Shown one piece after another: positions 1 to 64,000 of a stretch of 64,000 nt of DNA. Positions within the stretch are counted from its first letter, which is position 1; the number at the start of each line of letters is the position of its first letter. Location of the stretch: assembly GCF_000257395.1 (NCBI RefSeq), contig NZ_AJGC01000001.1, positions 1 to 64,000 on the forward strand. The letters run 5' to 3'. The DNA comes from Rickettsiella massiliensis 20B. GTDB lineage: Bacteria > Pseudomonadota > Gammaproteobacteria > Diplorickettsiales > Diplorickettsiaceae. Below the pieces are notes generated by a model. The model was not told the origin of the DNA. It did not search any database and was given only the letters and a program-made list of their open reading frames with translations. Position numbers and translations under genes: made by a program.

Positions 1-147
1 CTTGAGAAAGAACATCGTGAGTGTAAAGATAAAATTACAAAAGAAGAAGAACGGTGTCGAAAAGAACGAGAACAATTAGAGAAAGAGAAAAAAGGTTTAG
101 AAGATCAATTAACCAAGCTTGAGAAAGAACATCGTGAATGTAAAGAT
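1..147 (+). repeat. 117-bp in-frame repeat inside the coiled-coil gene
   Basis: The segment starting at base 1 recurs at base 118 with one silent change in about 30 bases. The spacing is exactly 117 bp (39 codons), so the reading frame and the heptad pattern are kept. The first copy begins at or before the window edge, so more units may lie upstream. Confidence 0.75.
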
Positions 148-366
148 AACGTTTCAGATGATCCGGATCTAGAAACTCTTAAAGTTAAATATAAATATTT
201 AAAAGAAGAAAAAGATGATCTATATACAAAATTTAAGCTTTGTGAGAATGAAAAAAATCATTTAGCGAATGAATTATCTGAAGCTAATGGCAGGATAACT
301 GATTTGGAAGTAGAATGTGATCATTTAAAGGACAAATTACGAAAATTAAAAAGGAGTAATGCATGA
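1..366 (+). CDS. C-terminal part of a long coiled-coil protein (runs in from the left edge)
   Basis: The frame is open from base 1 and stops with TGA at 364-366. All 121 visible residues are Lys/Glu/Leu-rich with regular hydrophobic spacing, so a continuous coiled coil is the clear prediction. A 39-residue unit starting LEKEHRECKD occurs at residue 1 and again at residue 40. No membrane segment or enzymatic motif is visible. The stop overlaps the ATG of the next gene in an ATGA arrangement, so the two are probably translationally coupled. Function is not recognised; it could be a structural, septum or effector-like protein. The missing N-terminus prevents a firmer call. Confidence 0.7.
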   Translation, partial: LEKEHRECKDKITKEEERCRKEREQLEKEKKGLEDQLTKLEKEHRECKDNVSDDPDLETLKVKYKYLKEEKDDLYTKFKLCENEKNHLANELSEANGRITDLEVECDHLKDKLRKLKRSNA

Positions 367-629
367 CAAGTAAACACAGTATAAAAGAAAATTATTCAGC
401 TGAATTACAGCAAATTCAAGAAAAGATAAGCCAAGTTCAGTTAGATCAATTGGATTTAAAAAGAAAATTAGCTGATTCTAAACGAGAGTTCGAACTAGAA
501 ATAAAAAGTAAAGAAAAATTGACTCATACATTACGGGAAATAGAAAGTAGAATTAATCAACTTGAAAAGGAAAATAAAGATTTAGATAAAGAGTTAATGG
601 CAGCTCAAACTAATTTGAAAGAAAGCTAA
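363..629 (+). CDS. small coiled-coil protein, function unknown
   Basis: The 88-residue product begins MTSKHSIKEN and is almost entirely heptad-like Lys/Glu/Gln/Leu sequence, predicted to be one long helix that may dimerise. There is no signal peptide or membrane segment. The start overlaps the stop of the upstream coiled-coil gene, and an AAAAAGGAG ribosome-binding site lies 6 bases upstream at about 348-356, which supports this start. The pair probably forms an operon whose products interact. No family is recognised. Confidence 0.65.
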   Translation: MTSKHSIKENYSAELQQIQEKISQVQLDQLDLKRKLADSKREFELEIKSKEKLTHTLREIESRINQLEKENKDLDKELMAAQTNLKES

Positions 630-731
630 TTTAATTAAGTAAAAATTGAAAAAAGTAAAAGAAGGCTTACACCAGCATTCTGTGAAAATGAATTGATCTA
701 GTTTATATTAATCAGGAACTTACTATTATTT

Positions 732-1206
732 TTATAAGTTTAGCTGATAAAAATCAGTGATTTTATTGGATAAAATACCTTGAGCAGGATGATTTTTACC
801 GATTTTTTCTTGATGATTTTTAGCAGCTAAAAATAATTGATTTGTTTCGGTCTCATAGATGGGGCCAATGAGATCAATGTGATGATTTAGGCTAGATCGT
901 TCAACTACTTCTTGTGCAGAAATATTAAAATAGACTTCCAAAACAAACACGCTTAATTTCTAAATCATGAGCAACTTTAGCCCAATGAATAGCGCTTTGT
1001 GATAAAACATCAGGCTCTGCGGTAGAATAAAGGTTGAGTTTGCCGAGCTGAGGTTTATCTTTTTTCATGATTAACGCGTGAATCGCTAATGCCTCTGCAT
1101 GAAATAAAGGAGAAATATGTGTGCAGTCGGCTGCTTTGCAGAGAATGAGCCCCTCTTCATTTACATGGTGCTTGCCAAAGCAGTCTTTCTCAGACGATAA
1201 TGCCAA
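732..1206 (-). CDS. cytidine/nucleoside deaminase-fold protein, frame-interrupted, catalytic cysteines missing
   Basis: Two overlapping reading frames on the minus strand (925-1206, then 732-950) join into one deaminase-like protein. The first carries HAEALAI, the His-Ala-Glu active-site motif, and then STAEP followed by [11 protein letters not shown]. In active enzymes of this fold the TAEP stretch continues as PCxxC, which supplies two zinc ligands; here both cysteines are absent. The second part resembles the family C-terminus ([16 protein letters not shown]). The frames switch near 935-950. The N-terminus is short and begins at a weak TTG, only 27 bases from the divergent ruvB start. It may be a non-catalytic relative or a decaying gene. 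Confidence 0.5.
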
Positions 1207-1233
1207 GTAAGTCTATTGATTATAAGTCGATAC

Positions 1234-2313
1234 ATGATATCACCCTCTGAGCGCCTGATTACTCCACATAAATTAGCCGATGAAGATAAAGCGATACGGA
1301 TTCGTCCTTTAAAGTTAGCGGATTACTTAGGGCAGCCTTCTGTTGCCGAGCAAATGAATTTATTTATTCATGCCGCACGTGCGCGTGGCGAAGCATTGGA
1401 TCATGTATTGATTGCGGGCCCCCCTGGCTTGGGTAAAACAACGCTGGCGCATATTATTGCGCATGAAATGGGCGTTGCGCTGAAACAAACCTCTGGACCG
1501 ATTTTAGAACGAGCCGGCGATCTCGCGGCCCTGCTAACCCATTTAGAACCCAGAGAAGTGTTGTTTATTGATGAAATTCATCGTTTAACACCGGTCATTG
1601 AAGAAATTTTGTATCCCGCCTTAGAAGATTATCAGCTTGATATTATGATTGGCGAAGGGCCGGCTGCACGTTCGATTAAACTGGATTTACCACCGTTTAC
1701 CTTAGTGGGTGCAACCACTCGTGCTGGACTGTTAACTTCACCGCTCCGCGATCGCTTTGGTATTCTCCAACGCCTCGAATTTTATAGCATTGAGGATCTT
1801 TGCCGGATCGTTACGCGTTCGGCTAATATTCTTGGTGTGAGTATTGACACCACTGCGGCATTGGAGATTGCAAAACGAGCCCGCGGAACACCGCGTATTG
1901 CTAACCGTTTGTTGCGTCGAGTTCGAGATTTTGCCCAAGTGAAAGCCGATGGACAGATAAAAGGTTGTTTGGCTGCGCAAGCGCTTGACTTACTGGAAGT
2001 CGATAAACAAGGGTTTGATCAACAAGATCGGAAATTACTCCTCGCGCTGATTGAGAAATTTGACGGCGGGCCAGTTGGTTTAGATAGTTTAGCCGCAGCG
2101 ATCGGAGAAGAACGAGACACGATCGAAGAAGTGATTGAACCGTATTTAATTCAGCAAGGTTTTATCGTTCGGACAGCACGAGGTCGTTTGGCGACGCGAA
2201 AAACGTATCTTCATTTTGGTTTGACTTTCCCTGCACATTTACATACTCCCAAACAAACAACCGCCGAAGCGTTGGCGACGAGTGCTTCTCAGTATACAGT
2301 CAATGGTGAGTAA
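1234..2313 (+). CDS. ruvB: Holliday junction branch migration DNA helicase RuvB
   Basis: RuvB is the hexameric AAA+ motor that, with RuvA, drives branch migration of Holliday junctions before RuvC cleavage. The 359-residue protein has Walker A GPPGLGKT (residues ~62-69), Walker B LFIDEIH (~110), sensor 1 GATTRAG, the arginine-finger region SPLRDRFG and the winged-helix C-terminus ending near TYLHFGL, all at the usual spacing. I chose ATG 1234 because MISPSERLI aligns with the family start; a TTG 18 bases upstream would add six residues. It is intact, unlike many neighbours. ruvA and ruvC are not in the window. The tol genes follow after 125 bp. Confidence 0.97.
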
Positions 2314-2438
2314 ATCGGTTCATGCTGTAAAAAGATCAAAATTGAGTCAACTATCAAAACTATTATAAAATAGAATCGATTACTGAATGATTAAATTAAT
2401 GATCCTTGTTTTATTGATCAGATAAACCGGAGTCTTTT

Positions 2439-3137
2439 ATGCCGAGCGTTGACCCTTCGTTGTGGAGTTATTTCTCACAAGCCAGTCTCGTAGTGAAATG
2501 TGTGATGTGTCTATTATTATTGGCTTCTATTTTATCTTGGTCAATCATTATTCAGCGCGGAATGGGTTTGCGCCGAACACAAGTGGCATTGAAGCAGTTT
2601 GAAAATCGATTCTGGTCCGGTATTGATTTAGCAAAACTGTATTCAGAAATTAATCGTGAGAATAGCGGTACAGAAGGCGTTGCTAAAATTTTTCACGCCG
2701 GTTTTCGCGAGTTTGTTCGTTTACATAAACAAGTCGGTGATATCCCACCGATTATGATGGAAGGGCTACAACGTGCGATGCGTATCGCCTATAATCAACA
2801 ACTGAGTCATCTGGAAAAACATTTAGATGTATTAGCGACGCTTGGCTCAACCAGTCCCTATATCGGGTTATTCGGAACGGTCTGGGGAATTATGAGTTCA
2901 TTCCAGGCATTATCCGCTTCACAACAAACGGCCACGATTGCCATGGTGGCGCCGGGGATTTCTGAAGCGTTGATTGCTACGGCCATGGGGTTATTTGTTG
3001 CGATCCCGGCGGTTATTTTTTACAACCGCTACGCAAACCAAGTCCAACAGATACTGTATCAGTATCATACGTTTCAAGAAGAGTTTTCTAATATTTTACA
3101 TCGTCAAATTCATGGGAATGTACATGCACTCGCTTAA
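2439..3137 (+). CDS. tolQ: Tol-Pal system proton channel protein TolQ
   Basis: TolQ is an inner-membrane MotA/ExbB-type subunit that uses the proton gradient with TolR to energise TolA during outer-membrane constriction. The 232-residue product has an N-terminal membrane helix (residues ~20-40), the conserved SPYIGLFGTVWGIM segment (~138-151) and the third helix region APGISEALIATAMGLFVAIPAV. Length and motifs match the family and there is no interruption. GGAG precedes the ATG by about 8 bases. tolR overlaps its 3' end, so the genes are coupled. Confidence 0.95.
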   Translation: MPSVDPSLWSYFSQASLVVKCVMCLLLLASILSWSIIIQRGMGLRRTQVALKQFENRFWSGIDLAKLYSEINRENSGTEGVAKIFHAGFREFVRLHKQVGDIPPIMMEGLQRAMRIAYNQQLSHLEKHLDVLATLGSTSPYIGLFGTVWGIMSSFQALSASQQTATIAMVAPGISEALIATAMGLFVAIPAVIFYNRYANQVQQILYQYHTFQEEFSNILHRQIHGNVHALA

Positions 3138-3578
3138 ACCGTCTCCCCGATTTCGAAAAGGGCCTCTCGCTGAGATTAATGTTGTGCCTTACATTGACGT
3201 TATGCTCGTGTTATTAGTCATTTTTATGGTGACAACACCACTCTTGTCACAGGGTATTCAAGTGAATTTACCAAAAGCCTCTGCTCAAACCATTGCGCGA
3301 TCCCAAGAGCTGATAATCGTATCGGTCGATAAACAAGGGCGTTTTTATTTAAATACCACAACTCAGCCAGAAACACCTTAGATGAACGCGCGTTGGCGAT
3401 GCAATTGAATCAGCAATGGCATGCGCTACCGAAGGACAAACCACAACAAGCCTTTGTAAAAGGCGATGCCGGCGTTAGTTATGGCAAGATTATTCAGGCG
3501 ATGGTGATTTTACAAAACGCGGGGGCCGTTAATATTGGCTTATTGACCGAGTCACCGCCTACTTTACCTCGAACTTAG
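3124..3578 (+). CDS. tolR: Tol-Pal system protein TolR, one frameshift
   Basis: TolR is an ExbD-type protein with one membrane helix and a periplasmic domain, partner of TolQ. The N-terminal half shows AEINVVPYIDVMLVLLVIFMV, where the helix aspartate needed for proton transfer is present in YIDVM. The periplasmic half lies in another frame (from about 3375 to 3578) and includes VSYGKIIQAM and VNIGLLTES. The switch is at about 3371, where GAAACACC would be in frame with one more A. ATG 3124 gives a normal N-terminus and overlaps tolQ by 14 bases; ATGs at 3112 and 3118 are alternatives. Confidence 0.88.
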
Positions 3579-3581
3579 TCA

Positions 3582-4482
3582 ATGAACTGGCGTCAACGAC
3601 GACCCATTGATGACAGTAATTATCGTTTTGCAGTCGGAGTCGCTTTCTTATTGCATGGTTTGTTATTCATGGTTTTTTTTGCGATTTCACCACACTTAAA
3701 ACCACGCGCCATGCCCTCGCTTGCAGCGCCGGCGATCATTCAAGCGATGGTTGTGAGTGCGGCACAATTGAACCAAACAAAACCGGTGCCACTTCCGCTA
3801 CCTAAAGTGGAAAACCGTCCTCAACCAGTAACCGCCAAGCCCCAAACTGAGACAGTGCAGGTTTCTAACAGTCCAATCACCTGGCCTGAAAAAAAAAGTG
3901 CCACCTTTACTCGTAAAAAAGACAGAGCCACCTGCGCCGGTCAAAAAAATACCGTCTAAGACAGTAATAAAAAAAGTACTGAAGCTAAAAAGTGTGCTTC
4001 CCAAAAAGCCTATCTTACATAAAAATTCACATTCGCAAAGTAAACCGATTATCAAAAAAGTCACACCACCAAAACCGACTCCACCGGCTTCGTTAAAAGC
4101 GGTCCAACAAAATGTGCAACAACTTTTGCAACAAGAAATTAACCACCTTACACAACAGCAGCAGAAAATAGCCCAACAAAATGCTGCGCTCACTGAAAAA
4201 TATCGCCAGCTTATTTTACAATCGATTGCGCAACGTTGGATTGTTCCTCCGGAGCTTGATCCGCATCTAGAAACCAAACTCCGAATCCAGCTTGCTCAGG
4301 GAGGGATGGTTTTAGCAGTGATTATAGTCAAAAGTAGTGGTAATCCCATTCTCGATCGATCGGCCCAAACCGCGGTTTATAAAGCGTCTCCTTTGCCTGT
4401 TCCGAAAAACAATGCATTATTTACGACATTTCAATATATTAATTTAACGGTACGTCCAGAAGGCATATTAACCCCTTCTTAA
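3582..4482 (+). CDS. tolA: Tol-Pal system periplasm-spanning protein TolA, one frameshift
   Basis: TolA bridges the inner membrane TolQR motor and outer-membrane Pal/TolB. The first part has a single membrane helix (YRFAVGVAFLLHGLLFMVFF, residues ~13-32) and a Pro-rich linker. After a frameshift in a run of nine A at about 3890-3898, the second part continues with Lys/Pro-rich sequence, a Gln-rich helix and a C-terminal domain (RWIVPPELD ... TVRPEGI) typical of TolA/TonB-like domains. One A fewer restores the frame. It follows tolR by 3 bases. tolB, pal and cpoB do not follow. Confidence 0.88.
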
Positions 4483-4536
4483 ACGCTGATATCTAGAGAC
4501 TCAAACAATTTCGGCTTTTTTACCTAGGGAACTGAT

Positions 4537-5289
4537 ATGAAAAAACAATCCATTATTTTTGGCTTCCATGCCGTTGCGGCCGTGCTCGCCAGTGCACCGG
4601 AACGAATTGTAAAACTTTATCAACAGTCGGATATGGATAATAAACGTTTACAAATCCTTCTTGAACAAGCACAGCAAAAGCAGATTAGGATTGAAGCGGT
4701 CGATAAACAACAACTCAATGCTTGGGCCCAAGGTGAACGTCATCAGGGAGTGCTGATTGAAGTGTTGCCCCAGTTATTACAAGATGAAGAAGCGTTATTT
4801 AATCAATTATGGCAATCTGAAAAACCACCTTTTCTACTTTTACTCGATGAGATTCAAGATCCTCATAATTTAGGCGCGTGTTTACGTTCTGCGAATGGCG
4901 CGGGGGTCGATGCGGTCATTATCACTGCGGATCGTTCTGCAGGATTAACGCCTGTTGCGCGTAAGGTGGCTGCCGGCGCGGCCGAAACAACTCCCGTGAT
5001 TACAGTCACTAATCTTGCCAGTACGCTACGCCGCCTTAAAAAAGCAGGAATTTGGATTTTTGGTTTAGCCGGAGAAGCGGCTGAACCGATTTATCAAATT
5101 GATCTCACTGGACCGATTGGTTTAGTGTTGGGCGCAGAAGGGAAGGGGTTACGCCGTTTAACTCGTTCACTTTGTGATCAGCTTGTCGCGATTCCCATGG
5201 CAGGTAGCGTATCAAGCTTGAATGTGTCGGTCGCCACGGGGATTGCTTTGTTTGAGATCGTACGCCAACGCCAGCGGCCGAAAAACTAG
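4537..5289 (+). CDS. rlmB: 23S rRNA (guanosine-2'-O)-methyltransferase RlmB
   Basis: RlmB is a SPOUT-class enzyme that 2'-O-methylates G2251 of 23S rRNA. The 250-residue protein has the N-terminal substrate-binding domain and the knotted catalytic domain with LLLDEIQDPHNLGACLRSA (~105-123), LVLGAEGKGLRRLTR (~203-217) and IPMAGSVSSLNVSVA (~226-240), the three SpoU motifs. It is intact. In Escherichia coli rlmB follows rnr; here rnr is about 52 kb away and rlmB occupies the place where tolB would be expected. Confidence 0.96.
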   Translation: MKKQSIIFGFHAVAAVLASAPERIVKLYQQSDMDNKRLQILLEQAQQKQIRIEAVDKQQLNAWAQGERHQGVLIEVLPQLLQDEEALFNQLWQSEKPPFLLLLDEIQDPHNLGACLRSANGAGVDAVIITADRSAGLTPVARKVAAGAAETTPVITVTNLASTLRRLKKAGIWIFGLAGEAAEPIYQIDLTGPIGLVLGAEGKGLRRLTRSLCDQLVAIPMAGSVSSLNVSVATGIALFEIVRQRQRPKN

Positions 5290-5356
5290 ATGTCAACATT
5301 TAGTCTCCATAGTAACTATGTTAAAATAAGAAGGCGTCTTTTTAAAGGAGAAACCT

Positions 5357-5587
5357 ATGTGTCGCCGATTATTTCCCGCTATCGTGATTGGCCTTGCTGT
5401 GTTGATGGCTATCGCGGCGAGTGTCGCTAAACAGGATTATGTCGATTATATTGTCGTGATTTCACGTTTTTTTGACATCATGTTGCCTGTTTTAGCGGTG
5501 GGTGCACTGATTAAATATTTGAGTGGTTCGAGTCTAAAAAAAGAGGGTGGTTGTGGTTGTAAACACAGCAAACAGGATCAAGATTAA
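5357..5587 (+). CDS. small membrane protein with Cys-rich tail, unknown function
   Basis: The 76-residue product has two predicted membrane helices (about residues 6-24 and 37-53) and a short basic cytoplasmic tail ending in GGCGCKHSKQDQD with two cysteines. AAAGGAG lies 9 bases before the ATG. No family is recognised. The CGC pattern could bind metal, but this is a guess. It sits between rlmB and tadA in the same direction and could be co-transcribed with either. Confidence 0.6.
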   Translation: MCRRLFPAIVIGLAVLMAIAASVAKQDYVDYIVVISRFFDIMLPVLAVGALIKYLSGSSLKKEGGCGCKHSKQDQD

Positions 5588-5636
5588 GGCATTTCTCATC
5601 ATTAACTATTTATTTTAAGGGGGCCTTGTTTACATT

Positions 5637-6116
5637 GTGACTTCAATCTCTGACCCATCCGATCAGGATAGGGAAGCAATGTCGCATGCGCTTTCTTGTG
5701 CAAAAAAAGCTCAACTAATGGGCGAGGTCCCGGTCGGAGCCGTGGTCATACGGGAAAATAAAATCATTGCAGCGACGTATAATCAAACGATTACATCCTG
5801 TGACCCCAGTGCGCATGCTGAAGTACAAGCACTACGTCAAGCCGCACAGCAGCAGAAAAACCACCGTCTTGTGGATGTGACCCTTTATGTGACCCTTGAA
5901 CCTTGTTTGATGTGTCTCGGTGCAATGATTCAAGCACGAATTCAACGTTTAGTGTTTGGTGCGTATGACACGCGCTGTGGCATACTGAGTCAACAAGCAT
6001 CTAGTTTACAGGATGTTCGTTTAAATCATCGGTTTCAAATAACGGGAGGAGTCTTAGCAGAAGAAGCCGCGCAAATACTAAAGAATTTTTTTTACAACGT
6101 CGTTAAGTTGACTTGA
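5637..6116 (+). CDS. tadA: tRNA-specific adenosine deaminase TadA
   Basis: TadA converts A34 to inosine in tRNA-Arg(ACG) and is normally essential. The 159-residue protein has the zinc-deaminase signature: HAEVQAL (His and the proton-shuttling Glu, ~58-64) and EPCLMCLGAM (zinc cysteines, ~87-96), and the C-terminal LNHRFQITGGVL segment. I use GTG 5637, preceded by AAGGGGG about 14 bases upstream; the spacing is long and an internal ATG at residue 15 is possible, since GEVPVGAVV follows it closely as in the family. Confidence 0.94.
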   Translation: MTSISDPSDQDREAMSHALSCAKKAQLMGEVPVGAVVIRENKIIAATYNQTITSCDPSAHAEVQALRQAAQQQKNHRLVDVTLYVTLEPCLMCLGAMIQARIQRLVFGAYDTRCGILSQQASSLQDVRLNHRFQITGGVLAEEAAQILKNFFYNVVKLT

Positions 6117-6270
6117 GTTTTTTCTTTAAAAAAAGACAATGTGTTCAGATGTGCGGCAATGCTTTTTATTGACTAAGAATAAAATAAGAAAAAAGCATTT
6201 TCAGTTTTTAGCTGAAATTGGTATAGTCCACATCTGAAGATGCTTTGTGCTAATATACTACATACGGAAC

Positions 6271-6360
6271 GGAGAGGTGGCTGAGCGGTTGAAAGCGACG
6301 GTCTTGAAAACCGTTAAGGGGGCAACTCCTTCCAGGGTTCGAATCCCTGCCTCTCCGCCA
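6271..6360 (+). tRNA. tRNA-Ser (anticodon UGA)
   Basis: Acceptor GGAGAGG (6271-6277) pairs with CCTCTCC (6350-6356), followed by discriminator G and encoded CCA. The anticodon loop CTTGAAA gives UGA, and a long variable arm (type II tRNA) is visible. The T-arm has GGTTCGAATCC. Confidence 0.97.
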
Positions 6361-6391
6361 AAGTAGCATTGACAAGAGGAGTAGTCATGCC

Positions 6392-7051
6392 ATGATTAGT
6401 GTTGTCATTGTTGACGATCACGTGTTAGCTCGATTGGGCATGAAACGTTTGTTAGAAGGAGAAGATGCTAAAGACATTAAAGTTGTCGGTGAGGCGGAAA
6501 GTGGCGAAGCGGCGATCACCTTAGTTAAAGACACCAAACCAGATATTGTCTTAATGGATATTAAAATGCCGGGGATGGGTGGTTTGGACGCAACTCGGCG
6601 GTTAGTTCGAGTTAATCCCAAAATTAAAATTATTGTTGTCACTGTATTTGGCGATGCACCGTTTCCTGTCCGTTTGGTGCGAGCCGGAGCTTCCGGATAT
6701 ATCACTAAAGATACCTGTGCAGAAGAACTCGTGACCGCGATACGTAAGGTTATGGGGGGGCAAATTTATATCACACCTGAAATTGCACAAAAAATGGCGC
6801 TTCGTCAAGTGACGGATGCATCGAAGTCACCGTTTGCGAAATTATCAGAACGCGAGTTACAAGTGATGTATATGGTGACGCGAGGTATTAAAGTGAATGA
6901 AATTGCGAAAAAGCTCTATTTAAGTCCTAAAACAGTGAATACGTATCGCTATCGGTTGTACGAAAAACTGAATGTTCATAATGATGTCGAGTTGACACAT
7001 CTTGCATTACGCTACGGTTTACTTGAGGGAGAAGGGTATTCCGAAAAATAA
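6392..7051 (+). CDS. uvrY: LuxR-type response regulator of the GacA/UvrY/LetA family
   Basis: This is a two-component response regulator that, in gammaproteobacteria, is phosphorylated by BarA/LetS/GacS and switches on CsrA-titrating small RNAs. The receiver domain (~1-120) has the acidic pair DD at 8-9, phosphoacceptor Asp in VLMDIKMPG (~56), a Thr in VVTVFG and Lys in ITKD. The C-terminal helix-turn-helix (~150-210) has LSERELQVM and the recognition segment LSPKTVNTYRYR. The position upstream of uvrC and pgsA is the classic uvrY/gacA neighbourhood, which supports the family call over other NarL-type regulators. Its kinase is not in the window. Confidence 0.93.
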   Translation: MISVVIVDDHVLARLGMKRLLEGEDAKDIKVVGEAESGEAAITLVKDTKPDIVLMDIKMPGMGGLDATRRLVRVNPKIKIIVVTVFGDAPFPVRLVRAGASGYITKDTCAEELVTAIRKVMGGQIYITPEIAQKMALRQVTDASKSPFAKLSERELQVMYMVTRGIKVNEIAKKLYLSPKTVNTYRYRLYEKLNVHNDVELTHLALRYGLLEGEGYSEK

Positions 7052-7102
7052 GTTGTCCGTGCGCTTTAGCGTAAGTGTGTATTATGCACTATCCTTAGCT
7101 TA

Positions 7103-7120
7103 ACTGATCTTCAGATCAGT
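7103..7120 (+). terminator. possible terminator after the response regulator
   Basis: ACTGATC and GATCAGT form a perfect 7-bp stem with a TTCA loop. GCTGTTTTAC follows, so the T tract is short and broken. It lies about 50 bases after the regulator stop. Confidence 0.45.
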
Positions 7121-7200
7121 GCTGTTTTACCCTGCATGACACGTTTTGTGGAATAGGGAGTCATCAGACAGCCATCTTGTTGTTAAGTTAAGGAGATTTT

Positions 7201-7494
7201 ATGCGACACTTAAAACAGTTTTTTTCTGTTTTCTTCAGTTTAGTAGCCAGTCCAAGTTTTGCTCAGGATGCCACGTGTTGTGAACGCCTGCAGCAGGAAA
7301 TTAAAGTGCTTAAAGAACAACAAGATAAACTGTTTCGTAATTTACAACAAGATGAAAAAATTGAGAAACAAGGTCTTGGGTTTATGGAGCGCTTAATGGA
7401 GCTACTGTCGGGTAAGTTTCCTGAGCTCAAAGATATGAGAGAAAAATTGCAAAAAATAAAAGAAAATTATGATGCACTGAATAAGCAAATTTGA
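7201..7494 (+). CDS. small exported coiled-coil protein, unknown
   Basis: The 97-residue product starts with a typical signal peptide (Lys-containing start, hydrophobic core FFSVFFSLVA, cleavage near SFAQ-DA), followed by CC and a long Glu/Lys/Gln-rich helix from about residue 28 to the end. AAGGAG sits 7 bases before the ATG. It is predicted to be periplasmic. It sits between the gacA-type regulator and uvrC, which are usually adjacent, so it is an insertion in this conserved block. The resemblance to short periplasmic coiled-coil proteins is only general. No family is recognised. Confidence 0.65.
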   Translation: MRHLKQFFSVFFSLVASPSFAQDATCCERLQQEIKVLKEQQDKLFRNLQQDEKIEKQGLGFMERLMELLSGKFPELKDMREKLQKIKENYDALNKQI

Positions 7495-7543
7495 GTTTTT
7501 GGAAAAACCGCGTCAATAAGATAGGCGCACTTTTATTTGAATA

Positions 7544-7573
7544 AGCGCCACGTGTGTGGCGCTTTCTTATTTT
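7544..7573 (+). terminator. rho-independent terminator
   Basis: AGCGCCAC and GTGGCGCT make a perfect 8-bp GC-rich stem with loop GTGT (7544-7563), followed by TTCTTATTTT. It ends the transcript of the exported coiled-coil gene just before uvrC. Confidence 0.8.
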
Positions 7574-7714
7574 AAAACGTTCACCTATTGCTCAAGAAAT
7601 GTTTCTCATAAAAAAACTATACTCGCTCGAGAACGATTTATTTATCGTTTAACGGGCGATAGATGTAGATTAAATTTTTCTCGAATCGCGTTTACTTCAA
7701 TGATAGATCGCATC

Positions 7715-9570
7715 ATGAAACGAAAAAATAAAGTCAATATGTTAAAAGATCAAGTCGCTTTAATAAGTAGTGCGCCAGGCGTTTACTTATTACTGAACGA
7801 TCAAAAACAAGTTTTGTATGTAGGGAAAGCACGTAACTTAAAAAAGCGACTTTATAGTTATTTTCGTGAACAAAAAAGTCGACGTATAGCGGCCTTGATG
7901 CGGCAAGTCACTGCGATCGAAACCACCACGACTGGAACTGAAAATCAAGCGCTTCTCCTTGAAAGTAATTTAATAAAAGAACTCAAACCACGTTATAACA
8001 TTTTACTCCGCGACGATAAAAGTTATCCTTATTTAATTTTAACAGGCCATCGTTATCCGCGATTAAGTTTTTATCGTGGACCACGACAAAAAACCTATCG
8101 TTATTTTGGGCCTTATCCGAGCACACATGCAGTCCGTGAAACATTGAATTTATTACAAAAAATTTTTCGAGTTCGCTCTTGTCAGGATAGTTTTTTTGCA
8201 CATCGTTCCCGACCTTGTTTGCAGTATCAAATTAATCGTTGTACCGCACCGTGTGTCGGGTTGATTACACCTCAGGCGGATGTCGAGCGTGTCGCGCTGT
8301 TTTTAGAAGGAAAAAGTCAGACCTTAATTCAAAATTGTATTCAACAAATGGACGGCGCAGCAAAAAGAATATGAAATAGCGGCGCGTTTACGTGATCAAA
8401 TCATTGCCTTAAGAAGTATTCAGCAAAAACAAGTTGTGACGCGTCAAGAAGGTGATATCGATATTATTGGTTTAGGGAATCATTTAAATCACTATGCTAT
8501 TTATGTCGCACAAGTGCGTTCAGGACGCTTACTGGGTGGCAAAAGTTATTTTCCGAAAGTGCCCGATCAAGTAACGAGTCACGAAGTATTAACGGCGTTT
8601 ATCACCCAGTTTTATTTACAAGCCAATACGCCGCATACTTTGCCGGATGAAATCATTATGCCTCATAAAATAGTGGATTCACTTTGGGTGAGCCAAGCAC
8701 TTTACGTAAAATAAAACTCTCTGCACCGGTGACAGGTGATCGGCGCCAATGGTTAAATTTAGCAACCGAGAATGCACAACAAGCGCTTGCTCAGCAACGT
8801 GCACAGCGCACCCATTTTCGAACCCAACTTGAAGCCTTACAAACCGCTTTGCAGTGGGATAATTTACCGCACCGTCTTGAATGTTTTGATATTAGTCACA
8901 CGCAAGGCGAAGCTACGGTCGCCGCTTGCGTCGTTTTTGATGAAAATGGTCCGCGTAAATCCGAATATCGGCGCTTTAATATTGAAAATATTCAACCGGG
9001 TGATGATTATGCGGCATTAAATCAAGCGCTTCTCAGACGGTATCGTCATCTGAAATTCGTCTGAAGAAAATACACCGGATGTCGTCTTAATTGATGGTGG
9101 AAAAGGGCAGTTAAAACAAGCACAACTTATTTTTGAACGTTTACAAATCAGAATGTTGTCTTAATAAGCATCGCAAAAGGTCCAGAACGAAAGCCGGGTG
9201 TTGAAACGTTATTTTTATCGGAAGCAAATGGTTTTACGCAACAAATAAAAAAGAAGCAACCAACAAAATTTGGATTACAACGTACACAATTGGATCTTCC
9301 GGTGTATTCTCCAGCGCGACTTGCGCTCCAAATCATTCGTGATGAAGCGCATCGTTTTGCGGTGACAGGACATCGTAAACAGCGTGCTCAAAAAAGACGC
9401 ATTTCTTCTTTGGAACGAATACCGGGTATTGGCCCTAAAAAAGACAACACTTACTCCAACAATTTGGGGGCTTAGTTGCTTTAAAATCGGCCAGTTTAGA
9501 TGATTTAATAAACGTACCCGGGATTAGCAAAGTGCTTGCTGAACGTATTTATTTTGCTTTAAAAGACTGA
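7715..9570 (+). CDS. uvrC: excinuclease ABC subunit UvrC, several frameshifts
   Basis: UvrC makes both incisions in nucleotide excision repair. The pieces in order are: GIY-YIG endonuclease domain (APGVYLL ... [14 protein letters not shown]), the Cys-containing [13 protein letters not shown] segment, the UvrB-binding region, the RNase H-like endonuclease domain ([24 protein letters not shown]) and C-terminal helix-hairpin-helix motifs ([20 protein letters not shown]). At least five frame changes occur, near 8353, 8695, 9058, 9150 and 9440. The first is repaired by one fewer A in AAAAAG. The total span fits the usual ~610 residues. ATG 7715 is one of three close candidates (7700, 7739). It stands in the conserved regulator-uvrC-pgsA order. 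Confidence 0.9.
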
Positions 9571-9701
9571 GTTTACAGGTTAAACTCAATTAGTTGAGAA
9601 AATCACTGGTTAACGGTATTTTCTGTTACAAACTTTTTATTCTGACTCTGATAATGATTGGAGTGTCATTTAAGTTGAGTGAACAGGCTGTGTCTAAAAA
9701 A

Positions 9702-10323
9702 ATGTCGATTGAGGCGAGTCTCTTACCAAAATCTGCGGAGGTGCTTACGAATTCTTTACCGCGAACACGCATTTTGAATGTGCCGAATGTGCTTACTTTT
9801 TTGCGTATCCTCTTAATCCCTATTTTTATTTTGCTGTTTTATCTTCCCTTTAAGGGGAGTCATGTGATGGCAGCCCTTATTTTTACTTTTGCCGCGATGA
9901 CCGATTGGTTAGATGGTTATCTTGCACGGAGTTTAGAGCAAATTTCTCGTTTAGGTACTTTTTTAGATCCTGTTGCGGATAAACTGATTGTGGTGACCGC
10001 ATTGGTTTTGCTGGTCGGTGATCAAGCGCTGCCTTATTTAGCGATCCCAGCAACCATTATTATTGGCCGAGAAATTATGGTTTCTGCTTTGCGTGAATGG
10101 ATGGCAGAAATTGGTAAACGTGCACATGTTTCGGTGTCATTACTGGGTAAGATCAAAACCGCTGTGCAAATGCTTGCCTTGATTTCTTTACTGCTTTATA
10201 AGCCAGGCACCTGGTTGGGTTTTGCATGGATTGGTTAATGTTTTATTATACTTTGCGGCTGTGTTGACCTTATGGAGTATGTTTATTTATTTAAAAGCTG
10301 CTTGGCGTGATTTATCTGCTTGA
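9702..10323 (+). CDS. pgsA: phosphatidylglycerophosphate synthase PgsA, one frameshift
   Basis: PgsA joins CDP-diacylglycerol and glycerol-3-phosphate in the inner membrane, the first step to phosphatidylglycerol. The CDP-alcohol phosphotransferase signature is complete: TDWLDGYLAR then eight residues, G, LDPVADK (about residues 65-92). Several membrane helices follow. The last ~28 residues (YFAAVLTLWSMFIYLKAAWR) are in another frame after about 10235 and end at TGA 10321. ATG 9702 gives a near-normal length; the frame is open further upstream to 9594, so the start is uncertain. Confidence 0.9.
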
Positions 10324-10361
10324 CAGACTGAGTGATCCGGTTACAATAGCACCGGTTTCGT

Positions 10362-10437
10362 GCGGGAATAGCTCAGTTGGTAGAGCGCAACCTTGCCAAG
10401 GTTGAGGTCGCGAGTTCGAGCCTCGTTTCCCGCTCCA
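10362..10437 (+). tRNA. tRNA-Gly (anticodon GCC)
   Basis: Acceptor GCGGGAA pairs with TTCCCGC, discriminator T, encoded CCA. The anticodon loop TTGCCAA gives GCC. The D arm (GCTCAGTTGGTAGAGC) and T arm are normal. It starts 38 bases after pgsA. Confidence 0.97.
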
Positions 10438-10603
10438 TTATTTATTCAGCGTCATTTTTAAAGGTAAAAATATTTTTTGCCTGAAGAGTGTTTTTTTTAA
10501 CTCACTGCTTGAAAAATAAAGTTGAGTGAAAAAACAGTGACTCAATAAACAGTGTTGTGTGCGCAACAGCGAAAACGTAAAAATATAAATGCCAATGTCA
10601 TTT

Positions 10604-10674
10604 GGCTGGGTGGCAGAGTGGTTATGCAGCGGCCTGCAAAGCCGTGTACGTCGGTTCGATTCCGGCCCCAGCCT
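10604..10674 (+). tRNA. tRNA-Cys (anticodon GCA), CCA not encoded
   Basis: GGCTGGG (10604-10610) pairs with CCCAGCC (10667-10673) and the discriminator is T, as expected for tRNA-Cys. The anticodon loop CTGCAAA gives GCA. The next bases are GAG, so the CCA tail must be added by nucleotidyltransferase, unlike the other four tRNA genes in the window. Confidence 0.94.
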
Positions 10675-10784
10675 GAGTCCGGCTCCGGGCACCAACATTA
10701 ACAAAATGTGTTAATTTTTTCAGATAATTAGTCTGATTTTTTTGTTTGGCATTTTCGGTTTCAAGCAAATTGAAAGGAAGAGAA

Positions 10785-11108
10785 ATGACTTTTTTGGTGA
10801 CTGAAAAATGTATTCGTTGTAAATATACAGATTGTGTCGAAGTCTGTCCGGTCGATTGCTTTTATGAAGGCCCGAATATGTTGGTGATTCATCCCGAAGA
10901 GTGTATTGACTGCGGTCTTTGTGAGCCCGAATGTCCGGCCAACGCGATTTACTCTGAAGATGATCTCCCAGAAGCTTATCAACCTTTCTTGGTTTTAAAT
11001 AAAACCCTTGCAAAAAAATGGCCAAATATTACCCAACGCAAAGCACCTCCGCCAGATGCCGATCGGTGGAAAGATCAAGAATCTAAACATCAGTACCTCG
11101 AAGAATAA
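10785..11108 (+). CDS. fdxA: seven-iron ferredoxin FdxA
   Basis: This is a small cytoplasmic electron carrier of the Azotobacter FdI type with one 3Fe-4S and one 4Fe-4S cluster. The 107-residue protein has [17 protein letters not shown] (residues ~9-25) and [12 protein letters not shown] (~39-50), followed by the long acidic/basic C-terminal tail ([12 protein letters not shown]) typical of this subfamily. AAGGAAG lies about 5 bases before ATG 10785; upstream in-frame codons are not needed. Confidence 0.95.
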
Positions 11109-11180
11109 CCTATTTGGTTTTCTACGTTTTCCTCGTTAAAGCGCCGCACCGCTATTATTTCAGCAAAATAAAGAAAAAAT

Positions 11181-11858
11181 ATGAGTAAGCTCAAAATTTT
11201 AGCATTGGATACGAGTACTGAAGCATGTTCGGCGGCATTGTTGGCAAAAGGTAGCGCGCAATCGCGTTATCAATATGCGCCACGTCAACATACTCAGCTC
11301 ATCCTGCCAATGCTACAATCTTTGCTCGATGATGCACAGATCACCTTAAAACAGCTTGACGTGCTGGCTTTTTGTCAGGGGCCGGGCAGTTTTACCGGGA
11401 GCCGAATTGCAGCGAGTATCATTCAAGCGCTTGCTTTTGCTCTGGATAAACCGGTTGTGGGTGTGTCTACCTTACATTGTTTAGCACAAGGTGCTTATCG
11501 TACATTACAAGCGACACAGATATTCGCGGCGATGGATGCACGGATGAATCAAGTCTATTGGGGAACCTATGTTTTAGGTGCTCAGAATCTCCTCGAGGTA
11601 CGCGATCCCGATCAAATTTCGAATCTCACCGCAATAAAACCAGCCTGTTTTGAAAAAGGAGTGGGAGTTGGGAGTGCTTGGCCGGTTTATGGCCTATTTC
11701 TAGCAGAACAGCTAAAACAACAGTTGCAGGGATGTGCATTACAACGCTATCCTAGCGCTTACGATATTCTTGCCCTAGCCGAGCAAGCTTATGAACGGGG
11801 TGAAGGCGTTTCAGCAGAAAAAGCGTTACCCGTTTATTTAAGAGAAAAAGTCGTGTAA
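11181..11858 (+). CDS. tsaB: tRNA threonylcarbamoyladenosine biosynthesis protein TsaB
   Basis: TsaB is the non-catalytic ASKHA-fold partner of TsaD in t6A37 modification of ANN-decoding tRNAs and is essential in most bacteria. The 225-residue protein starts KILALDTSTEACSAAL, then has HTQLILPML, CQGPGSFTGSRIA (~68-80) and AMDARMNQVYWG (~117-128), the family hallmarks. It is intact. It stands alone here between fdxA and the Trm112-like gene. Confidence 0.95.
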   Translation: MSKLKILALDTSTEACSAALLAKGSAQSRYQYAPRQHTQLILPMLQSLLDDAQITLKQLDVLAFCQGPGSFTGSRIAASIIQALAFALDKPVVGVSTLHCLAQGAYRTLQATQIFAAMDARMNQVYWGTYVLGAQNLLEVRDPDQISNLTAIKPACFEKGVGVGSAWPVYGLFLAEQLKQQLQGCALQRYPSAYDILALAEQAYERGEGVSAEKALPVYLREKVV

Positions 11859-11921
11859 ACCGGTTTTCAAGTGGTGTTGCTTGTTTTTTTAAATTCTGAT
11901 TGGGCGTTATTTGAGGTTTGA

Positions 11922-12110
11922 ATGGATAAATATCTACTGAGTATTCTCGTTTGTCCTTTATGTAAAGGTAGTTTGGTTTATCATAAGCCCGCTCAAGAGC
12001 TTATTTGTCGTTTTGATCGTTTAGCCTATCCGATTCGTGATCAAATTCCAATTATGTTCGAAGCGGAAGCGAGAACGATTTCCTTAGAAGAATATGATCA
12101 GTTAAGCTAA
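11922..12110 (+). CDS. Trm112/YcaR family protein
   Basis: The 62-residue product has [19 protein letters not shown] and [12 protein letters not shown], the typical two-strand zinc-ribbon-like family pattern (UPF0434/YcaR). Only the first CxxC is kept, as in many bacterial members. Members of this family are often found beside lpxK and kdsB; that context is absent here. The biochemical role in bacteria is not settled; eukaryotic Trm112 activates methyltransferases. Confidence 0.85.
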
Positions 12111-12188
12111 GGATACATTGACTTTAGGAGCGCGCGTGATGGAAGCCATCCGCCATAACGATAACAATCGTGCCAATTTAGGTTACTT

Positions 12189-13208
12189 ATGACAAAAGAT
12201 TTACAACAAATTATCCACGACGCGGCACAACAGATTTCGGGGGTTACCCGTTTAAGTGATTTAGAACAATTACGCTCCAGTGTGTTGGGTAAAAAAAGTC
12301 CACTCAGTAATTGTTTAAAAACGTTGACTCAGCTCCCTATTGAACAGCGGTCAGAACAGGGCCGTATAGTGAACCAAGCTAAACAAGAAATTGAAGGCTT
12401 GCTCAAAGTAAAAATGGAGGAGTTGCAACAAAAAGCGATTGCTGAGCAGTTAGCAAAAGAGACATTGGATGTCACTTTACCCGGGTGTGGTCAGGGCGTA
12501 GGTAATTTACATCCGGTGACGCAAACGCGTCAGCGAATTGAACAATTTTTTATGCAAGTGGGGTTTACTATTGTCGAAGGTCCTGAAATCGAAGATGACT
12601 ATCACAATTTTGCGGCACTCAATATTGCTGAAGATCACCCCGCACGTGCGATGCACGATACCTTCTATTTTGCAAATGGTTTATTGTTGCGTACTCATAC
12701 GTCACCGGTCCAAATTCGGGCGATGCAGGGCCAAAAACCACCTTTTAGGATTATTGCCCCAGGACGTGTTTATCGCTGTGATTCCGATGTGACGCATACC
12801 CCCATGTTCCATCAACTCGAGGGATTACTGATTGATGAAACCGCAAATTTTTCAGAGTTAAAAGGTTTACTTGTTGATTTTTTACAACATTTTTTTGCTA
12901 AGGCGGATCTAAAAACTCGTTTTCGAGCCGCGTATTTCCCTTTTACAGAGCCTTCGGCGGAAGTAGATATTCAATGCGTTTTGTGTGAGGGAAGCGGTTG
13001 CCGAGTCTGTGGTCAAACCGGTTGGTTAGAAATTTTAGGCTGCGGGATGGTTCATCCGAATGTATTGCAGGAGGCGGGATTATCCCCAGAGAAGTATCAA
13101 GGTTACGCCTTTGGAATGGGTATCGATCGACTGGCCTTACTTCGTTATCGTATTCCCGATTTACGGTTAATGTTTGAAAATGACCGTCGTTTTTTAGAGC
13201 AATTTTAA
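12189..13208 (+). CDS. pheS: phenylalanine--tRNA ligase alpha subunit
   Basis: PheS is the catalytic subunit of the alpha2-beta2 enzyme that charges tRNA-Phe. The 339-residue protein has an N-terminal coiled-coil arm (to ~85), class II motif 1 ([15 protein letters not shown]), motif 2 ([13 protein letters not shown] ... FHQLEG) and motif 3 ([15 protein letters not shown], ~306-320). A CxxC-type loop ([13 protein letters not shown]) occurs before motif 3 as in many bacteria. It is intact. pheT starts 1 base after its stop. Confidence 0.97.
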
Positions 13209-13209
13209 T

Positions 13210-15569
13210 ATGAAAATCAGTGAACAGTGGTTACGAGAGTGGGTGAATCCACCGATTACCACCGCGCAATTGGCGGAGCAACTTAATCTTGCAGGGATTG
13301 AAGTGGCTTCTTTTTCACCGGTAGCGGGTGTTTTTACCGGCGTGATCGTTGGTCGAATTATTGAGGCCGTTCCACATCCAAATGCGACGCGGTTACAGCT
13401 TTGTCAGGTTGATATTGGCGCACAAGCTCCGCTAGCAATTGTGTGTGGTGCAGTCAATGCGCGTGCAGGGATTCAGGTCGCTGTGGCACAGATAGGTGCC
13501 GTTTTACCAAATGCTATGACGATAAAAGAAGTGAAACTGCGTGGTGTTTTATCACAAGGCATGTTGTGTTCGAGTCAAGAATTGGGTTTACTGATCCCTT
13601 CTGAAGGCATTATTGAACTGCCGAATGAAGCCCCGCTCGGTCAGGATTTACGCGTGTACTTACAACTCGATGACCATTGTTTAGATCTTCACTTAACTCC
13701 GAATCGGGGCGATTGTTTAAGTATTCAGGGTTTAGCAAGAGAAATAGCCGCCTTAACCGAGCAGGCTTTAATTAAGCCAGAAAAGCCAACGCCTGCAGTG
13801 ACCCATTCAGATCAATATCCGATTCATATTCTCTCGCAGGAAGATTGTCCTCGCTATCTAGGGCGGGTGATTCGTGGAATCAATCTGCAGGCCGTGACCC
13901 CACGTTGGATGAGTGAACGTTTGTCTCGGTCTGGTTTTCGTACCATTCATCCTGTGGTGGATAGTCTAAACTATGTATTGCTTGAGTTAGGCCAACCCAT
14001 GCAATGCGTTTGATCTCGCCCACATACAGGGTGCACTGACTGTTCGCCGTGCACCTTGCTTGATGGTAAAACCGTCACCTTAGATGAAAAGACTTTAGTG
14101 GTTGCGGATGAGAAACAAGTTCAAGCGTTAGCGGGTATTTTTGGCGGACAATCGTCTGCCGTTCACGAAAGTACAACCGATATTTTTCTAGAAAGTGCTT
14201 TTTTTTCACCAACTGCGATCAGTGGGCGCGCGCGCCGCTATGGTTTACAAACCGAATCGGCGTATCGTTTTGAACGCGGTGTTGATCCACAGTTAGCGCA
14301 ACCGGCCTTAGAACGAGTTTGGAAATAGCGGGTGGCCAAGCCGGCCCAGTATTTGAACCGCAACCCGCTCGGTTAGCGATGCCTCCGACTATTTTGTTGC
14401 GTCGACAACGGGTCGAGAAACTGCTTGGTATTCCATTCACGCCTGTACAGATTGAAGGGTATTTGCAACGTTTGGGGATGCAAACCCATTATTTAGAATC
14501 GGATTCTGCTTGGCAAGTTATGCCGCCTTTGTGGCGGTTTGATCTAAAACAAGAAGTGGATCTTATTGAAGAGTTAGCGCGACTTCATGGTTATCAGTCT
14601 ATCCCAGTGGTACAGCCGACGGCACAACTTGCTTTTTCACCGTTGTCTGCATCTCGTCAAGCTCGAGAGGCCATTCAATCGTTTCTTGTCGCGCGTGATT
14701 ATCAGGAAGTCATCACCTATAGCTTTGTTGAGTCTACCTGGCAGTCACATTTTACTGAGCAAAATGAAGCATTAAAGCTAGTGAATCCAATTTCCAGTGA
14801 TTTAGCAGTTATGCGTGCTAGCCTGTGGCCAGGCTTAGTACAAGCCGCTTGTTATAATCAAAAACGACAGCAAACACGTATTCGTTTCTTTGAAACGGGA
14901 CTTTGTTTTCAATGGCAAGATGGTCACGTTCAGCAAGTGCCTCATTTAGGATTATTGGTCACTGGAACGGTTTTACCCGAGCAGTGGGGGCCTTCTTGTA
15001 AAGAAACGGCAGACTTTTTTGCACTTAAAGCAGATATCAGTGCGTTATTCAAACCATTGGGTCAACTGAATGCCCTCCAGTTTATAAAAGGAAAGCATCC
15101 CGCATTACATCCTGGGCAAACCGCACAAATTGTCTATACTGGAAACCGTATCGGTTACATTGGGAGATTGCATCCACAATATCAAGCACAGTTCAATTTG
15201 GCTGAACCGCTTTATTTAGTGGAGATTGCGTTGGATAGCTTGGTAAATATTCAACCACACCAATTTCAAACTTTTTCAAAATTTCCTAGAGTGCGCCGTG
15301 ATCTTTCTTTTTGGTTGGATAGAAATATTGAGGCCGCAGCGGTACTTGAGCAAGCTAAATTAGCCGGAGGGACTTGGCTTGATGAAGTCTATTTATTTGA
15401 TGTCTATGAAGATAAAAAATATGCAGCCCTCCAGCGAAGTTTTGCTTTGGCGCTTATTTGGCAACATCCTGAACGTACATTGACAGATAAAGAAACTGAT
15501 CAATCTTTTGAAAAGGTGATAGCGTCGCTCCAAACACATTTTGCAATAAAACTAAGGGAGGCCGAGTGA
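13210..15569 (+). CDS. pheT: phenylalanine--tRNA ligase beta subunit, three frame breaks
   Basis: PheT carries the tRNA-binding and editing domains. In order: OB-fold (GVIVGRIIEAVPHPNA ... GAVNARAG), the B3/B4 editing domain (GIFGGQSSAV, TESAYRFERG), the B5 domain, the catalytic-like core (LIEELARLHGY ... SFVESTW) and the C-terminal ferredoxin-fold anticodon-binding domain (FPRVRRDLSFW ... SFALALIW). Frames change near 14000 (AATG for ATG), 14055 and 14320 (GTTTGG for GTTTTGG). Around 14050 about seven residues that usually precede LLDG also seem absent. Since the enzyme is indispensable, sequence error is the likeliest reason. Confidence 0.93.
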
Positions 15570-15866
15570 TGACAAAAGTTCTTACTAAAGCCGATTTAGT
15601 GACTAGTCTTAAAGAGCAAGAAACTAATTTGAGCGGCGCGTTAGCCGCACAAATTACGAATGCTTTTTTTGAAGAGATTGTGGCAGCTTTAGAAAAAGGT
15701 GAAACAGTCAAATTATCTGGGTTAGGTAGTTTTCGTGTGCGAAATAAAAAGCCCGTCCTGGTCGTAATCCAAAAACGGGAGTAACCGTTCCTGTTTCTCC
15801 GCGTAATGTCGTGACCTTTCAATTGAGTCAAAAAGTAAAAGACCAGTTAAAAAACTTAAAAAATAG
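15569..15866 (+). CDS. ihfA: integration host factor subunit alpha, frameshifted
   Basis: IHF-alpha pairs with IHF-beta to bend DNA at specific sites. The start TKADLVTSLKEQ and the GLGSFRVRNK beta-arm base match. After AAGCCCGTCC (three C where four restore the frame, ~15752) the rest (PGRNPKTGVTVPVSPRNVVTF) continues in another frame, including the DNA-inserting proline. The natural stop probably needs one more A near 15855-15866; as written this frame would run into tRNA-Pro. ATG 15569 overlaps the pheT stop, and AAGGGAGG lies upstream. The pheST-ihfA order is standard. Confidence 0.88.
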
Positions 15867-15937
15867 GTTGAAAGTAAAAAAGCGACGGTACGAGGGTTGC
15901 GGCAAAAGAATTATGCCATTACAATGGCCGGACTTTA

Positions 15938-16014
15938 CGGGGCGTAGCGCAGCCTGGTAGCGCACCTGCATGGGGTGCAGGTGGTCGCTGGTTCAAATCC
16001 AGTCGCCCCGACCA
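15938..16014 (+). tRNA. tRNA-Pro (anticodon GGG)
   Basis: CGGGGCG (15938-15944) pairs with CGCCCCG (16004-16010); discriminator A and encoded CCA follow. The anticodon loop ATGGGGT gives GGG. D and T arms are normal. Confidence 0.96.
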
Positions 16015-16355
16015 TTGGTTTACTTAATTTTCTTTATTCTATATTCCAAAAAATTTTATTTTGAACGTGATAGAGCGGATCACAGTTTAAGTTCTATTTT
16101 TTTGTCAATATATCCATTTCGGCCTTGCTTAGAAAAGTGTTATTTTTTAACGAAACGATCCCAGTTCGTTGTTTAGCAAAAAAATAAAATAAAATTCGTT
16201 GCTTTATTTAATACGAGGCTTAGTGCTATATTAACCTTCTGTGAGCCCGGTTTTGGGGCTATCTTTCAAAAGCCACTCATCGATAAAAAATACAGGTAAG
16301 GAAGCGTTTAAAGCTAGGTTCATTTCCATTAGACTTAACCAAGGGACAAGACAAC
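16015..16355. other. intergenic, no gene seen
   Basis: AT-rich sequence between tRNA-Pro and the stress-protein gene. A weak 5-bp hairpin (AGCCC ... GGGCT at about 16243-16260) is followed by only a few T. A ribosome-binding site AAGGGA at 16341 belongs to the next gene. An open frame reading out of the tRNA is without support. Confidence 0.6.
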
Positions 16356-16817
16356 GTGGCCATGTATAAAAATATTTTAGCAGCAATTGACTTACACCCG
16401 GCTTGTGATCAGATTATACTTGCTCGAGCCCATCAACTGACTGGGGGAAGGATTTCATCGGCGAACCTTTCTATTGTACACGCCGTTGAGCATATTAATG
16501 CGTATGGTGTTGCGCAGGCTTACCCGGCGGTTATCGATTTAGAAGCGGAAATGCGTTCTGAGGCAAGGAAACAGTTAGCAGAGTTGGCAACAAAGTATGC
16601 GATTCCAGAGACGCGGCAGTTTGTTGAAGTAGGCTCACCAAAAATAGTTATTCTTGATAAAATCAAACAACTCAAGGCCGATTTAGTGATAATTGGTAGT
16701 CACGGACGTCATGGGATTGGTATTTTATTTGGTTCAACAGCCAGTTCAGTCATTCATCACCTTTCCTGTGATGCGTTAGTTGTGAAAATACCACATGATA
16801 AAAACAATCCAATCTAG
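16356..16817 (+). CDS. universal stress protein UspA family
   Basis: This is a 153-residue single-domain USP: KNILAAIDLHP at the N-terminus, and near the C-terminus the nucleotide-binding pattern VIIGSHGRHGIGILFGSTASSV (G-2x-G-9x-G-S/T type), which in ATP-binding members contacts the phosphates. These proteins help survival in starvation and other stress. GTG 16356 has AAGGGA at the best distance; ATG 16362 would drop two residues. It stands as a single gene. Confidence 0.92.
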   Translation: MAMYKNILAAIDLHPACDQIILARAHQLTGGRISSANLSIVHAVEHINAYGVAQAYPAVIDLEAEMRSEARKQLAELATKYAIPETRQFVEVGSPKIVILDKIKQLKADLVIIGSHGRHGIGILFGSTASSVIHHLSCDALVVKIPHDKNNPI

Positions 16818-16953
16818 ATAGTTGAACAGGCTTCCAACGGATTTGTTTATCTTCGTTTTTTAAGCTACAGTAAGAAGGTATTTACTCAAGATTGAATAAA
16901 AAGAAAGCATTTGTATCTGGATTTCTTATATTTAGCTAAATAAAGGAGTATTT

Positions 16954-17178
16954 ATGTTAAAAAGTCCGAGTGTGTTAGATTGGGTCGCTTTAATTATTTT
17001 ATTTATTGGTGGTTTAAACTGGGGTTTAATCGGTTTGTTTCATCTTAATTTAATTACAGCGCTTTTTGGGGAGTTTAGCCCGATCGCCAGAATACTTTAT
17101 ATTATCGTTGGTTTATGCGCTATTTACGTTCTATTTAGATCATTTAGCTGCTGTAAAAAACATACGAACATTTCTTAA
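16954..17178 (+). CDS. DUF378 family small membrane protein
   Basis: The 74-residue product has two membrane helices and the family pattern LDWVALIILFIGGLNWGLIG followed by a second helix IARILYIIVGLCAIYVLF. AAAGGAG precedes the ATG. The biochemical role of this family is unknown; it is common in bacteria as a single short gene. The tail CCKKH is polar. Confidence 0.9.
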   Translation: MLKSPSVLDWVALIILFIGGLNWGLIGLFHLNLITALFGEFSPIARILYIIVGLCAIYVLFRSFSCCKKHTNIS

Positions 17179-17199
17179 CTTTTTTGAATGGTGTCTCTC

Positions 17200-17277
17200 T
17201 CTCCAGTGATGTGTTTTAGAATAGGAAGATAATTGGCTTCCTCTCTGTTTGTGAGGAATCACTGGAGATTTTCTTTA
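17200..17277. terminator. composite hairpin between convergent genes
   Basis: TCTCCAGTGAT (17200-17210) is the exact reverse complement of ATCACTGGAGA (17258-17268), and GGAAG/CTTCC (17224-17241) makes an inner hairpin. TTTTCTTTATTA follows on the plus strand. It lies between the DUF378 gene and the convergent rmuC end, so it probably terminates the plus-strand transcript and may act in both directions. Confidence 0.65.
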
Positions 17278-17284
17278 TTAAAAG

Positions 17285-18507
17285 TTAAAGGCTGGGTGGC
17301 TCTTCTATGATGGACTGGGATCCAGCGTTTGGTAGTTCGACTTTTTCAATTTTTTCAAAACGAGCACTGATTTTATCGGCAGAGGTTTTTACTTCTTGGA
17401 TGTCAGTATGTGCTTGCTGAATATGACGACTTAAATTATCCATACGTAATTTAAATCGGGAAAAATCTTTGGCGAGGAGCGTTAAATGCTGCTGAATGAG
17501 ATGAATTTGTTCACGAGTCGCAGCATCTTTTAAAATAGCTCGTGCAGTCGTTAAAATAGCCATCATCGTCGTAGGAGAAACCAACCAAACATGACGCCGA
17601 TAAGCTTCTTCAACTAACTCATAATAGTGAGCATGAATTTCAGCAAACACTGCTTCAGCCGGTATAAACAATAAGGCACCTTCGGCCGTTTCTCCTGGAA
17701 TAATATACTTACTGGCTACGGCATGAATATGATGGCGGATATCTTGACGAAATTGTGTGGCCGCGGCACGTTGTTCAAGCGTTGATAAACTTGAGTCGGT
17801 TAATTTTTTAAAACTTTCTAATGGGAATTTAGCATCAATTGCCATGGGTCCATTGGGAGGAGGGAGAAGCAGTAAGCAATCAACACGTTTTCCATTACTT
17901 AAGGTATGTTGTAAGCTAAAATGTGCGGCAGGTAATACATTTTCAATCAAATTTATCAGTTGTACTTCGCCAAAAACACCGCGTGAACGTTTGTCCGCTA
18001 AAAGATGTTGTAAACTGACGACGTTAGAGGAAAGTTCAGTAATTTTTTTTGTGCTTCATCAATCAATGCCAGGCGCTTCACTATATCACTAAAGGTGGCG
18101 GTCGTTTGTGCAAACCCATCAAATAAACGTTTTTCAACCTGTTGGCTAATCGTATGGAGTTTTTGTTGGGTATTTTCGGTCAGTTTTTCCATTTGCTGAC
18201 CAATTAATTGTAAACCTTGATAAATACTACTTTGCAAGCGTTCTAGGTTACTTAACTGATGCTGATCAAATTGTTGCCGATAAAGAGTCAACTCACGCAG
18301 TAGCTGTTCTTTCGCTTCTAAAGCTTGTCGTTGATCCGCGAGGCGTGCATTTTGTAACTCACTTAATAGACGATTAATATCTGACCAACGATCTTCCATT
18401 TTAATCAATTTTTCATGTTGTCGTTCCAGTTTATAGAATTGAAATAGAGTTAAACCGACGAGGCTGGTAAGCAAACCGAAAGTAATGTATATAAAATAAG
18501 TAAACAT
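17285..18507 (-). CDS. rmuC: RmuC family DNA recombination protein, one frameshift
   Basis: RmuC-family proteins are membrane-anchored coiled-coil proteins with a restriction-endonuclease-like domain; they limit inversions at short repeats in E. coli. The N-terminal part has a membrane helix (residues ~3-23) and a long coiled coil to ~150. The C-terminal part has the conserved core DCLLLLP, AIDAKFPLESF, GALLFIPAEAVFAEI and VWLVSPTTMMAIL. The frames join near 18035, in a run of eight T on the plus strand where nine would restore the frame. It is divergent from slt. Confidence 0.9.
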
Positions 18508-18541
18508 GAATTTTCCTAGCGCAAATTGTAGGCACGGTGGA

Positions 18542-20388
18542 ATGACAAAAGCATACCTTTGGTTGTTCAGCGTATTCCTCAGTTACCCGTTGTGCCTGTC
18601 GGCCAATGAGCTGACCGAGCAACGTAAATTATTTTGGCAAGCTCGGCAATCCTTGATTCGTCATAATCCTCACCAATTTGTTCAACTTAAACCGGCGCTC
18701 AAGACTTATCCTTTGTATCCTTATCTCCTGTATCTCGAATTAGAACAGCGTTTTGCGTTCCAAAATAGCAAAAAAGTAGATTATTTTTTTACTCATTATT
18801 CCGATACGCCGTTAGCGGATAAATTACGTAACCAGTATTTAATGATTCTTTTTGAAAAAGGAGATTATCACAATTTCTTGCGTTATTATCGGCCAAGTAA
18901 TATTCCTCTCGTACAGTGTGCGTATCTTAAAGCACTCTGGTCAACCCAACAAAAAAAAGAAGCCTATCAAACTTTAGCACACTTTTGGCTCAAATGGGAT
19001 CGCCCCCCGGCGGCATGCCAAAGCTTATGGCGTCAATGGGAGCGTGGTCGGCATTTTAGTCAATCGATGCTTTGGCAAAAAATGGCGCAAGCGATTCAAA
19101 CGCGGAATAGGGGGGACATTTGTCATTTAAACTCTTTTTTATCGCCACATCAAAAGGAACAAGTGAATCGTTGGCTTGAAATAAACAAAAATCCGTTGTT
19201 AATCACTAAAACGTATCTTTTTCATCCACAAAATAGGTTAGATCATCATATTATCCTCGATGGTTTACAAAGCTTAGCGCGTCAAAAACCCGATCAATTT
19301 ATAAAATATTGGCCACAGCTGACTAAAAAATATGCGCTGACCGATCAGGAAAAACAACCCTTATTGAGTATGCTTTCAATTACGCTTGCGCGCCAATCCG
19401 CTGAACAAAGCCGATACTGGTTAGCGCAGATTAAACCGCATTATGCGAGCCCAGTTTTAAGAGAATGGCGTGTCCGCCAGGAGCTGCGTCATAAAAATTG
19501 GAAAAAAGTGCTTTACTGGTTAGATCGCTTAACCAAAAAAGAACAACAATTTCCTTGTTGGCGTTATTGGCGTGCAAGAGCTTTAGCTGAAACACAACAC
19601 CCTGCGGCCGCACAAGAAATTTACCAAAGTCTTGCTCAACAAGTCGATTATTATGGTATTTTGGCTAGCCAACAACTTAAAAAACAGTATCAGCCACAGA
19701 CACATCAATCGTTGATTACGACTCAATCGCTCTGTCGTCATCCAGGTATTCAGCGCGCTCAAGAACTGTATTTACTTGGCTTTATGAAGGATGCGCGTAG
19801 AGAATGGCAATGGGCTATCGATCATTTACCGCCTCAGCGGCAGCATGCGGCCGCTTATTTGGCTAAAAACTGGGGTTGGTATGATTTAGCTATTATCGGG
19901 GCAGCAAAAGCGAATGCGTTTACCGATGTTAAACTGCGCTTTCCATTTGCTTATCGAAACAAGGTCTTAGCGAGTGCTAAAAAAATCATCTGAATCCCGC
20001 TTGGATTTGGGCCATTATGCGTCAGGAAAGTGCTTTTATGCCGTATGCGCGTTCGAGTGCCGGAGCATTAGGATTAATGCAGATGATGCCAACGACTGCC
20101 AAAACGTTATCAGGTCATCACCCGATTACGCCAGCGGATCTCTTAAAGACTGAAGTGAATATTCAGTTAGGTAGTTATTATTTAAATAAGCTTTTGTCTT
20201 ATTTTTCGGGAAATCGTTTACTCGCTACGGCGGCCTATAATATCGGACCGACAAGAATTAAAAATTATAAACCACTCTATACTCAGTTGCCTGCTGATAT
20301 CTGGGTTGAAATTTTGCCTTGGAAAGAAACACGTGAATATATAAAAAGTGTGAGTTTGGCACGCGCGATTTACGAAAAAATACGTTAA
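18542..20388 (+). CDS. slt: soluble lytic murein transglycosylase Slt, one frameshift
   Basis: Slt70-type enzymes cleave peptidoglycan between MurNAc and GlcNAc with 1,6-anhydro ring formation. From ATG 18542 there is a signal peptide (AYLWLFSVFLSYPLCLSA), then the long alpha-superhelical U/L domain (~25-450) and the C-terminal catalytic domain with the Glu in IMRQESAFMPYARSSAGALG, then GLMQMMPTTAK and AAYNIGPTRI. The frame changes at about 19980 in AAAAAAATC, where one more A restores it. The overall length (~615 residues) is normal. Confidence 0.93.
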
Positions 20389-20755
20389 AAAATGATTATC
20401 TATTTAATATTTATTGCCCATAAATCATTTTCTTAACTAGATTCTGTTTACACAAACAAACTTGTTCTTATATAATCAATTGGTTTTAATTCAAGGGCCG
20501 CTGTAATTGATAGAAAAATAATTTTTAAATCACTAAACCCACTCTTTTTAATTTATTGATTACGACATTGAATCAACTCTTTGCTATAACTTTCGATTTT
20601 TATTTTTCAAAAAATTTAAGAATTATTTATATTTATCCTACTCTTAAAATAAACTTATTTGAAGAGGTTACCAGCGCTTCTTAATATATCTTAATTTTTT
20701 AGATAAAAAATAAGAGGAATCATTAGCCATAAAACGATGGTATTGTAAGTAAAAG
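20389..20755. other. AT-rich intergenic stretch, no gene seen
   Basis: No frame of useful length and no RNA gene are visible. The sequence is very AT-rich and marks the start of the decayed accessory tract. Confidence 0.6.
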
Positions 20756-21352
20756 ATGACAAATTATACTAAAAATGATAATAAATCGGAATTAAAAGAT
20801 TCATTTAGCAGTGTATTAATTGATTTAAAAAGACAAATGGAATTAATAATCGATATAAATAAACCACTGGCGAATAAAAAAAAGCTCGTATTCACTTTAA
20901 ATTATGATCAAGCTATTTACCCATACCTTATAGGCGATCCCGATAGAGTACAACGTATTGTATTAGAGTTAATAACGAACGCGCTAAAATTTACTGAACA
21001 AGGAAAAGTGACATTAATTGTTCGGCTTATCAAAAGCGATTACCGAGAAAGCATTATAGAAATTGCTGTGAGTGATACGGGTATGGGTATTCCAAAGGAC
21101 CAACGAGAAAAGATATTTCATCGTTTTAATCGTTTAACTTCTTCTTACAAGGGTACTTATAAAGGAAGTTGTTCTGGTTTAAATATCGTAAAACAATTTG
21201 TGGACGACCTACAAGGCGAAATTTTAGTAAAGAGCACAGAAGGAGCAGGTACAATATTAGGCTGCTTTATACCCTTTCAACATGCATTATGCATTAGTAA
21301 TAGACCCAAGCGGTGTACAAAACCTATTCCTTGTAACTGTCAAATCGAATAA
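20756..21352 (+). CDS. orphan histidine-kinase ATPase domain (no H-box)
   Basis: The 198-residue product has the HATPase_c boxes in order: N-box ELITNALKFTEQG (~72-84), G1 VSDTGMGIPKDQREKIFHRF (~109-128) and G2 SGLNIVKQFVDDLQGEI. It begins in the linker that normally follows the dimerisation helices, and has no phosphoacceptor His, membrane helix or sensor domain. It ends with a short Cys-rich tail rather than a receiver domain. It resembles the second half of hybrid kinases. A separate PAS-HisKA half with no ATPase domain lies 1.8 kb downstream. It may be a fragment or a trans-acting ATPase module. Confidence 0.75.
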   Translation: MTNYTKNDNKSELKDSFSSVLIDLKRQMELIIDINKPLANKKKLVFTLNYDQAIYPYLIGDPDRVQRIVLELITNALKFTEQGKVTLIVRLIKSDYRESIIEIAVSDTGMGIPKDQREKIFHRFNRLTSSYKGTYKGSCSGLNIVKQFVDDLQGEILVKSTEGAGTILGCFIPFQHALCISNRPKRCTKPIPCNCQIE

Positions 21353-21648
21353 TTTATGCACTAAATAATACATTGTTTTTATATAAGATAATATATTAAC
21401 TTTGTTTTATTGATTTTTTAGACAAGTTTTTGTACGATATAGATATACCTTAACTAAGTACCCTTCTTCTTTAAAGTTGATCATAAACTCCAGTAAAAAT
21501 ATCTCGTGTTTATTTATATTTAAAAATAATAAAATATTGTAAATTTATTTTTTTAATAAAATTATTACCATTTTTTTATATTAACTAGACCTTGATAGGT
21601 GATATATTAGGCAATTATAGGCTCTTTTATAAAAATAAAATATTTAAA
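21353..21648. other. AT-rich intergenic stretch, no gene seen
   Basis: Highly AT-rich, no convincing reading frame or hairpin terminator. Probably spacer in a decayed region. Confidence 0.5.
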
Positions 21649-22953
21649 ATGCATAATAAAAAAATAACTCCTTTTTAAAAAAGAAGATTGCTATTATAGG
21701 AGCAGGGTGGTACGGAGTACATATTGCACTGATATTGAAAAAAGAGTGCCCATCCTGCAAAGCCACACTTTTTGAAAAAATCTTGATATATTTAGCGAAA
21801 TTTCGGGAAAGTTTGGCATTAGATTACACAGCGGCCTTCATTATCCCCGATCTGAAATAACAAGAATAGCTTGCCGTAAAGGATTTAATAGTTTTTACTA
21901 TCATTATCCTGAATTGATAAGGCCGCATTTGTATTCAGTTTATGGACTAGGAATCATAGATGCAAATGGAAATCCATCTAAAGTAGGTAAGGAAGAATTT
22001 GATTCTGTTTGTAAGGAGTTTGAAAGTTATAAAGAAATCCAGCCAGATGAATGGGGGTACAATAATTTAAGCTTTGCAGTTGATATTGAGGAACCAAGCC
22101 TAGTGCTAGGTGAACCGCTACGCCATTTCTTTATAAAAAAATTAGAAGAAGCCGGTGTAAGATTGTTACGTGAGTTTGATGTGATCAAAGTGAAGAAGCG
22201 AATCGATAATAAGCTTGTTGTATCAGGTAAATCAGGAAAAATAAATAATAATCAACGTTTTGTTTTTAATTATGTTATTAATACAACAAGTTATCAAACA
22301 TTAATACCTGATCCCAGAGGATTATCTTTAAAAATGGAAATTGTTTATCAATCTTGTTTGGCTTTAATGTATGAATATACTGAAAGACCTCTTCCTAATT
22401 TACCTTTTTCATTTATTGTCATGGATGGGTGGTTTCCATGTTTAATGCCTTACGATGACCGTACAAATAAAAATGAAATTTTTTCAAAGTATATAATGAC
22501 TCATGGGAAATGGACAACTATGGGTTCTTATAAAACGGCAGATGAAGCTAAAAATCATCTTCATTCAATTGGTGATGAATTTATTGCTCAACATGTTAAA
22601 CCCAATTGTGAAAAAGAGATGGAAAGATTTTGGCCTGGATTTAAACAAAAGTTTATTTACATAGAGTGGATTGGGACTGTATTGGCTAAGATCAAAACAG
22701 ATAAAGAGTTCCGTAGTGCCGTTATTTTTCAAAATAAGAAAAATAAAATGATTTATGTTATTCCAGGGAAAGTGAGTAATATATTTGATGCTGGAGAGGA
22801 AGTATTATCTCTTGTTGGGTTGGATAAAAAAAAGTAATTAGAAACGGTAATTATCGTTATGTAGAAGGGGGATCGCTTTTTAAAGCAAAATATGAAATTG
22901 CTGAAAAACTAAAGGGTATTTTACAAAATACTTGTGAATTGCAGCCTTATTGA
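21649..22953 (+). pseudogene. FAD/NAD(P)-binding oxidoreductase, frame-interrupted
   Basis: The N-terminal dinucleotide-binding fold IAIIGAGWYGVHIALILKK ending in ATLFEK is clear (GxGxxG-type with acidic residue at the end of strand 2). After frame changes at ~21677 and ~21780 the sequence continues GIRLHSGLHYPRS and a long oxidoreductase body to about 22836, then switches again to end at TGA 22951. The total of ~435 residues fits DAO- or UDP-galactopyranose-mutase-like flavoproteins, but substrate cannot be told. All breaks are at A or T runs. It lies in the AT-rich tract with no operon partner. Confidence 0.65.
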
Positions 22954-23140
22954 GAAAGCGAGATTAAGCAGATTAAAAAAGCCGAGTTACCTGGGCCTAG
23001 ATTTTTAAGTCATTACCCGATAAACATTTTATTTCTAGCCATTAAAATTTATCTGAAAACATGAAATGAATTGCCACCTATGATCTTATATTTGATGTAT
23101 ATTTTATGCGCAGATTGATTTGATTTTCTTAGGAATTTTT

Positions 23141-23941
23141 ATGCCTAGTAACCAAAAAAAAGATGCTTTTGATAGTGCATTTATTATTGAACTTTTAAAA
23201 CGATTGCCTGTCCATGTTTTCTGGAAAGATAGAGAAGGAGAATATCTAGGTTGTAATGATCTTTTTGCACATAATCTTGGTTTAGCTTCTGTGGAAGCAG
23301 TGATAGGGAAAACAGATTATGATCTTCCCGTTAAGAAAGAAGATAGTGATGCCTATCGTAGAGATGATAAAAAGTAATGGAATCTCGTGTTCCTAAGCTT
23401 AATATTGAAGAAGAGCAAACTTTTCCTGATGATAAAAAATTTATCTATTAACAAATAAAGCACCTATTTTTGATAATAATGATGAAGTTATCGGTATTTT
23501 AGGTGTTTATAACGATATAACAGAAAAGAAAAAAGCTGAACAGGCCCTAAAACTCGCTAAAGAAAAAGCAGATCAGGCAAAAACTGAGTTTTTGGAAAAC
23601 ACGCGTCACGATATTCGTACACCCTTATCGGGGATTGTGGGTTGCGCTCATTTGATTCAAACACAAGCAAACAATCCAAAAAAAGTAACGGAATATGCAA
23701 CAGCTCTTGTGGACTCAAGCAATGCTTTATTGGAGTTCCTAAATAAAATTTTAGAAAGCATACAGGTGGCCACTGGGGAAATACCGCTCTTAAAGAAGAA
23801 GTTTTCCTTATATAAAATATTAGACCAGGTCGGGTACTGCGAGCGAAATCGCCTGAAAAGGCCGAAATACTTTATCAAACCTTACTTCAAGTCGCAGAAG
23901 AAACTAAAGGGGCAGTAAGAAAAGATATTGATAAAAGCTAG
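23141..23941 (+). pseudogene. PAS-HisKA sensor kinase fragment, truncated and frameshifted
   Basis: A PAS domain begins LLKRLPVHVFWKDREGEYLGCND and continues across frame changes (~23375, ~23440) to GILGVYNDITEKKKAE. The dimerisation helix has the H-box ENTRHDIRTPLSGIVG (His phosphoacceptor) and continues to FSLYKILDQV. The ATPase domain that should follow is absent. After another frame change (~23830) there is a 33-residue tail, RAKSPEKAEILYQTLLQVAE and onward, which is unlike kinases and could be the remnant of another gene, perhaps a transposase. ATG 23141 has TAGGAA upstream. Confidence 0.65.
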
Positions 23942-24060
23942 TTATTTTCTAAAAAACTTTCCATAGCTGTTGTGAAGTTTCTGGTTTAGAAAAAATAAGT
24001 GTATTCATATTCAATGCTACTTTGATTCAATGCACTTTTTTAGAAGGGGTGGTTGTATAT

Positions 24061-24489
24061 TTAATATTTTTGGTTATTGGTATTAAGGTTGGCAGTAACA
24101 AAGCGAGTACCTGTACCAAAGCCTTTTAGCAACACGTGTATAAGGAATATCGTCTTGTGAATAATCGCTACGTAAATAACGTGTGCCAATGCAAAGTAGC
24201 TCGCCAATACTAGGTTCAGGAGTAAACAGTCGGATATATTTTGCCGATGTCCCCATCATAATATATCAATCCTTTTTTAGTATTAACGATAGGTAAATAA
24301 TTATCGGAGCCGTCGGCTCTAGGAACAGGCAAGCTACCTACTAGACTTTGGCTAATAACGTTGTTGGTATCAGTTGTTTGTGGGTAGTCTTCAATGACGA
24401 AATTGCCGGCTGTTAAGATAAAATCGGTTAAAGAAACATCGAATACACTTAAACGGTTCTGTGCGGAACAGACTATAGCGAATTGTTCA
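24061..24489 (-). pseudogene. unrecognised gene remnant
   Basis: Reading the minus strand from ~24489, a frame without start codon gives about 87 residues containing FDVSLTDFILTAGNFVIEDY and LPVPRADGSDNYLPIV, then YYDGDIGKIYPTVYS. It shifts near 24230 to EPSIGELLCIGTRYLRSDYS and again near 24120 to KGFGTGTRFVTANLNTN, ending at 24061. The residue mix looks like real protein, not chance, but I know no family. It directly follows the terminator of the BON-domain gene and has no start, so it is probably the 3' part of a lost gene. Confidence 0.45.
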
Positions 24490-24491
24490 CT

Positions 24492-24547
24492 AAAAAAATA
24501 ATGAGAGTTTCTTTTTATTGAGCAAGCTATTTTTTAGAAACCCTCAT
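24492..24547 (-). terminator. rho-independent terminator of the BON-domain gene
   Basis: On the minus strand ATGAGGGTTTCT (24547-24536) pairs with AGAAACTCTCAT (24512-24501) with one mismatch, and a T-rich tract TATTTTTTTA follows. It lies 33 bases after the stop of the BON-domain gene. Confidence 0.7.
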
Positions 24548-24579
24548 CCGAAGTACAAAAAATAATAGAGGAAAACCGC

Positions 24580-24900
24580 TTATTTTTTTACAACAATTTC
24601 ATTGTCGACATTGGTCACGCCTTCAACTTGTTTAGTTAAATTTTCAGCTTTTTGCTTTTGTCCTTCAGTTTCAACCGTACCACTTAATTTAATTCGACCG
24701 CGATCACTCATAACCGAAATACCTAAGCCTCTTATCTCTGGATCAGTTAATAATTTTGACTTTATTTTTAACGTAATCACACTGTTATCGACATATTGGC
24801 CAACAGAATCGGACTGCATGGCTTTATGGCTACTCATAGCGAATGTGCTCGTAATTGGAAAAATCATTAATCCAAGGATAATCCATAATTTTGTCTTCAT
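24580..24900 (-). CDS. BON-domain periplasmic protein (OsmY-like)
   Basis: The 106-residue product has a signal peptide (KLWIILGLMIFPITSTFA) and one BON domain (~38-104): ITLKIKSKLLTDPEIRGLGISV, RIKLSGTVETE and the closing VTNVDNEIVVK. BON domains bind phospholipid surfaces; OsmY-type proteins protect the envelope in osmotic stress. It is a single-domain form, shorter than OsmY with two. It is intact and has a good terminator downstream. Confidence 0.88.
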   Translation of the reverse strand: MKTKLWIILGLMIFPITSTFAMSSHKAMQSDSVGQYVDNSVITLKIKSKLLTDPEIRGLGISVMSDRGRIKLSGTVETEGQKQKAENLTKQVEGVTNVDNEIVVKK

Positions 24901-24946
24901 GATGAGTTATACTCCTCTTCAAAAATAGAATCTTAATTCGTTTTTT

Positions 24947-25177
24947 CTATCGTACATCCAACAATACCGGTTTATTTGAATGCGTATTTGCGGATATAAC
25001 AGGCCACGTATTTAAGTAACAAAAAATAACTAAAAAAGATAAAAAAATTGTTTTTTGTATCGTTGATAGATCCGCCTCTATCCAAAGAGTAGTTAAGTCA
25101 TTCGATAAATCAAGTTGCGGTCCCGGAAAGTTTTCTTTTTTAAGAGTAACTGAAAAAATAGGAAAAGATTCACTCAA
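24947..25177 (-). CDS. doubtful small membrane protein
   Basis: A 76-codon frame with one hydrophobic stretch (TIFLSFLVIFCYLNTW). There is no clear ribosome-binding site, no family resemblance, and the surrounding DNA (24901-25309) is otherwise empty. It may be chance or a remnant. Confidence 0.2.
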   Translation of the reverse strand: MSESFPIFSVTLKKENFPGPQLDLSNDLTTLWIEADLSTIQKTIFLSFLVIFCYLNTWPVISANTHSNKPVLLDVR

Positions 25178-25309
25178 AACTGTGCATAAAGTAAACAGTT
25201 AGAAATGACAAAAATAGAAGGTACCACTCAGAAAAATGCAAAAGGCACCTAATCCCACTTTTTTAAAGTCAGGGGAAAAGGTGCGCTAATAGAAATTAAA
25301 ATAGGCGAT

Positions 25310-25780
25310 CTAAAAAGGAATATCGTCATCAAACACATCGGAGGAAGCTTCTGTTGAGGTAACCTTATTTGAGCGTCCTTCACTCCGTGAAGAGGAAAGC
25401 GTTGAGTGTGCTGTTGACATATTCTCCATAGGACTGATTCCACCACGACTATCTAGCATTTGTAAATCATTGCCGACAATTTCTGTGGTAAAGCGGTCCT
25501 GGCCGGTTTTATCTTGCCATTTGCGTGTTTGTAGGCGTCCCTCAATATAAACTTTTGATCCTTTTTTGAGATACTCCCCAGCAATTTCAGCAAGACGTTG
25601 AAATAAAACGACACGATGCCATTCGGTACGTTCTTGTTGTTCACCGGTTTGCTTATCTTTCCAACCTTCACTGGTCGCAATATTGAGTGTCGCGACAGCC
25701 GATCCGTTCGGCATATGACGTACTTCCGGATCGGCCCCCAGGTTGCCGATTAAGATGACTTTATTAATACCTCGCGCCAT
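25310..25780 (-). CDS. ssb: single-stranded DNA-binding protein
   Basis: SSB coats single-stranded DNA and recruits replication and repair proteins. The 156-residue protein has the OB-fold ([21 protein letters not shown] ... WHRVVLF ... [17 protein letters not shown], to ~110), a Ser/Thr-rich linker and the acidic tip DDDIPF that binds partner proteins. It is intact and divergent from uvrA, the usual gammaproteobacterial arrangement; both promoters must lie in 25781-25945. Confidence 0.97.
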
Positions 25781-25945
25781 ATTTGATCACTCCACCAAGG
25801 AACAGGAAAAACTCTAAGCCTTGATTCTAAAGGTTGTTTGGATAAAAAGAAAGTCAAGATTAACAAGTAAGGAGAGGTTTCTTTTCGGAATATTCAGAGT
25901 TATAGTGCCAACTTTATCTCCAACCTGTTCGCAGACAAGAACCCT

Positions 25946-28684
25946 ATGGATATCATTCGAATTCGTGGTGCTCGTACCCATAACCTTAAAAATCTGGATC
26001 TTGAGATTCCTCGGGGACAACTCGTGGTAATCACCGGCTTATCCGGCTCCGGGAAATCGTCTCTCGCGTTTGATACCTTATACGCAGAGGGGCAGCGCCG
26101 TTATGTTGAATCCTTGTCTTCTTATGCGCGTCAGTTTTTATCAATGATGGAAAAGCCCGATGTTGACCAAATTGAAGGCTTGTCCCCGGCGATTGCCATT
26201 GACCAAAAATCGACCTCACATAATCCACGCTCTACGGTCGGGACGATCACGGAAATTTATGATTACTTACGAGTACTGTTTGCACGACTCGGTGAACCCC
26301 ATTGTCCTGTACATCATACCAGTTTAGCTGCGCAAAGCGTCAGTCAAATGACCGATACGTTAATGGCTTTACCTCAGGAGACACGTCTTCTGTTACTTGC
26401 GCCGTTGATTCAGGAGCGTAAGGGGGAGCATAAACAACTTTTTGATCAATTACGCAGTCAGGGATATATTCGTGCACGCGTGGACGGTCAATTACAAGAA
26501 TTGGATCAACTTTTACCGCTGAATCCTAAACAAAAACATACCATCGAAGCGGTGGTGGATCGGATTAAAATTAAACCAGAAAATCGTTTACGGTTAAGTG
26601 AGTCATTAGCCACCGCAACGGCGTTGAGTGAAGGCTTGGTTAAAGTGATTCAGCAAACCGATTCACCGCAAAAAAAAGCGAAAGAATGGCTTTTTTCAGA
26701 ACGTTTTGCGTGCCCTCAGTGTGGCTATAGCCTCAGTGAGCTTAGCCCGCGCCTTTTTTCTTTTAATAACCCCTCCGGTGCTTGTACGCAATGCGATGGG
26801 CTAGGTTATGAACAAACCATGGATGTTGAGAAAATTCGGGCCCAGCCAATGAAAAGCTTAGCTGAGGGCGCACTCTCGGGTTGGCATGCACAAAATCCTT
26901 ATTATTTTGCCTTACTCACTGCTTTAGCAAAACACTATGGTTTCTCATTAGATAAACCCTTTCAGAAGCTACCGCAGGCGATACAAAAACGGATTTTATA
27001 TGGAACAGGAAAAGAAGAAATTGCTTTTCATTATGAATCCGAAAAGGGATTTTCTTTCCATAAAACTCGGCCGTTTGAAGGGGTGATTCCCATGATGCAA
27101 CGCCGTTATCAAGAAACCGACTCAGACAGCGTTCGGGAGGAGCTTTCTCGATATTTAACCTTAAAACCTTGCGCAGATTGTGCAGGCATGCGCCTGAAAG
27201 AGGCGGCGCGTCATGTCTGGATTAATGGTCAAAATATTGCCCAGTGGGCCGCTTTACCCATTACAAAACTCTATACCTTACTCAATCAGTGGGCATTAAC
27301 TGGGCAACACGCAGCAATAGCGAGTGGGTTAAAGAAAGAAATTGTTGAACGCTTGAGTTTTTTAATGGATGTGGGCTTAGACTACTTATCTTTGGATCGC
27401 AGTGCGAACACCTTATCAGGAGGCGAATCGCAACGTATTCGTCTTGCTAGCCAGATTGGTTCGGGGTTGGTCGGAGTGATGTATATTCTAGATGAACCTT
27501 CTATTGGCTTACATCAGCGAGATAATGACCGTTTACTCAGTACATTGATGCGCTTACGTGATTTAGGCAATACCGTGATTGTGGTCGAACACGATGAAGA
27601 TGCGATACTTCATGCCGATCATTTAAATTGATATGGGGCCCGGTGCGGGAATCCATGGTGGGCAAGTGATTGCCCAAGGCTCTCCTGCGGCGATTATGCG
27701 GCATGCTGACTCGTTAACCGGGCAATATTTATCCGGGCAACGTCGGATTGCGATCCCTAAAAAGCGCCTCCCTTTTAATCGACAAAAGGCATTACACCTG
27801 ATTGGTGCTTCGGGTAATAACCTCAAACAACTTGACGTTGAAATTCCTCTGGGGTTGATGACTTGTATTACCGGGGTCTCTGGATCAGGCAAATCGACGT
27901 TAATTAACGACACGCTCTATCCGATTGCGGCGCAAAAGCTCAATGCGGCGACCCTGATTCAGGCGGCACCTTACCAAAAAATAACTGGGCTCGAACAGTT
28001 AGACAAAGTAATTGATATTGATCAAAGCCCTATCGGACGAACACCTCGTTTAAAAGGAGGGCGTTGCGAAGCGTGTGAAGGAGATGGTGTCCTGAAAAGT
28101 TGAAATGCATTTTTTTAGCAGATGTCTACGTGCAGTGTGATCTTTGTAAAGGGCAACGTTATAATCGTGAAACGCTAGAAATTCAGTATAAAGGTAAAAC
28201 GATTCACCAAATTTTAGAAATGACCGTAGAAGAGGCACATTCTTTTTTTAGTGCTATTCCAGTATTAGCCCGTAAGTTAGCGACGCTTATCGATGTGGGA
28301 CTTTCATATATTCATTTAGGTCAAAGTGCAACCACGCTCTCTGGTGGCGAAGCACAACGTATTAAATTGGCCAAAGAATTAAGTAAGCGTGACACCGGGC
28401 GAACTTTGTATATTTTAGATGAGCCAACGACAGGACTCCATTTCTTTGACATCGAACAATTACTAAAAGTCTTGCATCGTTTACGTGATAAAGGCAATAC
28501 CATTGTTGTCATCGAACATAATCTGGATGTCATCAAAACAGCGGATTGGATTATTGATCTAGGACCCGAAGGGGGAAGTAAGGGAGGCGAAATCGTGTGT
28601 GTTGGCACACCTGAGCAAGTGGCGAAAAATACCGCTTCGTTTACTGGTCAATTCTTAAAGCGCATTTTGTTAGGTAAAAAATGA
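25946..28684 (+). CDS. uvrA: excinuclease ABC subunit UvrA, two frameshifts and an internal gap
   Basis: UvrA is the damage-sensing ATPase of nucleotide excision repair. The two ABC modules are visible: Walker [11 protein letters not shown] and [10 protein letters not shown], signatures [14 protein letters not shown] and [14 protein letters not shown], zinc fingers [11 protein letters not shown]...CTQCDG and CEACEGDG...CDLCKG. Frames change at ~27627 (AAATTG for AATTG) and ~28097 (AAAAG for AAAG). At ~28048 the text goes from SPIGRTPR directly to KGGRCEAC; about 36 residues (the conserved NPATYTG ... GRFSFN segment) are missing in frame. The rest matches E. coli UvrA closely. Confidence 0.94.
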
Positions 28685-28888
28685 GTTTATCTGCCGAAAA
28701 AAATGGCCGGCATGGTTAACGGTTAATCCTGATAACGAATCAAAAAAACATTACTTAAGGTTTTATCTTCTATAATGTTTTAATAATTTAATTAAAAAAA
28801 TAATGGTTAAGAGATAAGGGATATTACGTTTAGTTAAAAACAGGGAGAAAACCAGTTAAAGCCTATTAAATAAAATATAGTAAAAATA

Positions 28889-28916
28889 AAAAAGCCTAGA
28901 GTAATCTAGGCTTTTT
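28889..28916. terminator. bidirectional rho-independent terminator
   Basis: AAAAAGCCTAGA and TCTAGGCTTTTT form a perfect 12-bp stem around GTAA. It serves the first barrel gene (minus strand) and could also stop uvrA transcripts. Confidence 0.85.
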
Positions 28917-28957
28917 CTTGTTTAATCTAATGTTAACGTACTTAAATCAGGATTTTC

Positions 28958-29683
28958 TTAACCAAAGTTGTAAGAAACACCCGCTGCAACGAAGTCAACG
29001 TTGCCCACACGATTTTTACCAATCGTATGGATATGTGTCCAAGAGGTATCTATCGAAACATTTTGTGTGACGTCATAGCTAATACCAATAGCGACTTCAG
29101 GCGCCCATTGTGATCTTTTGATATTCGTCAGATCATTGACATTTAATTTTCCATTAATGTCAACAGGTATGGTTTTGTTTTTATTGAATTTACCGTTAAA
29201 TTCAATGTCGTTTTTTAGGTAAGCAACACCAAGTTTTCCATAAAGATTCAAATTATTCGCAATAGGGATAATACCTTTTGCTGCGACATCAATCGCATAT
29301 TGGTTTAATGTCAGATTAGCTTGAGCAATTTTCTTTCCAGCTTTGTCATTGAAAGAAAAGTTACCGCTTTTTCCTTGTTGAAGCTGAAGATAACCCATTT
29401 CAATCGCAAGGTTAGAGTTGAGCTGATAACCAATCGCTAAGCGGCCCGCTAAACCATTGTTTCCTGCGTTAGCTTTCCCACTAAATGTTGTGCTTTCGAC
29501 ACTAGGAAAAACATTAGAAATACCTGCTCCAATCTCGCTAGGATTAAATTTTGTTTTATTGTTCATCTGTGTTTGCGCATAGCCTAATTGACCGGTTACA
29601 TATATACCTGGCACGGCGGCATTGGCTACAGCAATACCCAGTGCAGCACCAAACAGCGCTGTTGTGAGTACTTTTTTAAGCAT
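28958..29683 (-). CDS. outer-membrane beta-barrel protein, paralogue 1
   Basis: The 241-residue product has a signal peptide (MLKKVLTTALFGAALGIAVANA), then alternating amphipathic strands of a small OmpA/OmpX-type barrel: PGIYVTGQLGYAQT, LAGRLAIGYQLNSNLAIEMGYL, LYGKLGVAYL, WAPEVAIGISYDV, and the C-terminal strand GVSYNFG ending in an aromatic-like insertion signal. The motif DTSWTHIHTIGKNR is shared with paralogue 2. It is intact. A strong promoter and palindrome precede it. These may be adhesion, porin-like or immune-interaction proteins; function is unknown. Confidence 0.85.
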   Translation of the reverse strand: MLKKVLTTALFGAALGIAVANAAVPGIYVTGQLGYAQTQMNNKTKFNPSEIGAGISNVFPSVESTTFSGKANAGNNGLAGRLAIGYQLNSNLAIEMGYLQLQQGKSGNFSFNDKAGKKIAQANLTLNQYAIDVAAKGIIPIANNLNLYGKLGVAYLKNDIEFNGKFNKNKTIPVDINGKLNVNDLTNIKRSQWAPEVAIGISYDVTQNVSIDTSWTHIHTIGKNRVGNVDFVAAGVSYNFG

Positions 29684-29711
29684 TTGTTATTCTCCAAAGT
29701 AATAAGGTTAT

Positions 29712-29723
29712 TTAACTAGTTAA
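29712..29723 (-). promoter_or_regulatory. leader palindrome of barrel gene 1
   Basis: TTAACTAGTTAA is a perfect 12-bp palindrome, 28 bases upstream of the start codon and just downstream of the predicted -10. The same 12 bases occur before paralogue 2. It may be an operator. Confidence 0.5.
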
Positions 29724-29733
29724 CCTGAGGGGT

Positions 29734-29762
29734 ATTTAAACTATATTAATTTATATTGTCAA
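29734..29762 (-). promoter_or_regulatory. sigma-70-type promoter of barrel gene 1
   Basis: On the minus strand, TTGACA (29762-29757), a 17-bp spacer and TTAAAT (29739-29734). The identical -35, spacing and -10 precede paralogues 2 and 3. Confidence 0.7.
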
Positions 29763-30643
29763 TAATAAAATAATTTATTTATTAATTATTTTATCTGTTA
29801 ATTATATTAAAGATATTCATTTAATAATATAATATTTAATAGATATAAAGTTTAATATGCAAATAATAAATTAATTAATATTTATTGATTTATTATCATC
29901 TATCAATAAATAATATAAATTAAATAATAAAAATACATTATGTCCTATTACATTTTTAGTAATCATTTTAAGAATAGAAACTAGACTACAACTTATAATT
30001 ATAAATTCTCATCTTAAATAAAAGATAAACCTATTTTTAGAAAATTTTCTTTCAATATTTTTATCTAAAATTATTATCAAAATGTAAATTAAAATCTAGC
30101 AAAAACTAGACCTTGTGTATGAAGTAATGACTCATTATTTATAACAAAGGTCTTTTAAATAAGTGAAGAAGATTCATTTTGACGAGAGTGACTTCTTACT
30201 TGGGTGATTCTGATCGTGTGTCAACTATCTGTAAACATATTCAGTGCTAGCGAAAAGATAAAAACGATGAAAATAAATAATTTTCTAGTGTTTTCAGATA
30301 ATAACAAAGAATCCTTTGTTAAATATAACCTTTATACTTATATATAAAAATTATTTTGTGAACTTTTTTAAATTTTATTAACCCTTACGGTGTCTGGTCA
30401 TAGGATAGAAAGAACCATTTTATATTTTATAAAAGCGTCTACTTTTATAACTACGTACACTTTAACACTTAGAGGATAAATGTAATAAAATAGTTATTTA
30501 GACGATCGAAAACACAATGTTTATTAATAGGAAAGGACATGAGCGAGTAAAAAATCAAAGAATCTGTTATGAGTATGTTTTGCTAAGAGGAAGCGTTATT
30601 TTACGCTTAGAGGATCAGTAATATAACAAGAGTTCTAAATAAG
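29763..30643. other. 880-bp AT-rich intergenic stretch, no gene seen
   Basis: No frame of useful length, RNA gene or repeat is evident. The stretch separates barrel genes 1 and 2 and could be the remains of another paralogue, but no barrel motif is readable in it. Confidence 0.5.
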
Positions 30644-30669
30644 AAAGCCCCTTGCAAGAAGGGGCTTTT
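30644..30669. terminator. terminator after barrel gene 2
   Basis: AAAGCCCCTT and AAGGGGCTTT form a perfect 10-bp stem with loop GCAAG. The stop of paralogue 2 is about 40 bases upstream on the minus strand. Confidence 0.75.
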
Positions 30670-30709
30670 GAGTAACAATTTTTATAACTTAATGGTTAGA
30701 AATGAATGA

Positions 30710-31410
30710 TTAACCAAAGTTATAAGAAAGGCCAACTGCAGCAAAGTTGATATTGCCTGCACGGTTTTTACCAATAGTATGGATATGCGTCCAAGAAGTA
30801 TCTATAGCAACGTTAGGCGTGATATCGTAACTCACCCCGACAGCGACTTCAGGCGCCCATTGGCGATTTTTAAAGCCAGCGGCATCATTAATGTCATAGC
30901 TAACTTTCTGATCTTTACCATTTTTACCGTCAATAGATAAATTGCTGGTCAGGTAAGCAACACCTAATTTGCCGTAGACATTAAAATTATTGCATATCGG
31001 TACAATACCTTTTGCCGCGAGGTCAAACGCATTCTGTGCGAATGTCATGGATGGATCTTTTAAATCAATGGCTGGATTACCCATTTTTGCACTCTCAAGG
31101 TAATTTTTTTTGAACCTAAGCGGAGATAACCCAATTCGACAGCAAAATTTTGATTAAACTGATAACCAATCGCTAAACGACCGGCTAAGCCATTATTTGC
31201 TAGATTTTTATCATTGCTATCTTTAAGTGTAAAAGAATCACCGGCAGGGAGGTTCTTTGAAATTGCGTCTAAGTCAGTTTTATGTTTCATATGCGTTTGT
31301 GCATAACCCAACTGACCCGTTACATAAACACCTGGCGCGGCGGCATTAGCTGCGGCAACACCCAGTGCAGAGGCACCAAACAGCGCTGTTATGAGTACTT
31401 TTTTAAGCAT
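30710..31410 (-). CDS. outer-membrane beta-barrel protein, paralogue 2, one frameshift
   Basis: It has the same plan as paralogue 1: signal peptide LLKKVLITALFGAS-type (starts MLKKVL), PGVYVTGQLGYAQTH, LAGRLAIGYQFNQNFAVELGYL, then after a frame change in a run of T near 31100 the rest: FDLAAKGIVPI, NVYGKLGVAYL, WAPEVAVGVSYDI, the DTSWTHIHTIGKNR motif and GLSYNFG. One base restores the frame. It is the closest relative of paralogue 1, indicating a recent duplication. Confidence 0.83.
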
Positions 31411-31431
31411 TTATTATTCTCCTACAAGAGG

Positions 31432-31443
31432 TTAACTAGTTAA
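31432..31443 (-). promoter_or_regulatory. leader palindrome of barrel gene 2
   Basis: Perfect palindrome TTAACTAGTTAA, 21 bases upstream of the start codon, identical to the one before paralogue 1 although the flanks differ. Confidence 0.5.
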
Positions 31444-31453
31444 ACAAGGCCCT

Positions 31454-31482
31454 ATTTAAGCGTTGGTAGTCTATCTTGTCAA
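31454..31482 (-). promoter_or_regulatory. sigma-70-type promoter of barrel gene 2
   Basis: TTGACA (31482-31477), 17-bp spacer, TTAAAT (31459-31454) on the minus strand; the spacer sequence differs from paralogue 1, so the boxes are conserved by selection rather than by general similarity. Confidence 0.7.
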
Positions 31483-31546
31483 GCAATGTTAACAAAAACT
31501 TATAAAGTGAAAACGATGTTTTTGTAGATTAATAGGGTTTAAAAAT

Positions 31547-31574
31547 AAAAACCCCTTGTTTACAAGGGGTTTTT
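31547..31574. terminator. bidirectional terminator after barrel gene 3
   Basis: AAAAACCCCTTGT and ACAAGGGGTTTTT form a perfect 13-bp stem with a 2-base loop, T-run on both strands. Confidence 0.85.
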
Positions 31575-31602
31575 ATCTCATGATCAGAGTAACTGATTAC
31601 AT

Positions 31603-32366
31603 TTAACCAAAGGTGTAATTAACACCGACAGCTAAGTAATTAATATTACTCGGGCGTTTGTTACCTACAGGATGAATATGCGTTAGTGAGGTATCTACTG
31701 CAATGCTGGGTGTTACATTGAAATCCATACCCACCGCAACTTCAGGTGCAAACTTGTGGCGTGCTATACCGTAATCATTATTTAACTCTCTAGTTCCATT
31801 ATTAATGGTTTCGTTATAACGACTGGTGATATAAGCGACACCTGCTTTTCCATAAAGATTCACTCGTTCTGTAATCGGATAGCTCGCTTTACCGGCAAGA
31901 TCAATTACGCTTTGTTGGTCAACTTTTTTGTAATCCTCGCTGGCTTCAGTCTTTTTTCTTAAGGCAAGATAACCGGCTTCTACAGCAAAGTTTTTATTGA
32001 TTTGATAACCAATATTTACTCGGCCAGCGAGACCGTCATTATTAACAAAAAATGATTGATTTGGAACAGAAGATTCACCATAACCGACTTGCGCACCGAC
32101 ATATAAACCTGCAGGTAAACCGTGATGCTCTGAGGGGTTAGAAATGGTTTGTGCGGGCACCGTTGCTGACATGTCTTCTACGTTTGACGGTGCTTGTTCC
32201 GTTTTATTAGCTGATTTCAGCTTTTTTTTGTATGAGCGTGATGATGCGTTTTAGCATGAAGTGGCTTAGTTGCTGGCGTAGCGGTTGAAGCGACCTCCGC
32301 GTTGGCATTTACCAGCGCAAGAATGGAAACACCCAGCACGCTTGTCATTATTACTTTTTTCATCAT
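31603..32366 (-). CDS. outer-membrane beta-barrel protein, paralogue 3, one frameshift
   Basis: The N-terminus (MMKKVIMTSVLGVSILALVNANA signal region, split here as a motif near 32366-32300) is followed by a Thr/His-rich linker with HAKTHHHAH, a frame change at ~32225 in a run of A, and then the barrel: PAGLYVGAQVGYGES, LAGRVNIGYQINKNFAVEAGYL, LYGKAGVAYI, FAPEVAVGMDF, DTSLTHIHPVG and GVNYTFG. The His-rich segment is unlike paralogues 1 and 2 and could bind metal or be surface-exposed. The shared promoter precedes it. Confidence 0.8.
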
Positions 32367-32409
32367 TGTTATTATCTTCTCCAGAGAGATTTTCTAATCA
32401 GAAGAGGGT

Positions 32410-32438
32410 ATTTAATCGTTTGTGAGGAAATTTGTCAA
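32410..32438 (-). promoter_or_regulatory. sigma-70-type promoter of barrel gene 3
   Basis: TTGACA (32438-32433), 17-bp spacer, TTAAAT (32415-32410) on the minus strand: same boxes and spacing as paralogues 1 and 2. The TTAACTAGTTAA palindrome is absent here. Confidence 0.68.
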
Positions 32439-32567
32439 TTTTTCTAGGATAAACAAGGTAAAACTGAAAGAAAAAAGCAGATTTTTGACTTTTCTAACCA
32501 TCTTTTATTTATAAAAAGATCATTTATTAGATAAAAATATTAATTTAAGAAATAAATTTATCAGTTC

Positions 32568-33239
32568 TTAACCTAAATAATAGTACAATCCTAAAGAATA
32601 GAAATCGATGCTCGGCCGGTAGGGTAACCCACGAATGGCTTGTAGGCGATGCCAAGAAAAATCTACGGCAATTTCAGGAAAAATAGAATAACGAATACCT
32701 ATTCCAAATATAGGTTCTAAGGTGGGTGGGTAACGTTTTCCCGCGAGGCTAAACTCGCTGGGTCCCGTAGTACCGGCCACATGGCCTCCGCCTTTTGTAT
32801 TGCCAGGATGAAAATAGGCTACCCCGAGTGTGGCATATAGATTGAGATGGGGTTGAATCGGAATTATTTTTTTAGCTACCAAATCCCAGGCAAAGCCTTC
32901 AACATCACCATTCAAAGAATAGTGATCTGAGGTGACATACTCATCAAGAACAGTATGTTGTAGCGCTTGCCAACCCATTTCAACGGCCAAATCTGATTTA
33001 AATAGATAACTGATGCTCGCACGTGTTGAAGCAACAAAGTGTTGGAAATACGCTTGTGATGGAAACGGCACCCGATTTTTATAAACTTCAACTAGATCGT
33101 CTACCTTCATATGTGTATTGGCGTAACCATTTTGTAAACCGGTATATCAACCCGGTCGTTCGGCATGAGAGGATATCGATAAATTGATGAGAAGAAGTAA
33201 AGTAGCGCTGAGAACAGTGATTTTTTTAAATGAAGTCAT
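32568..33239 (-). CDS. outer-membrane beta-barrel protein, paralogue 4, in-frame TGA
   Basis: ATG 33239 opens a signal peptide (TSFKKITVLSATLLLLINLS) in the same frame as the barrel, but a TGA at 33149-33147 interrupts it at the position after PG where the other copies have Ile, Val or Leu (PG-x-Y). Downstream: NGYANTH, ASISYLFKSDLAVEMGW, LYATLGVAYF, PIFGIGIRYSI, VDFSWHRLQ and LGLYYYLG. A single base change (for example TTA to TGA) explains it: nonsense mutation or base error. Copies 4 and 5 form a divergent subgroup. The TTGACA-17-TTAAAT promoter is not seen. Confidence 0.72.
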
Positions 33240-33388
33240 CCGATTCTTCTTATCGTGTATGAAAAAAATGAAGCCAAATTATTTCGCTGTGAGCAAATAT
33301 ATGATTAATTAATGAATTTATTTAATCAATTTTAAAGCATAAGTAAACTTCGTATCAACCTATTTTTTTAAATAAATAGTTACGGTGG

Positions 33389-33989
33389 TTAACCAAAATA
33401 ATAGGCGAAGCCAATCGAATAAAAGTCTGCGCTGGGTGTTTTATTATCGTTGCCGTGTAGATTTTGCAAGCGCATCCAAGACAAATCAATGGGTAGGCTG
33501 GGTGAGATATCATAACTTAAACCCAAGCCAAACACAGGATCCCAGCTGTCTGCATAATCCAAATAGTGGCGTTCATTAACAAACGCTTCGCCACTGGCTT
33601 TTAAACAAGCTAAACCGAGGCGACCATAAAAAGTGAGATTGGTTGACAGGGCTAACATCGGTTTAACCGCGATATCAATCGCTTTTTCCCCTAATGAAAC
33701 TTCTTTATTCACATGGCCGCCCACCTGATAAAACCGTGCATTTGAAAATTGCAGATAGCCTAATTCAATGGCCATATTTTTGATTAAACTGATAACCCAC
33801 TGCAAACCGACCACTTAAATCAGCGTGTTCTACCGATAAGGCCGCTGCATCTTGTTCATTGACATGGGTATTCCCTGAGCCGATCTGTCCTAGCAAATAG
33901 ATGCCCGGAATACTCGCTTGCAGGGGAAGTGGAAGGCTAAAAAGTGTAGAACAACCAAAGAGTATGGTACGGATTTTTCTTGGTAACAT
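33389..33989 (-). CDS. outer-membrane beta-barrel protein, paralogue 5, one frameshift
   Basis: ATG 33989 follows GGAGG at a good distance. Signal peptide LPRKIRTILFGCSTLFSLPL, then PGIYLLGQIGSGNTH, DLSGRFAVGYQFNQK, a frame change near 33780 in a T run, MAIELGYLQFSN, LTFYGRLGLACL, PVFGLGLSYDI, IDLSWMRLQNLHG and IGFAYYFG. It is most like paralogue 4 (SWxRLQ). It is divergent from ubiA. Confidence 0.78.
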
Positions 33990-34109
33990 GGTCAGTGAGC
34001 CTCCTGGCAAAACGAGCGTTTACGGGAACCTTTTTTATCGATATCTAAAAACCTATTCCATGAAGAGAGAGGATTTGCATTTAACAATGAGTATTATAGG
34101 ATACCTTTT

Positions 34110-34930
34110 ATGAACCAGCTATTTTCTCTCAAACCGTATGCACAGCTTTTGCGACTCCATCAACCGATTGGCACGCTCTTATTGCTTTGGCCAACGCTTT
34201 GGGCGCTTTGGATTGCAGGCAAGGGGCATCCCGGATGGGAAAATCTATTTTTTTTAGTAGCGGTGTTTTTTTGATGCGCTCGTTAGGGTGTGTTGCAAAT
34301 GATATTGCGGATCGTAAATGGGATGGTCAAGTCAAACGTACCCAACAGCGCCCTTTAGCCACACAAGCAATTTCTTTAAACGCTGCGCTTGTTCTGCAGT
34401 TGAATCGTTTTACTTTTCAATTGGCATGGGTTGGTTTGGGATTAACCTTGATCTATCCTTACGCAAAACGTTTTACTTATTGGCCGCAAGTGATTCTCGG
34501 ATTGACGTTTTCTTGGGGAATTCCGATGGCGTTTGCTGCACAAATCAATCAGGTCCCGCTTTTTGCATGGTTGCTTTATGTGAGTGCTTCGTCATGGCCG
34601 CTGGCTTATGATACGATTTATGCCATGGTCGATCGAGAAGACGACCAAAAAGTAGGGATTAAATCCACCGCAATTCGTCTTTATCAACGGGAAACCCAGT
34701 TTATTGCCGCTGTCCAAATGACATTTATTCTCAGTTTGTTTGGCTTAGGGCGATGGTTAGGTTTCTCCAGTGCGTATTACGTCGGTTTATTGGGTGCGAC
34801 GGGATTATTCGTGTATCAACAGTATTTAATTCAAGAACGTATCCCGGAGCACTGTTTTAAAGCCTTTCTCAATAACGCGTGGGTAGGGGCGTTGATTTTT
34901 CTAGGGATTTATTTTGGGATGCCTTCCTAA
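34110..34930 (+). CDS. ubiA: 4-hydroxybenzoate octaprenyltransferase UbiA, frameshifted, one segment short
   Basis: UbiA prenylates 4-hydroxybenzoate in the inner membrane for ubiquinone. The start [18 protein letters not shown] is family-typical. After a frame change in the T runs at ~34240-34270 the two Asp-rich motifs follow: NDIADRKWD (first prenyl-diphosphate Mg site) and [13 protein letters not shown] (second). Between QRPLATQAI and LIYPYAKR about 14 residues, most of one membrane helix, are missing compared with E. coli. ATG 34110 is the only family-like start. ubiC is not beside it. Confidence 0.9.
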
Positions 34931-35464
<534 letters not shown>

Positions 35465-35498
35465 TACGGCTTTTTGTAGTAAAGTAGATCCATCATAA

Positions 35499-35795
<297 letters not shown>

Positions 35796-35895
35796 GAAAG
35801 AGTGGGAGATTAAGTGGAAACGGAGTTGTTTTTTCCCTATTGAGCCCGCATAATACGCATCTTTCGCAATTCCTTAATTACTCAGAGGGCCTCTT

Positions 35896-36072
35896 ATGGC
35901 AGTACAAAAATCACGAAAATCTCGTTCAAAACGAGGCATGCGTCGTGCACATGATGCATTAACTTCTCCTTCCTTGGCGATTGATTCGGCCAGTGGTGAA
36001 ACCCATTTGCGTCATCATGTTACAAAAGATGGCTATTATCGTGGAAAAAAAGTACTAAAAGACAAGGAATAA
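35896..36072 (+). CDS. rpmF: 50S ribosomal protein L32
   Basis: The 58-residue protein starts [19 protein letters not shown], the invariable L32 N-terminus, and ends with [23 protein letters not shown] precedes the ATG. It starts the conserved rpmF-plsX-fab operon; plsX begins 9 bases after its stop. The DUF177/yceD gene that usually stands before rpmF is absent. Confidence 0.96.
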
Positions 36073-36081
36073 GCTTCTTAA

Positions 36082-37142
36082 ATGTCTTGTTATACCTTAG
36101 CGATTGATGCAATGGGGGGCGATTATGGCCCTTCTGTCACATTACCCGCCGCCTTGATGGCAATCAAAGCCGACCCGGCGCTGACAATTACCTTAGTCGG
36201 CAATGAGGCGGCTTTACAACAAGCGTTCACTCAGGCAACCCAGCAATCGGTTTGGCCAGAACGGCTAAAAATCCAAATGGCTTCCCAAGTGGTGGCCATG
36301 GATGAACCCCCAGCACAAGCCCTGCGTACGAAGAAAGACTCGTCTATGCGGGTCGCGATTAATCTTGTTAAATCTGGGCAAGCGCGGGCTTGTGTGAGTG
36401 CTGGAAATACTGGCGCATTGATGGCGACGGCCCGATTCGTGTTGGGTACCTTACCTGGAATTGATCGACCCGCTATTTCTGCAATGTTGCCTACGTTGCA
36501 AGAACAATCCAAAGTACGCATTCTCGATCTGGGTGCAAATGTTGATTCGCCACCTGAATCACTTTTGCAGTTTGCGGTGATGGGATCCGTTTTAAGCGAG
36601 TTTGTCGATAACATTCCTCATCCCCGTGTCGGCTTACTGAACATTGGGTCGGCTTACTGAACATTGGTTCTGAAGAAATTAAGGGAAATGAACAGGTTAA
36701 AAAAGCCGCTGAAATGCTTAAAAATAGCTCTATTCATTATATTGGGTATGTTGAAGGGGATGCGATCTACCAAGGCGTTGCTGATGTGATTGTTTGCGAT
36801 GGTTTTGTCGGCAATGTGGCATTGAAGGTGACTGAAGGGGTAGCCCAGCTGATTGGGCATTATATCAAGCGTTCTTTTAGCCGTAATTGGTTTTCTAAGC
36901 TATCTGGGCTCTTGGCGTTACGTGTATTGCAGCATTTGCGAAAACAGGTGGATCCCGCACACTACAATGGTGCGAGTTTAATCGGTTTAAAAGGTACCGT
37001 AGTGAAAAGTCATGGTAGCGCAAATATTGTTGCGTTTAATAATGCAATTAATGAAGCCGTTTCTGAAGTTAAAAAAAATATTCCCGAACAAATTCAAGAC
37101 CAAGTTTCTCGATTACTACGCGAATCGCGTGATACATTATGA
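36082..37142 (+). CDS. plsX: phosphate acyltransferase PlsX, broken by a 20-bp duplication
   Basis: PlsX makes acyl-phosphate from acyl-ACP for phospholipid synthesis. It starts [19 protein letters not shown] and has [26 protein letters not shown] and [10 protein letters not shown]. At 36631-36670 a 20-bp unit is repeated and throws the frame; removing one copy gives [19 protein letters not shown], exactly the family text. The C-terminal part ([16 protein letters not shown]) is normal. The TGA overlaps the fabH ATG. Confidence 0.93.
36631..36670 (+). repeat. 20-bp tandem duplication in plsX
   Basis: The unit GGCTTACTGAACATTGGGTC at 36631-36650 is followed by the same 20 bases with one difference (36651-36670). 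It shifts the frame of an essential-type gene. Confidence 0.9.
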
Positions 37143-38089
37143 TTTTTTCAAAAATTGAAGGTACTGGGTCCTACCTGCCTAAAAATATTCTGACCAATGC
37201 CGATTTAATGGCAAAAGGGATAGAGACCTCCCATGAATGGATTGTTACGCGGACAGGGATTCATCAACGTCATGTTGTCAATGCAGAAGAGACAACGGCG
37301 ACCATGGCCGTCGCCGCGGCGCAGCAGGCTTTATATGCGGCACAGTGCACGGCGCAAGAAATTGAACTCATTATTGTGGCCACCAGTACACCTGATCGTT
37401 TTTTTCCAAGTACTGCCTGTTTAGTTCAAGCCACTTTAGGGGTGGATGGTTGTCCAGCTTTTGATGTTGTGGCCGCATGTTCTGGTTTTAATTATGCGTT
37501 GAGTGTTGCGGATCAATTTATTCGTAATGGCCAGGTGAAAACGGCGTTAGTCATCGGCAGTGAAACCATGTCGAGTATTGTCAATTGGCAAGACCGCTCG
37601 ACTTGTATCCTTTTTGGGGATGGCGCCGGCGCCGTTGTCTTAAAAGCGGCGTCGGAACCAGGCATTATCTCAACGCACCTGAAGGCGGCAGGTTCGCATA
37701 AAGATTTATTGTACTTAGGAACTGGATTACGCGATGAAGAAGCGTATTTAGTGATGGAAGGGCGTGAAATCTTTAAATTAGCCGTTAAGAATTTGAGTAG
37801 TATTTTGGATGAAACGTTGCAAGCCAATGGAATCAAACCAGAAGAAATCGATTGGCTCATTCCGCATCAAGCGAATTTACGTATTATTAAGGCGATGGCG
37901 CAAAAATTAGCGATGCCTATGGAAAAGGTTATTGTCACCGTCGACCAACATGGGAACACTTCGGCCGCCTCAATTCCGTTAGCTTTGGATCAATCAGTTC
38001 GGGATGGGCGCTTACAACGAGGACAGTTGTTTTTAATGGAAAGTTTTGGTGCCGGGCTTGCTTGGGGATCCGCTTTAGTACGTTACTAA
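37139..38089 (+). CDS. fabH: 3-oxoacyl-ACP synthase III FabH
   Basis: FabH starts fatty-acid synthesis by condensing acetyl-CoA with malonyl-ACP. The 316-residue thiolase-fold protein has the catalytic Cys in VVAACSGFNYAL (~112), His in LIPHQANLRII (~243) and Asn in HGNTSAASIPLAL (~273). It is intact and lies between plsX and fabD in the standard order. Confidence 0.97.
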   Translation: MIFSKIEGTGSYLPKNILTNADLMAKGIETSHEWIVTRTGIHQRHVVNAEETTATMAVAAAQQALYAAQCTAQEIELIIVATSTPDRFFPSTACLVQATLGVDGCPAFDVVAACSGFNYALSVADQFIRNGQVKTALVIGSETMSSIVNWQDRSTCILFGDGAGAVVLKAASEPGIISTHLKAAGSHKDLLYLGTGLRDEEAYLVMEGREIFKLAVKNLSSILDETLQANGIKPEEIDWLIPHQANLRIIKAMAQKLAMPMEKVIVTVDQHGNTSAASIPLALDQSVRDGRLQRGQLFLMESFGAGLAWGSALVRY

Positions 38090-38140
38090 CACCTATGCGC
38101 TGTGCGTATATTTAAATAATCTCCAAATATAATAGAAATT

Positions 38141-39076
38141 ATGTCAAAAAAAATTGCATTTGTTTTTCCAGGTCAAGGGTCACAATCGGTGGGTATGTTA
38201 TCCGTTTTAGCAGCGAAACATCCCATTATTCAGGATACGTTTGCACAAGCTTCAGCCATATTGGGTTACGATCTTTGGCATTTAAGCCAGAATGGCCCAG
38301 AAGAAACGCTTAATCAAACTGAAATGACACAACCTATTTTATTTTGTGCAGATGTGGCGATTTGGCGATTATGGCAACAAGAAAAAGGTCCACAGCCTAC
38401 ATTAATGACTGGACACAGTTTAGGTGAATATGCCGCGTTAGCGTGTGCCGACGCAATCGATTTTGTGACAGGATTGCATCTTGTTAAGGAACGTGGGCGT
38501 TTGATGCAAGAAGCTGTTCCGGAAGGAAAGGGCGCAATGTTGGCGGTCATCGGATTGGATGTTGAACCCTTGCAGGCGCTTTGCCAAACGGTTGCGCAAG
38601 GTCAAGTGTTAGCGCCCGCAAATTACAATGCGCCCGGACAGATTGTGGTCGCAGGAGAAACGGAAGCGATTGAACGCTTATTTCTCGCGGCGAAACAGGC
38701 TGGAGCAAAGCTTGTTAAGCGTGTCGCGATGAGTGTGCCTTCGCATTGTGAGTTAATGAAACCGGCCGCACAAAAATTAGCGCATTATTTACAGGGAGTG
38801 ACTATCCACACCCCTACGTTATCCGTACTCAATAATGTCGATATTCGTGTAGAGAGCAAATCAGAACGTATCAAAGACGCATTGGTACGCCAGCTCTATC
38901 ATCCCATACGTTGGGTAGAGCTGGTTCAGTCTTGTGTAGCACAAGGTATTGAACTGATCGTAGAATGTGGACCCGCCAAAGTCTTGGCAGGATTAAATAA
39001 ACGGATTACCTCGATTCCAACACTGTCTATTCAAGGGCCTGAAAGTTTTGCTTTGGCCTTACAGGAGAGTCAATGA
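38141..39076 (+). CDS. fabD: malonyl-CoA--ACP transacylase FabD
   Basis: FabD moves malonyl from CoA to ACP. The 311-residue protein has the FPGQGSQSVGM start, the nucleophile elbow TGHSLGEYAAL (Ser ~92), Arg of KERGRLMQEA and the catalytic His in VPSHCELM (~201). It is intact; its stop overlaps the fabG start (ATGA). Confidence 0.97.
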   Translation: MSKKIAFVFPGQGSQSVGMLSVLAAKHPIIQDTFAQASAILGYDLWHLSQNGPEETLNQTEMTQPILFCADVAIWRLWQQEKGPQPTLMTGHSLGEYAALACADAIDFVTGLHLVKERGRLMQEAVPEGKGAMLAVIGLDVEPLQALCQTVAQGQVLAPANYNAPGQIVVAGETEAIERLFLAAKQAGAKLVKRVAMSVPSHCELMKPAAQKLAHYLQGVTIHTPTLSVLNNVDIRVESKSERIKDALVRQLYHPIRWVELVQSCVAQGIELIVECGPAKVLAGLNKRITSIPTLSIQGPESFALALQESQ

Positions 39077-39840
39077 ACACGTTAGGTTTACAAAATAGAA
39101 CCGCCTTAGTTACGGGTGCAAGCCGTGGGATTGGGCAGGCAATCGCCTTAGAATTAGCAAAGCAGGGTGCCCGCGTTGCGGGGACTGCGACAACGGAAGC
39201 CGGCGCACACGCGATCACTGATTTTTTTAAAAAGCACCATCTCTCTGGGCAAGGTTTTGTGTTAGACGTCAGTGATGCGCAATCAAGAGAACAGTTAGCC
39301 AATGAGATGAAGCATTTTGGTCAACCCGAAATTTTGGTGAATAATGCTGGGATTACGAATAATGCTGGGATTACGCGTGATACCCTTTTATTGCGCATGA
39401 ATTCTGCACAATGGGATGCGGTGATTGCGACAAATTTAACAGCGGTTTTTCATTTAACACAATCATATTTAAAAAATATGCTCAAAACCCATTTTGGACG
39501 AATTATTAACATTGCTTCAATTGTTGGCAGTACAGGTAATCCCGGCCAAGCCAATTATGCCGCTGCCAAAGCTGGACTAATTGGCTTTACAAAAACCTTG
39601 GCACAGGAAGTGGCTTCCCGTAATATTACGGCCAATGTTATTGCACCAGGATTTATCGAAACCGATATGACGGCACAATTAACAGAGAAACAAAAAGAAG
39701 CGCTATTATTAAAAATTCCATCCGGTCGATTAGGTCAGCCGCAAGATATTGCACAAGCCTGTTTATTTTTGGCTTCATCCTGGGCAGGCTATATCACAGG
39801 ACAAACACTGCATGTTAATGGCGGTATGTTCATGAATTGA
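39073..39840 (+). CDS. fabG: 3-oxoacyl-ACP reductase FabG with a six-residue duplication
   Basis: FabG is the NADPH-dependent SDR that reduces 3-oxoacyl-ACP. The cofactor loop TGASRGIGQAIA, catalytic Ser (IVGSTG), YAAAKAG (Tyr-Lys, ~160-166) and NVIAPGFIETDM are present. The structural NNAG motif occurs twice: NNAGITNNAGITRD, caused by an exact 18-bp duplication at 39340-39375. Other FabG proteins have one copy. In a real protein it would insert six residues after strand 4 beside the active site. Confidence 0.95.
   Translation: MNTLGLQNRTALVTGASRGIGQAIALELAKQGARVAGTATTEAGAHAITDFFKKHHLSGQGFVLDVSDAQSREQLANEMKHFGQPEILVNNAGITNNAGITRDTLLLRMNSAQWDAVIATNLTAVFHLTQSYLKNMLKTHFGRIINIASIVGSTGNPGQANYAAAKAGLIGFTKTLAQEVASRNITANVIAPGFIETDMTAQLTEKQKEALLLKIPSGRLGQPQDIAQACLFLASSWAGYITGQTLHVNGGMFMN
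39340..39375 (+). repeat. 18-bp tandem duplication in fabG
   Basis: AATAATGCTGGGATTACG occurs twice without gap (39340-39357 and 39358-39375), exact, keeping the frame and duplicating Asn-Asn-Ala-Gly-Ile-Thr. Confidence 0.93.
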
Positions 39841-39971
39841 ACAAAACAAAAAGCACCGATCGATACGCTGATTTTTCGTTAAATAATAGCGTATTATTAA
39901 AAGTAACTTGTGTTCAGAATAAAATTGAATAAACTAACTACAGTTTTTATTACTATATGAGGAGAATTCTA

Positions 39972-40250
39972 GTGAGTGATAACGATAATTTTGTTGATAT
40001 TGCAGATCGTGTTCGAAAGGTTGTCGTCACGCAATTGGGTGCCGAAGAAGACAATGTCACCTTAGAAAGTTCGTTTTCACGCGATCTGGGCGCAGACTCT
40101 TTAGATACGGTTGAGCTCGTTATGGCTTTCGAAGAAGAGTTTGATATGGAAATTCCAGATGCTGTTGCTGAAGAAATGTTCACCGTGCGTCACGTCTGCG
40201 ATTACATTCAACAACATCTAGCTCAATCAACCAAAGCATCTGAAGAATAA
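39972..40250 (+). CDS. acpP: acyl carrier protein
   Basis: ACP carries growing acyl chains on a 4'-phosphopantetheine arm. The attachment Ser is in [13 protein letters not shown], followed by the acidic helix [11 protein letters not shown]. It is about 92 residues, slightly longer than E. coli because of a polar C-terminal tail (AQSTKASEE). GTG 39972 lies 7 bases after GGAG; an upstream in-frame ATG overlaps the ribosome-binding site and is unlikely. Confidence 0.95.
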
Positions 40251-40280
40251 ATTGATAGCACAAGAGAATAGGGGAGCACA

Positions 40281-41586
40281 GTGATAAAAAAGCGACGAGT
40301 TGTAGTGACAGGTATTGGTATGGTGACTCCTTTGGGGCTCAATGTACCGACGACTTGGGAAGCGATACTGGCTGCGCGAAGTGGCGTTAAGCGGATTACT
40401 CAGTTTGATGCTTCCGAATTCTCTTGCCAATTTTCGGCAAGCGTTAAAAATTTTGATCCCTCTGCGGGTAATATTTCTCCTAAAGACGAGAAAAAAATGG
40501 ATTTATTTATCCAATATGGTTTGGTTGCCGCGATGGAAGCTATTCAAGATGCGCAAATTGAATTAGATCCCCATTCTCGGGTCAGCGATAAAGTAAGTGA
40601 TCGAATAGGTGTGGCAGTTGGTTCAGGGATTGGTGGTTTGGCGTTTATTGAAGAAAACCATACGCGTTTAGAAGGACAAGGTCCTCGTCGGGTGTCACCC
40701 TTTTTTATTCCTGGTGCGATTACAAATATGCTCTCCGGGCAAATTTCAATTCGTTATGGCTTCAAAGGACCCAATATTGCGGTGGTGACGGCTTGTACGA
40801 CTGGAACCCATAATATTGGACTCGGTGCACGGAGTATTATTCACGGAGATGCGGATGTCATGATTGTGGGCGGCTCGGAAATGGCGACGACGCCACTGGG
40901 TTTAGCGGGATTTGCAGCGTGTCGTGCACTGTCTACCCAGAATGATCGCCCGCAGTTGGCAAGTCGACCTTGGGATAAAGATCGTGATAGGTTTTGTTCT
41001 AGGTGATGGTGCGGGTATTCTGGTATTAGAAGAATATGAACGTGCAAAACAACGTAATGCAAAGATTTACGCAGAATTAGTTGGTTTTGGCATGAGTGCC
41101 GATGCCTATCATATGACAAGCCCTTCTCCAGATGGACAAGGCGCAATGATAGCCATGCTCAATACGTTACATGATGCCAATATCGAAAAAGAAAAAGTGG
41201 CCTACATTAATGCGCATGCTACGTCAACGCCCTTAGGTGATGAGATCGAATTACGAGCGATTCGGCGAGTCTTTGGTGAGCATACAAAAAAAATGGCGAT
41301 CAGTTCGACAAAATCGATGACTGGCCATCTTTTGGGTGCAGCAGGAGCGGTAGAGGCAATTTTTACGGTTTTAGCCCTTAAAGAACAAAAAGCACCGCCA
41401 ACAATTAATTTACAAAATCCAGGTAATCCAACCACTTCAGCGGACCAAAATACCTCGGAAGAAGATTATCGAGAGATTAATTTTGTGCCTAATCGATATC
41501 AGGATTGGCCGATGGAGTATGCGCTGTCTAATTCCTTTGGATTTGGTGGAACCAACGCGTCATTACTTTTTGCACGTTGTTTTTAG
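40281..41586 (+). CDS. fabF: 3-oxoacyl-ACP synthase II FabF, one frameshift
   Basis: FabF elongates acyl-ACP. Visible parts: [16 protein letters not shown] start, catalytic Cys in [12 protein letters not shown], His in [12 protein letters not shown] and in [14 protein letters not shown], and C-terminal [11 protein letters not shown]. The frame breaks at ~40990, where GATAGG stands for GATGG in the universal [10 protein letters not shown] segment; one base fewer restores it. This break is not in a homopolymer. Confidence 0.94.
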
Positions 41587-41591
41587 GGGAT

Positions 41592-42695
41592 ATGTCTAAA
41601 CGTAACCGTCTATTGATAGGGATTATTTTTTTAGTCGGTTTACTATTCCTTACTTATTTTACGGTACGCGCCTATCGTTTAATCACGACGCCCTTATCGC
41701 AACAACCCATACATTATCTTTTTGAGCCAGGTACTTCCGTACGTCGTCTTGCTGCGGATCTACAGCAACGACATTTATTTGAATCTCCACGCTTGTTTTT
41801 ATTATTGGCTTATTTAAAGGGCGCGGCGGATCAATTAAAAGCAGGCGAATATTATTTTGACTCCGGGATTACGGCTTCCCAATTATTAGATCAAATGCGT
41901 GCTGGTCAAGTGATTGTCCATCGTTTTACAATTGTCGAAGGATGGACGCTTCAGCAATTGATTAAAGCATTACATACTTCTTCCTATATTCAATACTCCT
42001 CTCAAGAACGCTTGAGTCAACTGTTTGTGAACAGTGGTTTGCCGCGGCAAAATCCAGAAGGTTTATTTTTTCCAGCGACCTATTATTTTAGTGGTCAAAC
42101 TACCGATTCTGATTTATTAAAACGTGCGCATCAACTTTTAGATAAAAAACTCAATGGAGCGTGGCAGCAACGTGCGGACCATTTACCGTATAAAACCCCT
42201 TATCAAGGGTTAATTGCCGCATCCTTAGTGGAAAAAGAAACGGCTTTACCCAAGGAGCGTCCGATGATTGCAGGGGTGATTGCGCGTCGGCTGGAAAAAG
42301 GTATTCCTTTGCAAATTGATGCAACGGTTATTTACGGTTTAGGTTCTGCTTATTTCGGTAAATTGACCAGTGATGATTTGAAAAAGGATACTCCTTATAA
42401 TACCTATACGCGGCGTGGTTTACCGCCTACGCCTATTGCGATGCCGAGCTTAAATGCCATTGAAGCGGTTTTTCATCCGGATCAAAGCCAGAATTTGTAT
42501 TTTGTTGCGAAGGGAGATGGATCACATCAATTTTCATCGGACTTGATTCAACATAATGAAGCCGTCAAGCGCTATCAGTTGGATAGACATTATCCCAATA
42601 TTTTTCCCAAACGATTACGTTGTGAATCACAATGGTATTTAAGTAAAAAACTGAAATCCTTCTTTTGTCAGTTAGAAGTTTTCTGTTACAAATAA
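41592..42695 (+). CDS. mltG: endolytic murein transglycosylase MltG
   Basis: MltG cuts nascent glycan strands and limits their length. It has one N-terminal membrane helix (LLIGIIFLVGLLFLTYFTV), a LysM-like region and the YceG domain with PEGLFFPATYYF, the catalytic Glu in ASLVEKETALPKERP and IDATVIYGLG...YNTYTRRGLPPTPIAMPS. ATG 41592 follows fabF by 5 bases. The C-terminus runs ~30 residues past the usual end (after YQLDRHYPN), perhaps another frame error. pabC, which often precedes mltG, is absent. Confidence 0.93.
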   Translation: MSKRNRLLIGIIFLVGLLFLTYFTVRAYRLITTPLSQQPIHYLFEPGTSVRRLAADLQQRHLFESPRLFLLLAYLKGAADQLKAGEYYFDSGITASQLLDQMRAGQVIVHRFTIVEGWTLQQLIKALHTSSYIQYSSQERLSQLFVNSGLPRQNPEGLFFPATYYFSGQTTDSDLLKRAHQLLDKKLNGAWQQRADHLPYKTPYQGLIAASLVEKETALPKERPMIAGVIARRLEKGIPLQIDATVIYGLGSAYFGKLTSDDLKKDTPYNTYTRRGLPPTPIAMPSLNAIEAVFHPDQSQNLYFVAKGDGSHQFSSDLIQHNEAVKRYQLDRHYPNIFPKRLRCESQWYLSKKLKSFFCQLEVFCYK

Positions 42696-42846
42696 TTCGG
42701 ATCAGGCCTTATTGAATGCATTCTCAAAAAGCGCGTCTGCCAAATCAGTCGCACTGAAAAAAATGCCTTAAAAAAATCGTATTCATCAAACCATCCAGTG
42801 AGTAACACACCGCCATTGTTCGATCAGTAAGAGGATAGTGAATGCT

Positions 42847-43483
42847 ATGAAAGAAAAAGACCAACCCAAGCCGGGTTTGTTGATTACATTAGAAGGTATC
42901 GAGGGGGCAGGTAAAAGTACACAGTTAAAATTTATTGAAGCCTATCTTAAACAGAACGCGATTCCTGTCAAAACAACGCGTGAACCGGGTGGCACTCCTC
43001 TAGGTGAATCGATTCGCCATTTAGTTTTACAACAAGGCACTCAGCAAGCGCCCATTACTAAGGAAGCTGAACTTTTACTTTTTTTTGCGGCGCGCGCCCA
43101 ACATATTGAACAAGTGATTAAACCAGCCTTACAACAAGGCCAATGGGTGATTTGTGATCGTTTTACTGAAACGAGCTATGCTTATCAAGGGGGAGGACGA
43201 GGTTTGAATAGTCAAGTGATAGAGCAGCTTGAGCAGTGGATACAAAAGGCAACACGGTGATCGCATTGAGTCAGAAACACAAGATTTTTTTAATCGAGCA
43301 CGCGCCACTTATTTAATGCGTGCCCGTAAAAAACCACATACGTATCAAATTTTGGATGCCTCATTATCTCAAGATGTGTTACAAAAACAACTCCAAGTGT
43401 TACTCGATAAGTTCATGACTATGTGGTTTGCGCAACCTGGGTTTCGCGGCTCAGTTCTAGGCAAAGCAGAAAAACTGGATTAA
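42847..43483 (+). CDS. tmk: thymidylate kinase Tmk, broken by an internal gap
   Basis: Tmk phosphorylates dTMP to dTDP. The P-loop EGIEGAGKST, TREPGGTPLGE, and CDRFTETSYAYQGGGRG (DRx motif) are present. Near 43245 the frame breaks and about 27 residues (the PDLxIxLDV ... ARxR segment with the core strand) are missing before GDRIESETQDFFNRARATYL. The C-terminal helix then follows. Since the enzyme is essential the gap is unlikely to be real. ATG 42847 is the better start by family; AGAGGA is upstream. Confidence 0.9.
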
Positions 43484-43552
43484 CATAAATAAGTTTTTAT
43501 CGCGACTTCAACACTTATTTTTATTCAAAAGGTTGGTCATTCAGACAATTTT

Positions 43553-44515
43553 ATGCAAGCGATGTTTTCAGCTCCTTTACCTTGGCAACAGGCGCCATGG
43601 CAGCAACTTTGGCAGTCTGCGCAACATCAACGCTTGGCGCATGCTTTCCTTTTGTCTGGCCCCCCAGGGTTGGGCAAAACCCTATTTGCTGAGCAATTTG
43701 CGCAAGCCTTGCTTTGTACACAAAAACTGTCGAAGTCTCTATTGCGTGCCAGGATTGTCATAGTTGTCGTTTATTTCGTGCACACACACATCCTGATTAC
43801 TTAGTCGTTACGCCTGAGAAAAGCGGTAAAAACCATTAAAATTGAACAAATTCGTACCGCAATCGATCGTTTAAATCAAACAACGCTTTCTTCTAAACAA
43901 ATTTTAATCCTGTATCCTGCTGAAAAGTTGCTTAATGCGGCGGCGAATGCTTTATTGAAAAGTTTAGAGGAGCCGAGCCCGAATACTTTTTTTTATTATT
44001 GAGTGAGAAACCGGGTTTACTTTTACGTGGGGCAAGCATGGTTGAAGAAGCAGTGGCCCTCAGAGATCGATCACCTAGATGAAAGAGGGAGATTAGCCGA
44101 TCACGCACCGTTACAAGTATTACATCACTTCAAAACAGGATTTTTTACGCAATACCAGGCGTTAGTGGCCGACTTGGTGGCCCTGATTCGCCAAGAACAG
44201 GATCCAATTCAGTTAGTTGAGCGTTATCTCAAGAAAGAAGAATGGGTTGAACTGCCAACGCAACTGATGCACATTACGCAGCGTATTTTGAGTCAGCAAC
44301 TCGGGTTTTATCGGGCGGACTTACCTGTGGAACCGAATTTTGTTTATTTGGCGAATCATTGCCAACCACCTTTTTTACTATGTTATTTTGAGCAACTCTT
44401 GGATCGACAACGTCATCAGGCGATCAGTTTAAATCAACAGTTGATGTTAGAAGATCTTTTTTTAGCTTGGATACAACAGGACGCTTATGTTAGTCGATTC
44501 ACATTGCCATCTTGA
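43553..44515 (+). CDS. holB: DNA polymerase III delta' subunit HolB, fragmented
   Basis: Delta' is part of the clamp loader. The first part has PWQQ ... [21 protein letters not shown] (P-loop-like), then the zinc Cys residues appear in another frame (CQDCHSCRLFRAHTHPDYL), then IKIEQIRTAID and LLNAAANALLKSLEEPSPNTFFLLLSEKPGLLL. Around 44020-44040 the conserved PTIRSRC segment is missing and the C-terminal domain (DHAPLQVLHHFKTGFF ... ) follows in a further frame. Frame changes are near 43735, 43830 and 44000. The end overlaps tatD by 29 bases, as is usual in this cluster. Confidence 0.87.
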
Positions 44516-45268
44516 TCGTCTGGATCTAGACCACTTTAAAAAAACGCTCCCCCAATTGTTAGAGGAAGCACGTCAGCAAGGTATTCTTCATTTTTTATGC
44601 GTTGCGATTGATTTAGAGCATTTTCCCCAAGTCTTAGCCATTGCGGAACAATTTCCAGATGTATCGGCGTCGGTAGGGATTCACCCAACGGAAACCTTTT
44701 ATAGAGAGGAAATGCACGTCGCCGATCTGGTTACTCGAGCACGTCATCCTAAAGTGGTCGCAATAGGCGAAACCGGTTTGGATTACTATCGCGATCATAC
44801 GCCTGAAACCAAAAAATACAGCAACTTCGGTTTCGCGAACACATCCAAGCGGCGCTTACGGTAAAAAAACCACTTATTATTCATACTCGTCAGGCGAGGG
44901 AAGATACGTTATCTATTTTGAAAGAGGAGGGTGCTCAACAAGTGGGTGGTGTTTTACATTGTTTTACAGAAGATTTAGCGATGGCCGAAGCGGCGATTGC
45001 CGAGGGATTTTATATTTCTTTTTCGGGTATTCTCACGTTTAAAAATGCACAAGCCTTACAGCAGGTTGCGCAAACGATTCCTTTGGATCGCATTTTAATT
45101 GAAACCGATGCACCCTATCTGACCCCTGATCCGTTTCGAGGTCGGGCCAATCAACCGGCTTATGTCCGTTATGTGGCGGAAAAGCTCGCTGAATTGCGTG
45201 GCCTTTCTTTTAATGAAGTGGCTGAAAAAACAACCGCTAATTTTTATCGTTTATTCTCTTGTCAGTGA
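44487..45268 (+). CDS. tatD: TatD family metal-dependent DNase, one frameshift
   Basis: TatD-family hydrolases are TIM-barrel 3'-5' nucleases. VDSHCHLDRLD gives the first metal ligands, VGIHPTE and IGETGLDYYRD follow, then after a break at ~44815 (six A where seven restore the frame) PLIIHTRQAREDT, GGVLHCFTEDLAMA and IETDAPYLTPDPFRGRANQPAYV complete the active site. It ends the conserved fab-tmk-holB-tatD block and overlaps the convergent folE end by about 30 bases. Confidence 0.93.
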
Positions 45269-45830
45269 TAGGTGAAGTATTGAGTAAATGGAACAATTCA
45301 TTCCGTTTTTCGGTATCATCTTGGAATAGGCCGAGCATGGCGGAAGTTTGAAAACGAGCGTGTTGTTTTTCAGAACGGAGCAGGGTCATGCACAGATGTT
45401 CAGCTTCCATAATAACGGCAACTCCGCGTGGGTTCAGATTAATCATCAATCCTTCGGCAATTTGCGTGGTTAGCTGTTCTTGTATTTGGAGGCGCCGCGC
45501 ATAAAAATCAATAATCCGTGGAATTCGTGATACACCAATAATTTTACCTTGCGGAATAACATGACAATGTCCGATAAAAGGCAATATGTGATGTTCACAT
45601 AAAGAAGAAAACTCAATATTCTTGAGAAGAATGATCTCTTGGCTCATTGAATCAAATAATCCATTTTTTAACAATTGATCCCAGGAATTGTCGGCGCCCG
45701 AAGTCAAATAACGTAACAATTGAGCGACTCGTTTGGGCGTTGCTTGTAAACCAGGGCGTTGTGGATTTTCACCTAATAATACAAGCAGCGCTTCAATATG
45801 TTTTTCGATGGGTAACTCTGCAGCGGCTTT
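45237..45830 (-). CDS. folE: GTP cyclohydrolase I FolE, start lost
   Basis: FolE opens the GTP ring in folate/pterin synthesis. Visible: ENPQRPGLQATPKRVAQLL, SLCEHHILPFIGHCHV (zinc Cys and His), VIGxSRIPRI-type segment (IIGVSRIPRIIDFYARR), and EAEHLCMT (second zinc Cys). The frame is open only back to a TAA at 45833-45831 and contains no usable start before the conserved core; it is joined almost directly to the truncated end of metQ. The start codon and the spacer appear to have been deleted. Confidence 0.88.
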   Translation of the reverse strand, partial: KAAAELPIEKHIEALLVLLGENPQRPGLQATPKRVAQLLRYLTSGADNSWDQLLKNGLFDSMSQEIILLKNIEFSSLCEHHILPFIGHCHVIPQGKIIGVSRIPRIIDFYARRLQIQEQLTTQIAEGLMINLNPRGVAVIMEAEHLCMTLLRSEKQHARFQTSAMLGLFQDDTEKRNELFHLLNTSPITDKRINDKN

Positions 45831-46594
45831 TTAACCTCGGCGAGTGTAACGCCAAAATTAAGCGTTGTAATCGTGGATCGGTTTTATCTTTCTCTTTTAC
45901 CACCAACAGATTCGTATAAATAGAATGTTTATCCTCAGAAAATAAGGCATCTTTCTTCAGTGATAAGTTTGCTAATAAAGCATAATTCATATTAATGACT
46001 GCGCAACTAACATCCGGAAGCGCACGGGGGAGCTGTGCGGCATCTAATTCTTTAAATTGGAGATGCTTCGGATTGGTTTGGATCGATTGCGGAGTTAAAA
46101 AACTACTAGTTTGTGAGTTAAGTTGAATTAAGCCGGCTTTTTGTAATAACAATAATGCCCGAGCTTCATTGCTCGGATCATTTGGAATAGCGACTATCGC
46201 GTTCGGTTTTAATTCAGACAACTGTTTTAATTTTTTGGAGTAAATACCCATCGGGTACGTGAAAAAAGGCGCGATGGCGACAATAGAATAGGCTTGATGA
46301 TCAATTTCTTCTTTTAAAAAAAGGTTTATGTTGAAAAAGATTGGCATCGAGACTGCCGTCATTGAGTGCACGATTGGGTAGCGAATAATCGGAGAACTCA
46401 ACTAAATGAAGTGATAAACCATAACGTTGTTGCGCAACCGTTTGCACGACCTTAAGTAATTGTGCTTCGGGTCCAGCAATGACCCCAACCGTAAGTGTAT
46501 TAGGATCGTGTGTACGCGGCGTACAGCCAATTAAAGCCAAAAACAAAGCGATGGCTAAGCAAAACAGTCCTAAAAATCGATTTTTTGTATTCAT
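45831..46594 (-). CDS. metQ: methionine-binding lipoprotein MetQ, frameshifted, C-terminus missing
   Basis: MetQ is the substrate-binding lipoprotein of the MetNIQ importer. It starts with a lipoprotein signal (LGLFCLAIALFLALIGC, lipobox LIGC), then TLTVGVIAGPEAQLL, NDGSLDANLFQHKPFF; after a frame change at ~46315 the rest follows (VAIAPFFTYPMGIYS, IPNDPSNEARALLLL, VINMNYAL). Near 45850 the text LILALHS is followed by another frame break, and the last ~20 residues are replaced by folE sequence. It is the last gene of the metNIQ operon. Confidence 0.88.
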
Positions 46595-46630
46595 AACACT
46601 ACTTAATAAAAAAAGAATTACGCATCATTA

Positions 46631-47256
46631 TTAATGACGGAACAAACACTGCGTGATCGTATCACCGATGTGCTGAATTAACTGAACTAAAAGAATCAAT
46701 ATCAATAGAGTGACTAGCATCACTTGAAAATCAAAGCGTTGATAGCCATAACGAATTGCTAGATCCCCTAAGCCGCCACCACCGACCGTCCCGGCCATCG
46801 CCGAATAGCCAACTAAGTTAACAAAAGTCAAAGTGAGGCTCTGTATCATACTGGCCCTTGCCTCTGGGAGCAAAATAAAAATTAAGATTTGCCACGGGGA
46901 AGCGCCCAGGGCTTCTCCAGTCTCTAAAAGTCCTAAGGGTAATGCCTGTAAAATTACTTTCAACGAGACGTCCAAAAAAAGGGATAGCCGCGAGCGTCAG
47001 AGGAACTATCGCGGCTTGCGTTCCAATCGATGTGCCGGTTAAACATTAAAGTAATAAACGGAATCGAGCGTGTGATATTAATGAGTAAACTTAAGCTTCG
47101 ATGGGCATAAGGATGTAACCAGAGTGGTTTTTTATCCGTAGCAAAGCACAAGACGCCCAAGGGGAGTCCCAATAAACAAGCAAAGGAACCGGCAACCAGG
47201 ACCATCCACAGGGTTTCTTCGGTTGCACTGATTAATTCAGACAGAGGCAGCAACAT
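46631..47256 (-). CDS. metI: methionine ABC transporter permease MetI, interrupted
   Basis: MetI is the inner-membrane permease of the methionine importer. It starts LLPLSELISATEETLWMVLVA, has membrane helices and the EAA-type loop LETGEALGASPWQILIFILLPEA, and ends with VGYSAMAGTVGGGGLGDLAIRYGYQ. A frame change and a loss of about 10 residues lie near 47035 (between RSIPFITLM and GTSIGTQAAIVPLTL), and another change near 46955 (AATTTTACAG for AATTTACAG). ATG 47256 overlaps the metN 3' end by 20 bases. Confidence 0.88.
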
Positions 47257-48280
47257 AACCAATAATCTCCACAAAAAGACCTTTTTCAAGCAAATAATCG
47301 ATACCACGTTGTAAGGCTTGTTGAGAGCCAATCACTTCAGCCACAAAAATACCAACGGGTAGTTCATTAAGCGACTCAATGTTTGCTTGTAAGATATTGA
47401 GTATGAGCCCAATATGACACATTAAATGGGCAATTAAAGGTTCTGAGGCGGCACTGCCTCGAAAAAAGATTCGTAACACTGCATGATAACCTGGGCGTGC
47501 CTCGGCAACGAGACGCGCTTGTAACAGGGGAGGTAAGGCTTTTTCTAAGTCAAAATGGACCCATTTTTTAGCAATAGGGGTTTGTGGCGTCATAAAAAAA
47601 TCCGCCACCGGTGCTTGTTCGATAATCTGGCCTTTATCTAATAAAGCGACACGATGACACAATCCTTTGACCACTTCCATTTCATGAGTAATTAAAACAA
47701 TGGTTAAGTTAAGGCGGGTATTAATTGTTTTAAGCAATTGTATAATCGTTTGGGTCGTTTGTGGGTCCAGAGCCGAAGTAGCTTCATCACAGAGTAAAAT
47801 TTTAGGTTCACACGCTAGGGCACGCGCAATGGCAACACGTTGTTTTTGTCCGCCGCTTAATTCCGTGGGGTAATGTTGAGGTTTATCTTGTAACCCAGTG
47901 AGCTCAAGTAAGGAGCGTACTTTACCTTCAATCTCTTTTTTAGAGCATTTGGATAATTGTAACGTTAAAGCGATATTTTCATACACCGTTTTTGCATTGA
48001 GTAAGTTAAAGTGCTGAAAAATCATGCCTATTTTTTGTCGAAGTTGGCGTAGTTGTTGTTTATTCAGGGATAATAACGCTTGCCCATCCACCCAAACCGC
48101 GCCTCGAGTTGGTTTTTCTAATAAGTTAATACAACGAAGCAGGGTGCTTTTTCCGGCACCACTTTGACCCAAGATACCAAAGATTTCTCCTTGGTTCACA
48201 TGCAAATTAATATCCTGTAGAACCGGTAGCGAGATAGGCCTCGAAGGATAAATTTTTTCAACAGCAATCAGGTTTATCAT
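47237..48280 (-). CDS. metN: methionine ABC transporter ATP-binding protein MetN
   Basis: MetN powers methionine import. Walker A GQSGAGKST, Q-loop FQHFNLL, signature LSGGQKQRVAIARAL, Walker B ILLCDEATSALD and the H-loop THEME are all present. The C-terminal NIL domain (~265-347), which binds methionine to shut the transporter off, is present (VLRIFFRGSAASEP ... GIDYLLEKGLFVEIIGYV). ATG 48280 (INLIAVEKIYP) matches the family; further upstream codons are unlikely. It is intact. Confidence 0.95.
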   Translation of the reverse strand: MINLIAVEKIYPSRPISLPVLQDINLHVNQGEIFGILGQSGAGKSTLLRCINLLEKPTRGAVWVDGQALLSLNKQQLRQLRQKIGMIFQHFNLLNAKTVYENIALTLQLSKCSKKEIEGKVRSLLELTGLQDKPQHYPTELSGGQKQRVAIARALACEPKILLCDEATSALDPQTTQTIIQLLKTINTRLNLTIVLITHEMEVVKGLCHRVALLDKGQIIEQAPVADFFMTPQTPIAKKWVHFDLEKALPPLLQARLVAEARPGYHAVLRIFFRGSAASEPLIAHLMCHIGLILNILQANIESLNELPVGIFVAEVIGSQQALQRGIDYLLEKGLFVEIIGYVAASV

Positions 48281-48451
48281 GGTCGGTGAGTTTGTCAAAG
48301 ATTTACCAGAGGTTAACATACTTCATTTAACTCGTAGGTACCATATCTAGAGCCTATAAAAGTGGACGGCTACTTGATATTGATTTTTATTCAAATTGAT
48401 AAAATTTTTTGCTAGCTTTTATCAATCTAAGACAATAAATATAAGGAATAT

Positions 48452-48739
48452 ATGAAGTGTCCTAACACCAAATGTGGCCGGAAAATACAAGTATCTGACT
48501 CCAGGGAAAAAAATAACGGTTATATCGTTAAGCGTCGGAGACGCTGTCATCACTGCAATCAAACATGGACTACTTGTGAAATGATTCAAAGCGAGCACAG
48601 TTTGCCGACAGGTCTTTTGTCTTCTCAACGAAATTTAACTCCTCATGAAGTGTATAATGAAATTATTCGTTTACTCGGTTTGTTGTCGAAATCAATGGGT
48701 TTAGTGAAAAACAATATTAACTTAGATAGTGGCCGATAA
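48452..48739 (+). CDS. stand-alone NrdR-type zinc-ribbon protein, copy 1
   Basis: The first ~50 residues resemble the zinc-ribbon DNA-binding domain of NrdR: MKCPNTKCGRKIQVSDSRE, then IVKRRRRCHHCNQTWTTCEM (two Cys pairs, the DSR and RRRRC patterns and the TT-E ending). In NrdR this is followed by an ATP-cone that senses dATP/ATP; here only ~45 unrelated residues follow (LTPHEVYNEIIRLLGLLSK). It may be a small regulator that lost nucleotide sensing, or a phage-type Ogr-like activator. AAGGA is 7 bases before the ATG. A second copy follows at 49002. Confidence 0.72.
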   Translation: MKCPNTKCGRKIQVSDSREKNNGYIVKRRRRCHHCNQTWTTCEMIQSEHSLPTGLLSSQRNLTPHEVYNEIIRLLGLLSKSMGLVKNNINLDSGR

Positions 48740-49001
48740 CTGGATTTATCTGATGGATCATTTACTTAAAATTTAATTTTTATTAAAAAAGGGAATAGCG
48801 ATTAAGGAAACAAGCAATTTAACTATCGTTTTATCTTATAGTTAAAAATATTTATTTATTAAATATATTAAAAAATATTTAAATCAACTTTTTGACAGAT
48901 TACCTTTAGTTGCTGTATTTTTTACCTTAGAACAATTACAGCCATATGGCTCCCTGTTATATTTATATTTAAAACAATAAGCTGCTAAGGGAAACTTGCT
49001 C

Positions 49002-49328
49002 ATGAAATGTTTTTTTTGCGGCCATTCTAAGACGATTGTATTAAACTCGCGCGGAAGGGAAGATTTTTCAAAAATAGTGCGCCGACGTTGTTGTCCAAAG
49101 TGTCAAAAACGTGCTACGACATTTGAAGTGATGTCCGATCATAAAAATAAAAAAAATATTACCTTAATTGCTCATTATGACTGTATTTTACAGCAATTAC
49201 ATTCATTAGAGAAATCGATTCAAAAATTACATAACGTTTTTTTAGCTAAACTGCTTAAATTGTTATTTGAAAATTTTTTTATTGATTTTTATATAAATAT
49301 TTTATTATTCATGGATGATTATTTTTAA
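49002..49328 (+). CDS. stand-alone NrdR-type zinc-ribbon protein, copy 2
   Basis: MKCFFCGHSKTIVLNSRGRE and IVRRRCCPKCQKRATTFEVM show the same zinc-ribbon with CxxC pairs, NSR in place of DSR, and the TTFEV ending typical of NrdR. No ATP-cone follows; the tail has a coiled-coil segment (LHSLEKSIQKLHNV) and then a Phe/Leu-rich end that might be membrane-seeking or read-through of a missed stop. AAGGGAAA precedes. The two copies are diverged, so duplication is old or they arrived separately. A tandem duplication follows directly. Confidence 0.7.
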   Translation: MKCFFCGHSKTIVLNSRGREDFSKIVRRRCCPKCQKRATTFEVMSDHKNKKNITLIAHYDCILQQLHSLEKSIQKLHNVFLAKLLKLLFENFFIDFYINILLFMDDYF

Positions 49329-49335
49329 TAAAAAT

Positions 49336-49371
49336 TTTGCTATTGGCGCCCGATTTGCTATTGGCGCCCGA
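49336..49371 (+). repeat. 18-bp tandem duplication after the zinc-ribbon gene
   Basis: TTTGCTATTGGCGCCCGA occurs twice without gap (49336-49353 and 49354-49371), exact. It includes the palindrome GGCGCC. It lies between convergent genes. Confidence 0.9.
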
Positions 49372-49424
49372 CTTTCTAATTAAAAAATAATATAATCCTC
49401 AGTGTAAAAATTAATATTTTTTAT

Positions 49425-50247
49425 TTATTCGGATTTTACTTGGCAAACCTGACAATACACGGTCGTTCGTTGACAAAGTGAAAGTACGTTTAATGGCTTT
49501 TGACATCGTTGACAAGGTTGTCCGGATCGCCCATAAACTTGGAGGGACTGTTTAAAGTAACCGGGTTTTCCTTGTGTATTGAGAAAATCTTTGAGTGTCG
49601 TTCCCCCTTGAGCAATGGCACGACGTAAAATTTGTTTAATTGCAGAAACTAACTGTGAGAGTGATGAAGATGAAAGCGCATTCGCAGGAGTCAAAGGATG
49701 AATTCTCGCCATAAAAAGTGCTTCAGTAATATAAATATTACCGACGCCCACTACAATTTGTTGATCCATCAGCGCCGCTTTAATCGCCAATTTTTTACGA
49801 GCTAATTTTTCTTAAATAATGCGTATTAAAATGCCTGCTTAAAGGCTCAATACCTAATTTAATTAACAAAGGATGGCAGGATGGGTCAGAGTCTGTCCAC
49901 AATAAGGCGCCGAATCGTCGTGGGTCCGTAAAGCGTAAAATGAAATGATTTTTAAAGAGAATATCCATATGATCGTGTCGACCGGCTGGTAAGGGGGGCT
50001 TTAAAATAGCGAGTCGACCTGACATCCCTAAATGAAGAATCAAGGTGCCCGTATATGTGGTAAACAGCAGATATTTACCACGTCGCTGTAGGGTATGAAA
50101 AGTCTGCCCAGACAATTGTTGTAAGGATTCTTTAGGAATCGGCCAACGTAATCGCGGACTACGAATCAATACCTCTTGAATACGTTCTTCTTGAATAAAA
50201 GGACGGACACCGCGTAGCGTTGTTTCGACTTCCGGTAATTCAGGCAT
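49425..50247 (-). CDS. mutM: formamidopyrimidine-DNA glycosylase MutM, one frameshift
   Basis: MutM removes 8-oxoguanine and formamidopyrimidines. It begins PELPEVET with the catalytic Pro2 and Glu3, has LILHLGMSGRL and FTDPRRFG, and after a frame change near 49800 the helix-two-turn-helix (VVGVGNIYITEALF), QGGTTLKDF and the C-terminal zinc finger CQRCQKPL ... CQVCQ. It directly follows ychF with a 3-base gap, same strand. Confidence 0.93.
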
Positions 50248-50250
50248 AGT

Positions 50251-51342
50251 TTAAACATTAAACAAAAAGTGAATCACATCCCCATCCGTGACGACATATA
50301 ACTTTCCTTCCAAGCGCCATTTCCCAGCTTCTTTAGCACCTTGCTCACCCTGATATTGAATAAAATCCGAATATCCAATGACTTCTGCACGAATGAAACC
50401 TTTCTCAAAGTCACTATGAATCCGGCCAGCGGCTTGTGGTGCTGTCGCCCCTTTTTGAATGGTCCATGCTCGGATTTCTTTTACACCGGCAGTAAAAAAA
50501 GTTTGTAAATTTAATAAGGCATAACCCGCACAAATCAGACGATGTAATCCTGTTTCTTTTAAACCGAGTTCTTGTAAAAAAGTAATCCGTTCTTCATCGC
50601 TAAAAGCGAGACAGTCTTCTTCTAGTTTTGCGCAGAGTGCAACAACCGGGGCATTGTGTTGTTGTGCAAACGTTTCTACCGCTTCCAATAGTGGGTTATT
50701 CGTAAAACCACGTTCATCGACATTGGCAATATAAAGCACTTCTTTTAGGGTTAAGAAATGATATGGAGCTAATAAGAGACGTTCCTCAGCATTTAAGTTC
50801 AAATCACGGAGTAACGCGCCTTCATTGAGTTGCGGAATTAAAGTACTCAATAAAGTCTTTGTAGCCAGCGCATTGGGATCAACTTCTTTTTTATTACGAT
50901 TTAAGCGTATTAACGCTTTTTCAGCCGTTTCTAAATCCGTTAAAGCGAGTTCAGTATGAATGGTTTGGATATCTGCAACGGGATTGACTTTTCCCGAGAC
51001 ATGAACCACGTCCTCATCTTCAAAACAACGGACGACATGAGCAATCGCATCGACTTCGCGAATGTGTGCTAGAAATTGATTGCCCAGACCTTCGCCTTTT
51101 GCTGCACCCGCCACTAAGCCCGCAATATCAACAAATTCCATACTGGTCGGGATAATCTTCTGTGGTTTAACAATTTGTGCAAGTTCCGCTAAGCGTGGAT
51201 CAGGAACGGGTACAACACCGACATTCGGTTCAATTGTGCAGAAAGGATAATTGGCTGCGGCAATGCCCGCTTGCGTCAGCGCATTAAAAAGCGTTGATTT
51301 ACCTACATTCGGAAGCCCCACAATGCCACATTTAAAGCCCAT
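50251..51342 (-). CDS. ychF: redox-regulated ribosome-binding ATPase YchF
   Basis: YchF (OLA1 family) is a GTPase-fold ATPase that binds ribosomes. The 363-residue protein has [15 protein letters not shown] (G1), [20 protein letters not shown] (G3), the altered G4 typical for ATP specificity, a coiled-coil insert and the C-terminal TGS domain ([22 protein letters not shown]). ATG 51342 (MGFKCGIVG) is the family start. It is intact; pth-ychF is a standard pair. Confidence 0.97.
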
Positions 51343-51451
51343 AATCTCATTCCACCGTTTTTGTTTTAGCGTGCCAACTTTAAAAAGAGTACTCTTTTTA
51401 AAAGTCACCTGTGATTGTTAATTTATTATATTAAATAAATGCATAAAAAAG

Positions 51452-52035
51452 CTAAATTCCTTGATTGTTTTCAGAATGCAGTTGTTGCATTGCTTTGTCC
51501 GTTTGTCCAACTAAAAAAAGAGGAAACGTTGCAAGTGCATTGTCGATGGCCATCTCGATTTTTGTTGATCATTCTGTGAAGGGTGACCTAATACATAATC
51601 GTGAACCCGATCACGATGACCAGGATGACCAATACCAATCCGTAGCCGCCAAAAATCTGCACTCCCTAACTCTGCGACGACACTTTTTAGACCATTATGC
51701 CCACCGTGCCCACCACTCCATTTAAAACGTGCGACTCCGGTGCAAAGGTCGAGATCATCATGGACGACTAAAATTGCTTCTGGGGGGATTCGGTAAAAAC
51801 GAGCCAGTGCTGCTAAAGCACGTCCCGAATGATTCATATACGTGGTGGGCACCAATAGCCAACAACCGGCGACTTTGCCCACATAACCCTGAAATTTAGC
51901 TTCAGGGTTCAGGGGTAACGTTGACTGTTGTGCGAGGGACTCAACCAACCAGGCGCCTGCATTATGTCGAGTTTTAGTATATTCCTTTCCCGGGTTAGCT
52001 AAACCGACGATCAACCGAATAGGACAAGTCGCCAT
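51452..52035 (-). CDS. pth: peptidyl-tRNA hydrolase Pth, one frameshift near the end
   Basis: Pth recycles peptidyl-tRNA and is essential. [23 protein letters not shown] contains the catalytic His; [18 protein letters not shown] and [11 protein letters not shown] with [11 protein letters not shown] are all present. Near 51570 the frame breaks (five A where six restore it); the remaining C-terminus ([14 protein letters not shown]) runs to TAG at 51452. It follows rplY closely. Confidence 0.94.
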
Positions 52036-52052
52036 GATTTCCCTGTTAACAA

Positions 52053-52700
52053 TTAGTTTTTATCTTTATCACCTGCTGGCGCATCCTTGACATTAATGGC
52101 AGGTACTTCCGCAGACTCCGGTACTGTGGTTTCACTTTCCGTTGCGGCGCGTGGCAGATGAATATTGACCACCGGCAAATCATCATCGTGACTTAATGCG
52201 AGTAATTCCAACCCTTCAATGGCCTCATCAAGACCAAGACGTGAAACATCCACTTCAATGTATTCGGGGAGGGCATCCGGCAAACAGCGCACTTCAACGC
52301 TATTAAGCAGATGGGCTAATACGCCACCGGCTTCTTTAACACCCGGAGCAACGTTTTCACCTTTAAAATGCAACGGAACAGACATGGTAATTTTTTCTTT
52401 CGCGGTCACCCGTAATAAATCCATGTGTAGAATACGTGGTTTAAAGGCATGGCGTTGTAAATCTTTTAAAACCGCTTTTTGTGCTTGGCCATCTACGGTG
52501 ATGGTCAAAATATGCGAATAAAATGCTTCATTTTCAAGCGCCTTAAGAACTTGATTATGACTGAGTGTGATAGCTAAAGGAGGCTCTCCGGCACCGTAAA
52601 GAATCGCTGGAATTTGATTCTCAAGTCGGCGGAGACGGCGGCTCGCACGCGTCCCAAAGGCCTTTCGTGTTTGGGCAGTTAATTCAAATGAACTGGACAT
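52053..52700 (-). CDS. rplY: 50S ribosomal protein L25/general stress protein Ctc
   Basis: The 215-residue long form binds 5S rRNA through its N-terminal domain ([26 protein letters not shown] ... is split here as the first ~35 residues) and has the C-terminal TL5/Ctc beta domain ([28 protein letters not shown]). The last ~25 residues are an acidic, Ala-rich tail. It is intact and stands between prs and pth as in Pseudomonas. Confidence 0.95.
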
Positions 52701-52838
52701 CAGTTTTTCCTCAATAAAATCAATAATGACCCCGCGACCAGGGCAGGGGCGTATTCTACGTTTATTTTCTTGAAAAGACTAGGCGCTTGCGAGTAAAAAA
52801 GGCTTAATATGCATTCATCCAGGTGCTTTAAGTGAGTC

Positions 52839-52888
52839 AATACCGATTTTCCGTACCTGGGTTGTGCCTTGTCTGGAAAATCGGTATT
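52839..52888. promoter_or_regulatory. 14-bp perfect inverted repeat between prs and rplY
   Basis: AATACCGATTTTCC (52839-52852) and GGAAAATCGGTATT (52875-52888) pair perfectly around 22 bases. There is no T-run after it in the direction of prs and rplY, so it does not look like a normal terminator for them. It could be an mRNA-processing or attenuation hairpin, or a repeat. Confidence 0.5.
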
Positions 52889-52905
52889 TCTTTTAAGAGG
52901 GAGGG

Positions 52906-53772
52906 TTAATCAACAAACATCGAACTAACCGACTCTTCGCTGTTAATACGACAGATAGTTTTCGCTAACATTTGACCTAAACTCAGGACACGAATTTTTT
53001 TACAATGCTGCGCATCGGGGTGTAGGGGAATGGTGTCGGTGACCACTAATTCGTGAATACTTTGTTTTAATGACTGAGCCGCCAAACATAGTGTCCCACC
53101 GGTATCAACAAGATCGTCGACTAATAAGCAGTTACGCTGATTGACATCACCAATGACATGCATGACTTCGGTTTTATTTGGACCTGTACGACGTTTATCA
53201 ATAATCGCAATATCGGCATCATTCAGTCGTTTTGCGATGGCGCGCGCACGGACCACACCGCCCACATCGGGTGAAACCACCATCAATGGATCGTCTTGTT
53301 GGCAAAGTCTTTGTGTACCAATATCGATCAGAATTTCGGGCGTCGCGTATACATTATCAACCGGAATATCAAAAAAGCCTTGAATTTGGTCGGCATGCAA
53401 GTCAACCGTTAGTACACGGCTAATACCCACCGCAGTCATCATATCGGCCACTACCCGGGCAGTGATAGGCACTCGAGCTGAGCGAATACGTCGATCTTGG
53501 CGTCCGTAACCAAAATAAGGAACGACTGCGGTGATTCGTTTTGCCGAAGCGCGTCGCAAGGCATCCGCAATAATGACCAACTCCATGAGATGATGATTCA
53601 CTGGCGGACAAGTGGGTTGGATAATAAATACATTTTCCAATATTTCAACCATGATTTCACCATCACTAAATTGGGCGACAGTGGCTTGGCCGAGTTTCAT
53701 TTGTAAAGAATCGATTATTTTTTTAGCCAGGACAGGATTGGCATTTCCCGCAAAGATCATCATTCCGGACAC
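52906..53772 (-). CDS. prs: ribose-phosphate pyrophosphokinase Prs, two in-frame gaps
   Basis: Prs makes PRPP and is essential. Present: [10 protein letters not shown], the flexible loop [44 protein letters not shown] and the PRPP loop [10 protein letters not shown]. Two segments conserved in all Prs are missing in frame: five residues (RGGDx) between ENV and FIIQ near 53630, and about 25 residues (GAKxV-ATHxxFS-GNA region) between SLKQ and SIHELVV near 53062. The product is 288 residues instead of ~315. The first gap looks like loss between two GTA codons. Confidence 0.94.
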
Positions 53773-53839
53773 AAGTAAACCTCATTGCATGAATTAAATG
53801 GAACAATAAAAGAACTTTTTAATTTATAATAAGACGAAT

Positions 53840-53914
53840 TGGCTGGGGTGCTAGGATTCGAACCTAGGAATGCCGAGATCAAAACCCGGTGCCTTACCAC
53901 TTGGCTACACCCCA
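53840..53914 (-). tRNA. tRNA-Gln (anticodon UUG)
   Basis: On the minus strand TGGGGTG pairs with CACCCCA, discriminator G and encoded CCA follow. The anticodon loop TTTTGAT gives UUG. Position between ispE and prs is as in Pseudomonas. Confidence 0.96.
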
Positions 53915-53942
53915 ATTTTATTTTGTTGGCTGGTTAGTTAAA

Positions 53943-54830
53943 CTAATCAAGCCAGATTTTTGAACAATGCTTTAATTCCTCTTGTAAAGGCGACGTTACT
54001 AAACCTTTACAACGAAAACTCGGATATCGAAACTTTACCTGTTCATATAAAGCACTTGCCTGTGCTGGTGTTTCACATTCCGCAAAAACACACGATCCGG
54101 TTCCGGACAACCGTGCAAAGGCGTAATGATTTAAAAAATCTATTGCTTGAGCTACTTCTGGGTAGCTTTGGCGAACCAGTTTTTCAAAATCGTTGCGTGT
54201 TGCAAACGGTTCATTTAAAAACGTTTGTATTCTGATAGGAGTTGTTCGATATGTCAATCGGGGATGTGAAAAAAGTTTTTTCGTATTGATGGCAACCGAC
54301 GGAACGAGGACAACAAAATAACGTTTGGGTAAGGTAATTGCTTGCAATTGTTCGCCGATCCCTTCACCCCAACTGGTTTTTCCTTTTAGAAAAATGGGTA
54401 CATCGGCACCTAACGATAAGGCCAACTCTTGTAAAGTGTTCACGCTAAGATTTAATTTCCATAACACATTTAAAGCCAGAAGGGTTGTAGCGGCGTTCGA
54501 ACTGCCTCCGCCTAATCCACTGCCAATAGGAATTCTTTTTTTAAGAAGAATATTGACTCCCTGAGTAGGGGTTGCGTAGGGCTGCAATAAGCGTGCCGCC
54601 TTGATAACTAAGTTATCTTCCTCGGGCAGAATGATTGGCTGGACAGGTGGCCACAGACCAAGACAACTACAGGTGATCTGTGAGTCAGCACGCGGTGTAA
54701 AAATCAGTTCATCATGAAAGTCTATCAGCTGAAAGACCGTTTGTAAGGTATGATAGCCGTCCGCACGTTTTCCGGTTAGATGTAAAAAAAGATTTAATTT
54801 TGCAGGAGAAGACCAAGAAAACAAATTCAT
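53943..54830 (-). CDS. ispE: 4-diphosphocytidyl-2-C-methyl-D-erythritol kinase IspE
   Basis: IspE is the GHMP kinase of the MEP isoprenoid pathway. SPAKLNLFLHLTGKRADGYH, the glycine-rich ATP loop PIGSGLGGGSSNAA (~90-103) and ARLSGTGSCVFAE are all present; it is intact at ~295 residues. ATG 54830 (MNLFSWSSPAK) is the family start; upstream in-frame codons fall within lolB. It lies 9 bases after the lolB stop. Confidence 0.95.
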   Translation of the reverse strand: MNLFSWSSPAKLNLFLHLTGKRADGYHTLQTVFQLIDFHDELIFTPRADSQITCSCLGLWPPVQPIILPEEDNLVIKAARLLQPYATPTQGVNILLKKRIPIGSGLGGGSSNAATTLLALNVLWKLNLSVNTLQELALSLGADVPIFLKGKTSWGEGIGEQLQAITLPKRYFVVLVPSVAINTKKLFSHPRLTYRTTPIRIQTFLNEPFATRNDFEKLVRQSYPEVAQAIDFLNHYAFARLSGTGSCVFAECETPAQASALYEQVKFRYPSFRCKGLVTSPLQEELKHCSKIWLD

Positions 54831-54838
54831 TGTATTCC

Positions 54839-55455
54839 TTAAGTTAAATCCCAATTTGTGATCAGTAGCTTGATTTGCCAATGTTGATATGAAAGTAATA
54901 AATGATCGGGCAGATCAATTTTTCCACGGTTGGTATAATGTAAATAATTGACTTGCCAGCCAGATTGGCGCAGTTTTAAAAGACGATTATAAGCATCTAA
55001 GTTTGCCGTGTATCGGGTTTGTGGGGCCGGTAAGCCGCGTAGCCAATAGCGTAGTTGAGAGACGGGTAAACGTAAACCAAGTTGTTGTTGTAATAATTTT
55101 TCAGCAGTCGCCGCTTGATAGTTTTTTTGAGAGGTGATTAAGGAAACGTGTTGAGCATTGCCTTTGAGTAAAAGGCTCGGGGAGCCAAAAGGTCCAAGAA
55201 GATGAAATTGATAGTTAGGTTCCGCTTGTTGCCAACTAAACGAAGCATTGACGCCGAGCTTTTGTTTGGAATGAACCGCAAAATTACCGCCCGCTTGCCA
55301 ATGTTGGAGGTGTTTTAATTGCGCTTTTCGCTCAGACCATGCTAAATAGTGATTAATCGTTTCCGGAGAAGAGGGGGGTTGGGTTGGAAAACCAGCACAA
55401 CCCGTAAATAAAAAAGGAAAAAGAAGTAAAAAAAGGTTTTACGGTTGGAAAACAT
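54839..55455 (-). CDS. lolB: outer-membrane lipoprotein receptor LolB, one frameshift
   Basis: LolB receives lipoproteins from LolA at the outer membrane. ATG 55455 opens a Phe-rich signal; the frame breaks near 55420 and continues as FTGCAGFPTQPP (lipobox Cys), HWQAGGNFAVHSKQ, ASFSWQQ, FHLLGPFGSPSLLL, YWLRGLPAP, GWQVNY and LITNWDLT, stopping at 54839. The barrel pattern and WLRGxP motif are typical. The main frame has no start codon of its own, so it is easily missed. It heads the lolB-ispE-prs cluster; hemA is not upstream. Confidence 0.85.
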
Positions 55456-55612
55456 GGCTTATCCTTATTAGGCGGATCATGATAAAAAGTCGAAAATATC
55501 CTAGACGCTTCGTGCTTTAAGATCGATTCTTTTTGATTAAAAATTGTACCTTAAAGCGAGCATTCTAATAATAAAAACAATTTAACCGCTATTTAAATAG
55601 GTCAAACATTCT

Positions 55613-56356
55613 ATGCGCGTTACTCGTTTGTATCAACCACAAACCTTAATTTGTGGGCAAGTGATTGATTTATCGACAGACGCAGCACAGCATCTGATCC
55701 GTGTGCTGCGCGGCAAGAAGGATGATCCGCTCATTGTGTTTAATGGACAGGGTGGGGAGTTTCAAGCAAAAATTGTTGCGATAACTAAAAAAAGGTCCAG
55801 GTACAAATTGAACAGTATCGAAAGGTCTCACGTGAATCGCCGGTTTCGATTGAATTGGTTCAAAGTCTGATTCGTTCAGAAAAAATGGATTATGTGGTAC
55901 AAAAGACAGTTGAGCTGGGTGTCACCCAGATTTTTCCTGTGCTCAGTACACGAAGTTTGCTTCGTCTTGCTGTGGAACGACAAGCAAAACGGCAGCAACA
56001 TTGGCAAGCGATTGCGGTGGCGGCTAGTGAACAGTCCGGGCGCACACAAGTGCCTCGGGTGGCTCGAGTGAATACTTTTGCAGATTTTCTCCACTCAGAA
56101 GGGTTTTATATTGACGCCCGGCGCGTCTTGCTCATTGGCGGAACAAATTAAAACATTAAAAAAACCGCTTCACTCAATCCGTGTTTTAGTGGGCCCAGAA
56201 GGGGGATGGTCAGAAGAGGAACAAAAAATGGCTCAGCAGGCGGGGTATCAACCGATTCATTTAGGGCCACGTATTTTACGAACAGAAACTGCAGGTATCG
56301 TCATTATGGCACTTTTACAAGGATTATTGGGCGACATTGCCGTAAATTTAGTCTAG
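55613..56356 (+). CDS. rsmE: 16S rRNA m3U1498 methyltransferase RsmE, two frameshifts
   Basis: RsmE is a SPOUT enzyme methylating U1498 of 16S rRNA. It starts RVTRLYQPQ, has HLIRVLRGKKDDPL, then in another frame SLIRSEKMDYVVQKTVELGV and VAASEQSGR, and in a third VGPEGGWSEEE and LGPRILRTETA (SAM-binding knot). Frames change near 55790 and 56110-56150. It is upstream of rnr and divergent from lolB. Confidence 0.91.
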
Positions 56357-56395
56357 GATGGAAACCGAATCATTATTGAGAGAGTATCGAACCTT

Positions 56396-58638
56396 ATGGC
56401 GAGAAGAACGAAACCGTTACTGGATCCTTTTGCACAACGCGAGGCTGAAAAATATACCAATCCCATTCCGAGCCGGGAGTATATTTTAGATCATCTAAAA
56501 AAAATAGGCTGTTTAATTAAACGCGATGAGTTGTGTCAGGCTTTAGGTTTGCACGATCCTGAAGCAGTTGAAGCCTTACGGCGCCGTTTACGCGCGATGG
56601 AGCGTGATGGACAAATTGTGTTGACCCGCCGTGAAGGCTATGGCTTACCAAAAAAAATGAATTTAGTGCGGGGGCGGATTATTGGACATCGTGATGGTTT
56701 TGGTTTTCTGGTTCCGGATGATGGCAGCGATGATTTATTTTTAAGTACTCGCCAAATGCAGCTCGTATTTCATGGTGACCGCGTCTTAGTACGTGTTGTG
56801 GGTATGGATCGACGAAATCGACGTGAAGGAATCATTGCTGAAGTACTTGAACGGAATACGCCTTCGTTAGTAGGACGACTTTTTACTGAAAAAGGGGTTT
56901 CTTTTGTGGTTCCGGCGAACACTCGGATTACCCAATCAATATTAGTAAGCCCTGAAGATCAAGCGGGTGCACGGCCAGGACAATTGGTTGTGGTAGAAAT
57001 AACCAGTTACCCGAGTTTTCATAAACAAGCGATTGGTCACATTACGGAAATTTTAGGGGATCATATGGCCCCTGGTTTAGAAATTGAAGTGGCGATACGT
57101 AATTATAATATTCCTCATGTTTGGCCAGACGCCGTACAAAAAGAAATTTATTCTCTTGAAAAAGCGGTTTTAGATACCGCGGATACAACACGTGTTGATC
57201 TCACTGAGTTGCCTTTTGTGACGATAGATGGCCAAGATGCGCGGGATTTTGATGATGCGGTTTATTGTGAACGAAATAAAAAACAATGGCGTTTGTTGGT
57301 CGCGATTGCGGATGTCAGTCATTATGTTGCATTGAACAGTGCTTTGGATCAAGAAGCACAGAATCGCGGTAATTCTGTGTATTTTCCAAACCATGTCGTA
57401 CCCATGTTACCGGAAATTCTTTCTAATGAATTGTGTTCACTTAAGCCCGAAGTGGCACGCCATTGTTTAGTTTGTGAAATGCATCTTTCGGCGAAAGGTG
57501 AGTTGAAAAAATTTACATTTTATCCGGCTACGATTTATTCACATGCACGATTAGTTTATGAGAAAGTCAGTCAGTGGCTTGAAACGGAAAAGTATCCGGC
57601 CGCCTACGCAGCGATATTCCCTCATTTGCAAAATTTACATCACTTTACGAAGTATTAAGAGAAAATCGTGAAAAACGTGGGGCGATTGATTTTGAAACCA
57701 CTGAAACACGGGTTATTTTTGATAAAGCGCGTAAAATAGAAAAAATTGTCCCCACTGAGCGTACCGTTGCGCATCGTATCATTGAAGAATGTATGTTATT
57801 GGCTAACGTTTCGGCTGCGCAATTTTTAATTAAGGCTAAAATACCGAGTTTATTTCGTATTCATGCCGCGCCAACCACAGAAAAGCTAACGGATCTTAGA
57901 GCGTTTCTTGCTGAGTTAGGATTACGTCTTCCGGGTAGAAAAATACCTAAGCCCAAAGATTACGCACTCTTTTTAAAATCGATTACAACCCGCGCCGATA
58001 TCTCTTTAATTCAAACTGTATTACTGCGCTCACTCAGCCAGGCAGTATATAGTCCAGAAAATATCGGCCATTTTGGTTTGGCATTTGATGCGTATACTCA
58101 TTTCACCTCTCCCATTCGACGTTATCCGGATCTGATTGTCCATCGTGCGATTCGTCACATTTTAGCCAAACAGAAACCGAAAAAATTTAGTTATGATGCG
58201 GTCACGATGGCGCGCTTAGGTGAGCATTGTTCGACTACAGAACGGCGTGCCGACGAAGCCACGCGTGAAGTGCTAGATTGGTTAAAATGCGAGTTTATGC
58301 GTGAACGAATTGGCGAGCATTTTTCAGGAATTATTACTAATGTAACTGGTTTTGGTTTATTTGTAGAACTAAAAGATATTTATGTCGAAGGACTCGTTCA
58401 TGTGACGGCCCTACAAAATGATTATTATCAATTTGATCCCAAAAAACATTGTTTAATCGGTGAGCGGACTGGGAAGGTGTATCGTTTAGGCGATCCAATA
58501 AAAGTATGCATTGGACGGGTTGATTTAGATCAACGAAAAATTGATTTTGAACTCTGTCAGAACGTCACAACTCAAAAAGTGAAAACGTCTCGAAACCGAA
58601 ATAAGCATAGAAAGAAAAAAACGAGTCGCAATCGATAA
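56396..58638 (+). CDS. rnr: ribonuclease R, one frameshift
   Basis: RNase R is a 3'-5' exoribonuclease that degrades structured RNA. In order: N-terminal helix-turn-helix (SREYILDHLKKIGCL), cold-shock domains (GRIIGHRDGFGFLVPDD), the RNB catalytic domain (TIDGQDARDFDDAVYCE with the metal-binding Asp residues; after the break FGLAFDAYTHFTSPIRRYPDLIVHR is split here as its end motif) and the S1 domain (FSGIITNVTGFGLFVEL), then a Lys/Arg-rich tail. The frame breaks near 57645, one missing base. It is ~747 residues. rlmB, its usual partner, is elsewhere. Confidence 0.94.
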
Positions 58639-59286
58639 GACAAAGTAAATATCTTTACGAAAAAACGTTTATGTTGGCATCGATACGTCAATCAATGTAA
58701 TCAGTGTTTTTATATAAATATAAGTCGATGGGTATTATTGCTTAAATTAAATGCCGCAGAATCTGTAATAGTTTTTTGACCGAAAAATTATAATATTTCT
58801 GCTCGCGCCCTTCGTTTCTATCATTATTTTTTGTATAATCGGGGAGTTTTTTCAATGACGAATTTCTGTATGTGATTGAATATTATCTATACAGAGTAAA
58901 AAAATAACAAATCAGTCAAAATACATATAAATAATGAAAAACGGCGACTAGTTGATTTGATTGAAGATAGAGCGGAGAGCGTTGTCTCGATGTATACAGA
59001 GAAAACATCAAAGAAATAGATAGCCGATATTTTTATCAACGACAAGTTGAGTACAATCTGTGATCAAACAAAGACAGAGCGTTTGATCTTGGGTTGCAGA
59101 AAAGGTGTGCTGAAAAATTTGTCAGTTGTCGTACCGCTTTATAAACGGCTTTAGATCAATCACGATAATCATGAACCAAAACCCCTGTTATTCAGTGATG
59201 GAGTATTTATTTTATAAAAATCAGAGGGATGATTTGTGAAGGATTATCTACAGTGTGCTCAATCATGAAGATAAGGGAGTTTTTTT
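58639..59286. other. 650-bp intergenic stretch, possible gene remnants
   Basis: No long frame is present. Near 59085-59150 a short frame reads LKNLSVVVPLYKRL, which resembles the first strand of GT2 glycosyltransferases, but it is too short to call. The stretch separates the core block from the glycan region. Confidence 0.4.
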
Positions 59287-62200
59287 ATGATGCCTAATAT
59301 TATGCCATACCAAACAGATGATATTTACTTACATAAGCTGATAAATTATAAAGATCTTTTTGAACTCATTTTTAACAATATTAAGCTTGACTCTATTTGT
59401 GAAATTGGTATTGAAATAGGTGAGTTTACTTCAATTATTGAAATTTATTTGCAAAAAGGAATTATCAAAGAATATCATGGTGTTGATGTTTGTATCACGC
59501 CTACCACGAATAAAATTAGCTCTAATGCCTATTATCATCAGGTCACTTCTTTAGAGTATCTTACTTCGGATATGCACACTGGTCATGATTTCTATTTAAT
59601 TGATGGTGATCATAACTATTATACGGTGAGTGCTGAATTAGAAAACATCTTTGCTGCTGATTCAGGTAAGAAAATTTGTATTCTACATGATACTAACTGG
59701 CCTTGTGCGCGACGTGATTTTTATTACAATCCAGGCCAGATTCCAGAAAAAGCTAAAAAGCCGTTATCATGGGATAAAAGCTGATACGTAATAGTATTAA
59801 AATGCAAGAGTTTGGTTTTTATGGCAAAGGAAACATTGCTATTGCTGAAGAAGAAAATACGCCTAGGAATGGCGTGATGACTTCAATTGAAGACTTTATA
59901 TCAGGGAAAAGAAAAATTTTAAAACCATCTCATTCCCGCAGTTTCTCGGGTTGACAATCCTGTATAATGAAAAACTCTTATCATCAGTAGAAAAAGATTT
60001 TTTCTTAGATATTTCAATGCTACTGAATAATAAGTTTATTGCTAATTGTCTATATCAGCTTGAATATAATCGTCTTGATATTTATACGAGGTTGGTGGCT
60101 GCTTATCAATTGCACGAATATAAAAATCAGGAAATTTCCAAGCTGGGGCATGAAATAATAACATTAAGACGGAAACTTCAACAAGCTGAGTTACTTTTAT
60201 TAAAACACAAAAATTCGTTTAATGATAATAGCAGGCAAGAAGAACAAATGGGACCTATATCATCTAATCGATTGATACGACGTTATCTCATCTCCGAATT
60301 AGAAAATGTCTATAGAGTCAAGCAGAAGAGAAACATAGGGATTAACTTATGGATGACGAACTTGGTTAACTATGTGAAGCTTAACCACGCTTCTCTTGGT
60401 AAAAAATTTGATAAAAATCGCCGTATTAGTCATCTATCTGATTTTGTAGCTAAAACCATTAATTATAAATTGGTTACGCTTGATTTTTTTGATACGTTAG
60501 TTATTCGCTCCGTTGAGCCACCTGAACTTGTTAAAGATAAAGTAGCCGAAATGAGTTGCGATATATTGTGTGGATGGCTAAAACGCAATATCAATACGGC
60601 CTACTATCATGAACTACGTGCGTTTTATGAAAATAAGCTGCGTGATGAAATGCAGTCTATGTTATTAAAAGATCATGAAACTACACTGCAGTCTATTATA
60701 ACAAATTTAGTTAGTCATTTCGGGCTTAGTGATGAAATACTGATATCTCGACTGGTGGAAGTAGAAATTCAGCTGGAAATTGATGTTTTGAAAGCGAATA
60801 ACGGTGCACTGAAACTCTTACGTGCGCTTAAACAAAAAAATAAACGTATCATCGTTGTTTCAGATATGTATCTACCGCGTCATGCGTTAATTAGGATTGC
60901 GAAAAATCTTGGGATGGAAGAGTATATTGATGAATTTTATGTCTCGGGAGATATTGGCTATGCCAAATATTCCAGTCGCTTGTTTACTTACGTTGCTGAA
61001 ACTGAAGGTGTTGCGATCACTGATATAATACATTTGGGTGATAATTTTAACTCAGATTATTTTGTTCCTAATAGAGTCGGTATTTCTTCTTACTGGTTAC
61101 ATCAAACAGCTCATCTGAAGCGACGTTATCTTGCTAATAAAAATAGAGTGAGTAATTTTCAGTCAGCGATTGATAAGCTCATTGAGCAGGCAATACCGGT
61201 TAGTTGTGCTAAGCCACACTTGGTTGTAGCCTATTATAAAGTTTTTGCGCCCGTAGTATTTAGTATGGCGTATAAAAATCTCAAGGATAGTATCAAGCTA
61301 GGAATTAAAAATTTTTATTTCCTGGCGCGAGAAGGTCTTGCATTAAAAGTTGCCTACGATCTGTTGTTGGCAAACCATCTGGAATTCCAAGGATTGAATA
61401 TAAACACTAGAGTGCTTTATATAAGTCGTGCTAGTAGCATTTGTGCCCGTTATCAAGGCAAAGAACAATTGGGGGTAATTATTGATACAATTTATGAGCG
61501 TTTTGGAGCCCTTAGCTATGACAATCTTCTTAATGCTTGGTTAATTCGTGAAGGTGAATTCGATTATCAACCATTAAAACGGCCAGAAATCAATCAACCT
61601 CAAGACATTTATATTTTGTTTAAAAACGAAGCATTTTCTAGTAGCTTTGATCGTTACCAACGTAAGGCTCAAGAAAATTTGTATAAGTATTTACAGCAAG
61701 AAGGTGTGTTTGAACAGGCAAGTTTCTTTGTTGATATTGGTTGGCGAGGAACTATCCAAAGTAATATTCAGTTACTTATTTCCGAGTTTGATATATTGGG
61801 GGCTTATCTTGGTACCAGTACCACTTATGGTCTCAACAGTATGAAAGGTTACTTGTTTAATGAGTATGATCTACGCACCAATATTATTATTAAATCTGCG
61901 CCAATTTTAGAAAAATTACTCTCAGTCAGTAGCGTTAAGTCAACATTGTATTATCAGCGAACTGAAAAAGGTTTTATACCTGTATTTCAGCCTGGTTCAG
62001 CAGAGGTTTCAGAATTAGAGATTATACGCGATGACTGTTTTAAACAGTTCGCGCCAATTTTTGAACAATTGACTCGAGATTATTGTTTGTATGCTGATGA
62101 AATGATTAATTTTGCAAAAAATAAATTATATTGCTTTGTCACTCGTCCTAATAAATATTTTATTCGCGAAGTTGCAGAGCTAGAATTTGAGTTAGATTGG

Positions 62201-62476
62201 GGTGATAGTCAAAAATATAAGCTGATTAAACCAATTCAAAAGAGAATGTTGTTAAGAAAGCCGAAGATGTTTTACCGTGATGTCATCTCGTCGCTGTGGA
62301 TCTTTGCTACACTAAAGGTGAGCGGTCTTGGTATATTGAATTTTCCACTATCTCAGGCGATGTGTCTTGATCCATTCATTATTACGAAACTATCCAGTAT
62401 TTTTAAAAAATTATACTACCGATTACACGCAAAAATTAATAGCGGTAAAAAAATGATTATTAATAAAAAACTATAA
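59287..62476 (+). CDS. class I methyltransferase fused to a COG5610-type HAD hydrolase, two frameshifts
   Basis: The first part (to ~59780) is a SAM methyltransferase-like domain: ICEIGIEIGEFTSII (SAM loop) and DFYLIDGDHNYYTVSAELE, ILHDTNWP. It continues in other frames through GVMTSIEDFISGKRK and FLGLTILYNEKLL, normal for the end of such domains, into a coiled coil and then a HAD domain: LVTLDFFDTLVIRS (nucleophile Asp), IIVVSDMYLPRHAL and IIHLGDNFNSDYFVP, followed by YFLAREGLALKVAYDLL and a long C-terminal region. There is no ribosome-binding site at 59951, so one ~1060-residue protein is likely. HAD proteins of this type lie in surface-glycan clusters. Confidence 0.75.
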
Positions 62477-63068
62477 TACCTAGTTTCTAAAACATAGTAT
62501 AATCTAGAAAAAAATAAAAGATATATTCTAATAATCGTTTATTAGTTATAGAAAACAATTTTTAGAAATCTATTAGGGCTATCTTTTTATTAACGATGAT
62601 AAATTTTATATTTCATTTTTATATCAATTATTTGATAATAAAATAATTGATATTTACTTTTATTTATTTTTAGCTCGTAATATTCGCTGAATAACTCAGA
62701 GTTTACATATTAGTAAAATAATGATTAGTCTAGTATAGAGCCTACTTATTATATCTAACTCTAACTTATTGATCCACGGTTTTCTCCTTGAAAAAAATGA
62801 AAAATACTTTATTATCCGACTTTTACATCTATTAAAATTAATAGTAGCGCCGATTAGATAGATATTACTTATTTACAAGTTTTACAGTTTACAACTAATA
62901 GTCGTTTATCAAATTAATAGGGATGTTAATATTGCTGTTTTTTAGTTGCTTTAAAAAAATATCAAAAATTTATAAAGTATATGTGACATTCAAAAAAGAT
63001 TTACAGTATTTATATTTTTACGAAAGTTATTTTCTAAATTTAAGATAGGTACTCGTTAATTTTTAGAT
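62477..63068. other. 590-bp very AT-rich intergenic stretch, no gene seen
   Basis: No convincing reading frame or terminator stem is seen. It ends with the strong ribosome-binding site AAGGAGG at 63069-63075 of the next gene. Confidence 0.55.
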
Positions 63069-63080
63069 AAGGAGGTGTTG

Positions 63081-64000
63081 TTGAAGATAATCTTATTAGG
63101 GAATAGTTTATCTACAATGATAAATTTTAGAAAACATTTGATTGATTATCTTGCAGAGAAGAACCACCAGGTTTTTTTGATTGTTCCTATAGATATAATA
63201 TTACCTAATAATTTATTTAAACGTAATGTATATATTAAAAATATTAACTTTAGTCGATCTATAAAAATTCATAAAGAATGCCAATCAATATTTCAGGCAA
63301 TAAAATATTTAAAGCAAATTAAGCCAGATATTGTATTTAGTTATTCTTTAAAAATATGTATATTTGCAATGTTAATTGTATGGAAAGCGGTGCTTTGTAA
63401 TGTTATTACAGGTCTCGGCAGTGCTTTTAAAATAAAAAAATATAGATACTCAACAATAGGTATTTTATATATCATAAAGTTTATTAGAAAATTTTCAAAA
63501 AAAACAATTTTTATTTTTTAAATAAAAATGATCTCTCTTTTTTCGTAGAGAAAAAACTGTTTGATAAGGATAGCTGCTTCGAGCTTCCAGGGGAAGGTAT
63601 TGATTTAGAAAAGTTCCGATTTTCACCTATAATAAAGGTAAATATATTTACTTTTTTATTTATAGGTCGTTTTATTAAAGATAAGGGTGTTTTGGAATTA
63701 ATCGAAGCGTGTCGAAAAATGAAAAAGAGGCAGGTTAACTTTCAAGTAATATTTATTGCTCCTCTTGATAAAGAGAATCCAACTAGCTTACATCATGATA
63801 TTTCACTAAAAGATTTGGATAAGCTGGGAATAGAATATATCCCTTATGTTTCTGATGTGAGAGCATATATTAGAAAAAGTCATTGTGTCGTTTTGCCTAG
63901 TTATGGTGAAGGGATGCCACTATCTTTATTAGAAGGAATGGCGATAGGCAGACCTATTATCACTACAAATGTTCCAGGATGTAAAGATTTAGTAAATAAT
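63081..64000 (+). CDS. GT4-family glycosyltransferase, frameshifted, runs off the window
   Basis: The N-terminal Rossmann half has LLGNSLSTMINFRKHLIDYL, KPDIVFSYSLK and VITGLGSAF; after a break at ~63518 the C-terminal half has LFIGRFIKDKGVLELIEAC (typical GT4 start of domain 2), VDVRAYI-like YVSDVRAYIRKSHCVVLPSYGEGMPLSLLEGMA (nucleotide-sugar site EGMPLSLLE is split here as its motif), and IITTNVPGCKDLV. It resembles the glycosyltransferases that add the second sugar in O-antigen or capsule units. TTG 63081 has AAGGAGG 5 bases upstream. Strongly AT-rich. Confidence 0.88.

Follow-up and report, generated by a model that had tools for sequence, protein, structure and literature searches.

The window analysed here, a 64,000-nucleotide stretch of the Rickettsiella massiliensis 20B genome, carries at positions 28958-33989 five homologous coding regions, all on the minus strand and flanked by uvrA and ubiA, where the original prediction had placed five minus-strand paralogues. 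Counted from the uvrA side, these are copy 1 (28958-29683), an open reading frame of 241 amino acids; copy 2 (30710-31410), frameshifted in an A-run near 31104-31111; copy 3 (31603-32366), frameshifted in an A-run near 32222-32229; copy 4 (32568-33239), interrupted by an in-frame TGA at 33149-33147; and copy 5 (33389-33989), with a frameshift near 33777. The predicted five genes hence stand as five homologous regions, but copy 1 alone has an intact frame as deposited. The similarity among the copies is far above chance: with copy 1 as the query, a search of the 1.73-Mb genome returned six matches, every one within the array, with E-values from 8e-156 to 5e-11. All five begin with a signal peptide and end in an aromatic residue or Leu followed by Gly, and the motifs DTSxTHIHxxG in copies 1-3 and SWxRLQ in copies 4-5 are present as had been proposed. 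Two further motifs ascribed to all copies are missing from copy 4, where the (L/A)GR...GYQ strand reads STRASISYLF and the YGK/RLG strand reads YATLG; the TGA of this copy falls exactly on the variable position of PG-x-Y in strand 1. Copy 3 has a linker rich in Lys and His after the signal peptide, which, unlike the present array, Rickettsiella genus g2 lacks. The AT-rich (77%) spacer of about 1 kb between copies 1 and 2 (29684-30709) gave no match when searched with the profile in six frames for a hidden sixth barrel gene.

All five copies exceed the curated cut-off of 21 bits for the Pfam family OmpA_membrane (PF01389), scoring 64.7, 47.2, 78.7, 33.8 and 38.1 bits for copies 1 to 5 respectively (E 1.2e-17 for copy 1; the value for copy 2 refers to its C-terminal part), and PF13505 was also matched above its cut-off. 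A profile match to the solved OmpA barrels (E 2.4e-13) spans positions 15-208 of 208. The AlphaFold2 model of copy 1, which was built with a small alignment and is a prediction rather than an experimental structure, has eight strands, a pTM of 0.72 and strands mostly above a pLDDT of 90; its best solved matches in Foldseek are OmpA (E 6.6e-12). These results suggest that the copies are OmpA-type eight-stranded barrels, which would reside in the outer membrane. They share the eight-strand topology of the Escherichia coli OmpA barrel (PF01389; PDB 1bxw/1qjp), and their sequence ends where that barrel ends, at SY-x-FG; each would expose three long loops and one short loop, with no peptidoglycan-binding domain following. 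In contrast to OmpA, however, the array proteins stop at the end of the barrel and lack the C-terminal periplasmic OmpA/peptidoglycan domain, they form a tandem family rather than a single gene, and their loops differ; against the full-length OmpA equivalog NF008071, the best two copies scored 36.4-52.7 bits, with a cut-off of 277. Opa and NspA of Neisseria, Ail of Yersinia, and OmpX are likewise eight-stranded barrels with variable loops, but the profile and fold matches to them are weak, the best match of the array being OmpA instead, and the array has a different gene organisation and no phase-variable repeats. The barrels may act as anchors, pores or adhesins, candidate functions among which homology does not decide.

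We consider the broken frames most probably to be sequencing or assembly errors, because rpoB, uvrA, ubiA and plsX are broken alike: the essential rpoB is split into two frames here and is not so broken in three relatives, and the neighbouring uvrA, ubiA and plsX are also frame-split in the deposited sequence. If copies 2-5 were instead true pseudogenes of a host-restricted symbiont, with copy 1 alone functional, this would fit the four of five frames broken as deposited, the absence of about 37 consecutive conserved residues from the adjacent uvrA, and the unusual divergence of copy 4, which sits on a very long branch (3.2) and is only 35-40% identical to its orthologues, while those are 56-86% identical among themselves. 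We regard such decay as improbable, given that rpoB is split in the same way, that the frames open again, intact, on either side of each break (two of them in A8 runs), and that relatives carry intact copies. Copy 4 itself retains a codon-position bias of 0.48/0.34/0.69 and contains one stop, against a mean of 8.2 under neutral drift (P ~0.003 for one or fewer), although its acceleration together with the stop codon may reflect real decay. It is far less credible still that the A-runs are contingency tracts switching surface proteins on and off. The breaks in copies 2 and 3 do lie in A8 runs, but runs of this length are frequent at an AT content of 60%, rpoB and other housekeeping genes are split as well, and relatives are open across the array; frame-changing repeat tracts of the Opa kind, kept in relatives, were not found, the frames of the related genomes being intact. 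On the strength of the rpoB control, we rejected both pseudogenisation and phase variation as the chief explanation of the breaks, and the four broken genes of the deposited assembly should not be taken for pseudogenes.

The array is not specific to its source genome. In all related genomes whose assembly spans the locus, the order is ubiA-O5-O4-O3-block-uvrA, with a total of 5, 6, 7 or 9 genes. In the phylogenetic tree, copies 3, 4 and 5 fall into one-to-one orthologue clades (O3, O4 and O5) that no well-assembled genome of the family lacks, O5 being the most conserved. The block on the uvrA side is variable: it comprises copies 1 and 2 here, which are sisters in the tree (98/99), and two to six genes across genomes, and three block genes of another genus form a cluster of their own. 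Rickettsiella relatives (e.g. L003, L045, L048-L050, L053) share the ubiA-uvrA locus, the gene order and the terminators described below; they differ in carrying 5-9 genes in total and, in complete assemblies, intact frames. Array size does therefore differ among relatives, as the original prediction had proposed to look for, but the differences are confined to the block. One-to-one orthology with no lineage-specific expansion, named there as an argument against surface-protein diversification, is what we find for copies 3-5 and not for copies 1-2; since only the block varies, no more than part of the array fits the diversification reading. Gene conversion leading to concerted evolution was rejected as the main force, the nearest neighbours of individual segments lying mostly in other genomes.

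Within the block, loops L1-L3 have 12-17% identity and lengths of 8-41, compared with 63% identity in the strands and 64% in L4. Orthologous pairs give dN/dS values of 0.06-0.42, ordered O5 < O4 < O3 < block, and the pooled block values are 0.31 for loops and 0.13 for strands, so that no positive selection was detected in the exposed loops. Selection is purifying throughout the array, and the loop variation is relaxed or tolerated under it rather than proof of adaptive diversification; because dN/dS is below 1 everywhere, the diversification may have been passive. We have also weighed the possibility that the family serves conserved housekeeping functions in the envelope and plays no part in host contact, gene dosage and drift acting on a porin or OmpA-like anchor then accounting for the block. 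The purifying selection in all pairs, loops included, agrees with it, as do the three one-to-one orthologues in all relatives and the high conservation of L4 and the C-terminal strands across genera. We nonetheless hold it to be rather unlikely, since block loops vary far more than strands in both length and sequence, and copy number differs between close relatives (seven genes in G006, nine in G010).

As had been predicted, copies 1-3 each have a strong terminator on the minus strand, at 28917-28888 (13-bp stem), 30668-30644 (10-bp stem) and 31575-31546 (13-bp stem), and copies 4 and 5 have none. Across genomes, terminators follow 40 of 43 block genes, 10 of 12 O3 genes, none of 13 O4 genes and none of 14 O5 genes, against 4 of 410 shuffled sequences. 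Because copies 4 and 5 lack terminators, a joint transcript probably covers them both and would run into the copy 3 region. Minus-strand promoters can be read from the sequence for copy 1 (29734-29762; TTGACA at 29762-29757, TTAAAT at 29739-29734), copy 2 (31454-31482; TTGACA at 31482-31477, TTAAAT at 31459-31454) and copy 3 (32410-32438; TTGACA and TTAAAT). Beside the predicted transcription start, block genes carry the palindrome GTTTAACTAGTTAAAC, found as TTAACTAGTTAA at 29712-29723 in copy 1 and at 31432-31443 in copy 2, and absent from copy 3. The block genes of relatives have the same upstream layout, copy-3 orthologues resemble copy 3, and the palindrome accompanies 41 of 43 block genes across genomes, including nearly all those of the Rickettsiella relatives; in the genomes tested, almost all of its sites lie inside the array. 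Every block gene would hence be transcribed as a unit by itself, from a sigma-70-type promoter of its own to its own terminator, with the shared palindrome where the transcript starts.

The palindrome may be an operator. A MarR/SlyA-type operator was rejected, the MarR family (PF01047) being absent from five of the seven palindrome-bearing genomes searched, the source genome included. In E. coli, the ompA transcript is stabilised by a 5'-terminal stem-loop, and the palindrome could be such an mRNA element rather than a protein-binding site. Its position at the predicted transcript start is consistent with this, as are single transitions that are mostly G-U compatible and two compensated pairs; we find it doubtful, however, as the hairpin reaches only -0.7 kcal/mol and does not form when the 5' regions of copies 1 and 2 are folded, and covariation is no better than in shuffled sequences. 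With this weak folding and no covariation signal, an RNA hairpin was set aside. More speculatively, and by analogy with Ehrlichia, the variable block might be a single-locus regulon in which a putative dimeric regulator, bound to the palindromes of the individual promoters, determines which barrel is shown in tick, insect or mammalian cells; we offer this independently arisen, gammaproteobacterial counterpart of the P28 switch as an unlikely possibility.

Our preferred reading, to which we assign a probability of about 0.7, is that these small outer-membrane proteins, all of the OmpA transmembrane-domain type, form a tandem family passed on by vertical inheritance, with a conserved and a variable part, and that the broken frames are most probably errors. 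Copies 5, 4 and 3 would be structural surface proteins retained in every relative, and the variable part, which has two members in this genome (copies 1-2) and as many as six in others, would consist of units that duplicate, get lost and diverge mainly in L1-L3. If the barrels are expressed, block changes would alter the surface shown to the arthropod or vertebrate host cell; of the host or immune contact originally suggested, we would say that surface exposure alone bears on it. Should this reading be correct, the array would offer candidate surface antigens for Rickettsiella and Diplorickettsia; the three constant proteins would serve as markers, the variable set would be a place to test host adaptation, and the array-specific palindrome would make regulation directly testable. 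The literature searched says little about the surface proteins of this group and yielded no account of the array. The array belongs with the tandem small outer-membrane protein families of intracellular bacteria, a known kind. The Ehrlichia P28/OMP-1 family likewise consists of tandem paralogous outer-membrane protein genes in a host-associated intracellular bacterium, but belongs to a different protein family, Surface_Ag_2. Expression of its paralogues differs between tick and mammalian cells, and the regulator Tr1 binds their promoters (PMC7971322). The Tr1 motif, A(C/T)TATA, differs from the palindrome of the array. We also note that the source of the array is a tick-associated intracellular bacterium.

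Between uvrA (25946-28684) and ubiA (about 34089-34930), the minus strand of the window carries five coding regions that belong to a single family and are numbered here from the uvrA side: copy 1 (28958-29683), uninterrupted over 241 aa; copies 2 (31410-30710) and 3 (32366-31603), both broken within a run of eight A; copy 4 (33239-32568), with an in-frame TGA at 33149-33147; and copy 5 (33989-33389), broken near 33777. Throughout the genome (1,727,973 bases in six contigs, the window being bases 1-64000 of contig C1), a search with copy 1 matched only the array copies. All five score above the Pfam OmpA_membrane cut-off, and in a comparison with solved OmpA barrels the family profile aligns from strand 1 through the barrel end (E 2.4e-13), which is where the array proteins terminate. 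Structure prediction from the window copies and five copies of a related locus (L003) yielded an eight-stranded model in which three loops are long and one is short (pLDDT 75, pTM 0.72); among solved structures it is closest to OmpA, then to Ail, OmpW, OmpX and NspA. From the family, we infer that these barrels insert into the outer membrane and are relevant to the host. The original prediction correctly recognized the common signal peptides, DTSxTHIHxxG in copies 1-3, SWxRLQ in copies 4-5 and the terminators 3' of copies 1-3; of the motifs that it assigned to all five copies, however, two are absent from copy 4, in which the x position of PG-x-Y is a stop codon. Behind its signal peptide, copy 3 has a long Lys/Asn/His-rich linker (32366-32150), which recurs in its orthologues from three related genomes (L052, L053, L054) and is missing from those of a Rickettsiella genus (g2).

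The broken frames of the array genes are probably sequencing errors. The conserved neighbours uvrA, ubiA and plsX (36082-37142) are likewise split between frames, and the assembly must contain base-level errors, since its rpoB, a gene that cannot be lost, lies in two pieces in different frames (G000:C2:285959-290015; starts 838 bases apart). Among related genomes, G008 and G014 have an rpoB that is open from end to end, and that of G013 is interrupted merely by contig ends; the array genes, too, are open in relatives. Copy 4 is a partial exception to the sequencing-error reading because it is unusually diverged, with 35-40% identity to its orthologues, as against 56-86% among the other orthologues, and an end branch of 3.2 in the tree. 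Its codon-position differences (0.48, 0.34, 0.69) are nevertheless what a coding gene shows, and had it drifted neutrally to its identity, about eight stops would be expected, where one is observed. Elsewhere in the genome, the first 38 profile positions of dnaN are missing, in frame. The uvrA gene, split across three frames, lacks about 37 highly conserved residues found in the UvrA of L003, reflecting either assembly collapse or a genuine loss of excision repair.

Relatives of copy 1 are present in 15 of 16 genomes of the family (here the whole order), the one in which none was found being 64% complete. In the tree, copies 5, 4 and 3 define three one-to-one clades (O5, O4, O3), copies 1 and 2 are sisters (support 98/99), and the three genes of G013 from the variable uvrA-side group, hereafter the block, cluster together. 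Every assembly spanning the locus has the order ubiA-O5-O4-O3-block-uvrA, with array totals of five (this genome, G001, G004, G014, G015), six (G002, G003, G013), seven (G006, G008, G009) or nine (G010); G005 and G007 are fragmented here. G011, from another genus, has a single block-like gene adjoining uvrA, and G106, from another family, has a pair of such genes also between uvrA and ubiA, so the location of the array predates the family.

In close pairs, dN/dS rises from O5 (0.06-0.11) through O4 (0.12-0.22) and O3 (0.13-0.28) to the block (about 0.19-0.42), compared with 0.03-0.09 for uvrA, fabH and coaD. Block proteins are 63% identical in their strands and 64% in predicted loop L4, and 13%, 12% and 17% in L1, L2 and L3, whose lengths run from 8 to 41; their C-terminal strands are often at least 90% identical between species and genera, and O5 proteins keep 73-86% identity even in their loops. 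Variation thus centres on three exposed block loops, and it sits under net purifying selection.

A terminator stands downstream of 40 of the 43 genes in the block and 10 of the 12 in O3, but all 13 O4 and 14 O5 genes lack one (background in shuffled sequence, 4/410); TTGACA and a TTAAAT-like -10 lie upstream of block and O3 genes. Directly past the -10, 16-26 bases ahead of the start codon and beside the predicted transcript start, 41 of the 43 block genes carry the 16-bp palindrome GTTTAACTAGTTAAAC or a variant, at 29708-29723 and 31428-31443 for copies 1 and 2. It is better conserved than the promoter itself, and its 13-base core TTTAACTAGTTAA occurs outside the array at a single place among eight genomes (G006:1357903, on both strands, being palindromic). 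As an RNA hairpin it is weak (-0.7 kcal/mol), does not form in folded 5' regions and gives no covariation beyond shuffles, which favors a candidate protein-binding site; a MarR-type regulator, sought as its binder, is absent from most genomes.

The best-supported reading is that copies 5, 4 and 3 would form a constant surface set, while each block gene would be its own transcription unit, open to duplication and encoding a barrel with free loops, the block as a whole possibly being governed by one local control element. Tandem families of small outer-membrane proteins are a known kind in intracellular bacteria. Our literature searches found neither this array nor its palindrome in searchable papers. 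In Ehrlichia, the use of P28 paralogues differs between tick and mammalian cells and is controlled by Tr1, showing that differential paralogue use is possible, although protein family and motif both differ from those described here (PMC7971322).

In the spacer between copies 1 and 2 (29684-30709; 1 kb, 77% AT), no remnant of a coding sequence was found; spacers within the block of relatives mostly measure about 200-300 bases. Between O3 and the block, two relatives (L045:5802-13449, L050:8368-15569) have an inserted gene of roughly 2000 aa, with an NB-ARC/STAND NTPase domain in L045, and a 380-400-aa partner without a Pfam match; L048 has a 353-aa gene there. One relative alone (L049:11378-14015) has two additional genes, of 320 and 472 aa, between ubiA and coaD.
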